Positions 1 to 45,407 of a stretch of DNA of 45,407 bases are shown here, piece by piece. The DNA is from an uncultured Actinomycetes bacterium (GTDB lineage Bacteria; Actinomycetota; Acidimicrobiia; Acidimicrobiales; RAAP-2): positions 1 to 45,407 of the forward strand of contig CAIORQ010000090.1 in NCBI GenBank assembly GCA_903860745.1, in the 5' to 3' direction. The position numbers and the translations under genes are program-made. Under the pieces are notes generated by a model. It made no database searches, was not told the DNA's origin, and saw only the letters and a program-made list of their open reading frames with translations. The stretch's first letter is position 1, and each line of letters starts with the position of its first letter.

Positions 1-874
1 CTCCCACCTCGGCCGCATGTGCGTCCTGCGCGGCCTTGAGCAGCCGGCTCCTGAGCACGAGCATGGCCTTGGCCCGGTTCTGGATCTGGCTCTTCTCGTC
101 CTGCATCGAGACGACGATGCCGGTGGGCAGGTGGGTGATGCGCACCGCGGAGTCCGTCGTGTTGACGCTCTGTCCGCCCGGGCCCGAGGAGCGGTAGACG
201 TCGATCTTGAGGTCGTTCGGGTCGAGGTCGACGTCGACCTCCTCGGCCTCGGGCAGCACCGACACGGTCGCCGACGAGGTGTGCACACGGCCCTTGGCCT
301 CGGTGACGGGCACTCGTTGGACGCGGTGCACGCCGGCCTCGTGGGCCAGGCGGGTCCACACGTCCTCGCCCTTGATGAGGTAGGTGGCCTCGTCCAGACC
401 ACCCTGGTCGGACTCGCGCTCCTCGACGACCTCGAGCTTCCATCCCCGCAGCGCGGCGTAGCGCCGGTACATCTCGGCCAGGTCGGCGGCGAAGAGGTTG
501 GCCTCCTCGCCACCCTCGGCGCCGCGGATCTCGAGGATCACGTTGCGGCCCTCGTTGGGGTCGCGCGGCAACAGTAGGGTCTCGAGGTTCTCCTCGAGGG
601 CGGGCAGTCGGGCCTCGGCCGTGTTGACCTCGTCGCGCCAGAGTTCGCGGTCGTCCCCCGTGCTCTCGTTGAACATCTCTCGCGCGGTCTCGAGGTCCTC
701 GCGGGCGCCCTTGAGCTCCACCCAGGCGGCGTTGATCTCGGCGAGCTCCTTGTGCCGGCGCGACAGGTCTCGCAGACGCGTCAGGTCGGAGGCGACGTCG
801 GGTTGGGACAGCGCGGTCTCGACCGAACGCAGTTCGTCCTCGAGGGCCGCCAGAGTGTCGTCGAGCGAGCGCAC
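1..874 (-). CDS. prfA: Peptide chain release factor 1 (3' end off window)
   Basis: Class I release factor that reads UAA/UAG on the ribosome and triggers peptidyl-tRNA hydrolysis. The minus-strand translation contains the catalytic GGQ loop ([17 protein letters not shown], coded around 135-190) followed by the conserved [11 protein letters not shown] segment, and an N-terminal coiled-coil domain. I chose the GTG at 874, 18 nt after the rpmE stop; only a weak purine stretch precedes it, so the start is moderately sure. The C-terminus runs off the left edge; 291 codons are visible of the usual ~355. It is the last visible gene of a rho-rpmE-prfA cluster, a common actinobacterial order. Confidence 0.95.
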
Positions 875-892
875 AGGGGGTGGCGCTCCGGC

Positions 893-1120
893 TTACGCCT
901 TGGGAGCGCGCGCCTTGTTGGTCTTCTGGGCGTAGCGGCGCTGGAAGCGCTCCACGCGACCACCGGTGTCGACCAGCTTCTGCTTACCGGTGAAGAAGGG
1001 GTGGCACTCGTTGCACAGCTCGACCTTGATCTCGGACTTGGTCGACTTCGTCGTGAAGGTGTTCCCGCACGAGCAGGTGACGCTGGCGTCGATGTACGTG
1101 GGGTGGATGTCAGTCTTCAT
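893..1120 (-). CDS. rpmE: 50S ribosomal protein L31, zinc-binding form
   Basis: A 75-aa L31 protein of the large ribosomal subunit. Four cysteines (C16, C18, C36, C39) form the zinc site that marks the zinc-containing paralogue, as opposed to the zinc-free form induced under zinc starvation. The start MKTDIHPTY is typical of L31, and AAGGAG lies just upstream on the minus strand. It sits between rho and prfA, 38 nt after the rho stop. Confidence 0.97.
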
Positions 1121-1158
1121 GAGTGCTCCTTGGTGCGGATGACGAGTTTACAGGATAA

Positions 1159-2892
1159 TCAGGAGGTCGGTACCGGGCCCTTGGCGATCTCCGCCAGGAA
1201 CTCGTCGTTCGATCGGGTCGACTTCAGCTTGTCGATCAGGAGTTCCAGACCCGCGGCCTCACGTCCCTCCGAGGCCAAACCGTTGAGAACGCGGCGCAGG
1301 CGCCACACCTGGGGCAAGACGTCGCGGTCGAAGAGCAGCTCTTCGTGGCGCGTCGAGGACCCGTTGACGTCGATGGCCGGGTAGAGGCGACGCTCGGCCA
1401 GACGGCGGTCGAGCTTGAGCTCCATGTTGCCGGTGCCCTTGAACTCCTCGAAGATGACCTCGTCCATCTTGGAGCCGGTCTCCACGAGCGCGGTCGCCAG
1501 GATGGTCAGCGAGCCGCCCTCTTCGATGTTGCGCGCGGCGCCGAAGAACTTCTTGGGCGGGTAGAGCGCGCCGGAATCCACGCCACCGGACATGATGCGA
1601 CCGGTGGCCGGAGCCGCGAGGTTGTAGGCGCGGGCGAGTCGGGTGATGCCGTCGAGGATGATCACCACGTCACGTCCCTGCTCGACCAGGCGCTTGGCGC
1701 GCTCGATGCAGAGTTCCGCCACGTGGGTGTGCTCCTCGGCCGGTCGGTCGAAGGTGGAGGCGATGACCTCGCCACTGACGCTGCGGCGCATGTCGGTGAC
1801 TTCCTCGGGTCGCTCGTCCACCAACAGCACCATGAGGTGGACCTCGGGGTTGTTGGCCTCGATGGACTGGGCGATCTGCTTCATGATGGTCGTCTTGCCC
1901 GCCTTGGGTGGCGAGACGATGAGACCGCGCTGACCCTTGCCGATGGGGGCCAACAAGTCGACGATGCGCGGGGTGAGGTCGGACTTGCCCTCGGCGGTGG
2001 CGAGCTTGAGCTTCTCGTCGGGGAACAGCGGTGTCAGGTCCTCGAAGCGCGGACGCAGGCGCGCGACCTCGGGGTCGAAACCGGCCACGGTGTCAACGCG
2101 CAGCAGGGCCGGGTACTTCTCGTTCGACGCGGCCGGGCGGTAGCCGCCGGCGACCATGTCGCCCTTGCGCAGGTGGTAGCGACGCACCTGGTTGATCGAG
2201 ACGTAGACGTCGTTGGGCGACGCGTGGAAGCCCTTGGTGCGCAAGAAGCCGTAACCGTCGTCGCGCAGGTCCAAGAGACCCTCAATCTCCACGAGCTCGC
2301 CGTTGTAGGGCTGGTCCGCGTTGGGCATGACCTCGCCGAAGCGCTCGCGCCCGTTGCGGTTGCGACGGTTGCGACGGTTGTTGCGTCCTCCCGGATCGTT
2401 GGCGAAGTCCCGGGGCTGGCGATCGCGGGGCTCGCGGCCCTGGCCCTGCTGGTTCTGCTGGCCCTGCTGGTTGGAACGGTCCGGCTGGTTCGAGCGCTCC
2501 GTCTGTCGCGAGGCGGGCGCGTCGTTCGACGGCACAGGCGTGGTGGCGCTGGTCGAACTCACCGACGCCGCGACACGGGCCGCGGGGACGGGTGCCTCAC
2601 CCGTCGGGGCTTCGGCCACGAACTCGTTGATGAGGGACTCGAAGTCGTCGTCCGGCGTCGCCACGGTACGCCGTGAACGCACGGCGCGCGTCGCGAGCTT
2701 CGCCGACGCAGCGGCGGAGTCGGAGGAGGAGGAGGAGGAGGAGGAGGAGGTCCCCATGATGGTCTCGATCAGGGTCGCCTTCGAGGCCCGCGCCGAGACG
2801 TCGGCGCCGGTCGACTTGGCGATGGCCTGGAGGTCTTCGCGCGACTTCGACTCGAGGTCCGAACGATCAGGGGCGGTGGGCTTTGCAGCCAT
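1159..2892 (-). CDS. rho: Transcription termination factor Rho with extended low-complexity N-terminus
   Basis: Hexameric RNA-dependent ATPase/helicase that terminates transcription. The core is intact: cold-shock-like RNA-binding domain ([11 protein letters not shown]) in the middle, Walker [10 protein letters not shown], Walker [17 protein letters not shown], and a C-terminal R-loop region. I take the ATG at 2892 (577 aa) because AAAGGA precedes it by 7 nt; an in-frame GTG nine codons upstream is less likely. Residues ~1-40 look like the Rho_N helix-extension-helix. Then come a run of about ten serines, an acidic/Ala stretch, and an Asn/Gln/Arg-rich region (residues ~130-190). Such inserts are known in actinobacterial Rho and can bind RNA. 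A sigma70-like promoter lies ~115 nt upstream. Confidence 0.97.
2722..2750. repeat. GGA trinucleotide microsatellite (poly-Ser in Rho)
   Basis: Nine perfect GGA units plus GG on the plus strand, read as TCC serine codons in rho. Length changes by whole units would stay in frame and only lengthen or shorten the serine run in the N-terminal linker. Confidence 0.9.
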
Positions 2893-3012
2893 ACATAAGT
2901 CCTTTCGCGCCACGCGCACGAGGAAAGTTTCGTGAGTGGCGAAAAAACGGGAATGCCGTTAAGGGAAGAGTTCCGCACATCGGCGAAGGGCCAGACGTGA
3001 ACGACAAACCTC

Positions 3013-3040
3013 AGTGTAGCGGAAGACGGGCCCAGCGCAA
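3013..3040 (-). promoter_or_regulatory. Probable rho promoter
   Basis: On the minus strand, TTGCGC (3040-3035) and TACACT (3018-3013) are separated by 16 nt. Transcription would start near 3006, giving rho a ~115-nt leader, and the site lies in the 212-bp thrC-rho gap. Rho is often autoregulated through such leaders, but nothing here proves it. Confidence 0.5.
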
Positions 3041-3066
3041 GCATTGGACCGCTGAACTCACCTCGA

Positions 3067-3084
3067 CGACGCCGTCAGGCGTCG
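3067..3084 (-). terminator. Hairpin between thrC and rho (weak terminator candidate)
   Basis: A 7-bp perfect stem CGACGCC/GGCGTCG with a 4-nt loop lies 20 nt downstream of the thrC stop. There is no T-run, so intrinsic termination is uncertain. The hairpin and the following promoter suggest rho is at least partly uncoupled from the threonine genes. Confidence 0.35.
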
Positions 3085-3104
3085 CGTCGCGCTCTACGCG
3101 CGGG

Positions 3105-4142
3105 TCAGCTCACCTGGGCCAAGAGCGCGTCGATGGTCGCGTCGATGACGGTGGGATTGGCGCTCGTCGAGACGGCGGTGTCGGGGTCCTTCAAGCCGTT
3201 GCCGGTCAGCACGCACACGACGGTGGAGCCTTGGGGCACGCCGAACTTCAAGATGCCCGCCACCGAGGCCGCTGAGGCGGGCTCGCAGAAGATCGACTCG
3301 TAGCGGGCCACGAAACGATAGGCGTCGAGGATCTCGTCGTCGGTCACCGCGCGGATGTCGCCCAGGGACTCGTGGATGACCTCAAGCGCGGGCACCCAAC
3401 TGGCCGGGTTGCCGATGCGGATCGCCGTGGCGATGGTCTCGGGGTTGGCCACGGGATGCCCGAGCACGATGGGCGCCGCGCCGGCGGCCTGGAAGCCCCA
3501 CATCTTGGGCAGTCTCGCGGCGAGTCCGGCGCTGTGGTACTCGAGGAAGCCGCGCCAATAGGCGGTGATGTTGCCCGCGTTGCCCACCGGTATCGACAAG
3601 ATGTCCGGGGCGTCGCCCAGGACGTCGACGACCTCGAAGGCCCCGGTCTTCTGCCCCTCGATGCGATCGGGGTTGATCGAGTTCACGATGGTGATCGGCA
3701 CGTGCTGGGTGAGCTCGCGCGCCAGGTCGAGGGCCTGGTCGAAGTTGCCGCGGATCTGCAGGACCTTCGCGCCGTAGACGATGGCCTGGGCCATCTTGCC
3801 CAGGGCGATCTTGCCCTCGGGCACGAGTACCACGCAGTCCATGCCCGCCTTGGCCGCGTAGGCCGCGGCCGCCGCCGAGGTGTTCCCCGTCGATCCGCAG
3901 ATCACCGTCTTGGCCCCCTGGGCCTTCGCTTTGGTGATCGCCATGGTCATGCCACGGTCCTTGAAGGAGCCCGAGGGGTTGAGCCCCTCGTACTTGAGCC
4001 AGACGTTGGCGCCCACGCGCTCCGAGAGGCGCTCGGCGAAGATCAGCGGCGTGTTGCCCTCCTGGAGGGTCACGATCTCGTCGACCCCTTCGAGGTCGAG
4101 CCACTGCCCGTACTCCTTGAGCAGTCCGTTCCAACCCGTCAC
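3105..4142 (-). CDS. thrC: Threonine synthase
   Basis: PLP enzyme converting O-phosphohomoserine to threonine in the cytoplasm. The 345-aa protein has the PLP-lysine motif SGSFKDRGM, followed by the phosphate-binding region [15 protein letters not shown]. The length fits the short actinobacterial/Bacillus type. The start ATG overlaps the hom stop by 4 nt (ATGA), so hom and thrC are translationally coupled. Homoserine kinase (thrB), which supplies the substrate and usually sits next to thrC, is not found between thrC and rho. Confidence 0.96.
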
Positions 4143-5440
4143 GCGCCACCTCCGTCAATTACGCGAATGCACGCGCCGATTGAGTCCACCGACGCCAGTT
4201 GATCGAGCTCGTCGAGCGTGGACGACACGTCGCGAGCGCGCGCCTCGTGCGTCAGGAACGACAGCCGCGCCTCGGAGCCGAAGCCCGACTGCTCCATCGA
4301 CTGGATCGAGACCTCGTGACGACCGAAGACGCCCGCCACCTGCGCGAGCACCCCGGGCTCGTCGAGCACGTCGAGGCTCAGGTAGTAGACGCTGGTGAGG
4401 TCGCCCTCGTCGACGTTGGTGAGTCGGTCGTCGACGCTGAAGGGGACGTCGTGGCGGCCGCTCGCGCGGTTGCGCGCCGCGTGCAGGACGTCGCCCATCA
4501 CGGCGGTGGCGGTCGGTTCTCCCCCCGCGCCCTGTCCGAGCCACATCAGAGGGCCGCTCTTGTCGCCCTCGACGAAGACCGCGTTCATCGCCCCGTGGAC
4601 GGCGGCGAGGGGGTGCTCGAGTGGGATGAGCGCGGGATGGGTGCGCCGCGAGAGACCGTGCTCGCCGACCCGCTCGACGACGCCGATGAGCTTGATGACG
4701 TAGCCGGCGCGTCGCGCGAAGTCCACGTCCACGGCGCGGACCTTGGCGATGCCCTCGCGCGAGATGGCCTCGCCGTGCAGGGCGGTGCCGATGGCCAGCG
4801 AGGAGAGGATCTGCACCTTGGCGGCGGCGTCGAAGGCCTCGACGTCGGCCGTCGGGTCGGCCTCGGCGTAGCCCAGGGCCTGGGCTTCGGCCAGTGCCTC
4901 GGCGTAGTCGCGGCCCTCGCTGGTCATCTGCGAGAGGATGAAGTTGGTCGTGCCGTTGACGATGCCCAGCACGCGGTTGATCTTCTCGCCGGCGAGCGAG
5001 GTGCGCAGCGCGCGGATGATCGGGATGCCGCCGGCCACCGAGGCCTCGTAGAGGAGGTCGGCGCCGTTGTCGTGGGCCAGTCGGGCGAGTTCGGTGCCGC
5101 ACTCGGCCATCAGGGCCTTGTTGGCGGTCACCACCGAGGCGCCCCGGTGCAGCGCCGTCTCGATCCATGAACGCGTCGGGTCGGTCCCTCCGGCCAACTC
5201 GACCAGGATGTCCACGTCCTCGCGTGCGGCCAGCGCGAGGGGGTCGTCGACGAGCAACGAGGGGTCTATCCCCTCTCGCGGCGTGGTGGTGTCGCGCACC
5301 GCCACCCCGACGATCTCGAGGGTCGCGTTGGCGCCGTCAACCAGGGCGACCTGGCGCGAGGGGTCGGTGAGCAACTGCACGAAGGCGCGCCCCACGAAGC
5401 CCGCGCCGATGACCCCGAGGCGCAGGTTCGGCGTTTCCAT
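4139..5440 (-). CDS. hom: Homoserine dehydrogenase with C-terminal ACT domain
   Basis: NAD(P)-dependent reduction of aspartate semialdehyde to homoserine, the branch point to threonine and methionine. The N-terminus has the Rossmann motif [16 protein letters not shown]; the catalytic region includes [14 protein letters not shown] and [14 protein letters not shown]. The last ~80 residues ([25 protein letters not shown]) are an ACT domain, the usual threonine feedback site. I start at the ATG at 5440 (433 aa), not the TTG two codons earlier, because TAGCCT ends exactly 6 nt upstream, suggesting a leaderless transcript. lysA lies just upstream and thrC overlaps downstream. Confidence 0.96.
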
Positions 5441-5446
5441 GGTCAA

Positions 5447-5452
5447 AGGCTA
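5447..5452 (-). promoter_or_regulatory. Leaderless-type -10 for hom
   Basis: TAGCCT on the minus strand followed by exactly 6 nt and the hom ATG. There is no Shine-Dalgarno sequence and no clear -35. It would give hom-thrC a promoter of its own inside the lysA-hom gap. Confidence 0.5.
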
Positions 5453-5474
5453 ACCGTAATCACGACGGCGGCCC

Positions 5475-6746
5475 CTAGGCCTCGAGGCGGGCCAGGTCCT
5501 CGAAGGTCTCGCGGCGCAGCACCACGCGCGCGGCGCCCCCACCCACGAAGACCACCGCGGGGCGCGGGACGCGGTTGTAGTTCGACGCCATGGAGTAGCC
5601 GTAGGCGCCCGTCACCGGCGTGGCGACGAGGCTCCCGACGCCGGTGGACGCCGGCAGCCAGGCCTCGTCGATCAAGACGTCGCCGCTCTCGCAGTGGCGC
5701 CCGACGAGGCGAACGGCCTGGGGGCGCGGTGCGAAGGGCTGGGCGACGTCGAAGGCCTCGTAGCCCGACCCGTAGAGCACGGGGCGCGGGTTGTCGCTCA
5801 TGCCGCCGTCGACGGCCATGTAGCTGCGCTGGGTGACGGCCTTGACCGCGCCGACCCGGTAGAGCGTGACCCCCGCTTGGGCCACGATGGCGCGACCCGG
5901 CTCGGCGGTGAGTCGCACCGAGGGGTCCAGCCCCGCCGCCGCCGCGGCGCGTCGCACCGCCACCCCCCACTCGTGCAGCGACGTGGTCTCCTCGCCCGCC
6001 ACGTAGGCCACGCCCAGCCCGCCGCCGACGCAGAGCTCGTCGAAGGCGTCCTCACGCACGAAGTCGACGAGGATCTTCACCTCCTCCTCGAAGCCCTCGA
6101 CGTCGAAGATCTGTGAACCGATGTGGGCGTGCACGCCGTGCAGCGTGAGGTGCTCGATGCCGCGTAGTGCCTCGATGGCGTCCCGCGCCGCACCCGAGGC
6201 GATGGAGAAGCCGAACTTCGAGTCCTCCTGGCCGGTACGCACGAACTCGTGCGTGTGCGCCTCGACCCCCGGGGTGACGCGGACCAGGCAGTCGAGGGGG
6301 CGCGCCTCGCCCACCATCTCGCCCAGGCGTCCGATCTCGTCGAAATTGTCCACCACCAGACGATGCACCCCGACCTCGAGGGCCCGTTCGATCTCCGAGG
6401 GCAACTTGTTGTTCCCGTGCATGATGATCCGCGAGGGGTCGACCCCGGACCTCAGGACGAGGTCCAGTTCGCCCCCGGTGGCCACGTCGACGCACAGGCC
6501 CTCCTCCACCGCGAGTCGGGCCATCGCCCCGCAGAGGAAGGACTTGGACGCGAAGGCCACCCCGTCGTCGAAGACACCGGCGGCCTGGGCGCAACGCTCG
6601 CGCAGGGTCGTCTCGTCGTAGACGAACAACGGCGTGCCGTAGTCCTCGGCGAGCCGCGTCAGTGACACCCCCCCGATGAGGACGTCATCCTCGGTCAGCT
6701 CCGCCGTGTCGGGCAGCAGCGCGGCGAGGATCGGCTCAGAAGACAC
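5475..6746 (-). CDS. lysA: Diaminopimelate decarboxylase
   Basis: PLP enzyme of fold type III that makes L-lysine from meso-diaminopimelate, the last step of lysine synthesis. Seen: the PLP-lysine region FASKSFLC, MHGNNKLPSEIERAL, the glycine loop CVGGGLGVAYV, and the active-site CESGDVLIDE near the C-terminus. The open frame extends to 6803, but that would run through a tRNA gene on the other strand; the GTG at 6746 (VSSEPILAALLP, 423 aa) with a G-rich stretch upstream is the better start. It is first in a lysA-hom-thrC series, a standard actinobacterial arrangement for aspartate-family amino acids. Confidence 0.94.
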   Translation of the reverse strand: MSSEPILAALLPDTAELTEDDVLIGGVSLTRLAEDYGTPLFVYDETTLRERCAQAAGVFDDGVAFASKSFLCGAMARLAVEEGLCVDVATGGELDLVLRSGVDPSRIIMHGNNKLPSEIERALEVGVHRLVVDNFDEIGRLGEMVGEARPLDCLVRVTPGVEAHTHEFVRTGQEDSKFGFSIASGAARDAIEALRGIEHLTLHGVHAHIGSQIFDVEGFEEEVKILVDFVREDAFDELCVGGGLGVAYVAGEETTSLHEWGVAVRRAAAAAGLDPSVRLTAEPGRAIVAQAGVTLYRVGAVKAVTQRSYMAVDGGMSDNPRPVLYGSGYEAFDVAQPFAPRPQAVRLVGRHCESGDVLIDEAWLPASTGVGSLVATPVTGAYGYSMASNYNRVPRPAVVFVGGGAARVVLRRETFEDLARLEA

Positions 6747-6761
6747 GACGCCCCCGTCCGG

Positions 6762-6767
6762 TAGGCT
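6762..6767 (+). promoter_or_regulatory. -10 element of the tRNA-Arg gene
   Basis: TAGGCT ends 9 nt before the 5' end of the tRNA. The same hexamer class recurs at other promoters in the window. No good -35 is visible. Confidence 0.45.
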
Positions 6768-6776
6768 GGCTGACGC

Positions 6777-6851
6777 GCCCTCGTAGCTCAGGGGATAGAG
6801 CATTGGCCTCCGAAGCCATGTGCGCAGGTTCGAATCCTGCCGGGGGCACCA
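6777..6851 (+). tRNA. tRNA-Arg (anticodon CCG)
   Basis: Folds by hand as a cloverleaf. The acceptor arm GCCCTCG pairs with CGGGGGC, the D-stem is GCTC/GAGC, and the T-stem GCAGG/CCTGC encloses TTCGAAT. The anticodon loop CTCCGAA gives CCG, decoding CGG. Discriminator A and an encoded CCA follow (6848-6851). The outermost anticodon-stem pair is T-T rather than Watson-Crick, and the variable loop is 4 nt. It lies divergent to lysA. Confidence 0.95.
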
Positions 6852-6920
6852 CGGGCGACGATGGCTCGAACGCGGACGTCGTTCTCAGCAGGTCGGTCAT
6901 CGTCGCGTTCCGTTCTTGTC

Positions 6921-6948
6921 GCCGTGTGGGTCCCACGATACTCACGGC
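6921..6948 (+). terminator. Possible terminator after tRNA-Arg
   Basis: GCCGTG (6921-6926) and CACGGC (6943-6948) can pair, with a further GGG/CCC inside, followed by ACCGC and four T on the plus strand. It fits termination of the tRNA transcript, but the T-run is short. It could also serve pyk from the other side. Confidence 0.35.
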
Positions 6949-6975
6949 ACCGCTTTTCCCGAGCCGGGTTCAGCC

Positions 6976-8394
6976 TCAGGGGACGATGATCATGCGCACG
7001 GTGTCGGTCACCTGCGCGCCACCGGTGGTCGATCCCGCCATCACCACGATGGGGTCACCCGGCTGGGCGATGCCCGCCTTCTTCACCTCGGCGACGGCGA
7101 CCTCGCAGAGCTCGTCGATGTCGTGCGAGGGCGACAGGACGACGCGGTCGACGCCCCACGAACTGCGCAACTGACGCGAGGTCGAGACACTGGGCGTGAT
7201 GGCCACGATGGGCATCGGCGGACGGAAGCGCGAGATCGCCCGTGCGGTCATGCCCGAACGGGTGCACGCGACGATGGCGACGGCGTTCTCCTCCATCGCG
7301 GCGCGCCAGGCGGCCCCGGTGATGGCGGCGGTGATGCGCGTCGACTGGTTGGCGTGCCCGACGTGGGACTGCAGCTCGAGGCCCGCGCCCCACTTGGCGT
7401 AGTCGAAGGAGGCCTCCGCGCGGCGCACGATGCGGTCCATCGTGATGACGGTGCCGACCGGGTCGTCCCCGATAGCCGTCTCGCCCGAGAGCATGACGGC
7501 GCTCGCGCCGTCCAGGACGGCGTTGGCGACGTCGGTCACCTCGGCGCGAGTGGGGACCTGGGCGTGGGTCATGGACTCGAGCATCTGGGTCGCCACGACC
7601 ACGGGGCGCGCGTAGCGGATGCCGTGGCGCACGATGAGTTTCTGGAGGTGGGGCACCTCCTCGATGGGCATGCGCACGCCGAGGTCGCCGCGCGCCACCA
7701 TGATGGCGTCGGACACCGCCACGATCTCGTCGAGGTTCTCGACGCCTTCACCGGTCTCGATCTTGGCCATGAGCAGGACGTCGTCCCGGCTCAGCACCGA
7801 GCGGACCGACACCATGTCGAAGGCCGATCGCACGAAGGACACCGCCAGGATGTCGATGTCCTCGGAGCGCAACGCCTCGAGGCGGGCGCGGTCGTCGTCG
7901 GTGGGCAGACGATCGTTCAGGATCGATGAGGGAAGGCCCATTCCCGGCTTGCCCATCACGGCGCCACCCGAGATGACCTCGGTGAAGGTGGTCTCGCCGG
8001 TCTTGGTGACCACCAATGAGATGCCGCCGTCGCCGATGTGGATGCGGTCCCCGGTCTTGAGGTGCGACAGGACTCCTTCGCGCTCCACCGCGATGCGCTC
8101 GAGCGTCGAGGTCTCGCCGAAGCCCTCCACCAGTTCGATGGCCTGTCCGATGTTCAGGTGAACGGGCACGGTGCCGAAGGAGCCGGCGCGGATCTTGGGC
8201 CCGGGGATGTCCACCATGATGGCGATGTCCGGCGCCACCGCGCGGACCCGACGCAGGCGTTCGATGTTCGACGGGATGTCGCCGTGGGCCATGGAGACGC
8301 GGAACACGTCGACGCCGGCCTTGACGAGGTTCGCCAGGACCTCGTCGCTCTCCGAAGCCGGTCCGATGGTTGCCACGATTCGGGTGCGACGCAA
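6976..8394 (-). CDS. pyk: Pyruvate kinase
   Basis: Glycolytic enzyme converting PEP and ADP to pyruvate and ATP. The 472-aa protein shows the N-terminal RTRIVATIGPAS, the active-site signature LMAKIETGEGVENLDEI followed by MVARGDLGV, and a C-terminal allosteric domain ending in a TGGAQVTDTVRMIIV strand. The start is TTG at 8394, supported by AAGGGG 6 nt upstream; no in-frame ATG or GTG precedes it. It stands alone between a tRNA and the btu operon, with a -10-like TAGACT about 27 nt upstream. Confidence 0.97.
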   Translation of the reverse strand: MRRTRIVATIGPASESDEVLANLVKAGVDVFRVSMAHGDIPSNIERLRRVRAVAPDIAIMVDIPGPKIRAGSFGTVPVHLNIGQAIELVEGFGETSTLERIAVEREGVLSHLKTGDRIHIGDGGISLVVTKTGETTFTEVISGGAVMGKPGMGLPSSILNDRLPTDDDRARLEALRSEDIDILAVSFVRSAFDMVSVRSVLSRDDVLLMAKIETGEGVENLDEIVAVSDAIMVARGDLGVRMPIEEVPHLQKLIVRHGIRYARPVVVATQMLESMTHAQVPTRAEVTDVANAVLDGASAVMLSGETAIGDDPVGTVITMDRIVRRAEASFDYAKWGAGLELQSHVGHANQSTRITAAITGAAWRAAMEENAVAIVACTRSGMTARAISRFRPPMPIVAITPSVSTSRQLRSSWGVDRVVLSPSHDIDELCEVAVAEVKKAGIAQPGDPIVVMAGSTTGGAQVTDTVRMIIVP

Positions 8395-8420
8395 GATAAT
8401 CCCCTTACAGTTTTCCGGTC

Positions 8421-8426
8421 AGTCTA
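8421..8426 (-). promoter_or_regulatory. -10 element for pyk
   Basis: TAGACT on the minus strand, which would give a ~20-nt leader containing the AAGGGG ribosome binding site. The rest of the 111-bp pyk-btuD gap holds two copies of CTCCCGGG but no recognisable gene or terminator. Confidence 0.45.
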
Positions 8427-8505
8427 GTTGAGGCTCCTCTTTTGACTCCCGGGCCTCAGTGAACTCTGTGTTACCTCCGCGGGGCTCCCGGGACCTCGGC
8501 CCGAC

Positions 8506-9285
8506 TTACCGACCGGTATCGCCGCGCACCGGAACGACGACGTCACTGCCGTCCACGTTGACCACGCGCAGCGTCGTCCCGTAGCACTCGGCCAGCTCCC
8601 TCGAGCGGATCACCTCGTGCGCGGCGCCGTCGAGGCGCACCTCGCCGCGGTGCAGCAGCACCAGGCGGTCGGTGAAGAGTCCGGCGAGCGTCAGGTCGTG
8701 CAGGGTCGCCAGTACGGTGAGGCCGCACTCGAGGACCTCCTTGGTGAGCATCTCGAGGATGTCCATCTGGTGACGCACGTCCAGCCCGGTCGTGGGCTCG
8801 TCGAGCACCACCACCTTGGTCGCCTGCGCCAGCGCGCGTGCCAGGACCATTCGTTGCCGCTCGCCACCCGACAGCGACGCGCAGTCGCGACCCCGGAAAC
8901 CCTCGAGCTCGAGACGCTCCAGCACGCCGTCGACCACGTCGCGATCGCGCCGCGAGGGCGCACGCAGCACCCCGTGGAAGGCGACGCGCCCCAGGGCGAC
9001 GTACTCACCCACGCTCATGCCCGCGGGCACCTCGGGGTGCTGGGGCACGAAGGCCACCAGTCGCGCGCGATCGCGTTCGTGCAGCTCGTGCAGGTCCTGG
9101 CCGTCGATGCGCACCTGGCCGTGCGCGGGGCGGCGCAGCCCGGCCACCGCGGCCACGAGGGTTGTCTTGCCGGCCCCGTTGGGCCCGACCACCGTGCACC
9201 AGGTCCCGGCGTCGATGGCGAGGCTGACGTCGCGAAGCAGCGTCGACGAACCGGCCGTGACCGTCACGCCGTCCAGGGAGATCAT
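8506..9285 (-). CDS. btuD: Cobalamin ABC transporter, ATP-binding subunit (BtuD-like)
   Basis: ATPase that powers import through the BtuC-like permease. Walker A GPNGAGKTT at ~34-42, Q-loop region VAFVPQHPE, signature LSGGERQRM, Walker B VVVLDEPTTGLD and switch LHDL are all present in 259 aa. The ATG at 9285 lies 2 nt after the permease stop; a GTG two codons earlier overlapping that stop is possible. Family members import iron-siderophores, haem or cobalamin. Here an upstream cobalamin riboswitch points to cobalamin. Confidence 0.88.
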   Translation of the reverse strand: MISLDGVTVTAGSSTLLRDVSLAIDAGTWCTVVGPNGAGKTTLVAAVAGLRRPAHGQVRIDGQDLHELHERDRARLVAFVPQHPEVPAGMSVGEYVALGRVAFHGVLRAPSRRDRDVVDGVLERLELEGFRGRDCASLSGGERQRMVLARALAQATKVVVLDEPTTGLDVRHQMDILEMLTKEVLECGLTVLATLHDLTLAGLFTDRLVLLHRGEVRLDGAAHEVIRSRELAECYGTTLRVVNVDGSDVVVPVRGDTGR

Positions 9286-9287
9286 CG

Positions 9288-10331
9288 TCACGACGACCCC
9301 GTGCGCCGCAGGCTCAAGATGAGCACGAAGACCGGTGCGCCGATCACGGCGGTCACGACTCCCAGGGGGAGCTCCGAGGGTGCCATGACCGTGCGCGCCA
9401 CGGTGTCGGCGAGCACCAGGAAGGCCGCGCCGAAGACCACCGAGATGGGCAGGATCCTTCGGTACGACGTGCCCACGAGGAGTCGCACGATGTGCGGGAC
9501 GATGATGCCGACGAAGCCGATCAGCCCGACCACCGAGACGATGGCCGCGGTCCCCAGCGACGAGGCGACCACGACCACCAGGCGCACCGACCTCACCGAC
9601 AGACCCAGGGATCGCGCCTCGTCGTCGCCCACGCTCATCACGTCCAGGGCCCGTCCGGCCGCGACGCAGACGCCCGTGCACGCGACCACGTAGGGCACCA
9701 CGATCAGCACCGAGTGCCAACTGGCGTTGGCCAGGGAACCCAGGAGCCAGATGTAGACCCGGGCGATGGACTGCGTCGAGGACTGCTGCTGCAAGAAGGT
9801 CTGCGCGCTGGTGAAGAGCGCCGACACGGCCACCCCGGCCAGCACCAGGGTGGCGGGGGTGGAGCGGAGGTTTCGCCCGCCGACGAGCCAGGTGAGCGTG
9901 ACCGCCACCATCGCGCCGGCGAAGGCCAGCAACGGCGTCCACGCGGGGGTCGCGAAGGCGTTGGACATGTCGACGATGGCCACCGTCGCCCCCAAGCCGG
10001 CCCCCGCCGCCACGCCGAGCAGGTAGGGGTCGGCCAGGGGGTTGCGGAACACGCCCTGGTAGGTGCCGCCGGCCACGGCCAGCATGGCTCCCGCCAGGAG
10101 TCCGAGCACCATGCGTGGCGCGCGCACCTGCCACACGATCAGCGACTGCAGCGAGGTCAACGACGAATGCCCGACGCCGAGGTGGCTCAGGGCGTCGCCC
10201 AGTATGCGCGACGCGGGGATCGAGGTGGGACCGACGACGAGTCCGCAGGCCACGGCCAGCGCCACGGCCACGACGGTCGCGGCGGTGACCACCGCGACGC
10301 GACGCGCGCTCGGCGGGCTGGTCCAGGCCAT
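9288..10331 (-). CDS. btuC: Cobalamin ABC transporter permease (BtuC/FecCD family)
   Basis: Ten-helix inner-membrane permease of the FecCD family, 347 aa. Typical family segments: RAPRMVLGLLAGAMLAVAG, TYQGVFRNPLADPYLLG, and GLIGFVGIIVPHIVRLLVG near the C-terminus, which contains the coupling helix for the ATPase. Starts 4 nt after the btuF stop. Substrate is inferred from the riboswitch upstream of btuF. Confidence 0.9.
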   Translation of the reverse strand: MAWTSPPSARRVAVVTAATVVAVALAVACGLVVGPTSIPASRILGDALSHLGVGHSSLTSLQSLIVWQVRAPRMVLGLLAGAMLAVAGGTYQGVFRNPLADPYLLGVAAGAGLGATVAIVDMSNAFATPAWTPLLAFAGAMVAVTLTWLVGGRNLRSTPATLVLAGVAVSALFTSAQTFLQQQSSTQSIARVYIWLLGSLANASWHSVLIVVPYVVACTGVCVAAGRALDVMSVGDDEARSLGLSVRSVRLVVVVASSLGTAAIVSVVGLIGFVGIIVPHIVRLLVGTSYRRILPISVVFGAAFLVLADTVARTVMAPSELPLGVVTAVIGAPVFVLILSLRRTGSS

Positions 10332-10335
10332 CCGA

Positions 10336-11280
10336 CTACTTCCAGAGTCGCGGATCGGCTAGGGCCGCCCTGACGGCGGCCGTGATCTGGTTCATCAAGG
10401 TCCCCAGACGCGGTCCCCAGCGCGACGCGACGTCGTCGTCCAGGCCGACCACGTGGTGGTCGCGCACCGCGGCCAGCTGCGCAAAGCCCGGCCGCTTGGC
10501 CACACTGGCGGGCGTCGCCTTGCAGCAGATCGTGTCGGCCAGGAAGATCAGCTTCGGCTTCGCGGCGATGATGTACTCGGCTCCGAGCTGCGGGTAGCCG
10601 GGGTCGGCGACCGTCGACTGGCCGTCGGCGATGTTCACCACCCCCAGCGACTTCATCAGCGAGCCGACGAAGGTCGACGAGGTCAGGGAGTAGTAGGGCG
10701 AGGGTTGCAACTCGTAGTACACCGTCAAGCGCTTGTCGGGGTGTGTCGGGACCGACCTCACGTCGGCGCTGATGGTGCGCGAGAGCGTCGCGGCCAGGCG
10801 GTCGGCGCTCGCCACGTGCCCGGTGATGGCGCCGAGCTGGCGGATCTGGGCGAGTGCGCCGGCGAGGGACGTGGGGGCGAACTGCTCGATGACCTTCACG
10901 CCCAGGGCGGTCAGCTTCTCCTTGATGGAGTTCGCGTCGTAGGAGATGACCACGAGGTCGGGCTTGGTCGACGCGCCGCCCTTGGCCGAGCAGATACCGA
11001 CCACCGATTCCACACTGGGGTTGAGCGCGTTGACGCGTTTGGCCGGCAGTCCGTGGGTCGGATAGTTGGAGTCGGAGTCCACGGCCTGGACCTGCGCTCC
11101 GGCACCGATGGCGAAGAGCGTCTCGGTCGCGGTGGGCGACAGGGACACGACGCACGCGGGCGCGGCGCTCGGCGCCGCGTTCGCGGCCGCGGCCGCGAAC
11201 GGGGTCCCGGGCAGGGCCAGGGCCGCGAGGGTGAAGGCCGCGACGACGCGCACGGTGGTGGTGGGACGGGACGTTCTCAT
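10336..11280 (-). CDS. btuF: Cobalamin-binding periplasmic/lipid-free substrate-binding protein (BtuF-like)
   Basis: Class III (helical-backbone) substrate-binding protein of 314 aa. The ATG at 11280 follows AGGAGAG by 5 nt and opens a Sec signal peptide: MRTSRPTTT, a hydrophobic core ending near ALPGTPFA, and an AAANA cleavage region. The mature part starts CVVSLSPTATETLFAIGAG, the usual BtuF/FecB opening. No lipobox cysteine is evident at the cleavage site, unusual for a Gram-positive binding protein, although a cysteine occurs at the start of the mature domain (APACVVSL). First gene of btuF-btuC-btuD and directly downstream of the riboswitch. Confidence 0.88.
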   Translation of the reverse strand: MRTSRPTTTVRVVAAFTLAALALPGTPFAAAAANAAPSAAPACVVSLSPTATETLFAIGAGAQVQAVDSDSNYPTHGLPAKRVNALNPSVESVVGICSAKGGASTKPDLVVISYDANSIKEKLTALGVKVIEQFAPTSLAGALAQIRQLGAITGHVASADRLAATLSRTISADVRSVPTHPDKRLTVYYELQPSPYYSLTSSTFVGSLMKSLGVVNIADGQSTVADPGYPQLGAEYIIAAKPKLIFLADTICCKATPASVAKRPGFAQLAAVRDHHVVGLDDDVASRWGPRLGTLMNQITAAVRAALADPRLWK

Positions 11281-11344
11281 GGATCTCTCCTCTCCGTCGA
11301 AGTGGTGTGGACGACGGATGGGGATCCGCACGACCGCCCTTTAC

Positions 11345-11463
11345 CTCGAGAGCTGCCAGCACAATCTCCTCGCCGCAGGCGACCTGGCTTCGTGGACGGA
11401 TCCACTTACAGTTGCGGGACAGCGTTGGAATCTCACCAACTTCGCTGCTGCGAGGCAGTACCG
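11345..11463 (-). ncRNA. Cobalamin (AdoCbl) riboswitch
   Basis: In the btuF leader, the minus strand shows the cobalamin riboswitch signature in order: GGTGAGATTCC (11437-11427), CCCGCAACTGTAA ending at 11406, and the B12 box GCCAGGTCGCCTGC (11388-11375). About 95 nt separate the B12 box from the btuF start, enough for an expression platform that could mask the AGGAGAG site. No U-tract terminator was seen, so translational control is the likelier mechanism. Edges are approximate. Confidence 0.92.
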
Positions 11464-11469
11464 ACCCTA
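11464..11469 (-). promoter_or_regulatory. -10 element of the btu leader
   Basis: TAGGGT on the minus strand immediately upstream of the riboswitch core, in the same class as other -10 hexamers here. It would place the RNA start at the riboswitch 5' end. Confidence 0.45.
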
Positions 11470-11478
11470 CCCCAGCGC

Positions 11479-11500
11479 GCGCCCCCGTCGCCGAGGGCGC
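11479..11500 (-). terminator. Hairpin right after argS
   Basis: GCGCCC/GGGCGC 6-bp stem with a 10-nt loop starting 1 nt past the argS stop codon. No T-run follows, so it is a terminator-like hairpin only. It would separate argS from the riboswitch-controlled btu genes. Confidence 0.4.
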
Positions 11501-11501
11501 C

Positions 11502-13217
11502 TCACATCTGTTCGGGGGCCTCGATGCCCAACAGCGAGAGACCGAGGGACAGGGTGCGCGCGGTCAACTCGCACAGGGCGAGGCGTTCGCCCTTCGAGGG
11601 CTCCGGCGCGGAGAGCACGGGGCAGGCCTCGTAGAAGGCGGTGAAGCGCTGGGCCAGGTCGAAGAGGTAGCCCGCCAGGCGATGGGGGTGCAGGGTCGCG
11701 ATCGCCGCGTCCAACGCCTCGGGGAAGGCGAGGATGCCCAGCGCCAGGTCTCGCTCCGCGCTCTCGGCGAGCACGAAGTGGACGGCGTGCGCATCGAAGC
11801 CGTCGTCGAGGCGTCGGAAGATCGAGCGCAGGCGCGCGTGCGCGTATTGCAGGTACGGTCCGGTGTCGCCCTCGAAGGCGATCATACGGTCGAGATCGAA
11901 GACGTAGTCGCGGCTACGGTCCGTCGACAGGTCGGCGTACTTGATCGCCGCGCGCGCGATCTGGGTGGCGAGTTCGTGGCGCTCCTGCGTGGTCAGCGAG
12001 CTCGAGCGAAGCGCCAGGGCGGCCTCGGCACGGTCGCGGGCCTCGTCGAGCAGACCGATGAGCTTGACCGTCTCCCCGGAACGCGACTTGAACATCTTGC
12101 GGTCGGGGCCGAGCACGTTGCCAAAGGCCACGTGTTCGCAGCGCACGCTCTCGGGCAGCCACCCGGCCGCGCGCGCCACCGCGAAGACCATCTCGAAGTG
12201 CTGTCCCTGGGGCGCGCCCACCACGTAGAGCATCTCGTCGGCGTGCAGGTTCGCGACACGGTCGCGCACCGCCGCGAGGTCGGTCGCGGCGTAGCCGAAG
12301 CCCTCGTCACTCTTTCGCACGATGAGCGGTAGGGGTTCGCCGTCACGATTGGTGAAACCCTCCGGGAAGACGCACAGCGCTCCCCCGCTCTCGACCAACA
12401 ATCCGGCCCGGGCCAGGTCGGCCACGACCTCGTCGAGCATGGGGTTGTAGAAGGACTCGCCCACCACGTCGGCCGGCGTGAGGGTCACGTCCAGGGCGGC
12501 GTAGACCTCGGAGAAGTAGGCCACCGACTCGTCCACCAGCAGTCGCCAGAGGCGGCGGGTCTCGGGGTCGCCACCCTGCAGGGCCACCACGCGCGCGCGC
12601 GAGCGCTCCTTGAAGGCGTCGTCGGCGTCGAACTTGGTGCGCGCCGCGCGGTAGAAACCGTCGAGGTCGCCGATGGACAGCGAGGCGATGGCCTCCTCCT
12701 CACCCAGGTCCAAAAGGTGCTCGATAAGCATGCCGAAGGGCGTCCCCCAGTCGCCCACGTGGTTGCGGGCGATCACCCGGTATCCGCGGAAGCGGTACAT
12801 GCGCACCAGCGCGTCGCCGATCACGGTCGAACGCAGGTGCCCGACGTGCATCTCCTTGGCGACGTTGGGCGCGGAGTAGTCGATCACGGCGACGCGCCCC
12901 TCGAGGCGGCCGACCCCGAGGCGATCGTCGTCCACCAGCTCGCGCAGCTGGGCGTCGAGGAAGGCCGTGGTGAGGGTCAGGTTCAAGAACCCCGGGCCGG
13001 CGACCTCCACGTCGGCGACGTCGGCCAGGTCGAGGCCGGCGAGGACGCGCTCGGCCATCTCGCGCGGGTTGACACCCTGGGACTTGGCCAGCGCCATCAC
13101 CCCGTTGGACTGGTAGTCGCTGCGCTCCGAGGGGCGTAGCACCGGGTCGGCACCGACGGCGACGGCGTCGAAAGCGCTCGTGAGTCGAGCCAGGAGGACG
13201 TCGTAGGTACCGGTCAC
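11502..13217 (-). CDS. argS: Arginyl-tRNA synthetase
   Basis: Class I synthetase charging tRNA-Arg. The 571-aa protein has the N-terminal Add-1 domain, the HIGH-type motif in [17 protein letters not shown], a KMSK-like loop KMFKSRSGE, and the C-terminal DALR anticodon-binding domain. The start GTG at 13217 is preceded by GGAAGG with no spacer, and GAGAAT ends 6 nt upstream, so it may be read from a leaderless mRNA. In mycobacteria argS directly precedes lysA-hom-thrC; here the btu genes, pyk and tRNA-Arg lie between. Confidence 0.96.
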
Positions 13218-13223
13218 CCTTCC

Positions 13224-13229
13224 ATTCTC
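13224..13229 (-). promoter_or_regulatory. Leaderless-type -10 for argS
   Basis: GAGAAT on the minus strand, exactly 6 nt before the GTG start. It is weaker than the TANNNT examples. Confidence 0.35.
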
Positions 13230-13266
13230 ACATCTCGCCCGCCCGGGGCGCGCCAGACTCTAGGCA

Positions 13267-13289
13267 GCCCTCCCAAAAGAGGGCAGAAT
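13267..13289 (+). promoter_or_regulatory. acnA promoter with inverted repeat
   Basis: CAGAAT (13284-13289) ends 6 nt before the acnA ATG. Overlapping its upstream edge is a perfect 6-bp inverted repeat GCCCTC/GAGGGC with a 6-nt spacer (13267-13284). It could be an operator or, if transcribed, a hairpin hiding GAGGG. Confidence 0.4.
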
Positions 13290-13295
13290 AGTTGG

Positions 13296-15977
13296 ATGAC
13301 CTCCTCACTCAATTCCTTCAACACGCTCGACACCCTGGACGTGGACGGACGCCGCCTCCAGTACTTCTCGTTGCGTGCGGACGGTCTCAGCCAGTTCGCC
13401 ATCGACCGTCTCCCCTACTCCATCAAGGTGCTCCTGGAGAACCTCCTGCGCCACGAGGACGGCGTGAAGGTCACGGCCGCCGACGTCGAAGCCGTCGCCC
13501 GCTGGAGCGAGACGCCGACGCGCCACGGCGAGGCCGCCGGTGACGACGCCACGGAGATCGCCTTCACCCCCGCCCGGGTCTTGATGCAGGACCTCACCGG
13601 GGTGCCGGCAGTGGTGGACCTCGCGTCGATGCGCGACGCCATCATCGCCCTGGGCGGCGACCCCGCCAAGATCAACCCCCTGGTGCCCGTGGAGCTGGTC
13701 ATCGACCACTCGGTCATCCTCGAGCGCACCGGGACCCCCGAGAGCTACGAGCAGAACGTCGCCATCGAGTACGAGCGCAACATCGAGCGCTACACCTTCC
13801 TCAAGTGGGCCCAGAGCAGCTTCGACCAGTTCCGCGTCGTCCCGCCGGGGATGGGCATCTGCCACCAGGTCAACCTCGAGCACCTGGCGCGAGTGGTCTT
13901 CGAGAACCAGGGCCTCGCCTACCTCGACACCGTCGTGGGAACCGACTCGCACACCACCATGGTCAACGGACTGGGCGTGCTGGGCTGGGGCGTGGGGGGC
14001 ATCGAGGCCGAGGCCGGCATGCTCGGTCAGCCGACCTCCATGCTGATCCCGCCGGTGGTGGGACTGCGCCTCTCGGGCGCGACGAAGGAGGGTGTCACCG
14101 CCACCGACGTGGTGCTGACCATCACCGAGCTGCTGCGCCGCCACGGCGTGGTCGGCAAGTTCGTCGAGGCCTACGGGCCGGGCGTGTCGTCGCTCTCGCT
14201 CGAGACCCGCGCGACCATCGGCAACATGTCCCCCGAGTACGGTGCCACCTGCGCGATCTTCCCGATCGACCAGGTGACCCTGGACTACCTCGCCTTCACC
14301 GGACGGCCGGCCGAGCAGCTGGCCCTGGTCGAGGCCTACGCCAAGGCCCAGGGCATCTGGCACGACGCCGAGGCCGCCGAGCCGACCTACTCCGAGCACG
14401 TCGAGCTCGACCTCTCCACCGTGGAGCCCAGCCTGGCCGGACCCAAGCGCCCCCAGGACCGCGTCTCGCTCTCGGGGGCGCGCGGCGCCTTCCGCAGCGC
14501 CCTGGGCCGCGAGCCCCTCGAGGTGGCCGGCACCCACGCCGCCGAGACCCTGCGCGACGGCGCGGTCACGGTGGCGGCGATCACCTCGTGCACCAACACC
14601 TCGAACCCGTCGGTGCTGGTGGCCGCCGGACTCGTCGCCAAGGCCGCCGTCGCTCGTGGCATGAGCGCCAAGCCCTGGGTGAAGACCTCCCTGGCCCCGG
14701 GTAGCCGCGTGGTCATGGACTACCTCGAGCGCGCCGACCTCGTGGACTCGCTCGACCAGTTGGGCTTCTACCTGGCGGGTTACGGTTGCACCACCTGCAT
14801 CGGCAACACCGGGCCGCTGCTGGCCGGCGTGTCCGAGGCCGTCAACGAGCACGACCTCTCGGTGGTGTCGGTCCTCTCGGGCAACCGCAACTTCGAAGGG
14901 CGCATCCACCCCGACGTGAAGCAGAACTTCCTGGCCTCACCCCCCCTCGTGGTGGCCTACGCCTTGGCGGGCACGATCGACATCGACCTCTCGAGCGAGC
15001 CCCTGGGCGTCGACCGCGACGGCCAGCCGGTCTACCTGAAGGACCTCTGGCCCAGCGACGCCGAGGTCGCGGCGGCGGTGCGAGCGTCGCTCACCCCCGA
15101 GATGTTCGAGGAGCGCTACGCCGCCGCCTTCAGTGGCGACGACCGGTGGCGGGCCGTCCCCGCCACCAACGCCATCACCTACGCCTGGGACGAGCGCTCC
15201 ACCTACGTGAAGCTCCCCCCCTACTTCGACGGCCTCACCATGGAACCGGGGACCGTCAGCGACATCGAGGACGCGCGCGTGCTCGCCAAGCTCGGTGACT
15301 CGGTCACGACCGACCACATCTCCCCGGCGGGCAACATCCGACCCAACGTGCCCGCGGGCAAGTACCTCACCGACGGGGGCGTGGCCCCGTCCGACTTCAA
15401 CAGCTACGGCACCCGCCGCGGCAACCACGAGGTCATGGTGCGCGGCACCTTCGCCAACATCCGCTTGCGCAACCAGTTGGCCCCGGGCACCGAGGGCGGC
15501 GTGACCATCAAGTTCCCCGAGGGCGTGGAGACCTCGATCTTCGACGCCGCCATGGCCTACGCCGCCGAAGGGACGCCGCTGGTGATCCTGGGTGGCAAGG
15601 AGTACGGCAGCGGGTCGAGCCGCGACTGGGCCGCCAAGGGCACCAAGCTCCTGGGCGTCAAGGCCGTGCTCGTCGAGAGCTTCGAGCGCATCCACCGCTC
15701 CAACCTGGTGGGTATGGGCGTGCTGCCCCTGCAGTTCCTGCCGGGCGAGTCCTCGGCCACCCACGGGCTCGACGGGACCGAGACCTTCTCCATCCGCGGC
15801 CTGGACCCGCTCAACCGCGGCGAGACCGTGCCGCGGGTGACGGTCACCGCGCTGCGCCAGAACGGCGAGTCGACGTCCTTCGAGGTGCGTCTGCGCATCG
15901 ACACCGCCACCGAGGCCGAGTACTACCGCCACGGCGGCGTGCTCAACTTCGTGCTGCGCCAGCTCGCCCAGGCCTAG
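13296..15977 (+). CDS. acnA: Aconitate hydratase A
   Basis: TCA-cycle enzyme interconverting citrate and isocitrate through a [4Fe-4S] cluster. The 893-aa length and layout fit the AcnA/IRP1 group. Cluster ligands lie in [12 protein letters not shown] and in [13 protein letters not shown]. Catalytic-region segments [23 protein letters not shown] and, near the C-terminus, [17 protein letters not shown] are intact. It is divergent from argS and its stop shares a CTAG with the converging SulP gene. No clear Shine-Dalgarno sequence is well spaced; the upstream element suggests leaderless or near-leaderless transcription. Confidence 0.98.
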
Positions 15978-17695
15978 GAGGAGCGCCCCGGGGCCGCCTT
16001 GAGCGCGTGCTCCACGGCGGAGTCCACCGAGTCATGGAACTTGATGCGGTGCATGGCGTCGTCGCCGCACTGATCGACGGCCTGGTGCACGGTGTGGTTG
16101 GCGCGCGCCAGTGAGAGCGTGACGCCGTCGCGCTCCAAGTCCCTCGCGATCTGAGTCAGGGTGGCCATCGCGGTGAAGTCCACCTCGGAGATGGCCACCG
16201 CGTCGATCACCACGTGACGGGTCTTGGGATGCTGGCGCATCAGGCCGTGCAGGTCGCGCCGGAAGACGCCCGCGTTGGCGAAGAACAGGTCCTCGTCGAA
16301 GAAGACGACCAGCACGTGATCGACGCGCGCGACGGCCTTCTCGTCGCAGGGCTCCCAGCTCGTGGTGCCCTTGCGCCGCCCGAGCTCGATCATGCGCGGG
16401 TGCGCCGAGCGCCACGTCTGGGCGAGGATCGCCAGAGCCACCGCCAGGGCCAGACCCAGTTCGACCCCCAAGAAGATCACCCCGAGCCACGCCACGACGG
16501 CCAGGGCGAACTCCACGCGACTGGCGCGCCACACGCTGCGCAGGCGCGACACCTTGATCAGCCGCCCGGCCACGAAGAGCAGCACGCCGGCCAGTGAGGC
16601 CAGGGGGATGGTGCGCGCCACTCCCGCCAGCGGCGACAGCACGAGCGCGCCGAGCCCCGCCACCAGCGCCGCCAGCTTCGTGCGGCCGCCGGCCAACTGA
16701 GTGACCGTGGTGCGGGCCGGCGAGGCGTTGACGGGGATGGTGCCGACGAGTCCCGCGGCCACGTTGGCCAGACCGACGCCCACGAAGTCGCGGCTGACGT
16801 CGTCGGCGACGCCGATCTCGTCGGCCGAGGTGCGCGCGGTGGCCGCGCTCTGACTCATGATCACCACCACCAAGGTCAGCGAGGTCGTGACGACCACCGT
16901 CCAGTCGTGCGCGGAGAACCACGCCAGACGCCAGTGCGGCCACCCGACGGCGACCGAGCCCAAGGCCTGAACCCCGTGGCGCCCCAGGGAGAGCGCCGCG
17001 CTGGCGACGGCGCCCAGAACCACCGCGGCGAGCGCCCAGGGCATGCGCGGGTTCAGCTTCTCCCCCGCCACCATGATCACCAGGGTCGCCAGCGCCAGCG
17101 CCAGCGACCAGGCGCTCGTGTGGCCGAGGTGATGGCTCACGATCTCCAGGCGCTGTACGACCGAGTCGCCACCCCCGCTCACGCCGAGCACGTGGGGCAA
17201 CTGGTGCACCGCGATGATGACGCCGATGCCGCACATGAAGCCCGTGACGATCGGTACCGACATGAAGTCGGCCAGCCAGCCGAGCTTGAGCAGGCCCACC
17301 GCCATCACGAGCAGTCCGGTCACCACGGCGGTGGCCGCGACGAGGCTGTAGTACTGCGAGGAGTCGGGCAGCGCCGTGCGCAGCAGCGCGACGGCGAAGA
17401 GCGGGGCGATCGTGGAGTCCGCGCCGACCGACACGATGGGGTTGGACCCGAAGGCCACGAACACCAGCGTGGCGGCGATGAAGGCGACCAGGGCGGCGAA
17501 GGCCGGCACTCCCGCCAGTTGCGAGGTGGCCAGCTGCTCGGGGATGGCGATGGCCAGCAGGGTCACGCCGGCCAGGACCTGGGCGGCCGCGTTGGCGCGG
17601 GTGACGCCCTTGAGGAGGCCCCGAGGGCCGTGGAACGCGGCGCGTTCGCCGATCGGTGTGTGCGAGCGCTGGTCCGGGGACGAGGAGGTGGCCAC
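15974..17695 (-). CDS. SulP-family anion permease with STAS domain
   Basis: Membrane transporter of the SLC26/SulP family (sulfate, bicarbonate or other anions), 573 aa. The first ~400 residues hold many hydrophobic helices with family segments such as [28 protein letters not shown] and a central [28 protein letters not shown]. The last ~120 residues are a STAS domain ([20 protein letters not shown]). The GTG at 17695 follows TAGGGT by exactly 6 nt, suggesting leaderless translation. It converges on acnA with a 4-nt overlap. The substrate cannot be read from the sequence. Confidence 0.92.
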
Positions 17696-17701
17696 GGGAC
17701 C

Positions 17702-17707
17702 ACCCTA
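17702..17707 (-). promoter_or_regulatory. Leaderless-type -10 for SulP gene
   Basis: TAGGGT on the minus strand, 6 nt before the GTG start, with no Shine-Dalgarno sequence. Confidence 0.5.
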
Positions 17708-17725
17708 AACCCCGCCTAATGAGAC

Positions 17726-17758
17726 TGGAAGCCTGAGCGATTTTGAGTCAGGCTTCCA
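17726..17758 (-). terminator. Strong 11-bp hairpin downstream of the PIG-L gene
   Basis: Perfect 11-bp inverted repeat TGGAAGCCTGA/TCAGGCTTCCA with an 11-nt loop, 46 nt past the PIG-L stop and 18 nt before the SulP -10. No T-run follows on the minus strand. It is most likely a U-less terminator of the helicase/PIG-L operon; an operator for the SulP gene is an alternative. Confidence 0.55.
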
Positions 17759-17804
17759 CCGAGCCGCTGACCGGTGAGCACTCGTGTCGCCAGAGCCTTC
17801 AGCT

Positions 17805-18542
17805 CTAGGCCGTGTTGATGGCCCGGAAGGTCTCGGCCAGACGGCCCTCGGCCAGGCCCGCGGTGGCGGCGTTCGTGAGGGCCCAGGCGCGCATCATCTC
17901 GTCGAGACCCTCGCGGTGCCCCACCTGGGAGACGTGGCGGCGTAGCGCGGCGACCTTGCGCTCGAAGGTGTCGGTGATGTCCACCACCAGATTGGGCTCG
18001 GTGGAGCCGCCCACCCACACCGTCGTCACCGTGTGGGGCCGAAAACCGTCGTCCAGCAGTTCGGGGAAGGCGTGGGGATTGCGCGCGTCGGGGTAGACCG
18101 CGCGCAGGGTGGCCTCGCCCGCGGCCAGGTGGTCGGGGTGCGAGGCGTGGATGCGGTCGAAGTTGCGCTCGGGGTTCTGCGTGATCACGAGGTCCGGCTG
18201 GTGATGGCGGATGACGCGAGAGATGGCCTTGCGCAGCTCGAGGGTCGGCTCGACCTGCCCGTCGGGCCAGTGCAGGAAGCTCAAGGAGGTGACGCCCACC
18301 TCGGCGGCGGCGGCGGTCTGTTCGGACTCGCGGATCGCGGCGCGTTCCTCCTTGGTGTGGGTGGAGTCGTCACCGCCGGCGTCGCCCGAGGTGACCAGGC
18401 AGTAGGCCACGTCCACGCCGTGGCTGGTGAGCACGGCCATGGTGCCGGCCATGCCGAAGTCGATGTCGTCGGGGTGGGCCACCACGACCAGCGCGCGGCG
18501 GATCGAGGAGTCGGGCTGGAAGAGGGCGGGCCCGGCGCTCAC
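17805..18542 (-). CDS. PIG-L (LmbE) family deacetylase
   Basis: Zinc-dependent N-acetylglucosamine-type deacetylase fold, 245 aa. The N-terminal AHPDDIDFG gives the His-Pro-Asp-Asp zinc motif (H23, D25, D26), and IHASHPDHLAAGE supplies the second histidine pair. Family members include MshB and Mca of mycothiol metabolism, BshB and antibiotic deacetylases; this one is shorter than MshB, so I leave the substrate open. The start GTG at 18542 overlaps the helicase stop (GTGA), so the two genes are translationally coupled. The longer open frame upstream of this GTG only shadows the helicase. Confidence 0.9.
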   Translation of the reverse strand: MSAGPALFQPDSSIRRALVVVAHPDDIDFGMAGTMAVLTSHGVDVAYCLVTSGDAGGDDSTHTKEERAAIRESEQTAAAAEVGVTSLSFLHWPDGQVEPTLELRKAISRVIRHHQPDLVITQNPERNFDRIHASHPDHLAAGEATLRAVYPDARNPHAFPELLDDGFRPHTVTTVWVGGSTEPNLVVDITDTFERKVAALRRHVSQVGHREGLDEMMRAWALTNAATAGLAEGRLAETFRAINTA

Positions 18543-19786
18543 GACGCCGGCGACTCCGCGGTCGGGTCCCAGTTGGCCAGGTCCTTCAGGCGCGGGTCGT
18601 TCGAGAAGACCTCGACGACGGGTCGCTTGAGGGCGAGGCGGCGCATGATGACCTCGGCCTCGATGATCTGGTTCCACAGCAGGAGCGACACGACCACGCC
18701 GGTCGAGCCGGCGCGGGCGGTGCGTCCCGAGCGGTGCAGGTAGGCCTTGTGGTCCTCTGGCGGGTCGAAGTGCATCACGCAGTCCACGCCGTCGATGTGG
18801 AGTCCACGCGCGGCGACATCGGTGGCCACGAGGACGGGCAGCTTGTCGGCACCGAAGTCGGCCAAGGCCTTCTCGCGCTGGCTCTGACGGAGGTCTCCGT
18901 GGATGGCGGCCGCGTCGACGCCCTCCTTCTGGAGCTGCTCGACGAGGCGGTCCGCCCCACGCTTGGTGCGACAGAAGATGATGGTCTTGCCCATGGAGTT
19001 GCAGATCGTCGCGGCCACCTTGATGCGGTCCATCTGGTGCACGTTGAGGAAGTGGTGCACCATCAACGACACCGTCTGGGTGTCGCTGGCGACCTCGTGG
19101 AAGACCGGATCGGTCAGGTAGCGCTTGACCAGCCGGTCGATGGCGCCGTCGAGGGTCGCCGAGAACAACAGCGTCTGGTGGGGGTGCTCGGCGATGCGCC
19201 GCAGCACCCACTCGACCTGGGGCATGAAGCCCATGTCGGCCATGCGGTCGGCCTCGTCGAGGACCAGGACGTCGAGGTTCTCCACGTTGAGCTCACCGCG
19301 GTCGCCCAGGTCGATCAGTCGTCCCGGCGTGGCGATGATGACGTCGCAGCCCTTGCGCAGCGACTTGACCTGGCGCTCGATGTCCGCGCCACCGTAGACG
19401 GCGTTGACGTGCAGTCCCAGGGCGGCGCCCAGGGGCTCGAGGACCTCGTGCACCTGCACCGCGAGCTCGCGCGTCGGCAGGAGCACCAGGCCGCGCGGTC
19501 GCGCCGGCCCACCCTCGGCGCGCACGAAGGAGGTGCCCGCCGCCACCCGCTGCAGCAGGGGCAGTCCGAAGCCCAGCGTCTTGCCCGATCCGGTCTTGGC
19601 CTTGCCGCAGACGTCACGCCCCGCCAGGGCGTCGTGGATGGTCATCACCTGGATGGGGAAGGCGGTGGTGATGCCCTGGCGCGTGAGCGTGGCCACCAGT
19701 TCGGGCGCCACACCCAGTTCGGCGAAGGTCTTCTTCGTGTCGTAACTGTCGAGAGACGTAGAGGTCTCGATGGTTTCACTGCTCAT
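18539..19786 (-). CDS. DEAD-box ATP-dependent RNA helicase (RhlE-like)
   Basis: RNA helicase of 415 aa with every canonical motif: Q motif (Q46), Walker A AKTGSGKT (63-70), PTRELA, TPGRLID, DEAD in VLDEADRMADMGF, SATLDG, then domain 2 with IIFCRTKRG, VATDVAARGLHIDGV and HRSGRTARAG. The C-terminal tail is very short, unlike DeaD/CsdA, so RhlE-like is the safer name. I start at the ATG at 19786; a TTG two codons upstream is in frame. Overlaps the PIG-L gene and is divergent from bcp. Confidence 0.95.
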   Translation of the reverse strand: MSSETIETSTSLDSYDTKKTFAELGVAPELVATLTRQGITTAFPIQVMTIHDALAGRDVCGKAKTGSGKTLGFGLPLLQRVAAGTSFVRAEGGPARPRGLVLLPTRELAVQVHEVLEPLGAALGLHVNAVYGGADIERQVKSLRKGCDVIIATPGRLIDLGDRGELNVENLDVLVLDEADRMADMGFMPQVEWVLRRIAEHPHQTLLFSATLDGAIDRLVKRYLTDPVFHEVASDTQTVSLMVHHFLNVHQMDRIKVAATICNSMGKTIIFCRTKRGADRLVEQLQKEGVDAAAIHGDLRQSQREKALADFGADKLPVLVATDVAARGLHIDGVDCVMHFDPPEDHKAYLHRSGRTARAGSTGVVVSLLLWNQIIEAEVIMRRLALKRPVVEVFSNDPRLKDLANWDPTAESPAS

Positions 19787-19863
19787 GGCCAACGGTCGTT
19801 TCTCGGTCGGACCCGGAACCGGCGTTCGTACGGAGGGCCCAAGCTCACTTCTGGAGCTTCTCT

Positions 19864-19874
19864 CCTAGTCTAGG
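19864..19874. promoter_or_regulatory. Overlapping divergent -10 elements (helicase / bcp)
   Basis: CCTAGTCTAGG is an interrupted palindrome that reads TAGTCT on the plus strand (19866-19871, towards bcp) and TAGACT on the minus strand (19872-19867, towards the helicase). Both genes would have leaders, of about 40 and 75 nt. Confidence 0.4.
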
Positions 19875-19915
19875 GGCGAGGGCCGACGGCGGCCCGCCAG
19901 TCCCGGAGGAGGACC

Positions 19916-20380
19916 ATGTCACGTCTGGAAGTGGGCGCGAAGGCGCCGCGGTTCACCCTGCGCGACCACCGCGGGGACACGGTGAGCTCGACCTCGCTCA
20001 TCGGACAGCGCTTCGTGCTCTACTTCTACCCCGAGGACGACACGCCGGGCTGCACCGTCGAGGCCTGCGGCTTTCGCGACGAGTGGAGCGCCCTGAGCGA
20101 GCTCGGCGTACCCGTGTTGGGCGTCTCGCCCGACGACGCGGCGTCGCACGCGGCCTTCCGCGAGAAGTACGCACTGCCCTTCAACCTCTTGAGCGACCCC
20201 ACCAAGGAGACCATGGCGGCCTACGGCGCCTACGGCGAGAAGGTCCTCTACGGCAAGAAGGTGGTCGGCGTCATCCGCTCGACCTTCGTCGTCGGACCCA
20301 CCGGGCTCATCGAGCACGCCTGGTACGGCCCACGCACCGCGGGCCACGCCCAGCGCGTGCGCGCCGCCCTGGAGGCCTGA
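19916..20380 (+). CDS. bcp: Thiol peroxidase, BCP-type peroxiredoxin
   Basis: Reduces peroxides using a peroxidatic cysteine. The 154-aa protein has the PxxxT(S)xxC active site in YPEDDTPGCTVEACGFRD, with C46 peroxidatic and C51 five residues later, the resolving position of the alpha-2 BCP subgroup. The ATG at 19916 has a strong GGAGGAGG 4-5 nt upstream. It stands alone, divergent from the helicase and ending 1 nt before the converging DedA gene. Confidence 0.95.
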   Translation: MSRLEVGAKAPRFTLRDHRGDTVSSTSLIGQRFVLYFYPEDDTPGCTVEACGFRDEWSALSELGVPVLGVSPDDAASHAAFREKYALPFNLLSDPTKETMAAYGAYGEKVLYGKKVVGVIRSTFVVGPTGLIEHAWYGPRTAGHAQRVRAALEA

Positions 20381-20381
20381 G

Positions 20382-20993
20382 TCAGCGCGCGTGGCGCGGC
20401 GGGGCCTTCATCGAGTGCCAGCGGTGCCAGACGCCCGCGGCGATCACGAGGACGACGAGGACGACGATCGGGACCTCGGCCTCCTTGAAGTACTTCACGA
20501 AGTGCTGGTTCTTGCCCGCGCGGTACCCCAGCTCGGTGAGCAGCCAGACCCAGATGCCCGAGCCGATCGTCGTGAGCACGAGGAAGCGACCGCGCTTCAT
20601 CTCCGCGAGCCCCGCGGGGACCGAGATGAAGGCGCGCACCACGGGGATGAGGCGACCGACGAAGACCGAGGGCGTGCCGTACTTGGCGAACCACACCTCG
20701 GAGGCGTCGAGGTCCTTGTGCGAGAGCATCAGGTACTTGCCGTAGCGGTCGACGATGGCGCGCCCCGCGTAGCGACCGAGCTCGTAGGCGACGACCGAGC
20801 CGATGACCGCGCCGATCGTTCCGACGATGACGACGTTGACCACGCTGAACTGGGGATGGGCGGCGAAAGCCGTCGTGCAGTAGGCACCGGCGAGGCCGAA
20901 GGCCACCTCCGAGGGGACGGGGATGCACGCCGAGGACAGCAGCGAGAGCAGGAAGAGGCCGATGTAGCCGTACTGGGAGATGAAATGTTGCAT
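20382..20993 (-). CDS. DedA/SNARE-associated family membrane protein
   Basis: Integral membrane protein of 203 aa. DedA hallmarks: ACIPVPSEVAFGLAGAY near residues 22-40, YELGRYAGRAIVDRYGKYL, FVGRLIPVVRAFISVPAGLAEM (the re-entrant arginine motif) and a C-terminal helix. DedA proteins are linked to undecaprenyl-phosphate or phospholipid flipping and membrane homeostasis. The ATG at 20993 follows GGGGG without spacer, while CAAACT ends 6 nt before it, so translation may be leaderless. Longer in-frame extensions run through the neighbouring gene and are rejected. Confidence 0.9.
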   Translation of the reverse strand: MQHFISQYGYIGLFLLSLLSSACIPVPSEVAFGLAGAYCTTAFAAHPQFSVVNVVIVGTIGAVIGSVVAYELGRYAGRAIVDRYGKYLMLSHKDLDASEVWFAKYGTPSVFVGRLIPVVRAFISVPAGLAEMKRGRFLVLTTIGSGIWVWLLTELGYRAGKNQHFVKYFKEAEVPIVVLVVLVIAAGVWHRWHSMKAPPRHAR

Positions 20994-20999
20994 CCCCCT

Positions 21000-21005
21000 A
21001 GTTTG
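21000..21005 (-). promoter_or_regulatory. Weak leaderless-type -10 for DedA gene
   Basis: CAAACT on the minus strand, 6 nt before the ATG. It keeps only the A at position 2 and T at position 6 of the consensus. Confidence 0.25.
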
Positions 21006-21045
21006 GCGCCTGCGGCGCAACCGACGCGTGGGGTCGCCGAAGTTC

Positions 21046-21831
21046 TTACTTTTGGTGCACCGAGCACCAGTAGGTGGTGCGACCCCCGACGATGTTGATA
21101 CGCATGGCGCCGCCGTCGAGGGGGCAGTGTCCGCCGGGTACCCGACCCTCCATGTGGTCGCCGAGGTGCGAACCGCCGCGACGCTGGAGGCTGCGCATCG
21201 TGGAGGTGAAGGCGCGAAGCAGCGAGGCGCGCTGCGCCGCGTCCAGGGTCCCCGTCGGCGTGCGCGGGTCGATGCCGGCGCGGAACAAGATCTCGTCGCC
21301 GAGCAGGTTGCCCACACCGGCGACGTAGGACTGGTCCAGGAGACGCGCCTTGATGGCGGGGCCCTCTCCGCGCGCCACGGCGAGCACCCCGGCGAACTGC
21401 GCTCGCGTCATCGACAAGGCGTCGGGGCCGAGTTCGCTCAGGTCGGGGTCGATCTCCACGCGCGCCAGGCGCCGGGGGTCGTGCAGGAGCAACTTGCGCC
21501 CGTCGGCGAATTCGAGACCCGCTCGGATCCACTGCGCGCGGTAGACGTGGGGGCCGTAGAAGAGGCCCTCGATCCCGGCGTCGGAATCGACGAGCAGCAC
21601 ACCGGTCATGCCAAAGCGCATCCCCAGCGTCACGCCGTCGGTCTCGATGAGCATTAACTTGCCGCGACGGCCGGTCCCGGTGAGGGTCAGTCCCTTGACG
21701 ACCCGGGCCCACTGCGACGGTGAGCTCAGCTTCTTGGCGGCGTAGGCGTCGGCCCATCCCCGGACCACCCTGGCGCCCACGAGACGATCGCAGAGTTGAC
21801 GATAGGACTCGACTTCGAGCACTTCTGGCAC
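21046..21831 (-). CDS. Fpg/Nei-family DNA glycosylase-like protein
   Basis: Base-excision repair fold of 261 aa. It starts GTG-CCA-GAA, so after Met removal Pro is N-terminal with Glu next (PEVLEVE), the catalytic pair of the family. Helix-two-turn-helix IKARLLDQSYVAGVGNLLGDEILFRAGI is intact. The C-terminal zinc finger is changed: only one cysteine (GHCPLDGG) replaces the usual first CxxC and the second pair is WCSVH (Cys-x-x-His), although the GGRTTYWC hairpin is kept. Related actinobacterial proteins may share this form. TAGTGT lies exactly 6 nt before the GTG. Divergent from the F420 operon. Confidence 0.88.
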   Translation of the reverse strand: MPEVLEVESYRQLCDRLVGARVVRGWADAYAAKKLSSPSQWARVVKGLTLTGTGRRGKLMLIETDGVTLGMRFGMTGVLLVDSDAGIEGLFYGPHVYRAQWIRAGLEFADGRKLLLHDPRRLARVEIDPDLSELGPDALSMTRAQFAGVLAVARGEGPAIKARLLDQSYVAGVGNLLGDEILFRAGIDPRTPTGTLDAAQRASLLRAFTSTMRSLQRRGGSHLGDHMEGRVPGGHCPLDGGAMRINIVGGRTTYWCSVHQK

Positions 21832-21837
21832 TCCGGC

Positions 21838-21843
21838 ACACTA
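21838..21843 (-). promoter_or_regulatory. Leaderless-type -10 for Fpg/Nei-like gene
   Basis: TAGTGT on the minus strand, exactly 6 nt before the GTG start. Confidence 0.5.
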
Positions 21844-21865
21844 CCGGAGCGACGAGGGTGCTTAC

Positions 21866-21871
21866 TAAGGT
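21866..21871 (+). promoter_or_regulatory. Leaderless-type -10 for the F420 operon
   Basis: TAAGGT ends 6 nt before the ATG at 21878. The 46-bp divergent gap holds this element and the opposite-strand TAGTGT with 22 bp between them. Confidence 0.5.
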
Positions 21872-21877
21872 TGAGGG

Positions 21878-23002
21878 ATGGCTCTTGAGAAACCCCAGTG
21901 GCGCGAACTCTTCACCGAGGTGGTGACCTCGGGTCTGTGCACGGGATGCGCGGCCTGCGTCGTGGCCTGCCCCCACGACGTCTTGGACTACGAGTCCGCC
22001 AACGGGGTCTACAAGCCCTGGCACCTCGACATCGACGGGGGGCGCGAGGACTGCACCCACGGGGTCAAGGGCTGCACCATGTGCACCCGGGCCTGCCCCC
22101 GCTTTCGCAACTGGGAGTCCGAGATTGACGTCCACCGCTTCGCACGCGAGCGCCGCGACGACGAGGTCTACGGGATCGGCGACGTCGTGCTGGCGCGCTC
22201 GACCGACGAGTCCCTGCTCGAGAACGGACAGGACGGCGGCTTCGTGTCGACGCTGTTGATCTACGCGCTCGAGAACGACCTCATCGACGCCGCGCTGGTC
22301 AGCGGCCTCGAGGGCGATGGTTCGACCTGGCGCGCCGAGCCCCGCGTCGCGCGCACCCGCGCCGAGGTCCTCGACACCGCCAAGTCTCGCTACACCTACA
22401 GCCCCAACCTCCTCGCCTACCCCCAGGCCGCCGAACTGGGCGCCGAACGCATCGCCCTGGTGGGGATGGGCTGCATGGCCTCGGCCCCCGGTGCGATGCA
22501 GACCCGCAAGGCCGGCAAGATCGCCCGACGCCTCAGCCTGACCATCGGACTGCTGTGCTCGAAGACCTTCGACGACGCCATCTTCGAGGAGCTGTTCGAG
22601 AAGAAGTACGGGCTCCGACGCGCCGACATCGTCAAGATGAACATCAAGGGCGTCTTCCAGATCTGGACCCGCGACGGCGCCTTCCACGAGGTGCCGCTCA
22701 AGGAGGCCCACGCCTACACCCGCGAGGGCTGCACCAGCTGCCCGGACTTCGCGGCGGAGCACGCCGACATCTCGGCGGGCGGCATCGGCGCCTTCAGCGA
22801 CTGGACCCTGGTGATCGTGCGAACCGACCAGGGTCGTGAGCTCATGGCGGCGCTCGCGCAGCACGGGCTCATCGAGACCCGTCCCGGTGACGACGACCCC
22901 GGTGCGGTGGCGCTGTTGCACAAGTTGGCGCAGGTCTCGCGCAAGCGCTGGCCCGAATCGGCGAACCCGGGACCGCGACGCATCCCCGTGCGCGCGTCGT
23001 GA
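21878..23002 (+). CDS. Coenzyme F420 hydrogenase/dehydrogenase beta-subunit family protein (FrhB-like)
   Basis: 374-aa flavin/iron-sulfur oxidoreductase related to FrhB/FpoF, which move electrons to or from F420. The N-terminus carries two ferredoxin-type clusters: C21, C24, C27, C31 (CTGCAACVVACP) and C59, C66, C69, C73. The central region has ENGQDGGFVSTLLIYALE and GMGCMASAPGAMQ, then the FrhB cluster region REGCTSCPDFAAEHADISAGGIG. First gene of a four-gene run; its stop overlaps the next start (GTGA). Electron partner is unknown. Actinobacteria do make F420, so the assignment is biologically plausible. Confidence 0.88.
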   Translation: MALEKPQWRELFTEVVTSGLCTGCAACVVACPHDVLDYESANGVYKPWHLDIDGGREDCTHGVKGCTMCTRACPRFRNWESEIDVHRFARERRDDEVYGIGDVVLARSTDESLLENGQDGGFVSTLLIYALENDLIDAALVSGLEGDGSTWRAEPRVARTRAEVLDTAKSRYTYSPNLLAYPQAAELGAERIALVGMGCMASAPGAMQTRKAGKIARRLSLTIGLLCSKTFDDAIFEELFEKKYGLRRADIVKMNIKGVFQIWTRDGAFHEVPLKEAHAYTREGCTSCPDFAAEHADISAGGIGAFSDWTLVIVRTDQGRELMAALAQHGLIETRPGDDDPGAVALLHKLAQVSRKRWPESANPGPRRIPVRAS

Positions 23003-23637
23003 CCATGGCGGTCCCCACTACGACCATCTGGCTGGTGCGTCACGGCGTCACCTCGACGACGGGCAAGGTCCTGCCCGGTCGAGCCCCGGGGCTGCACCTG
23101 GCGGCGCGCGGCGTCGAGCAGGCCCAGCGCGTCGCCCAGCGCCTCGCCGAGCTCGACGTGGCCCCCCGCGGTCTCTACGCCTCGCCACTGGAGCGCACGC
23201 GCGAGACGGCCGCGCCCATCGCCCGCGCGCTCGGCCTGCGGGTTCGCCCCCAACGCGGACTGCTCGAGTGCGACTTCGGCGACTGGACCGGCAGGTCCCT
23301 GGCGTCCCTGCGGCGCAAGCCCGAGTGGAGGGCGGTGCAGAACTCGCCGAGCACCTTCCGTTTCCCCGGCGGCGAGTCCTTCACCGAGATGCAACTACGC
23401 ATCTGGCACACGCTCGAGGCGCTCGCCGAGGCCCACCGGGGTGAGAGCATCGTCGTCGTGAGCCACGCCGACCCCATCAAGGCGGCCGTCACCTACGCCC
23501 AGGGGGTCCCCCTCGACCTGTTCCAACGGACGGTGATCTCCACCTGCTCGATCAGCGCCCTCGTGCTGGGCGGCGCGACGCCGCTCGTGCTCAGCGTCAA
23601 CAACACCGGAGCGATCAAGGAGCTGCAGCCCTCATGA
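22999..23637 (+). CDS. Histidine phosphatase/phosphomutase, MSMEG_4193 family
   Basis: Histidine phosphatase superfamily protein of 212 aa. The phosphohistidine motif is LVRHGVT near residue 15, the second catalytic histidine is in IVVVSHADPIKAAV, and LYASPLERTRETA lies between. Together with the next two genes it matches a three-gene set I know to be widely conserved in Actinobacteria (MSMEG_4193-type phosphomutase, DUF3090, SCO1664 family), function unknown. The start is GTG at 22999 or ATG two codons on; both fit translational coupling to the FrhB-like gene. Confidence 0.9.
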   Translation: MTMAVPTTTIWLVRHGVTSTTGKVLPGRAPGLHLAARGVEQAQRVAQRLAELDVAPRGLYASPLERTRETAAPIARALGLRVRPQRGLLECDFGDWTGRSLASLRRKPEWRAVQNSPSTFRFPGGESFTEMQLRIWHTLEALAEAHRGESIVVVSHADPIKAAVTYAQGVPLDLFQRTVISTCSISALVLGGATPLVLSVNNTGAIKELQPS

Positions 23638-24116
23638 TGTACGAGTTCGACGCCCCGGACAAGGTGATGGTGGGCGTGCGCGGCGAGGTCGGCAACCGCC
23701 TCTTCCTGCTCCAGGCCCGCCAGGGGCGCCGCCTGATCATCCTCAAGTGCGAGAAGGTCCAGTTGGCCGCCCTGGCCCAGTGGATCTCCCAGGTCCTCGA
23801 CGACATGGGACGTCCCGGCCACCTCCCCGACGACTTCACGCTCGAACCCGAGTACGAGGCCGACTTCGCGGTCGGCGACATCGCCATCGCGGTGGACGAG
23901 GAGCGCGACGTGATCGAGGTCACCTTCGAATCGGCCGACGAGGACGACGACACCGCCACCGTGACCCTCACCAAGGAGTGGGCCGGCGGCCTGGCCATCG
24001 CCATCACCCGTCTGGTGGAGGCCGGTCGTCCGCCCTGCCCGCTCTGTGGAGGCCCGCTCGACCCGCGCGGCCACGACTGCCCACGCACCAACGGTCACCG
24101 ACCCCCGGTGCGCTGA
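23634..24116 (+). CDS. DUF3090 family protein with C-terminal zinc ribbon
   Basis: 160-aa actinobacterial protein. The N-terminal part (DKVMVGVRGEVGNRLFLLQARQGRRL) and the acidic central part match DUF3090. The C-terminus holds a CPLCGGPLDPRGHDCP knuckle, a likely zinc site. The start ATG overlaps the phosphatase stop (ATGA) and the next gene begins 2 nt after its stop. No biochemical function is known to me; constant linkage suggests action with the phosphatase and the SCO1664 protein. Confidence 0.9.
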   Translation: MMYEFDAPDKVMVGVRGEVGNRLFLLQARQGRRLIILKCEKVQLAALAQWISQVLDDMGRPGHLPDDFTLEPEYEADFAVGDIAIAVDEERDVIEVTFESADEDDDTATVTLTKEWAGGLAIAITRLVEAGRPPCPLCGGPLDPRGHDCPRTNGHRPPVR

Positions 24117-24118
24117 GC

Positions 24119-24826
24119 GTGCGGCGCGAGGATCAAGTCGAGGTCCTGCGCCACGGCGCGGTCGAGGTCGAGGGCCGCGTCGCGGGATCGTCGAACCAGG
24201 CGCTGCTGGTCAACGTCACCCTGGACGGCGTCAGCGCCCGGGCGTGCTACAAGGCCGAGGCCGGTGAACGCCCCCTGTGGGACTTCGACGACGGGCTCTG
24301 GCGACGCGAGGTGGCCGCCGGGGAGCTCGACCACCTCCTCGGCACCGACCTCGTGCCCACGACCATCGCCCGCGAGGACCTGCCCTTCGGCGTCGGCTCA
24401 CTGCAGTGGTGGGTGGAGGACGCCACCGACGACCACTACTTCACCCTGCGCGAGAAGGAGACCCTGCTGCCCTGGTTCACCGACCTGTGCGCCTTCGACG
24501 TGGTGGCCAACAACGCCGACCGCAAGGGTGGGCACATCCTCTTCGACGGGACCCGCTGTTGGGCCATCGACAACGGTCTGTGCTTCCACGAGGAGGAGAA
24601 GCTGCGCACGGTCATCTGGGAGTACGCCGAACTGGCCCTCCCCGACCGCTTCCTCGAGCCACTGGCTCGACTCGCGGCCGGAGAGACCGGTGCGCTGGGC
24701 CACCTGTTGAGCGCCGAGGAGGTGACGGCCACCATGCGGCGGGCCCACGAGCTCCTGGTCTCCTCGAGCTTCCCGGTGCCCAACGAGGAGAGCGACTGGC
24801 CCCCCTACCCCTGGCCGCTGATCTAG
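24119..24826 (+). CDS. SCO1664-family protein (PI3K/PI4K-like kinase fold)
   Basis: 235-aa protein from a GTG at 24119. The region CAFDVVANNADRKGGHIL resembles the catalytic loop of phosphoinositide-kinase-like proteins (Asp followed by Asn/His positions) and CWAIDNGLCFH resembles the metal-binding DxG segment. VSARACYKAEAGERPLWDF could hold the ATP-contacting lysine. Activity on lipid, protein or small molecule is unknown. Last gene of the FrhB-phosphatase-DUF3090-SCO1664 operon; it converges on the MFS gene with 8 bp between. Confidence 0.85.
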   Translation: MRREDQVEVLRHGAVEVEGRVAGSSNQALLVNVTLDGVSARACYKAEAGERPLWDFDDGLWRREVAAGELDHLLGTDLVPTTIAREDLPFGVGSLQWWVEDATDDHYFTLREKETLLPWFTDLCAFDVVANNADRKGGHILFDGTRCWAIDNGLCFHEEEKLRTVIWEYAELALPDRFLEPLARLAAGETGALGHLLSAEEVTATMRRAHELLVSSSFPVPNEESDWPPYPWPLI

Positions 24827-24834
24827 ACGATCAC

Positions 24835-26298
24835 CTACAACAGGGGGAGCAACTCACCCTCGAACTCGGGGACACCGGACTCCAGCATGAAGAAGGTGAT
24901 CACGGCGCCCACGCCGAAGAAGCCCGCCGCCCACCAGAACGCGACCGAGTAGCCGTGCAACGTGTCGGCGAAGGTGGTGTGGCACAAGGGCGAGACGATG
25001 CCGCTGGGCGCGCACGAGGCTCGCCGCGTGGTGATCACCGCGATGGTGTTGAGCAGCGCCGTTCCCACCGACCCACCCATCTGCTGGGCCAGGTTGACGG
25101 TCGCCGACGCCGCACCGGCGTCACGCGCCTCGATGCCCGCGGTGGCGCTCGCCGTCGAAGGGGCGAAGATCAGGCCCAGCCCCAGTCCCGTGACCACCAG
25201 GCCGGGCAGGACGTGGCCGAGGTAGTCCTCCTGCACCGGCAGCTTGGTGAAGAGGACCATCCCCATGAGCCCGAGCAGCATCCCCACCGGTACGAGAGGT
25301 CGCGGACCGACCAGGTCGAGCAGTCGGGCACTGGCCAGCGACGCCGAGAGGGCCAGCGCTCCCACGAGGGGCAGGAACAGGACCCCCGTCTTGAGCGGCG
25401 AGTAGCCGAGGGTGTTCTCCATGTAGAAGGCCAGGAACAGCGAGAGTCCGAAGATCCCGATGGTGGTGACGAAGAGGGCGAAGAGCGAACCTCCGCGCGT
25501 TCGGTTCGTCACGATGCGCAGTGGCAACAGCGGATGCTGCGAGTGGCCCTGCCAGACCACGAAGAAGCCCATCAAGACACCACCAGCCCCCAGGCTCAGC
25601 CAGGTGTCGGCGTTACCCCATCCGGTGGTGACGGCCCGACCCAGACCGAAGACCAGCGCGAAGAGTCCCGCGCTGCCGAGCACCGTGCCCACCAGGTCCA
25701 GGTGGCTGGTGCGGTCCCCCCGGCCGCCGGCGACCACGACCAGCACGCCCACCAGCGACACCGCGGCGAAGACCACGTTGACCAGCAGACACCAGCGCCA
25801 GGTCGCCCACTGCGTCAGTGCTCCGCCCAAGATGAGGCCGATGGCCGCGCCGGAGCCACCGATCGCCCCGAAGATCGCGAAGGCCCGCGCGCGTTCCTTG
25901 GGCTCTCGGAAGGTGACGGTGAGCGCGGCCAGGGCGGCGGGAGCGAGCAGGGCGCCGAAGACGCCCTGCGCGGCGCGAGCGCTGACCAGTTCGCCGAAGG
26001 TCCGCGCGGCGCCACCCGCGGCCGACGCGGCCGCGAAGCCCACCAGTCCCACGACCAGGGAGGTGCGCCGTCCCCACAGGTCGCTGAGTCGACCACCCAG
26101 GAACATCAACGAGCCGAAGGCCAACACGTAGGCGGTGATGAGCCACTGGCGGCTCGCGGCCGAGAAGCGCAGGTCCTGCTGGGCGCTCGGCAGGGCGATG
26201 TTGATGACCGTGGCGTCGAGGGCCACCATCAGCTGGATCAGGCTGAGGGTCGCCAGGGCCCACCACCGACCGTGCTGCGAAGTGGGGGCGCCGTCCAT
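24835..26298 (-). CDS. MFS drug exporter, DHA2 (14-helix) family
   Basis: 487-aa proton-driven exporter of the EmrB/QacA type. Opening helix LATLSLIQLMVALDATVINIALPS carries the DHA2 motif D1 (LDxTVxNVALP), LGGRLSDLWGRRTSLVVG is the conserved loop A motif, and about 14 hydrophobic segments follow. Such pumps export hydrophobic drugs or metabolites; substrate unknown. TAGGCT sits 13 nt before the ATG, giving a leader of only ~6 nt. Single-gene unit between convergent and co-directional neighbours. Confidence 0.93.
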   Translation of the reverse strand: MDGAPTSQHGRWWALATLSLIQLMVALDATVINIALPSAQQDLRFSAASRQWLITAYVLAFGSLMFLGGRLSDLWGRRTSLVVGLVGFAAASAAGGAARTFGELVSARAAQGVFGALLAPAALAALTVTFREPKERARAFAIFGAIGGSGAAIGLILGGALTQWATWRWCLLVNVVFAAVSLVGVLVVVAGGRGDRTSHLDLVGTVLGSAGLFALVFGLGRAVTTGWGNADTWLSLGAGGVLMGFFVVWQGHSQHPLLPLRIVTNRTRGGSLFALFVTTIGIFGLSLFLAFYMENTLGYSPLKTGVLFLPLVGALALSASLASARLLDLVGPRPLVPVGMLLGLMGMVLFTKLPVQEDYLGHVLPGLVVTGLGLGLIFAPSTASATAGIEARDAGAASATVNLAQQMGGSVGTALLNTIAVITTRRASCAPSGIVSPLCHTTFADTLHGYSVAFWWAAGFFGVGAVITFFMLESGVPEFEGELLPLL

Positions 26299-26311
26299 AG
26301 TGATGGCCCCC

Positions 26312-26317
26312 AGCCTA
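26312..26317 (-). promoter_or_regulatory. -10 element for MFS gene
   Basis: TAGGCT on the minus strand, 13 nt before the ATG. The remaining 26318-26383 stretch carries a GACCGG/CCGGTC hairpin (26357-26371), perhaps marking the end of the etf transcript. Confidence 0.4.
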
Positions 26318-26383
26318 AGGAATCCGCACCCCGGCGCGCGTCACCGTGGGCACCGCGACCGGGCCCCGGTCAAAGCCCTTGGT

Positions 26384-27346
26384 TCAACCGCGGGACTTGA
26401 GGGCCGCGACCAGTGCCGGCAGGACGGCGTGCACGTCACCCACGATGCCGAGGTCGGCGATCGAGAAGATGGGCGCGTCGGGGTCCTTGTTGATGGCCAC
26501 GATGTGCGACGCACCCTTCATGCCGACCATGTGCTGGGTCGCCCCCGAGATGCCGCAGGCCACGTAGAGCTCGGGCTTGACCGTCTTGCCGGTCTGACCG
26601 ACCTGGTAGGCGTAGGGCACCCAGCCGGCGTCCACGATGGCGCGACTCGCCCCCGGAGCGCCGCCCAGCAGACGAGCGAGCTCCTCGATGAGCGAGTAGG
26701 AGGCGACGTCGCCCAGGCCGCGCCCACCCGACACCACGACCGCGGCGTCCTCGAGCGCCGGACCGGATCGCTCCTCGACGTGGCTCGCCCGGACGGTGGC
26801 CGCCCTCGTCGTGGGGGCGCTGGGAGCGAGCGCCACGCGTGGGGCCGGCGAGTCCCCGGTGGCCTCGGCGACGAAAGACTTCGCCCGCACCACGAAGAGC
26901 CCCGGTCCCTCGCCACGCAGTCGCGCCACCGCCGTCTGGGTGCCTCCGAAGACCGGGTGCTCACTGAGGAGCTCGTCGCCCGCGCGCAGGCCGGTCACGT
27001 TGGTCAGGACCGGCCGGTCCAGCATCGCCGACAAGCGTCCGGCGATGTCGCGACCATCGTTGCTCGCGGGGATCAGCACCGCGTCCGTGGTCTCGGCGCT
27101 CAGCGCGGCGGCCACGCTGGCCGCGACGACGCTGGCCGGGAGCACGGCGCCCAGCTCCCCGAGGTCCAGGAGCCGGCTCGCTCCGAACTCGCCGACCACG
27201 CGCGCCACGTCATCCCCGTGGGGTCCCCACGAGACCGCGGTGACCTCGGCGCCGAGTCGGCGTGCTTCGCTCAGCAGTTCCTTCGAGGTCGTCGTGACGC
27301 CGTTGCCCGACGGCTCGGCGACGACCCACATCGTCGTGACGCTCAT
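26384..27346 (-). CDS. etfA: Electron transfer flavoprotein, alpha subunit
   Basis: FAD-binding subunit of the ETF heterodimer that takes electrons from acyl-CoA dehydrogenases. The 320-aa sequence ends with the ETF alpha signature: [42 protein letters not shown], and [22 protein letters not shown]. Its ATG overlaps the etfB stop (ATGA). An acyl-CoA dehydrogenase fragment at 45.1 kb is the only likely electron donor visible in the window. Confidence 0.96.
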
Positions 27347-28125
27347 GACGCACCCCCGGAGAGGACCTTGATCTCCTCGAGGTAGGACACGATGCGCTGG
27401 GCGGCGTCGCCCTCGTCGACGTACTTCTCGCCCGCGCTGCGCGCCGCGGCGGCCTCCACGGCCACCACGTCCTGACGGGGGTCGAGCGACGCCGGGGCGA
27501 GGCCGAGGTCACTGACGCTGAGCACGTCCACCGGACGCGACTTGGCGGCCATGATGCCCTTGAAGGTCGCGTAGCGGGGCTCGACGACTCCGGCCGTCAC
27601 GGTCACCAGGGCCGGGAGCTCGGCGGAGACCTCGTCGTATCCGGCCTCGGTCTGGCGGTGCGTCACGACGGTCGTGCCCTCCACGGTGACCGAGGTGGCG
27701 AAGGTCAGCGCGGGCAGGTCGAGCAGTTGGGCGAGCTGCACCGGCAGGGTCCCGGTGTAGCCGTCGGAGGACTCGGTGGCGCAGATGACCAGGTCCGCGG
27801 CGAGACGCGAGACCGCCGCCGCCAGGACCTTGGCGGTGGTCAGGGCGTCGGCCCCGCGCAACGACTCGTCGCTCACCACGGTGGCCCGGGCCGCGCCCAT
27901 GGCCAGGGCGCTGCGGATCCCCGAGACGTCCGAGCCCTCGCCCATGGAGACGAGGAGGACCTCGCCGTCGCCGGCGGCCTCCACCAGCCGAAGGGCGACT
28001 TCGACGCCGTAGGTGTCGGCCTCGTCCAGGATCAACTTGCCGCCACGGTTCAGACGATGATGCTCATCGAGGGACTGGGGAGCGGCGGGGTCGGGTATCT
28101 GTTTCACGCAGACGACAACGTTCAT
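27343..28125 (-). CDS. etfB: Electron transfer flavoprotein, beta subunit
   Basis: AMP-binding subunit of ETF, 260 aa. Hallmarks: NVVVCVKQIPDP start, LNRGGKLILDEADTYGVEVALRL, and VEPRYATFKGIMAAKSRPV near the C-terminus. TAGATT ends exactly 6 nt before the ATG with no Shine-Dalgarno sequence, pointing to leaderless transcription of etfB-etfA. Confidence 0.97.
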   Translation of the reverse strand: MNVVVCVKQIPDPAAPQSLDEHHRLNRGGKLILDEADTYGVEVALRLVEAAGDGEVLLVSMGEGSDVSGIRSALAMGAARATVVSDESLRGADALTTAKVLAAAVSRLAADLVICATESSDGYTGTLPVQLAQLLDLPALTFATSVTVEGTTVVTHRQTEAGYDEVSAELPALVTVTAGVVEPRYATFKGIMAAKSRPVDVLSVSDLGLAPASLDPRQDVVAVEAAAARSAGEKYVDEGDAAQRIVSYLEEIKVLSGGAS

Positions 28126-28131
28126 GTCCCC

Positions 28132-28137
28132 AATCTA
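28132..28137 (-). promoter_or_regulatory. Leaderless-type -10 for etfBA
   Basis: TAGATT on the minus strand, 6 nt before the etfB ATG, in the 20-bp gap to the phosphodiesterase gene. Confidence 0.55.
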
Positions 28138-28145
28138 CGTCAGGA

Positions 28146-28844
28146 TTACCCGCTGGTAGGAAGCCCCGACGAATCGCGCATCCGCTGAGCCAGGGGCACG
28201 TCGTCGGTGATCAAGGCCCCCACCTCCAGCTCCAGCATTCGACCGATGTCGCGCTCGAGGTTGGGGGTCCACACGTGCAGATCCACTCCCCGGTCGCGCG
28301 CCGCGCGCGCCACGGGCTCCCGGACGCGGGCGAAGGGCAGGTGCAGCGACGTCAGCGCGCTGTCCGACACCCGGTCGAGGGCCTGCGCGGCCCCCTGGCG
28401 CTGGATCAGCCAGCCGACGCGCCTCTGCGGCGACGCCGCGCGGACCGCCTCGCAGATCTCCAGGGAGAAGCTCGACACCAGGCACTGTGAGGACCAGGGC
28501 GAGTCGTCCAGGAACCCCGCGACGGCCTCGGCCACGGCCAGGTTGTACGCGCGCGACCGAGTGGACTTGATCTCGACGTTGATCCTCAAGCCTCCCGCCG
28601 CCGTCAGCACCTCACCCAGCTCGGCCGGCGCCGCGAGGCCGTGGACCAGGTCGGCCCGTCGCGACGCGGGCAGGGCGAGACCACCAACCGTGCGGTCGTG
28701 GTTGACGACCAGGTGACCGTCGGCGGTGAGCCACACGTCGATCTCGACGCCATCGGCCCTGATGTCGCGGGCCGCCGCGACCGCCGCGACCGAGTTCTCG
28801 GGAGCCTCGTGATGGTGTCCGCGGTGGGCGAAGATGGCCGTCAT
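28146..28844 (-). CDS. Glycerophosphodiester phosphodiesterase
   Basis: UgpQ/GDPD-type TIM barrel hydrolysing glycerophosphodiesters to glycerol-3-phosphate and an alcohol. The catalytic HRG-x-EN signature is present (FAHRGHHHEAPENSV), with the metal-binding DGVEIDVWLTADGHLVVNHD and VEIKS. I use the ATG at 28844 (232 aa), 10 nt after AAGGAG; an in-frame upstream extension of 13 codons lacks a site. It is cytoplasmic, with no signal peptide. Divergent from whiB across an AT-rich 153-bp gap. Confidence 0.93.
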   Translation of the reverse strand: MTAIFAHRGHHHEAPENSVAAVAAARDIRADGVEIDVWLTADGHLVVNHDRTVGGLALPASRRADLVHGLAAPAELGEVLTAAGGLRINVEIKSTRSRAYNLAVAEAVAGFLDDSPWSSQCLVSSFSLEICEAVRAASPQRRVGWLIQRQGAAQALDRVSDSALTSLHLPFARVREPVARAARDRGVDLHVWTPNLERDIGRMLELEVGALITDDVPLAQRMRDSSGLPTSG

Positions 28845-28898
28845 GAAAACTTTTCTCCTTACGTTGTCCATTTTGACCGGCAAATGCCAAAAAATTCA

Positions 28899-28927
28899 TT
28901 GAATTCACGCAGTCGCCCAAGTAAAAT
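28899..28927 (+). promoter_or_regulatory. whiB promoter
   Basis: TTGAAT and TAAAAT with a 17-nt spacer, the best sigma70-type match in the window. RNA would begin near 28934, giving a ~64-nt leader with AAGGA 8 nt before the whiB ATG. The whole 28845-28997 gap is unusually AT-rich, and includes a small GGCA/TGCC inverted repeat flanked by T and A runs near 28880. Confidence 0.65.
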
Positions 28928-28997
28928 TGCTTTCCCGCCCCCAACGGTGTCTGGCGTCTGCGTCCGGGCATTTCCGTTATATTCGAAGGATTAAGCC

Positions 28998-29294
28998 ATG
29001 TCGTTGATCTGGAACCGCACGCACGCCTGGGATGACGCCGACTGGCGTTCGAACGCCGCCTGTCGCGACACCGAGCCCGAACTCTTCTTCCCCGTGGGCA
29101 CCACCGGCATGGCCACCGACCAGATCGAGTCCGCCAAGCGCGTCTGCACCAACTGCGACGCGCAGAAGCACTGTCTGGAGTTCGCCCTGGCGACGAACCA
29201 GGAGTCGGGCGTGTGGGGTGGCACGACCGAGGACGAGCGACGCAAGCTGCGCAAGCAGTGGCTGGCGGCGCGTCGTCGCATGCAGCAGAGCTAG
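28998..29294 (+). CDS. whiB: WhiB-family iron-sulfur transcription regulator (WhiB1-like)
   Basis: 98-aa Wbl protein. Four cysteines C22, C50, C53, C59 (pattern C-x27-C-x2-C-x5-C) bind a [4Fe-4S] cluster, followed by the GVWGG turn and a basic C-terminal tail RRKLRKQWLAARRRMQ. In mycobacteria whiB1 is next to, and convergent with, pdtaS; the same pair is seen here, which supports WhiB1 orthology. Wbl proteins bind the sigma factor's region 4 and can respond to NO. Confidence 0.95.
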   Translation: MSLIWNRTHAWDDADWRSNAACRDTEPELFFPVGTTGMATDQIESAKRVCTNCDAQKHCLEFALATNQESGVWGGTTEDERRKLRKQWLAARRRMQQS

Positions 29295-29303
29295 CGCGCT
29301 AGC
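29290..29303. repeat. 14-bp palindrome holding two convergent stop codons
   Basis: GCTAGCGCGCTAGC is a perfect palindrome in which the TAG of whiB and the TAG of pdtaS are both embedded. A near-identical element occurs at 36171-36184. It may act as a bidirectional hairpin terminator. Confidence 0.6.
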
Positions 29304-30780
29304 CGGCGACCTGCGTCGGCACCACGACGCGCACGAGGGTCCCGCCGCCCTCGGCGTAGGGGACGCTGGTCATCTCGATCGTGCCATTGAGCTGCGAGCG
29401 AACGAGGTCGCGCACGATGGACAGGCCGAGGCTCGTCGCCACCTCGAGGGTGAAGCTGTCGTCCAGTCCGCGTCCGTTGTCGCGGATCTCCGCGACCGCG
29501 TTGCCGTCGACGAGACCCAGGTTCAAGGTGACCACCCCCACGTGCTCGTTATCGGGCCCCCCGAAGTCGATGAAGGCGTGTTCGACGGCGTTGGTCAGCA
29601 GTTCGGTCAGGGCCAGCGCCAGGGGCGTCGCCAGGTCGGTGGGGAGGGTGCCCAACTCCCCGTTCACCACGATCTCCACCGGGTGCAGGGCCAGGACCGT
29701 GTCCTCCACCAGCACCACGATGGACCGCACGATCTCGTCGAAGACGACCTCCTCGCCGGGCTCGCGACTGAGGACCTCGTGGACGACGGCGATGGAGCGA
29801 ACGCGACGCTCGGCCTCCTGCAGGGCGACGACGGTGTCGTGCTCGTCGCTGCGGCGCGCCTGGAGTCGCAGCAACGACGAGATCGTCTGCAGGTTGTTCT
29901 TCACCCGGTGGTGCACCTCGCGCACCGCCGCCTCCTTGGACAAGACGAGACGGTTGAGCTGACGCAGGTCGGACACGTCGCGCAGCAAGATGACCACGCC
30001 GGTGACCACGCCGGCCTTCACCAGCGGGACGCAGTGGAAGAGGATGGCCACGTCGTTGGAGCGGTCCACCTCCTCCATGACCGGAAGCGCGAACTCCAGC
30101 GAGCGTTCCACCACTCGCAGACGCAACCCCACCTCGGCCAGGGTCCGCCCCTCGGTCGAGGCGTAGACCCCGAGGCGGTGCAGGGCGTTGGTGGCGTTGG
30201 GCGTGGCGAACTCCACCTCCGCCTTGTCGTTGACCAGGATGATCCCGTCGCCCACCCGGGGCATGCCCGGACCGGTCACCGCGTCCTCGCGGAAGGGGAA
30301 GGTGGCGTCGGACACCATCTCGCAGAGCCGTTCGAAGACCGACAGGTAGGCCTGCTCGTAGAGCGAGGCCGGACCACGCAGCGGTCCCTGCAGACGCACG
30401 AGCACCGCGACGACCCGACCGTCGAAGCGCACCGGGATGCACCAAACGGGCACCGGCTGAGCGAGGGCCGACAAGGCGACCTCGCGGACCATGCGTTGAC
30501 CCGATTCGTAGGCCTCGGCCACCAACGGCCACTCCTGGGTCACCTGCACCGATCCGATGAGGTCGTCGACGATCAGGGTCGAGCGATTGTTGGGACGGAC
30601 CTGGCCCAGCACCACGAAGTGGCCCGGCTCGGTCGCACCCGAATCGGGCGCCACCAGGACCATGTCGGAGAACGACAGGTCGGCCAGCAGTGCCCACGAC
30701 GCGGTCAGGCGCAAGAGGTGGTCGACGGCGGGGCCCGAGAGCATGGTGCGCTCCTCGGCGATCTCCGCGAAGGTGGTCAC
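29299..30780 (-). CDS. pdtaS: Sensor histidine kinase PdtaS-like (GAF-PAS-HisKA_2)
   Basis: 493-aa soluble histidine kinase. An N-terminal GAF-like region (~1-150) is followed by a PAS region (~180-280), then the HisKA_2 dimerisation box EVHHRVKNNLQTISSLL (first His ~290) and a HATPase domain with ELLTNAVEHAF and EIRDNGRGL. No transmembrane helix is evident. Mycobacterial PdtaS phosphorylates the RNA-binding antiterminator PdtaR, encoded elsewhere; the same is likely here. The GTG at 30780 overlaps the PHP gene stop (GTGA). Convergent with whiB. Confidence 0.93.
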   Translation of the reverse strand: MTTFAEIAEERTMLSGPAVDHLLRLTASWALLADLSFSDMVLVAPDSGATEPGHFVVLGQVRPNNRSTLIVDDLIGSVQVTQEWPLVAEAYESGQRMVREVALSALAQPVPVWCIPVRFDGRVVAVLVRLQGPLRGPASLYEQAYLSVFERLCEMVSDATFPFREDAVTGPGMPRVGDGIILVNDKAEVEFATPNATNALHRLGVYASTEGRTLAEVGLRLRVVERSLEFALPVMEEVDRSNDVAILFHCVPLVKAGVVTGVVILLRDVSDLRQLNRLVLSKEAAVREVHHRVKNNLQTISSLLRLQARRSDEHDTVVALQEAERRVRSIAVVHEVLSREPGEEVVFDEIVRSIVVLVEDTVLALHPVEIVVNGELGTLPTDLATPLALALTELLTNAVEHAFIDFGGPDNEHVGVVTLNLGLVDGNAVAEIRDNGRGLDDSFTLEVATSLGLSIVRDLVRSQLNGTIEMTSVPYAEGGGTLVRVVVPTQVAG

Positions 30781-31655
30781 CCGTCGCTCCGCAGGGGCAC
30801 CATCACCCGACGGCGCTGCTCGTAGGTGGCCAGCTCGTGCACGCCGCGCGCCTCGAGCATGGTCGCCAGGTCGCCGGCGCGCGACCCCACCCGTTCGAGA
30901 CGGTGCGCGTCCGAGGCCGTGGTGAAGGTGACGCCCCGGGCCACCAGACGGTCGAGGAAGCCCTCGGCGGGGTACTGCTCCCCCACCGGCTTGAACCAGC
31001 CCGACGAGGAGCACTCCACCGAGACGTCCACCGCGGCCGCGGCCGCGGCCATGCGCTCCCAGAGCGGCTCGGGCCGCGACGCGAAGTGTCCGGCCACCTT
31101 GATCAGGTCGGGGTGCGCCAGCACGTCGACGCAGCGCGTGGCGGCGAGCTCCTCGAGCGCCGTGGTGTAGTCGGCCCACGCGGCGTCGACGCTGCGGGTG
31201 CGCCAGCCCTCCATGTGCGTCTCGTTGTCGATGTCGTCGAACTGCCAGGTTCCCAGCCAGTGCACCGAACCGATGAGGACGTCGAAGGGGTACTGCGCCA
31301 CCAGGGCGGCCACGTCGTCCATCTGGTCGCGGTAGTAATCCACCTCCATGCCCACCTTGACGGGCAGACCCTCGGACTTCGCCAAGAGGGCGAAGTTCAC
31401 GTAGTCCTCGAGGGAGTTACGCGCGTGGAAGTCGAAATAGTCGGCCATCAGGGCGGCCGTGGGCTCGTGGCTCCAGCGGGTCCAGAAGTCCCCCAGCGTC
31501 GCGCGCATCTCCACGAAGCGGTAGAGGTGCTCGGTCAGGGCCAGCTCGTGCACGCCCTGGCTCGCCGCCTCCTCGCAGTACTGGGCCACCTGGTCGAGTC
31601 GGTACCAGACCGACGACTCCTCATGGCTCCACAGGTGGAGGTGGTAGTCGATCAT
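30777..31655 (-). CDS. PHP-domain metal-dependent phosphoesterase
   Basis: 292-aa PHP protein related to histidinol-phosphatase of the HisK type. Metal ligands are visible: DYHLHLWSH (H5, H7, H11), ALTEHLYRF, VGMEVDYY, IGSVHW, AHPD, and C-terminal TASDAH. Whether it hydrolyses histidinol phosphate is uncertain, since no his gene is nearby. Its stop overlaps the pdtaS start and it begins 3 nt after the DUF3107 stop, so the three are probably one transcript. Confidence 0.88.
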   Translation of the reverse strand: MIDYHLHLWSHEESSVWYRLDQVAQYCEEAASQGVHELALTEHLYRFVEMRATLGDFWTRWSHEPTAALMADYFDFHARNSLEDYVNFALLAKSEGLPVKVGMEVDYYRDQMDDVAALVAQYPFDVLIGSVHWLGTWQFDDIDNETHMEGWRTRSVDAAWADYTTALEELAATRCVDVLAHPDLIKVAGHFASRPEPLWERMAAAAAAVDVSVECSSSGWFKPVGEQYPAEGFLDRLVARGVTFTTASDAHRLERVGSRAGDLATMLEARGVHELATYEQRRRVMVPLRSDG

Positions 31656-31658
31656 GGC

Positions 31659-31889
31659 TCAGGCGGTGCCGAAGCCCACGCTGCGCTCGGTGACCGTCGA
31701 GAACTCGACGTAGGCCACGCGCGAGGCGGGGACGCCGACGCGGCGGCCCTTGCGGTCGGTCAGCCACAGGAGCTTCTCGCCCTCCAGGGCGGCCTCCACG
31801 TCCTTCTCCACGGCGTCGCGGTCGGCGCCCTCGGGCAGTTCGATGCTGAGCTCCTTCATCGACTGCACGATGCCAATTCGAATTTCCAT
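31659..31889 (-). CDS. DUF3107 family small protein
   Basis: 76-aa actinobacterial protein (MEIRIGIVQSMKELSIELPEG) matching DUF3107, of unknown function. The ATG at 31889 has AAGGAG 5-6 nt upstream. It is the first gene of the DUF3107-PHP-pdtaS unit and is divergent from dgt across 51 bp that contain a 12-bp palindrome. Confidence 0.88.
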   Translation of the reverse strand: MEIRIGIVQSMKELSIELPEGADRDAVEKDVEAALEGEKLLWLTDRKGRRVGVPASRVAYVEFSTVTERSVGFGTA

Positions 31890-31898
31890 TGCGACTCC

Positions 31899-31926
31899 TT
31901 GGTCGGTACCGACTTTCACATGATAC
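31899..31926 (+). promoter_or_regulatory. dgt promoter with 12-bp palindrome in the spacer
   Basis: TTGGTC (31899-31904) and TGATAC (31921-31926), spacer 16. A perfect palindrome GTCGGTACCGAC (31902-31913) lies in the spacer and just upstream of the DUF3107 ribosome binding site, so a bound protein could affect both divergent genes. Confidence 0.4.
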
Positions 31927-31940
31927 GGCCTGCTGGCAAG

Positions 31941-33095
31941 ATGAGGGTCGTGACAGAAGAACCCCTCAGCCCGCGCAGCGTCCAGTGGGCCGCCACCATG
32001 GAGGGCTTCAGCGCCGACGACGTGGTGCGGGCGCACCAGAACTCGGTGGCCGCCCTCGACCCCGGCGACCGACGCCTTCACGCGGCCTCCTCGCGCGAGG
32101 CCCGCGAGGAGCAACTCGACACGCTGCTGGCCGTGGGGGCGACGCGCGCCGTCGGCGGCGGTGAACGAGCGCGCCCCGAGGAGCCCGACACCTTTCGCAC
32201 CTGCTTCGAACGTGACCGCGACCGCATCCTGCACTCCTCCTCCTTCCGACGCTTGGCCGGCAAGACCCAGGTCTTCGTCTTCCCCGACGACCACATGCGC
32301 ACCCGTCTGACCCACGCCCTCGAGGTCGCCCAGGTCGCCACGAGCGTGGCGCGGACCGTGGGGCTCAACGCCGCCTTGACCGACGCCATCGCCCTCGGGC
32401 ACGACTGCGGGCACGGACCCGGCGGCCACGCCAGCGAGGAGGCCCTCGACCCCTACGTCGAGGGCGGCTTCGACCACGCCACCTGGGGAGCGGACGTCGC
32501 GCTGGCCTCCTTGAACCTCTGCGCCCAGACCCTCGACGGCATCCGCAACCACTCCTGGTCGCGACCCGCGCCCGCCACCCCCGAAGGCGAAGTGGTGAGT
32601 TGGGCCGACCGCATCGCCTACGTGTGCCACGACTTCGAGGACGCCGCCGCCGCGGGTCTGGTGAACCCCTCGGACCTGCCCGACATCGTGCGCGAGCGAT
32701 GCGGGACCCAGCGCCGCCAGCAACTGGGGGTCTTCATCAACGCCATGATCGCCACGGTCCGCGAGACCGGGGTCATCGGGATGGACCGTCCCCACGCCGA
32801 AGCGCTGGCCGCCTTCCGCTCCTTCAACTACCGCTCCATCTACATGCGCGACGCCTCGCGCCTGCAGGCCCAACGCGTGGTGGGAATGTTGCGCGCCCTC
32901 GTGGAGAACTACCACGCCCACCCCGAGCTGCTGCCGGTGGAGGGCGACGTCACCGGCGACGTCGCGGGATCGGCCGCCGCCTTGAGCGCGGCGGTGAGCT
33001 ACGTGGCCGGCATGACCGACCGTTTCGCCTGCCGCGCCGCGGTCAGTCTCCTGGACTGGCCCATCGACCAGTTGCCCAACGGCATCGACCGCTAG
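31941..33095 (+). CDS. dgt: Deoxyguanosinetriphosphate triphosphohydrolase-like protein
   Basis: HD-domain dNTPase hydrolysing dGTP (or other dNTPs) to the nucleoside and triphosphate. The 384-aa protein has FRRLAGKTQVF, TRLTHALEVAQVA, and the metal-binding ALGHDCGHGPGGHASEEAL, followed by VSWADRIAYVCHDFEDA. The length fits the actinobacterial dGTPase type. The start may be the ATG at 31941 or the GTG at 31950. Its stop shares CTAG with the converging mrp gene. Confidence 0.95.
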   Translation: MRVVTEEPLSPRSVQWAATMEGFSADDVVRAHQNSVAALDPGDRRLHAASSREAREEQLDTLLAVGATRAVGGGERARPEEPDTFRTCFERDRDRILHSSSFRRLAGKTQVFVFPDDHMRTRLTHALEVAQVATSVARTVGLNAALTDAIALGHDCGHGPGGHASEEALDPYVEGGFDHATWGADVALASLNLCAQTLDGIRNHSWSRPAPATPEGEVVSWADRIAYVCHDFEDAAAAGLVNPSDLPDIVRERCGTQRRQQLGVFINAMIATVRETGVIGMDRPHAEALAAFRSFNYRSIYMRDASRLQAQRVVGMLRALVENYHAHPELLPVEGDVTGDVAGSAAALSAAVSYVAGMTDRFACRAAVSLLDWPIDQLPNGIDR

Positions 33096-34204
33096 AGCAG
33101 ACGCAACTCCTGGCGGTAGACCCGGGCCGGTCCCTGGGAGGCCACGCGACGGGCCAACTCGGCGAAGGCCAGAGCGGCTTCGCTCTCGGGGTGAGAGACC
33201 ACGACGGGCGTGCCCAGGTCCCCTCCCTCGCGCAGGGGCGTCTCCAGGGGTATCTGACCCAGGAGCGCGACGCCCAGGTCCCGCGCGAGGGACTCGCCAC
33301 CGCCGGCCCCGAAGATCTCGTAGCGCGTACCGTCGTCCCCGCGGAACCAGCTCATGTTCTCGATGACGCCGCGCACCGACAGCTTGAGCTTGCGCGCGGC
33401 GTAGGCCGAGCGCTGCGCCACCCGCTGGGCCGCCGCCTGGGGTGTCGTCACCACGTACATCTCGATGCGCGGCAGTATCTCCGACAAGGTGAGGGCTACG
33501 TCACCCGTTCCCGGCGGCATGTCGATGATCAGGAAGTCGGGTTCGTCCCACCAGGCCTCGGTGACGAGCTGCTCGATGGCCTTGTGCAACATCGGTCCGC
33601 GCCAGATGACCGGCTGCTCGTCGGGGACGAAGTACCCCATGGAGACGCAGCGCACTCCGTGCGCCAGCGTCGGCAGGACCGTGTCGCCCAGCACGATGGG
33701 GTCGGCCGACGCGCCGAGCATCTTGGGCAGGGAGAAGCCGTAGACGTCGGCGTCGAGCACGCCGACCTGGTGCCCCTGGCGGGCCAGGGATATCGCGAGA
33801 TTGACCGTGACCGAGGACTTGCCCACGCCGCCCTTGCCCGACGAGATGCCCAGCACCCGGGTCTTGGAGAGTCGGTCGAGGAACTTGGGCTGGTCGCCAC
33901 CGTGGCCGCGCTCGCCCGATGACGAAGCGCCGGTCATCGAACCACGCAGGTAGTTGCGCAGACGCAGCAGCTCCTCGTCGTCCATCGTGCGCACCTGCAC
34001 CGTGGACCCCGTCAGGGTGGAACGGATCTGCTCGTCGAGGTAGTCGCGCTGTGGCCAGTTCGACGCGGGCAGCACCAACGTCACCACCACGCCGGCGGGC
34101 GTCTCGACGACGTCGTCGAGGAAACCCAGCTCGCCGAGGGGGCGCAGCACCTGAGGTTCGACAATGGCCGCGAGGGCCGGGTATCTCATCGCGTCGAAGG
34201 TCAC
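33092..34204 (-). CDS. mrp: Mrp/NBP35-family P-loop ATPase (ApbC-like)
   Basis: 370-aa iron-sulfur cluster carrier-type ATPase. N-terminal DUF59/MIP18-like domain (~1-80) precedes the deviant Walker A SSGKGGVGKSS, DADVYGFSLPKMLG, IIDMPPGTGDVALT and VTTPQAAAQRVAQRS. The usual C-terminal CPxC after ENMS is absent: the sequence reads ENMSWFRGDDGTRYEIFG. The GTG at 34204 is preceded by AAGGAAG at 5 nt. Divergent from a SufR-like regulator, which fits an iron-sulfur role. Confidence 0.93.
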   Translation of the reverse strand: MTFDAMRYPALAAIVEPQVLRPLGELGFLDDVVETPAGVVVTLVLPASNWPQRDYLDEQIRSTLTGSTVQVRTMDDEELLRLRNYLRGSMTGASSSGERGHGGDQPKFLDRLSKTRVLGISSGKGGVGKSSVTVNLAISLARQGHQVGVLDADVYGFSLPKMLGASADPIVLGDTVLPTLAHGVRCVSMGYFVPDEQPVIWRGPMLHKAIEQLVTEAWWDEPDFLIIDMPPGTGDVALTLSEILPRIEMYVVTTPQAAAQRVAQRSAYAARKLKLSVRGVIENMSWFRGDDGTRYEIFGAGGGESLARDLGVALLGQIPLETPLREGGDLGTPVVVSHPESEAALAFAELARRVASQGPARVYRQELRLL

Positions 34205-34232
34205 GTGTCTTCCTTTGTGGGGTCGCACACGA

Positions 34233-34238
34233 GGCTAC
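34233..34238 (-). promoter_or_regulatory. -10 element for mrp
   Basis: TAGCCT on the minus strand, giving a ~22-nt leader that contains the AAGGAAG site. Confidence 0.4.
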
Positions 34239-34282
34239 CGGCGTCGTGAGGACCCCGTGTCCCGCCCGTCGACCTCAGCCCC

Positions 34283-34288
34283 TACACT
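34283..34288 (+). promoter_or_regulatory. Leaderless-type -10 for the SufR-like gene
   Basis: TACACT followed by 7 nt and the ATG at 34296; no Shine-Dalgarno sequence. Confidence 0.5.
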
Positions 34289-34295
34289 TTGGGCT

Positions 34296-35006
34296 ATGGC
34301 ATCCCGAGGCGAGTCCGAGCTCGACCCCGCCCTGTTCACGGCGACGGTGACGAGTCTGACCCACTCCTTCGGCGACAGCACCCGTCGCAAGATCTTCCTC
34401 TACCTGCGCGAGAACCCCGGCGCGACCGCGACCGAACTCGCCCGCCACTGCGACGTGCACGCCAACGTGGTGCGCCACCATCTCGAACGCCTGACCGAGG
34501 GCGGCTACGTCACCTTCGACAACATCCACAAGGCGACCGTCGGACGACCGGCCAAGAGCTATCGCGTGGTGGACGACAGCGTCGCCATGGAGAGTTCGAT
34601 CCGCCGCGACGCGCTCCTCGTCGCGCTGCTCGAAATGGCCCTCGAACGCCTGGGCCCCAAGGCCGCCGAGTCGCTCGCCCACGACGTCGGCGTCGACTAC
34701 GGACGCAGCCTGGGCGTGAGTGCGAACTCCTCGGACACCGCGGTCACCGCGCGCTCGGCCATGGCGTCCATCGCCGGTCTGCTGACGGCCCACGGCTTCG
34801 ACGCGCGGGTCGAGGAGGGCGGCGAGTTCCAGTCGGTGGTGTCCGAGAACTGTCCCTTCGGCGCCGCGGCCCAGCACCACCCCGTGCTCTGCGCGGTCGA
34901 CCGCGGACTGATCACGGGCATGCTCGAAGGCCTGGGTGCGCAGTCCTCGAAGGTGACCCTGACCTCGCGCGCCCGGGGTGACGACTTCTGTCGAGTCACC
35001 GCCTGA
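34296..35006 (+). CDS. SufR-like HTH regulator with C-terminal cysteines
   Basis: 236-aa winged-helix regulator. The HTH is near residues 43-66 (ATATELARHCDVHANVVRHHLERL) and a wing follows (GRPAKSYRV). The C-terminal half carries C186, C199 (C-x12-C) and C232, resembling the cluster-binding cysteines of SufR-type repressors. No suf genes are adjacent. Instead it is divergent from mrp and is followed 1 nt after its stop by a chromate-transporter homologue, so it may sense Fe-S status, redox or metal. DNA target unknown. Confidence 0.82.
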   Translation: MASRGESELDPALFTATVTSLTHSFGDSTRRKIFLYLRENPGATATELARHCDVHANVVRHHLERLTEGGYVTFDNIHKATVGRPAKSYRVVDDSVAMESSIRRDALLVALLEMALERLGPKAAESLAHDVGVDYGRSLGVSANSSDTAVTARSAMASIAGLLTAHGFDARVEEGGEFQSVVSENCPFGAAAQHHPVLCAVDRGLITGMLEGLGAQSSKVTLTSRARGDDFCRVTA

Positions 35007-35007
35007 C

Positions 35008-36171
35008 ATGAACGACGTGGCGGGCGCGAAAGTGCCCGCGGCCCAGGTGCCCCTGCGTGTCATCGTGCGCGAGTGGGGACGCATCGGCGTCATCGGGGTG
35101 GGTGGGCCGCCCGCCCACATCGCCCTGCTGCGAGACCTCTGCGTCAACCGGCGTGGCTGGATGGGAGCCGAGGAGTTCGAACACGCCATCGCGGCGGCCA
35201 ATCTCCTGCCCGGACCGGCGTCGACGCAGTTGATGATCTTCGCCGCCTGGCGCCTGCGGGGCTGGCGCGGCGCGATCGTCGGCGGACTGTCGTTCATCGC
35301 GCCCGGTCTCGTGTTGATCGTCGCGCTCGCGGCCCTCTTCTTCTCGCGCCACCCCACGACCCTGGTCAAGGGAGCGGCCCTCGGCGCCGGCGCCGCGGTG
35401 CCGGCGGTGGCGGCGCGCACGGCCTGGCAACTCGCCACTCCCAGTTGGCGCGGGGCCGCCGCGGCCCCACTGCGACGTCGCTGGCTGGGCTACGGCGCCG
35501 TGGGCGCCGCGACCTCACTGCTGGCCCCGGCGCTCGTGGTCCTCGCCCTCGTGCTCTGCGGGCTCCTCGAGGTGATGGTCCGCCGACCGGCGCGTCGCTC
35601 ACCGATGGCCCTCGCGGCCGCCGGCGCGCACTCCCTCGCCCTGGGAGGACTGGGCGCCCTCGCCTGGGTGGCCTTCAAGGTCGGCGCGCTCTCCTACGGC
35701 GGAGGCTTCGTGATCATCCCCCTGATGCAGCACGACGTCGTCAGCACCTACCACTGGATGAGCGGCGCGCAGTTCTTGAACGCGGTCGCGCTGGGACAGG
35801 TGACGCCCGGGCCCGTGGTCCTCACAGTCGCCGCCATCGGCTACGGCGCTCGCGGGCTGTCGGGTGCGGGACTGGCGACGCTGGTGGCCTTCACCCCCTC
35901 CTTCGTCTTCGTGCTGGCCGGAGCGCGACACTTCGAGCGTCTGCGCACCAATCAGTCCGTCCTGGCCTTCTTGGCCGGCGCCGGCCCCAGCGTCATCGGC
36001 GCCATCGGCGCCTCGGCGATCTCCCTGGGCCTGCTGATCGACCACCTCTGGCAGGTGGGGTTGCTCGTCGCGGCCCTGGGGTGGCTGTTGGGGCTGCGCC
36101 GCAGCGCCACCGTGGCCCTGCTGGGCGCGGCCGTGGTCGGCGCCGCGCTGTCGGGGGTCGTGCCGCTCTAG
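35008..36171 (+). CDS. Chromate transporter family protein (ChrA-like, two-domain)
   Basis: 387-aa membrane protein with two CHR halves. The first has REWGRIGVIGVGGPPAHIALL and AANLLPGPASTQLMIFAAWRLRGW; the second has FKVGALSYGGGFVIIPLMQHDVV and LNAVALGQVTPGPVVLTVAAIGY. Several hydrophobic helices are evident in each. ChrA proteins export chromate; natural substrates in soil or water bacteria may be other oxyanions. The start ATG at 35008 lies 1 nt after the regulator stop (TGACATG), so the pair is an operon. Confidence 0.9.
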   Translation: MNDVAGAKVPAAQVPLRVIVREWGRIGVIGVGGPPAHIALLRDLCVNRRGWMGAEEFEHAIAAANLLPGPASTQLMIFAAWRLRGWRGAIVGGLSFIAPGLVLIVALAALFFSRHPTTLVKGAALGAGAAVPAVAARTAWQLATPSWRGAAAAPLRRRWLGYGAVGAATSLLAPALVVLALVLCGLLEVMVRRPARRSPMALAAAGAHSLALGGLGALAWVAFKVGALSYGGGFVIIPLMQHDVVSTYHWMSGAQFLNAVALGQVTPGPVVLTVAAIGYGARGLSGAGLATLVAFTPSFVFVLAGARHFERLRTNQSVLAFLAGAGPSVIGAIGASAISLGLLIDHLWQVGLLVAALGWLLGLRRSATVALLGAAVVGAALSGVVPL

Positions 36172-36184
36172 CTAGCCGGCTAGC
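36171..36184. repeat. 14-bp palindrome holding a convergent stop codon
   Basis: GCTAGCCGGCTAGC overlaps the last base of the chrA stop TAG and contains the stop of the converging TPR gene. It differs only in the two central bases from the element at 29290-29303. Confidence 0.6.
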
Positions 36185-36918
36185 CCCAGCGCACGCAGGT
36201 ACTTCGCAGCGATGTCCAGCTGGGCCTTGGAGGGGTGCAGGGTCAAGAAGGTCTCGAACTGCGCCCGGGCGAGGGGGCGGTCGCCCGGCGTCGACTCGGC
36301 CACGATGGCGTAGTAGAGGCGCGGGGCCGGCGACGTGGGAGCCAGGGCCACCGCTTCGGACAGGAGTCGAACGCCGCGCTCGACCACGGCGGGCTTCTTC
36401 GAGATGCTGCCCGCCGAGAAGTCCAGCCAGCCCGCCTCGGTCAGCGCCACCACGTTGGTGGGCTGGATGGCCAGGATCTGCTGATAGGCCGACAGGGCGG
36501 CCAGCGCGTTGCCCTCGGCCTGGTCCACCTCGGCGTCGACGCCGAGCTGTTGCACCTTCTGGGTCTGCGACAGGCTCAGTCCGCCCGTCGCCGACTGACC
36601 GGCCTGGCGCAGTCCGAGGTTCGCCCACACCAGCACACCCGCGGCGGCCACGAAGCACGCCAGCGCCACCAGGAGGAGGGCTCGGCGATGCCGACGGGCC
36701 ACCCCCGTGGTCGACGGCGGCGCCGGCGGAGTCGACGCCTCGCTCGCGAGCAGCTCGTCGAGCTCGCGGCGGGCGCCGACGAGCGCCTCCTCCTCGCGGC
36801 GGACAATCTGGGCGACCTCTGAGTCGCTGAGCTCCCCGGCGGCGTGCTCGCGGCGGGCGTCGTCGAGGGAGGCCTCGCGCAGTCGGATCTCGTCGCGCAG
36901 CTGGCGTTCGTTCCTCAT
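36172..36918 (-). CDS. ccmI: CcmI/CycH-like TPR protein of cytochrome c maturation
   Basis: 248-aa membrane-anchored protein: an N-terminal charged coiled-coil (RDEIRLREASLDDARREHA), one transmembrane helix (ALLLVALACFVAAAGVLVWA, ~80-100), then TPR-like repeats facing outward (DQAEGNALAALSAYQQILAIQPTNVVALTEAG). This matches CcmI, which holds apocytochrome c for haem ligation. The ATG at 36918 overlaps the ccmH stop (ATGA). Last gene of the ccm operon; ccmI naming is by context. Confidence 0.82.
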   Translation of the reverse strand: MRNERQLRDEIRLREASLDDARREHAAGELSDSEVAQIVRREEEALVGARRELDELLASEASTPPAPPSTTGVARRHRRALLLVALACFVAAAGVLVWANLGLRQAGQSATGGLSLSQTQKVQQLGVDAEVDQAEGNALAALSAYQQILAIQPTNVVALTEAGWLDFSAGSISKKPAVVERGVRLLSEAVALAPTSPAPRLYYAIVAESTPGDRPLARAQFETFLTLHPSKAQLDIAAKYLRALGLAG

Positions 36919-37322
36919 CGGCGCCTCCGCAGGACCACCACCGTCGCCACCAGGCCGACGAAGACCGCCGAGGGCACCAGCCACAACAACACCCCCCACC
37001 CCGCGGTGGAGGGGCTCAGGAGGATGGAGGGGCCGTAGGCGTCCTCGATGGTCGTGAGGATCTGCGAGTCGCTGTCGCCCCTGGCCACCAGCTGGGCGAT
37101 CTCGTGACGCACCGCCAGCGACGAGGACGAGGTGCTCTGGGCGACCGAGAGGTCCTCGCACGAGGGGCACTTCACGAGGGTCTCGAGGTGCGCGATGCGC
37201 CCAGCGGCGCTGGACGATGAGGGTGCGCTGAGGACCGCGAAGACCGCCACCACCACGAGGGCGAGCACCCAGACCAGGAAGGAGCCCGCTCGGGGGGTCG
37301 ATCGCGTGGCGCTCGTCGTCAT
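36915..37322 (-). CDS. ccmH: CcmH-like thiol reductase for apocytochrome c
   Basis: 135-aa protein with an N-terminal anchor helix (~14-33), the redox motif KCPSCEDLSVAQS (C52, C55), and a C-terminal transmembrane helix ahead of VVVLRRRR. CcmH/CcmL reduces the CxxCH disulfide of apocytochromes outside the membrane. The canonical motif is LRCxxCQNxxxxxS, of which C-x-x-C and the later serine are kept. The ATG overlaps the ccmG stop (ATGA). Confidence 0.9.
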   Translation of the reverse strand: MTTSATRSTPRAGSFLVWVLALVVVAVFAVLSAPSSSSAAGRIAHLETLVKCPSCEDLSVAQSTSSSSLAVRHEIAQLVARGDSDSQILTTIEDAYGPSILLSPSTAGWGVLLWLVPSAVFVGLVATVVVLRRRR

Positions 37323-37864
37323 GCCCGCACCCGGGCCACGACGGCGTCGAGCTGCACGACGCTCACCGGTCCGATGAGCTCGGCCGCGACCCGCCCGCGG
37401 GCGTCGATCACGAAGGTCGACGGCGGCGAGGTCACGCCGTAGTGGAAGGCGAAGGAGCCGTTGGGGTCGTCCACCGAGGGATAGAGCGCACCGTACTTGG
37501 CGTCGAAGGCCCGCGCGGCGCCGAGGGTGTCGTTGAAGACGACGCCGAGCACGACCACGCCGTGAGTGCGCTGGCGCCAGGCGAAGGTGATGAGGTTGGC
37601 CTCCTCCTGCTGGCAGGGGCCGCACCACGACGCGAAGAAGTTGACCACCACGACCCTGCCCCGCTCGCCGGCGAGGGAGAAGTGGCGACCCTCGAACTGA
37701 CGGGCCCCGAACTCGCTGCCCGAGATCGCCGGCGCACTGCGTCCCAGCAGGGGGCTGGTTATCGACGTCGCCGAATAGGGCTGGCGGGTGACGAGCAGGA
37801 TCGACAGCCCCAGCACCGCCACCAGGGCCAGGGTCCCCACCACCGCCACGATGCGCCGTCTCAT
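37319..37864 (-). CDS. ccmG: Thioredoxin-like CcmG/DsbE
   Basis: 181-aa membrane-tethered thioredoxin: signal-anchor residues 5-25, then a thioredoxin fold with NFFASWCGPCQQEEANL (C81, C84) and the cis-proline region SPPSTFVIDARGRV. CcmG keeps CcmH reduced for haem attachment. The ATG at 37864 overlaps the ccmF stop (ATGA). Confidence 0.92.
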   Translation of the reverse strand: MRRRIVAVVGTLALVAVLGLSILLVTRQPYSATSITSPLLGRSAPAISGSEFGARQFEGRHFSLAGERGRVVVVNFFASWCGPCQQEEANLITFAWRQRTHGVVVLGVVFNDTLGAARAFDAKYGALYPSVDDPNGSFAFHYGVTSPPSTFVIDARGRVAAELIGPVSVVQLDAVVARVRA

Positions 37865-39819
37865 TCGACGGGCTCCTCGCGGTGACGGCGGCGCCCGAAG
37901 GACAGCGCGCTGCCGACTCCCACCATCAAGCCGCCGATCCACAACCACGACAGCAGCGGCTCGACCGTGACGCCGAGCACGACGGACCCGGCGGGCACGT
38001 TGCTGGCCACCTGGGCGCCCGAGGTCGTGCCGTTGCCGCCCACCGCGTCGAAGGTGACGTAGACGTCGCGCAGGAGGTTGGAGTCGATGGCCGGCGTGCC
38101 CACGGGCTGGGCACCGCGACCGTTGAAGGTGGTGATCGCCGGACGCAGCGGATTGCCGTCCACGCTCACCACGAGCTGCGTCTGCTTCTCGAGCGGGTCC
38201 GCGACCGTGGCGAAGCCGGCGAAGCCGACGCTCTGGCCCGCCACCACGGTGCGTTGACCCTTCGCCAGGGTGACCTCGGACCGCGAGGTGTACGAGGTCG
38301 AGACCACGATGCCCACCGCCAGCACCACCACGCCCAGGTGCACGACCATGCCCCCGGTGCTCGGCGCGCGCCAGGCCGAGGCCAGGTCCCCGCGACGTCG
38401 GGCGCTGAGCACCACTCCCTTCAGGGTCCGCAGGGCCGCTCCGGCGGCGCCCACGGCCAGGAACACCGTGACCAGCACCGCGGCGTGGTGCACGCCCGCC
38501 ACCAGCAGCGCCACCACGGTGGCCAGGGCCGCCCAGGCCGCCACCCGCACGCGCGTCCAGAGCACCGCCGCGTCGGCGGTGCGCCAGCTCACCACCGGAG
38601 CGAGGCACATCAAGAACAACAAGACCACCGCGACCGGTGCGGCCACCGTCGCGAAGTAGGGCGTGCCGACGGTCACCTGGCTACCGTTGACCGCCTCGTA
38701 GAGCAGCGGGAAGACCGTGCCCAGCAGGACCACGAAGGCGAAGCCGACGAAGAGGACGTTGTTGGCCACGAACATCCCCTCGCGCGAGGCTGGGTGGTCG
38801 ACGCCCACCGGGGAGCGCAGCTCGTCGCCACGCCAGATCACGAGCGCCACCCCCGCCCCCACGGTCACGAAGAAGAAACCGATGAGCAGGGGGCCCAGCG
38901 TGCTCGAGGAGAAGGAGTGCACGCTCTGCAGGACGCCCGAGCGGGTGAAGAAGGTGCCCAGCACGGTGAAGGCGAAGGTGGCGATGGCCAGGGAGAGGTT
39001 CCAGATGCGAAACAGGCCGCGCCGGTCCTGGACGATGACCGAGTGGATGTAGGCCGTCGCGGTGAGCCAGGGCAACAGGGCGGCGTTCTCCACGGGGTCC
39101 CAGCCCCAGAAGCCTCCCCAGCCCAGCACCTGGTAGCTCCACCAGGCGCCCAGGACGATGCCCACCGAGAGGCAGCCCCAGGCCAGGACCGTCCAGCGGC
39201 GCTGCTCGAGCGGCCAGCGGTCGTGGACCCTTCCGGTGACGAGCATGGCGATGGCGAAGGCGAAGGGCACCGCGAAGCCCACGAAGCCCGCGTAGAGCAG
39301 CGGCGGGTGCACCGCCACCAGCGGGTTGTCCTGCAGGAGCGCGTTGGGTCCGGCGCCTTGGAGCACGTGGGCCGGATTGTGCACGAAGGGGTCGGCGGGC
39401 CCCACCATCAACAAGATGAAGAACCCGCCCACGACGAAGAGCACCAGGGTGGCCCAGGCCACCACCGCGTCGGACGAGTCGTCACGGTAGTGGCGGATGA
39501 CCGCCAACGTCAATCCGGTGAGGATGAGCGCCCAGAGCAGCAGCGACCCCTCCAGGGCCGACCACATGCCGGTGATGGAGTAGATCAGCGGCGTGAAGGT
39601 GGCGTTGTTCTCGGCCACGTAGGCCAGCGAGAAGTTGTGCGTGACGAGGGCGAACTGCATCACGGCCACGGCGACGACCATGCCGGCGAGGGCGAGTGCC
39701 CCGAACAGCACGGCCCGCGACGGCCGTCCCCGGAGGGTCCGCGCCTGGGAGATCACGCCTCCCACGCAGGCGAGGAAGGCCGCGTCCAGGGCGAGGCGAC
39801 CCAGCCACGTGAGGATCAT
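37861..39819 (-). CDS. ccmF: Haem lyase CcmF
   Basis: 652-aa polytopic membrane protein of the CcmF/CycK family that ligates haem to apocytochrome c. The outward WWD domain is visible as LGWGGFWGWDPVENAALLPWL; further conserved parts are FTPLIYSITGMWSALEGSLLLWALIL and NPLVAVHPPLLYAGFVGFAVPFAF (histidine ligand region). Length is typical. The start MILTWLGRLAL overlaps the ccmE stop by 4 nt. Confidence 0.96.
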   Translation of the reverse strand: MILTWLGRLALDAAFLACVGGVISQARTLRGRPSRAVLFGALALAGMVVAVAVMQFALVTHNFSLAYVAENNATFTPLIYSITGMWSALEGSLLLWALILTGLTLAVIRHYRDDSSDAVVAWATLVLFVVGGFFILLMVGPADPFVHNPAHVLQGAGPNALLQDNPLVAVHPPLLYAGFVGFAVPFAFAIAMLVTGRVHDRWPLEQRRWTVLAWGCLSVGIVLGAWWSYQVLGWGGFWGWDPVENAALLPWLTATAYIHSVIVQDRRGLFRIWNLSLAIATFAFTVLGTFFTRSGVLQSVHSFSSSTLGPLLIGFFFVTVGAGVALVIWRGDELRSPVGVDHPASREGMFVANNVLFVGFAFVVLLGTVFPLLYEAVNGSQVTVGTPYFATVAAPVAVVLLFLMCLAPVVSWRTADAAVLWTRVRVAAWAALATVVALLVAGVHHAAVLVTVFLAVGAAGAALRTLKGVVLSARRRGDLASAWRAPSTGGMVVHLGVVVLAVGIVVSTSYTSRSEVTLAKGQRTVVAGQSVGFAGFATVADPLEKQTQLVVSVDGNPLRPAITTFNGRGAQPVGTPAIDSNLLRDVYVTFDAVGGNGTTSGAQVASNVPAGSVVLGVTVEPLLSWLWIGGLMVGVGSALSFGRRRHREEPVE

Positions 39820-40295
39820 CGACTCGTTCCGTTCGGCGCCTTCACCCGGTTGGGGTGCGCGGCGATGTACGACGAGGAGTGCTTGACCATGATCTGGGTG
39901 CCCGCGAAGTCGAGCGAGGTCGCCGAGACGAAGTGGCCGACCACGACGACCGGGATGTCGGCCTGGAACAGCTGCGGGGGCGAACCCTGCGCGGTGACCA
40001 AGACGTGGTGCGAGCCCGAGCCGGCCAGGGTGAAGGACGCGCCCGCGTTGGTGCGCTCGATGGTGCCGGGCTCGACCACCCCCTCGAGGCGGATCACCTT
40101 GGTGCCCAGTGAGGCGCGCTGGCCCAGGGCCTGGTCCACCGTCTCGAAGTAGTTCAGGGACTTCAACAGTCCCTGGCTGAGCAGCACCCCGACCACCAGC
40201 ACCAGCACGGCGATGACGCCGAGGGAGCGCCGGTTCGACCGCGACCTCGAGGCCGGCGGCTCGACCGGGGTGAGGGCCTCGACGGTCTCAGCCAC
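39816..40295 (-). CDS. ccmE: Haem chaperone CcmE
   Basis: 159-aa haem chaperone. N-terminal anchor helix (~25-45), OB-fold beta domain, and the haem-binding HxxxY box at H139-S-S-S-Y143; thus the histidine type, not the CxxxY variant known in some other bacteria. GTG at 40295 overlaps the end of ccmD; upstream in-frame codons belong to the ccmD/ccmC region. Its stop overlaps ccmF. Confidence 0.92.
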   Translation of the reverse strand: MAETVEALTPVEPPASRSRSNRRSLGVIAVLVLVVGVLLSQGLLKSLNYFETVDQALGQRASLGTKVIRLEGVVEPGTIERTNAGASFTLAGSGSHHVLVTAQGSPPQLFQADIPVVVVGHFVSATSLDFAGTQIMVKHSSSYIAAHPNRVKAPNGTSR

Positions 40296-40377
40296 GACGT
40301 CCTCGCCACCAGATCGAGGCGGTGTAGAGGGCCAGTCCCCCGAAGGCGACCGCGTAGCCCGCGGCAACGTAGCCCAT
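40288..40377 (-). CDS. ccmD: CcmD-like small membrane protein
   Basis: A 29-codon gene between ccmC and ccmE: MGYVAAGYAVAFGGLALYTA, then SIWWRGRRG. One transmembrane helix followed by a basic tail is the CcmD pattern; CcmD releases holo-CcmE from the CcmABC complex. The ATG shares one base with the ccmC stop (TGATG), and the gene overlaps ccmE by 8 nt. Confidence 0.85.
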   Translation of the reverse strand: MGYVAAGYAVAFGGLALYTASIWWRGRRG

Positions 40378-41093
40378 CAGGCGCCCTCGCTGCGTCGCGT
40401 CGCCAGGGCCTCGTCGACGCGCGTGCGCACCCGCGCGTCACGCGACACCTCGAGGCGGTAACGCTCGCGCAGGAGCCAGAAGAACAGCAAGGTGAAGCCC
40501 ACGAAGCCGATCAGCATCGTCCAGAGCATGGAACCGTGGACGTTGAGCTGGCCCGTGGAGGTGAGCACCGAGGCTCCCTGGTGCAGGGTCTTCCACCACA
40601 CCACCGAGAAGTGGATGATCGGCACATTGATGGCCGTCAGGATCGCGAAGACGGCGCTGCGGCGTGCGCGGACGGTGGGGTCGTCGTTGGCGCGTCGCAG
40701 GGCCAGGTAGGCCAGGGCGAAGACCCCGAGGATGGCCGTCGAGGTCAGGCGGGCGTCCCAGGCCCACCACACGCCCCAGGTGGGACGGCCCCAGATCGAA
40801 CCGGTGACCAGGGTGAGCACGATGAACACGACGCTGATCTCCATCGCGCAGTGCGCGATGCGGTCCATGGCGTCGGACCGCGTGCGCCGCCACAGGTACA
40901 GGCAGCTCGCGATGGTGGCGGTGCCGAAGGACACGTAGAGGGCGACCCAGGCGATGGGTGGGTGGACGTAGAGCAGACGCACCAGGTTGCCCTGGACCTT
41001 GTCGGGCGGCGTCACCCACAACCCCATCCAGAAGGTGAGCGCCAGGAGCAGGAGCGTCACCGGGCCCAGTAGCCGCTGGGTGACCTTCATCAT
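40377..41093 (-). CDS. ccmC: Haem exporter/handler subunit CcmC
   Basis: 238-aa membrane protein with six helices and the WWD haem-binding segment GRPTWGVWWAWDARLTS, flanked by the conserved HPPIAW and INVPIIHFSVVWW histidine regions. CcmC loads haem on CcmE. The first ATG (41093) overlaps the ccmB stop (ATGA). Confidence 0.95.
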   Translation of the reverse strand: MMKVTQRLLGPVTLLLLALTFWMGLWVTPPDKVQGNLVRLLYVHPPIAWVALYVSFGTATIASCLYLWRRTRSDAMDRIAHCAMEISVVFIVLTLVTGSIWGRPTWGVWWAWDARLTSTAILGVFALAYLALRRANDDPTVRARRSAVFAILTAINVPIIHFSVVWWKTLHQGASVLTSTGQLNVHGSMLWTMLIGFVGFTLLFFWLLRERYRLEVSRDARVRTRVDEALATRRSEGA

Positions 41094-41749
41094 GACTCCT
41101 CCAAGACGCCGTACAGCAGAATTCCCACCGCGCAGTAGGCCACGAGGGCGACCACCACCACGACCCACCACTCCCACAGCGCCCCTCCGTGCAGGGCGGC
41201 GCTGAAGGAGCGTTCCCCCGCGATCAGCAAGGGGGCGAAGGCCGGGAGGGTCAGGACCGGCAACAAGGTGGCCGGCCCGTCGCCGCCCTGGGTCAACGCG
41301 CCATACAGCGTACCGGCTGAGGCCAAAGTGGCGAGCGTGACGAGGATGCTCGGCAGCGCCTCGAGGGTCCCGGTCAGGGCGGTGTGCAGCAACAGCACCG
41401 ACCCGCCCAGCAGGACCAGGCCGCTCACCCACAGCTCGACGGTGAGCGCGAGGGCCTTGCCGAGGAAGACACCGGCCGGGTCGAGGCCGAGGGTGGCCAC
41501 CGACGCTCGGGTCCCGGGCGCGTTCTCCAGGCTCTGGGAGCGATTGATCATGAGCAGGGTCACGAAGAGGGTCACGAGGTAGAACAGGCCGGGTCCCGCC
41601 GAAGACGTGCCGGCCTGGGCCGGGCCGAGGGCCAGACCCGCCAGCAACAGGGCGATGACCCCGAAGGGCAGCACCTGCCAGAGGAGCACCCGACTGCGCG
41701 CCTCGATGCGCAGGTCCTTCACCGCCACCAGCCACGCGACGCGGATCAC
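41090..41749 (-). CDS. ccmB: Haem ABC transporter permease CcmB
   Basis: 219-aa membrane protein with six hydrophobic segments, starting VKDLRIEARSRVLLWQVLPF. It partners CcmA in releasing haem-loaded CcmE. Its start overlaps the ccmA stop by 4 nt (ATGA). Confidence 0.92.
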   Translation of the reverse strand: MIRVAWLVAVKDLRIEARSRVLLWQVLPFGVIALLLAGLALGPAQAGTSSAGPGLFYLVTLFVTLLMINRSQSLENAPGTRASVATLGLDPAGVFLGKALALTVELWVSGLVLLGGSVLLLHTALTGTLEALPSILVTLATLASAGTLYGALTQGGDGPATLLPVLTLPAFAPLLIAGERSFSAALHGGALWEWWVVVVVALVAYCAVGILLYGVLEES

Positions 41750-42393
41750 GCGCTCACCCGTCCGCCCACCATGCGCACGGTGCGCGCGACGAGGTTGGCC
41801 GCGCGCAGCGGGTCGTGCGCGCTCACCACCACGGTGGCGCCCCCGGCTAGGACCTCGCCGAGGAGCCCGTCGAAGAACTCGCGCCCGGCGTCGTCCAGGG
41901 ACGCGTAGGGCTCGTCGAGCAGCCAGAGCTCGGGTCGGCGCACGAGGAGCCAGGCGAGCCCCAGACGGCGTCGCTGCCCCGCGCTCAACTGCTTGGTCGT
42001 GGTGTGCGAGCGATGTTCGAGCCCCACCCGCGAGAGCGCGCCGTCCACCTCGCCCACGGGCCGTTCGAGGGCGCGCGCCGCGAAGACCAGGTTCTCGCGG
42101 ACGCTCAGGTCGGCGTAGAAGGAACCCTCGTGCCCGAGCCAGCCGACTCGACGGCGCAGGAGGCGCCGGTCCCCGTCGCGCAGGTCGACCCCGGCGACCA
42201 CACCGTCGCCGCTGTGCAGGGGGTCCAGACCCCCCAAGAGACGCAGCAGACTCGTCTTGCCGGCCCCGTTGGGCCCCGTGACCACGGTGAGCGTGGCGCG
42301 CTGGACCTCGAGGTCGACGCCGCTGAGCAGGGGGAAGCCCCGGGACAGCACGACGGCCTGGACGAGTCGAACGACCGTGCGGTCGTCCCCCAA
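41746..42393 (-). CDS. ccmA: Cytochrome c maturation ABC ATPase CcmA
   Basis: 215-aa ABC ATPase: Walker A GPNGAGKTSLL, signature LSAGQRRRLGLAWLL, Walker B LWLLDEPYASLD, switch SAHDP. Position ahead of ccmB identifies it as CcmA. It begins 4 nt after the gmd stop. Confidence 0.93.
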   Translation of the reverse strand: MGDDRTVVRLVQAVVLSRGFPLLSGVDLEVQRATLTVVTGPNGAGKTSLLRLLGGLDPLHSGDGVVAGVDLRDGDRRLLRRRVGWLGHEGSFYADLSVRENLVFAARALERPVGEVDGALSRVGLEHRSHTTTKQLSAGQRRRLGLAWLLVRRPELWLLDEPYASLDDAGREFFDGLLGEVLAGGATVVVSAHDPLRAANLVARTVRMVGGRVSA

Positions 42394-42397
42394 AGCC

Positions 42398-43430
<1,033 letters not shown>

Positions 43431-43445
43431 AAACGGCCGAGCGCC

Positions 43446-43451
43446 TAGGGT
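43446..43451 (+). promoter_or_regulatory. Leaderless-type -10 for the glycosyltransferase
   Basis: TAGGGT followed by 6 nt and the ATG at 43458; no Shine-Dalgarno sequence. Confidence 0.5.
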
Positions 43452-43457
43452 GTCGCC

Positions 43458-44492
43458 ATGTCGCGCATCGCCGTCGTGAGTTTCCGCCTCGGGGGGACCG
43501 ACGGGGTCTCGATCGAAGCGGCCAAGTGGGTGTGGGCGCTGCGCGTCCTGGGCCACGAGGTGCGCACGGTGGCCGGTTCGGGGGTCGCCGACCGCCTGCT
43601 GCCCGGACTGGCGATCGCGGCGCAGGTCGCGCCGCGCGCCGACGAGCTCGACGACGCCCTGGACGACGCGGACCTCGTCATCGTGGAGAACCTCGCCTCG
43701 CTGCCGCTCAACGTGGGTGCGCGCGAGGTGCTCTACCGGGTGCTCGAGGGCCGCCGCGCCCTCTTCCACCACCACGACCTACCCTGGCAGCGAGAGCACC
43801 TCGCTCACCTGGCGGGTCCGCGCGACGCCCCAGGTTGGCGACACGTCACGATCAACGAGCTCTCGCGTCGCGAACTCGCCGAACGCGGCATCACCGCCAC
43901 GACGATCTACAACTCCTTCGACTGCTCGCCGCCGCCCGGTCGGCGCGCCGAGACGCGTCGCGCCCTGGGCCTGGACGATCAACGGCTGATCGCACTGCCC
44001 ACGCGGGCGATACCCCGCAAGAACGTCGCCGGGGCGCTGCGCCTCAGCCGGGAACTCGGCGCCGTGCTGTGGATCATGGGCCCACCCGAGGACGGCTACG
44101 ACGACGAATTCGAAGAGCTGCTCGAGCGCCCCGCGGTGGCGGTGCGTCGCCTGCTCCCTGACGGGGTCACCATGTCCGACGCCTACGCGGCCGCCGACCT
44201 GGTGGTGATGTCCTCGACCTGGGAGGGATTCGGCAACCCCGTCCTCGAGTCGGTCACCCACCGACGGCCCCTGGCGCTCAATCCCTACCCGGTCGCGCGC
44301 GAGATCGCCGCCTTCGGCCTGCGCTTCTTCGGTCTCGACGACGTCGACGCGATCGGTCGCTTCCTCGACGATCCCGACGCCCGACTCTACGAGGCGAACC
44401 TGGACGTCGCGCGACGACACTTCAATCTGGCGGACCTGCCCGAGCGACTGCGCCTGGTCACCGCCGGGTCCCTGGACGTCGACGGCGATTAG
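43458..44492 (+). CDS. Glycosyltransferase, GT-B fold (GT1/GT4 type)
   Basis: 344-aa retaining-type glycosyltransferase. N-terminal VVSFRLGGTDGVSIEAAKWVW is a GT4-like acceptor domain opening; the C-terminal domain carries MSSTWEGFGNPVLESVTHRRP, the E-x7-E nucleotide-sugar motif. Sugar and acceptor are unknown. Divergence from gmd suggests a shared glycan pathway, but this is inference. TAG stop lies within the -10 of the next gene. Confidence 0.88.
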   Translation: MSRIAVVSFRLGGTDGVSIEAAKWVWALRVLGHEVRTVAGSGVADRLLPGLAIAAQVAPRADELDDALDDADLVIVENLASLPLNVGAREVLYRVLEGRRALFHHHDLPWQREHLAHLAGPRDAPGWRHVTINELSRRELAERGITATTIYNSFDCSPPPGRRAETRRALGLDDQRLIALPTRAIPRKNVAGALRLSRELGAVLWIMGPPEDGYDDEFEELLERPAVAVRRLLPDGVTMSDAYAAADLVVMSSTWEGFGNPVLESVTHRRPLALNPYPVAREIAAFGLRFFGLDDVDAIGRFLDDPDARLYEANLDVARRHFNLADLPERLRLVTAGSLDVDGD

Positions 44493-44495
44493 ATT
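44490..44495 (+). promoter_or_regulatory. Leaderless-type -10 for tetR gene
   Basis: TAGATT overlaps the glycosyltransferase stop codon and ends 7 nt before the ATG at 44503. Confidence 0.5.
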
Positions 44496-44502
44496 GGCTC
44501 CA

Positions 44503-45114
44503 ATGGTGCTCAGCGACGATCGACCAAGTCCCCTCGAACGACGCGACCAACTACTCGAGATCGCCAAGTCGGTCTTCGCCGAGCACGGCTTCCAGGCGAC
44601 GACCATGGACGACATCGCGCGCGCGGCCGGTTTCACCAAGCCGATCCTCTACCAGCACTTCGACTCCAAGGCCACGCTCTACGAGGAGATCATCTCCCAG
44701 ACCGGCGCCCAGCTGGTCGATCGACTGACCAAGGCCGTCACCTCGGTGACGACGCCACGCTCGAAGATCGAGAGCGCCTTTCGGGTGTACTTCGAGATGG
44801 TGGTCAACGACACCGACGCCTTCCGGCTCCTCTTCATCCACGCCCACGAGGGCGAGACGGCCCAGGAGCTTCGAAAGATCGAGGTGAGCCTGGTCGGCTT
44901 CCTGGTGCCCTACATCGACGTGTCGATCGGTCACGACCACCGCCGTCAACTCGCCGCGGGCATCGTCGGCATCGCCGAGGGTGCGGCCATCGTCTGGCTG
45001 CTCCAGCAGGAGACCAAGGGCTGGCCCACCCCCGCCCCCGACGAGGCCCAGCGCCTCGCGGCCCACGCCGCCACCCTGGCCTGGGGCGGCCTGCGGGCCG
45101 TGCACAAGGACTGA
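44503..45114 (+). CDS. TetR-family transcription regulator
   Basis: 203-aa TetR regulator. The N-terminal HTH TTMDDIARAAGFTKPILYQHFDSKATLYEEI is clear, and the rest is the variable ligand-binding domain. I prefer the ATG at 44503 over a TTG three codons earlier. Convergent with an acyl-CoA dehydrogenase remnant 13 bp away, so control of lipid or acyl-CoA genes is possible but unproven. Confidence 0.92.
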   Translation: MVLSDDRPSPLERRDQLLEIAKSVFAEHGFQATTMDDIARAAGFTKPILYQHFDSKATLYEEIISQTGAQLVDRLTKAVTSVTTPRSKIESAFRVYFEMVVNDTDAFRLLFIHAHEGETAQELRKIEVSLVGFLVPYIDVSIGHDHRRQLAAGIVGIAEGAAIVWLLQQETKGWPTPAPDEAQRLAAHAATLAWGGLRAVHKD

Positions 45115-45127
45115 GTCGGACCGCCGC

Positions 45128-45214
45128 TCAGCGGATGTGCACCCCGGAGATGGCTCGTGAGATGATGAGCCGTTGGATCTCGCTCGTTCCCTCGAAGATG
45201 GTGTAGGTATTGGA
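45128..45214 (-). pseudogene. C-terminal fragment of an acyl-CoA dehydrogenase
   Basis: 28 residues before a TGA stop read SNTYTIFEGTSEIQRLIISR followed by AISGVHIR, a very typical acyl-CoA dehydrogenase C-terminus (IFEGTSEIQR is the conserved FAD/CoA-proximal segment). Upstream of 45214 the frame continues about 40 codons to a stop without any family similarity. The gene is therefore cut by the sequence change at about 45215, either by insertion in the genome or by the contig being joined wrongly. Confidence 0.8.
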
Positions 45215-45407
45215 GTGGCTACTAAAATTCCTGGTCAAAGGTTTTTTCCAAATTGGGCAGACCCACAAATAACGGATATGGACCCATTTAAGGGTGGTTC
45301 CGACCGGTTCTGCACCCTATTAGTGGGGCGCCAGCGTGCACCGCAAATTGTCGCCGACAAAATACTGATCATGAGGAACACCACCAATGAAAATCCAGCC
45401 GGTCCCC
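45215..45407. other. Lower-GC unrelated tail
   Basis: About 50% G+C by hand count (97 of 193) against ~70% for the rest. It contains no recognised gene body. Seen: two TGCACC copies (45311 and 45337), a palindrome TTGTCG-C-CGACAA (45348-45360), and possible plus-strand starts at 45371 and 45390 (the latter preceded by GAGGAA), as if it were the upstream region of another gene running off the edge. No transposase or terminal repeat is visible. Confidence 0.6.

Follow-up and report, generated by a model that had tools for sequence, protein, structure and literature searches.

The window, a stretch of 45,407 nucleotides from an uncultured actinobacterium of the class Acidimicrobiia and family RAAP-2 (GTDB), to which 'class' and 'family' refer in all of the counts below, contains four tandem genes (Table 1). 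All four open reading frames were recovered where the sequence-only reading had placed them, with GTGA and ATGA overlaps followed by a 2-nt gap, and Pfam and NCBIfam profiles bear out its naming of an FrhB-like gene at the head of an actinobacterial trio coding for a histidine phosphatase, a DUF3090 protein and an SCO1664-like protein. Because the genes overlap, we infer that the four are co-transcribed as an operon; an alternative phosphatase start, an ATG at 23005 six bases downstream of the GTG, would abolish the GTGA overlap. A scan of the locus for promoters and terminators found nothing, which says little because this actinobacterium is GC-rich.

Table 1. Genes and protein features at the FrhB-trio locus
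Feature	Coordinates	Strand	Remarks
Fpg-type gene	21046-21831	-	divergent from FrhB gene, 46-nt gap
FrhB/FpoF-type gene	21878-23002	+	374 aa; heads four-gene tandem set 21878-24826
Ferredoxin-like domain	21938..22096	+	C21, C24, C27, C31 and C59, C66, C69, C73
K257-G258 of NIKG turn	22646..22651	+	aligned with 163-IGKGK turn near F420 in FrhB
Histidine phosphatase (branch 1) gene, TIGR03848-like	22999-23637	+	212 aa, GTG start
DUF3090 gene	23634-24116	+	160 aa; ATGA overlap with phosphatase gene
SCO1664-like kinase gene	24119-24826	+	235 aa; 2-nt gap after DUF3090
MFS transporter gene	24835-26298	-	four-gene set converges on it

The head protein matches FrhB_FdhB_N (PF04422; 78.5 bits, cut-off 22), FrhB_FdhB_C (PF04432; 123.3 bits, cut-off 23.3) and Fer4_7 (PF12838) above the Pfam cut-offs, and its predicted architecture, an N-terminal 2x[4Fe-4S] ferredoxin domain followed by an FAD/[4Fe-4S] F420-oxidoreductase domain, makes it a probable ferredoxin:F420 oxidoreductase. 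It scores below the NCBIfam cut-offs for the curated FpoF model (140.4 bits; cut-off 475) and the frhB equivalog TIGR03289 (192.7 bits; cut-off 331.5). All twelve iron-sulfur cysteines are invariant: the eight of the ferredoxin domain in all 48 rows of the alignment for the class and in all 24 of a wider one, together with C199, C227, C285 and C288 of a third cluster in the FrhB domain, whose counterparts in FrhB and 8riu are likewise cysteines. The nearest solved structures are F420-reducing subunits; phmmer matches 8riu_B (3.3e-48) and 3zfs_C (2.2e-44), and the predicted model, in which the ferredoxin domain mostly has a pLDDT below 50, matches 8riu_B with a Z of 33.2 over 335 residues and 8rja with a Z of 29.1.

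These two best structural matches, which extend over most of the length, are, both from Ca. Ethanoperedens, the zeta subunit of the F420-reducing CO dehydrogenase (8riu) and the FrhB-like subunit of the F420-reducing formylmethanofuran dehydrogenase (8rja). The 8riu subunit is itself a ferredoxin domain joined to an F420-reductase domain and is described as a flavin-dependent F420 reductase (PMC11493965), but both subunits are bound to CODH or Fwd, and there is no such gene among the scanned neighbors of the head gene. FpoF/FqoF, the input subunit of the F420H2 dehydrogenase in Methanosarcina and Archaeoglobus, has the same order of ferredoxin and FrhB domains and a similar length, and soluble FpoF is described as having Fd:F420 oxidoreductase activity (PMC9012536). 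The head protein differs in being bacterial and in having no Fpo or Fqo gene among the subset of neighboring proteins scanned, and docking to a membrane complex is not implied. FrhB of the F420-reducing hydrogenase and the N-terminal half of Fsr share the F420-oxidoreductase domain, the four cluster cysteines and the QDGG and AD(I/V)S..G(I/V)G motifs, but the head protein has no fused sulfite-reductase domain and no hydrogenase or sulfite-reductase gene among its scanned neighbors, and a role as part of a hydrogenase or sulfite reductase was rejected on these grounds.

The F420-binding residues, whose absence would have spoken against the sequence-only reading, are retained only in part, since the turn keeps one of the two FrhB lysines. 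In FrhB the F420 site includes a 163-IGKGK turn (PMC3591093); the corresponding turn here is NIKGV, in which K257 is invariant and the second lysine is replaced by V259. The same valine is present in two fbiC-linked orthologues (L153 and L154), and the small-residue loop formed by S209/V210 in FrhB is GGIG in the head protein. The missing lysine favors a different reading, that the protein is a ferredoxin-dependent flavoprotein of the HCAR/BciB type that reduces some organic substrate independently of F420, as does the fold it shares with HCAR (Z 25.2). However, both F420-reducing subunits outscore HCAR, and the genomic associations with cofD, fbiC and npdG described below also point to F420, so that we regard this reading as unlikely. 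That HCAR, with the same fold, reduces a different substrate still counts against an F420 role.

The source genome carries cofD, cofE and npdG. A cofD gene is present in 79 of 85 genomes with an FrhB orthologue, as compared with 85 of 211 others; the former count omits three weak rows (G188, G345 and G394) and becomes 81/88 with them. The six orthologue-bearing genomes without CofD (G157, G207, G281, G294, G340 and G400) have completeness values of 94, 62, 90, 81, 95 and 66%, respectively. The co-occurrence samples contain related genomes and the Fisher P values ignore this relatedness, and we therefore do not take these values as proof. Within the class CofD is not discriminating, being found in 142 of 148 genomes at E <= 0.001 (121 above cut-off). 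An npdG gene is present in 71 of the 73 class genomes whose FrhB is at least 53% identical, and in 72 of 80 when all FrhB hits are counted, with G006 and G012 (FrhB 57% identical) among the eight that lack it; the npdG matches number 76, of which 66 are above cut-off. The FGD profile (TIGR03554) gave no matches in the class, but the control was likewise silent and the result is uninformative.

Outside of the class, fbiC adjoins the FrhB orthologue in 4 of 20 regions, and an FdxA-type ferredoxin gene lies tail to tail with it in eight, seven of them at no more than 2.7 kb and one at 5.8 kb; eight of the 20 have neither gene. These counts rest on tblastn, as the crude ORF picker used for the regions outside of the class missed genes, and the FdxA identity was also checked with FdxA_Actino in four of the eight regions that have the gene. 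Genes for FdxA, FbiC, CofD and npdG are found near the FrhB gene at none of the 80 class loci. In L153 to L155 frhB and fbiC run in the same direction and nearly abut, cofD and cofE/fbiB being divergent, and in L156 frhB and fbiC are adjacent and divergent. Such arrangements would suit a dedicated electron donor, passing electrons from F420H2 or ferredoxin to the clusters of the radical-SAM FO synthase FbiC, but fbiC is a neighbor in those four regions only, and 85 of 164 cofD genomes have no FrhB orthologue, so that FbiC does not generally depend on the FrhB-like protein; we consider this role very improbable. The connection to F420 that the sequence-only reading had drawn for the FrhB-like gene is upheld by the cofD co-occurrence, the fbiC neighbors and the F420-type fold.

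The phosphatase has a full match to His_Phos_1 (PF00300; 166.3 bits, above cut-off), scores 188.7 bits against TIGR03848 (the MSMEG_4193 family; cut-off 203.85), and has its catalytic residues R14, H15, R66, E90 and H156 invariant in 16 rows. The DUF3090 protein scores 109.6 bits with PF11290 (cut-off 27) and 113.2 with TIGR03847 (cut-off 117.25), and ends in a zinc-ribbon-like CxxC...HxC motif (C135, C138, H147 and C149) that is invariant in 13 rows. The SCO1664-like protein passes TIGR03843 (216.5 bits; cut-off 172.4) and falls below the cut-off of the PI3/PI4-kinase family PF00454 (23.4 bits; cut-off 27.1). Structure prediction (pLDDT 88.7) supports its earlier description as kinase-like: the model matches type II phosphatidylinositol 4-kinase with a Z of 18.8 over 219 residues, ahead of Fam20 (15.8), CtkA (13.5) and HipA (11.4), and shares with it the fold and the invariant K, DRK and D residues. 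Residues K45, D134, R135, K136, G138, H139 and D151 are invariant in 42 rows, and the kinase fold presumably assigns catalytic roles to K45, D134 and D151. PI-kinases have an asparagine in the catalytic loop where the DRKxGH motif of the SCO1664-like protein has histidine.

Linkage of the FrhB-like gene to the trio extends well beyond the source genome, through much of the class, so that the sequence-only reading is not refuted by confinement of the linkage to one genome. Among 148 class genomes, 70 have both FrhB-like and DUF3090 genes; in 54 of these the pair is on one contig and never more than 9.1 kb apart, and in 16 the genes are on separate contigs. An accident of a single genome was thus rejected as the cause, as 54 class genomes share the linkage. 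Among 80 FrhB loci from named records, the complete trio comes after FrhB in the same orientation in 65 (66 with one locus that is cut before SCO1664), and the phosphatase match begins within 250 bp in 56 of these 66. The compact arrangement occurs in 11 of 12 genomes of the window's family and, within the class sample, only there. The 54 linked genomes divide into 29 with co-directional and 25 with convergent genes, and in the latter the trio and the FrhB gene point toward each other and therefore have no transcript in common. Both genes are present in 59 genomes outside of the class; in six of these, read by eye, they share a contig at distances of 26 kb to about 1.5 Mb, in the others they are on different contigs, and no tight linkage was seen. 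DUF3090 is present in 80 of the 85 FrhB-orthologue genomes (80/88 including the weak rows), and 46 of 126 DUF3090 genomes have no FrhB orthologue.

In the sequence-only reading, a phosphorylated cofactor or metabolite serving the redox enzyme would be made, repaired or switched by the kinase and the phosphatase. The conserved catalytic residues of both proteins, the kinase fold, the co-occurrence of FrhB with DUF3090 and the presence of cofD in 114 of the 126 DUF3090 genomes are consistent with this, but the DUF3090 genomes without an FrhB orthologue, the convergent arrangements and the absence of close same-contig pairs outside of the class argue against it, and we think it improbable. A considerably stronger contender, to which we give somewhat less than an even chance, keeps the FrhB-like enzyme as described but explains its adjacency to the trio by synteny that was inherited and implies no joint function; the trio would serve another route. 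The restriction of the compact arrangement to one family, the 25 convergent loci and the lack of close pairs among the 59 genomes outside of the class all favor it, as does the conservation of Fpg and DedA near FrhB. A census of the 80 class loci showed no shared pathway and only housekeeping-type neighbors, including Fpg, DedA, peroxiredoxin, DEAD helicase, ETF, a CLC channel and a uracil-DNA glycosylase-like protein; these names come mostly from reading the sequences, with Fpg assigned by Pfam/NCBIfam and ETF and CLC by protein scan. Against inherited synteny, three loci with a convergent trio (L076, L078 and L079) have no Fpg or DedA match in the available stretch, yet the nearest trio gene is 1.7-2.2 kb from FrhB, and DUF3090 accompanies nearly all FrhB orthologues.

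In actinomycetes the other route may be mycothiol, in which the phosphatase might carry out the MshA2 step and the PI-kinase-like protein would act on an inositol compound. The actinomycete SCO1664/MSMEG_4193/DUF3090 trio has the same families in the same order (HisP-DUF3090-SCO1664), but adjoins mshC rather than an FrhB-like gene, and the window's phosphatase and DUF3090 protein score just under the NCBIfam cut-offs. SCO1664 is reported to be invariably closely linked to mshC (PMC4255298), and of 10 genomes whose MshC is above cut-off, 8 have the trio no more than 1.8 kb from mshC. The mycothiol ligase gene is absent from the window, as the sequence-only reading had noted, the best MshC-like gene being on another contig (G000:C52) beside npdG. 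For a sample of 80 genomes, 40 were picked from the 103 with DUF3090 and 40 from the 166 without it; MshC exceeded 355 bits in 17 of the former and 2 of the latter. The thresholds for calling a gene MshC-like (389 bits within the class and 355 outside) were chosen after a gap was seen, and a partial match in G031 was left out. No class match reaches the curated cut-off of 485, and the MshC name there is thus probable but not certain. However, MshC above 355 bits is missing from 23 of the 40 DUF3090 genomes sampled outside of the class, and the trio therefore probably has some role besides mycothiol. The recurrent trio neighbors scanned in 18 regions outside of the class were lyase/fumarase-like, PALP-type, RecO, ProRS, acetyl-CoA synthetase-like, GlnD-like, UppP and mshC genes, of which only mshC and UppP look informative.

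We favor, with somewhat better than even confidence, the reading of the head protein as a soluble, stand-alone enzyme of the FpoF kind that transfers electrons between F420/F420H2 on one side and ferredoxin on the other, with the trio a separate module. F420H2 would give a hydride to FAD, which the F420-reductase fold binds in related proteins, and FAD would pass single electrons through three [4Fe-4S] clusters to a small FdxA-type ferredoxin, or both steps could run in reverse; together with npdG, an NADPH:F420 oxidoreductase, the enzyme would form an NADPH-F420-ferredoxin relay that may run one way or the other. The trio, neighboring the FrhB-like gene in the class and sharing its operon in the family, may then be a separate phosphorylation module within the same redox physiology. 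A broader scenario, to which we assign only a small chance, is that Actinomycetota outside of the actinomycetes use a soluble relay of npdG, a bacterial FpoF-like enzyme and FdxA with the trio as a phosphorylation-based partner, and that the trio was re-coupled to mycothiol through mshC in the lineage leading to actinomycetes, where the phosphatase possibly performs the MshA2 step; no FrhB-type enzyme was found for that lineage in the genome sample.

Ferredoxin-F420 enzymes of this type have been described so far mainly from archaea, and here a probable one is encoded by an uncultured actinobacterium. Table 1 of a 2021 review of F420 lists the FrhB (FDRC) enzyme family for Euryarchaeota alone (PMC8498797), and the bacterial F420-reducing enzymes named in sources that include this review are Fno, Fgd and Adf homologues. 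With an FrhB-type enzyme conserved in many actinobacterial families and linked there to fbiC, cofD, npdG and ferredoxin genes, bacterial F420 metabolism would gain a ferredoxin branch. The orphan kinase/phosphatase trio would also acquire a redox setting, and its role becomes testable in laboratory actinomycetes.

The sequence-only reading described a four-gene set at 21878-24826, in which an FrhB-like gene heads an operon with a trio of histidine phosphatase, DUF3090 and SCO1664 kinase-like genes. This observation is right, and family scans bear out the families it named, with the phosphatase and DUF3090 proteins falling narrowly below two NCBIfam cut-offs. The genome (2.13 Mb, 110 contigs) is 96.6% complete. 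Most of the named records with the closest relatives of the FrhB-like protein are assigned to Acidimicrobiaceae, Acidimicrobiales or unplaced Actinomycetota, which points to Acidimicrobiia as the class. Near the operon lie ETF alpha and beta genes (26384-28125), whose clusters are present at 47/80 and 45/80 loci; the alpha protein has a weak likeness to the mycofactocin-linked type (153.5 bits, cut-off 240).

Features of the four-gene set and of the npdG region in the same genome
Feature	Coordinates	Strand	Source
FrhB-like gene	21878-23002	+	ORF
Histidine phosphatase gene	22999-23637	+	ORF
DUF3090 gene	23634-24116	+	ORF
SCO1664-like gene	24119-24826	+	ORF
npdG and MshC-like ligase gene	G000:C52:3334-5069	-	L173

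Linkage of the FrhB-like gene to the trio is clearly not confined to one genome. Among 148 Acidimicrobiia genomes, DUF3090 is present in 85 and the FrhB-like protein in 80 (E <= 1e-30): 70 carry both, 15 DUF3090 alone, ten FrhB alone and 53 neither. The pair shares a contig in 54 of the 70, always within 9.1 kb (29 on the same strand with FrhB upstream, 25 convergent); in the other 16 the two are on different contigs and may or may not be truly unlinked. The window's family accounts for all 11 genomes with a gap of 638-700 nt, which fits the phosphatase alone; the twelfth sampled member of this family lacks both genes. At 80 named FrhB loci the trio lies downstream on the same strand in 66, with a phosphatase match within 250 bp of FrhB in 56 of these, and is convergent in three; it was not found at 11, only two of which (L069 and L080) are full-length, the other nine ending near the gene. 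The class FrhB proteins form a single clade (support 100/100, 34-row tree). Acidimicrobiia-like FrhB (68-90% identical) and trio genes also occur in records whose titles name Bifidobacterium breve, Acidobacteria or Acidobacteriota (L079; L007, L010, L026, L038); the L010 FrhB nests among Acidimicrobiia sequences in the tree, and these titles look misassigned.

Outside the class the neighbors differ. In a phylum sample, both genes are present in 59 genomes outside the class but share a contig in only six, and no close pair was found, all six being at least 26 kb apart when read by eye (26-46 kb in four, all from one family). In 20 FrhB regions from 19 genomes outside the class, searched by tblastn, fbiC adjoins FrhB in four: the two nearly abut on one strand in L153-L155, with cofD and cofE/fbiB divergent, and are divergent neighbors in L156; FbiC of L153 and L156 is CofGH, well above cut-off. 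Seven of the 20 regions (L160, L162, L164, L165, L167, L169 and L170; FdxA_Actino identity confirmed for L160, L162, L165 and L170) carry a gene for an FdxA-type ferredoxin no more than 2.7 kb from FrhB and oriented tail to tail with it; in L168 the distance is 5.8 kb. Neither gene was found in eight of the 20, and tblastn found no FdxA, FbiC, CofD or npdG at the 80 class loci. One 5.56 Mb contig (G354:C1) has two near-identical FrhB-like copies, at 131491-132564 (L165) and 4947955-4949025 (L166), with FdxA genes alongside the first only.

Twelve cysteines of the FrhB-like protein, eight of them in the ferredoxin domain and four in the FrhB domain, are invariant in the 48 class-alignment rows and in 24/24 rows of a wider alignment. 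The structure prediction for this protein is of middling quality (mean pLDDT 69.4, the ferredoxin domain mostly below 50). The top structural matches, 8riu_B (Z 33.2, 335 residues) and 8rja_E (29.1), are F420-reducing subunits from an ethane-oxidising archaeon, followed by FrhB and Fsr (Z 27.6-28.6) and the plant reductase HCAR (Z 25.2). The 8riu subunit is described with the same domain order as here, a ferredoxin domain followed by an F420-reductase domain that holds FAD and a single cluster (PMC11493965). An FrhB study places F420 close to the IGKGK turn and to S209/V210 (PMC3591093). The corresponding turn is NIKGV, so that of the expected F420-binding residues the first lysine is retained, being invariant in the alignments, but the second is not: this position is valine in class rows as well as L153, L154 and L160, and arginine or lysine in 15 of the 16 remaining rows. 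An F420 site is probable here.

Gene co-occurrence provides independent context, in figures that relatedness of the genomes inflates. The phylum sample of 296 genomes contains FrhB-like proteins in 88, DUF3090 in 126 and CofD in 164. CofD is present in 79/85 FrhB-orthologue genomes versus 85/211 others, DUF3090 in 80/85 versus 46/211 (81/88 and 80/88 including three weak rows omitted from the 85), and CofD in 114/126 DUF3090 genomes. The NADPH:F420 oxidoreductase gene npdG is found in 71/73 class genomes with FrhB at least 53% identical (exceptions G006 and G012), or in 72/80 counting every match, and 72/76 npdG genomes have an FrhB match. Class genomes of one family (f14; e.g. G005, G011, G017), of ~1.1 Mb, contain CofD and gave no DUF3090, FrhB-like or npdG match at the search thresholds used; they read as F420 makers without an apparent F420-reducing enzyme at those thresholds.

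Among the trio proteins, SCO1664 is modelled with confidence (pLDDT 88.7), and its best structural match is type II PI4-kinase (Z 18.8, 219/235 residues), then Fam20, CtkA and HipA; across 42 rows, K45, D134-R-K-x-G-H139 and D151 do not vary. The histidine of this DRKxGH catalytic loop (gene at 24119-24826) stands where PI-kinases and HipA carry asparagine, which would make an unusual metal site. Alignment shows that the phosphatase retains R14, H15, R66, E90 and H156, and DUF3090 its C-x2-C...H-x-C tail. The MshA2 step of mycothiol synthesis is not known to have an assigned gene. The trio phosphatase is a candidate for that enzyme and no more. Passages of three papers with mycothiol schemes show this phosphatase step without a gene locus (PMC4360819, PMC9736012, PMC2628429). 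Rv2135c, the assayed relative, is an acid phosphatase whose gene is predicted to be co-transcribed with one for an undecaprenyl pyrophosphate phosphatase (PMC3866925).

Close linkage of SCO1664 to mshC has been called invariable (PMC4255298). Among 80 genomes sampled outside the class, an MshC match above 355 bits is present in 17/40 with DUF3090 versus 2/40 without, leaving 23/40 DUF3090 genomes with no such match; all ten with MshC above the curated cut-off carry DUF3090, within 1.8 kb of mshC in eight. Mycothiol-type genomes of this sample therefore mostly carry the trio marker. In all 70 class genomes having an MshC-like gene, it directly follows npdG on the same strand (gap 0-345 nt), which suggests an F420-mycothiol connection. 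In the window's genome this protein (393 aa) scores 429 bits against a 485 cut-off and 343 bits to cysS, and an MshA-like protein scores 362 against 462.5 (next best 98).

The FrhB-like protein is, on balance, best read as a stand-alone, FpoF-like bacterial enzyme that occupies a new gene neighborhood. Electrons would most likely pass between F420H2 and ferredoxin via FAD and three [4Fe-4S] clusters, and we infer both the direction of flow and the exact ferredoxin partner. Soluble FpoF of Methanosarcina mazei, reported to have Fd:F420 oxidoreductase activity (PMC9012536), provides a precedent. Passages of a 2021 review of F420 give this enzyme family from Euryarchaeota only (PMC8498797). Titles and abstract openings among the open-access matches listed contained no treatment of a bacterial FrhB/FpoF-like enzyme with F420 and ferredoxin, which may be published elsewhere, and no open-access paper on fbiC together with FrhB was found. 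The fbiC and FdxA neighbors outside the class place the gene in F420 and ferredoxin biology, and the trio is its neighbor in one class. Independent context gives the F420 assignment good support; a functional link with the trio is no more than plausible. Together with npdG, the enzyme could let the cell link NADPH, F420 and ferredoxin.
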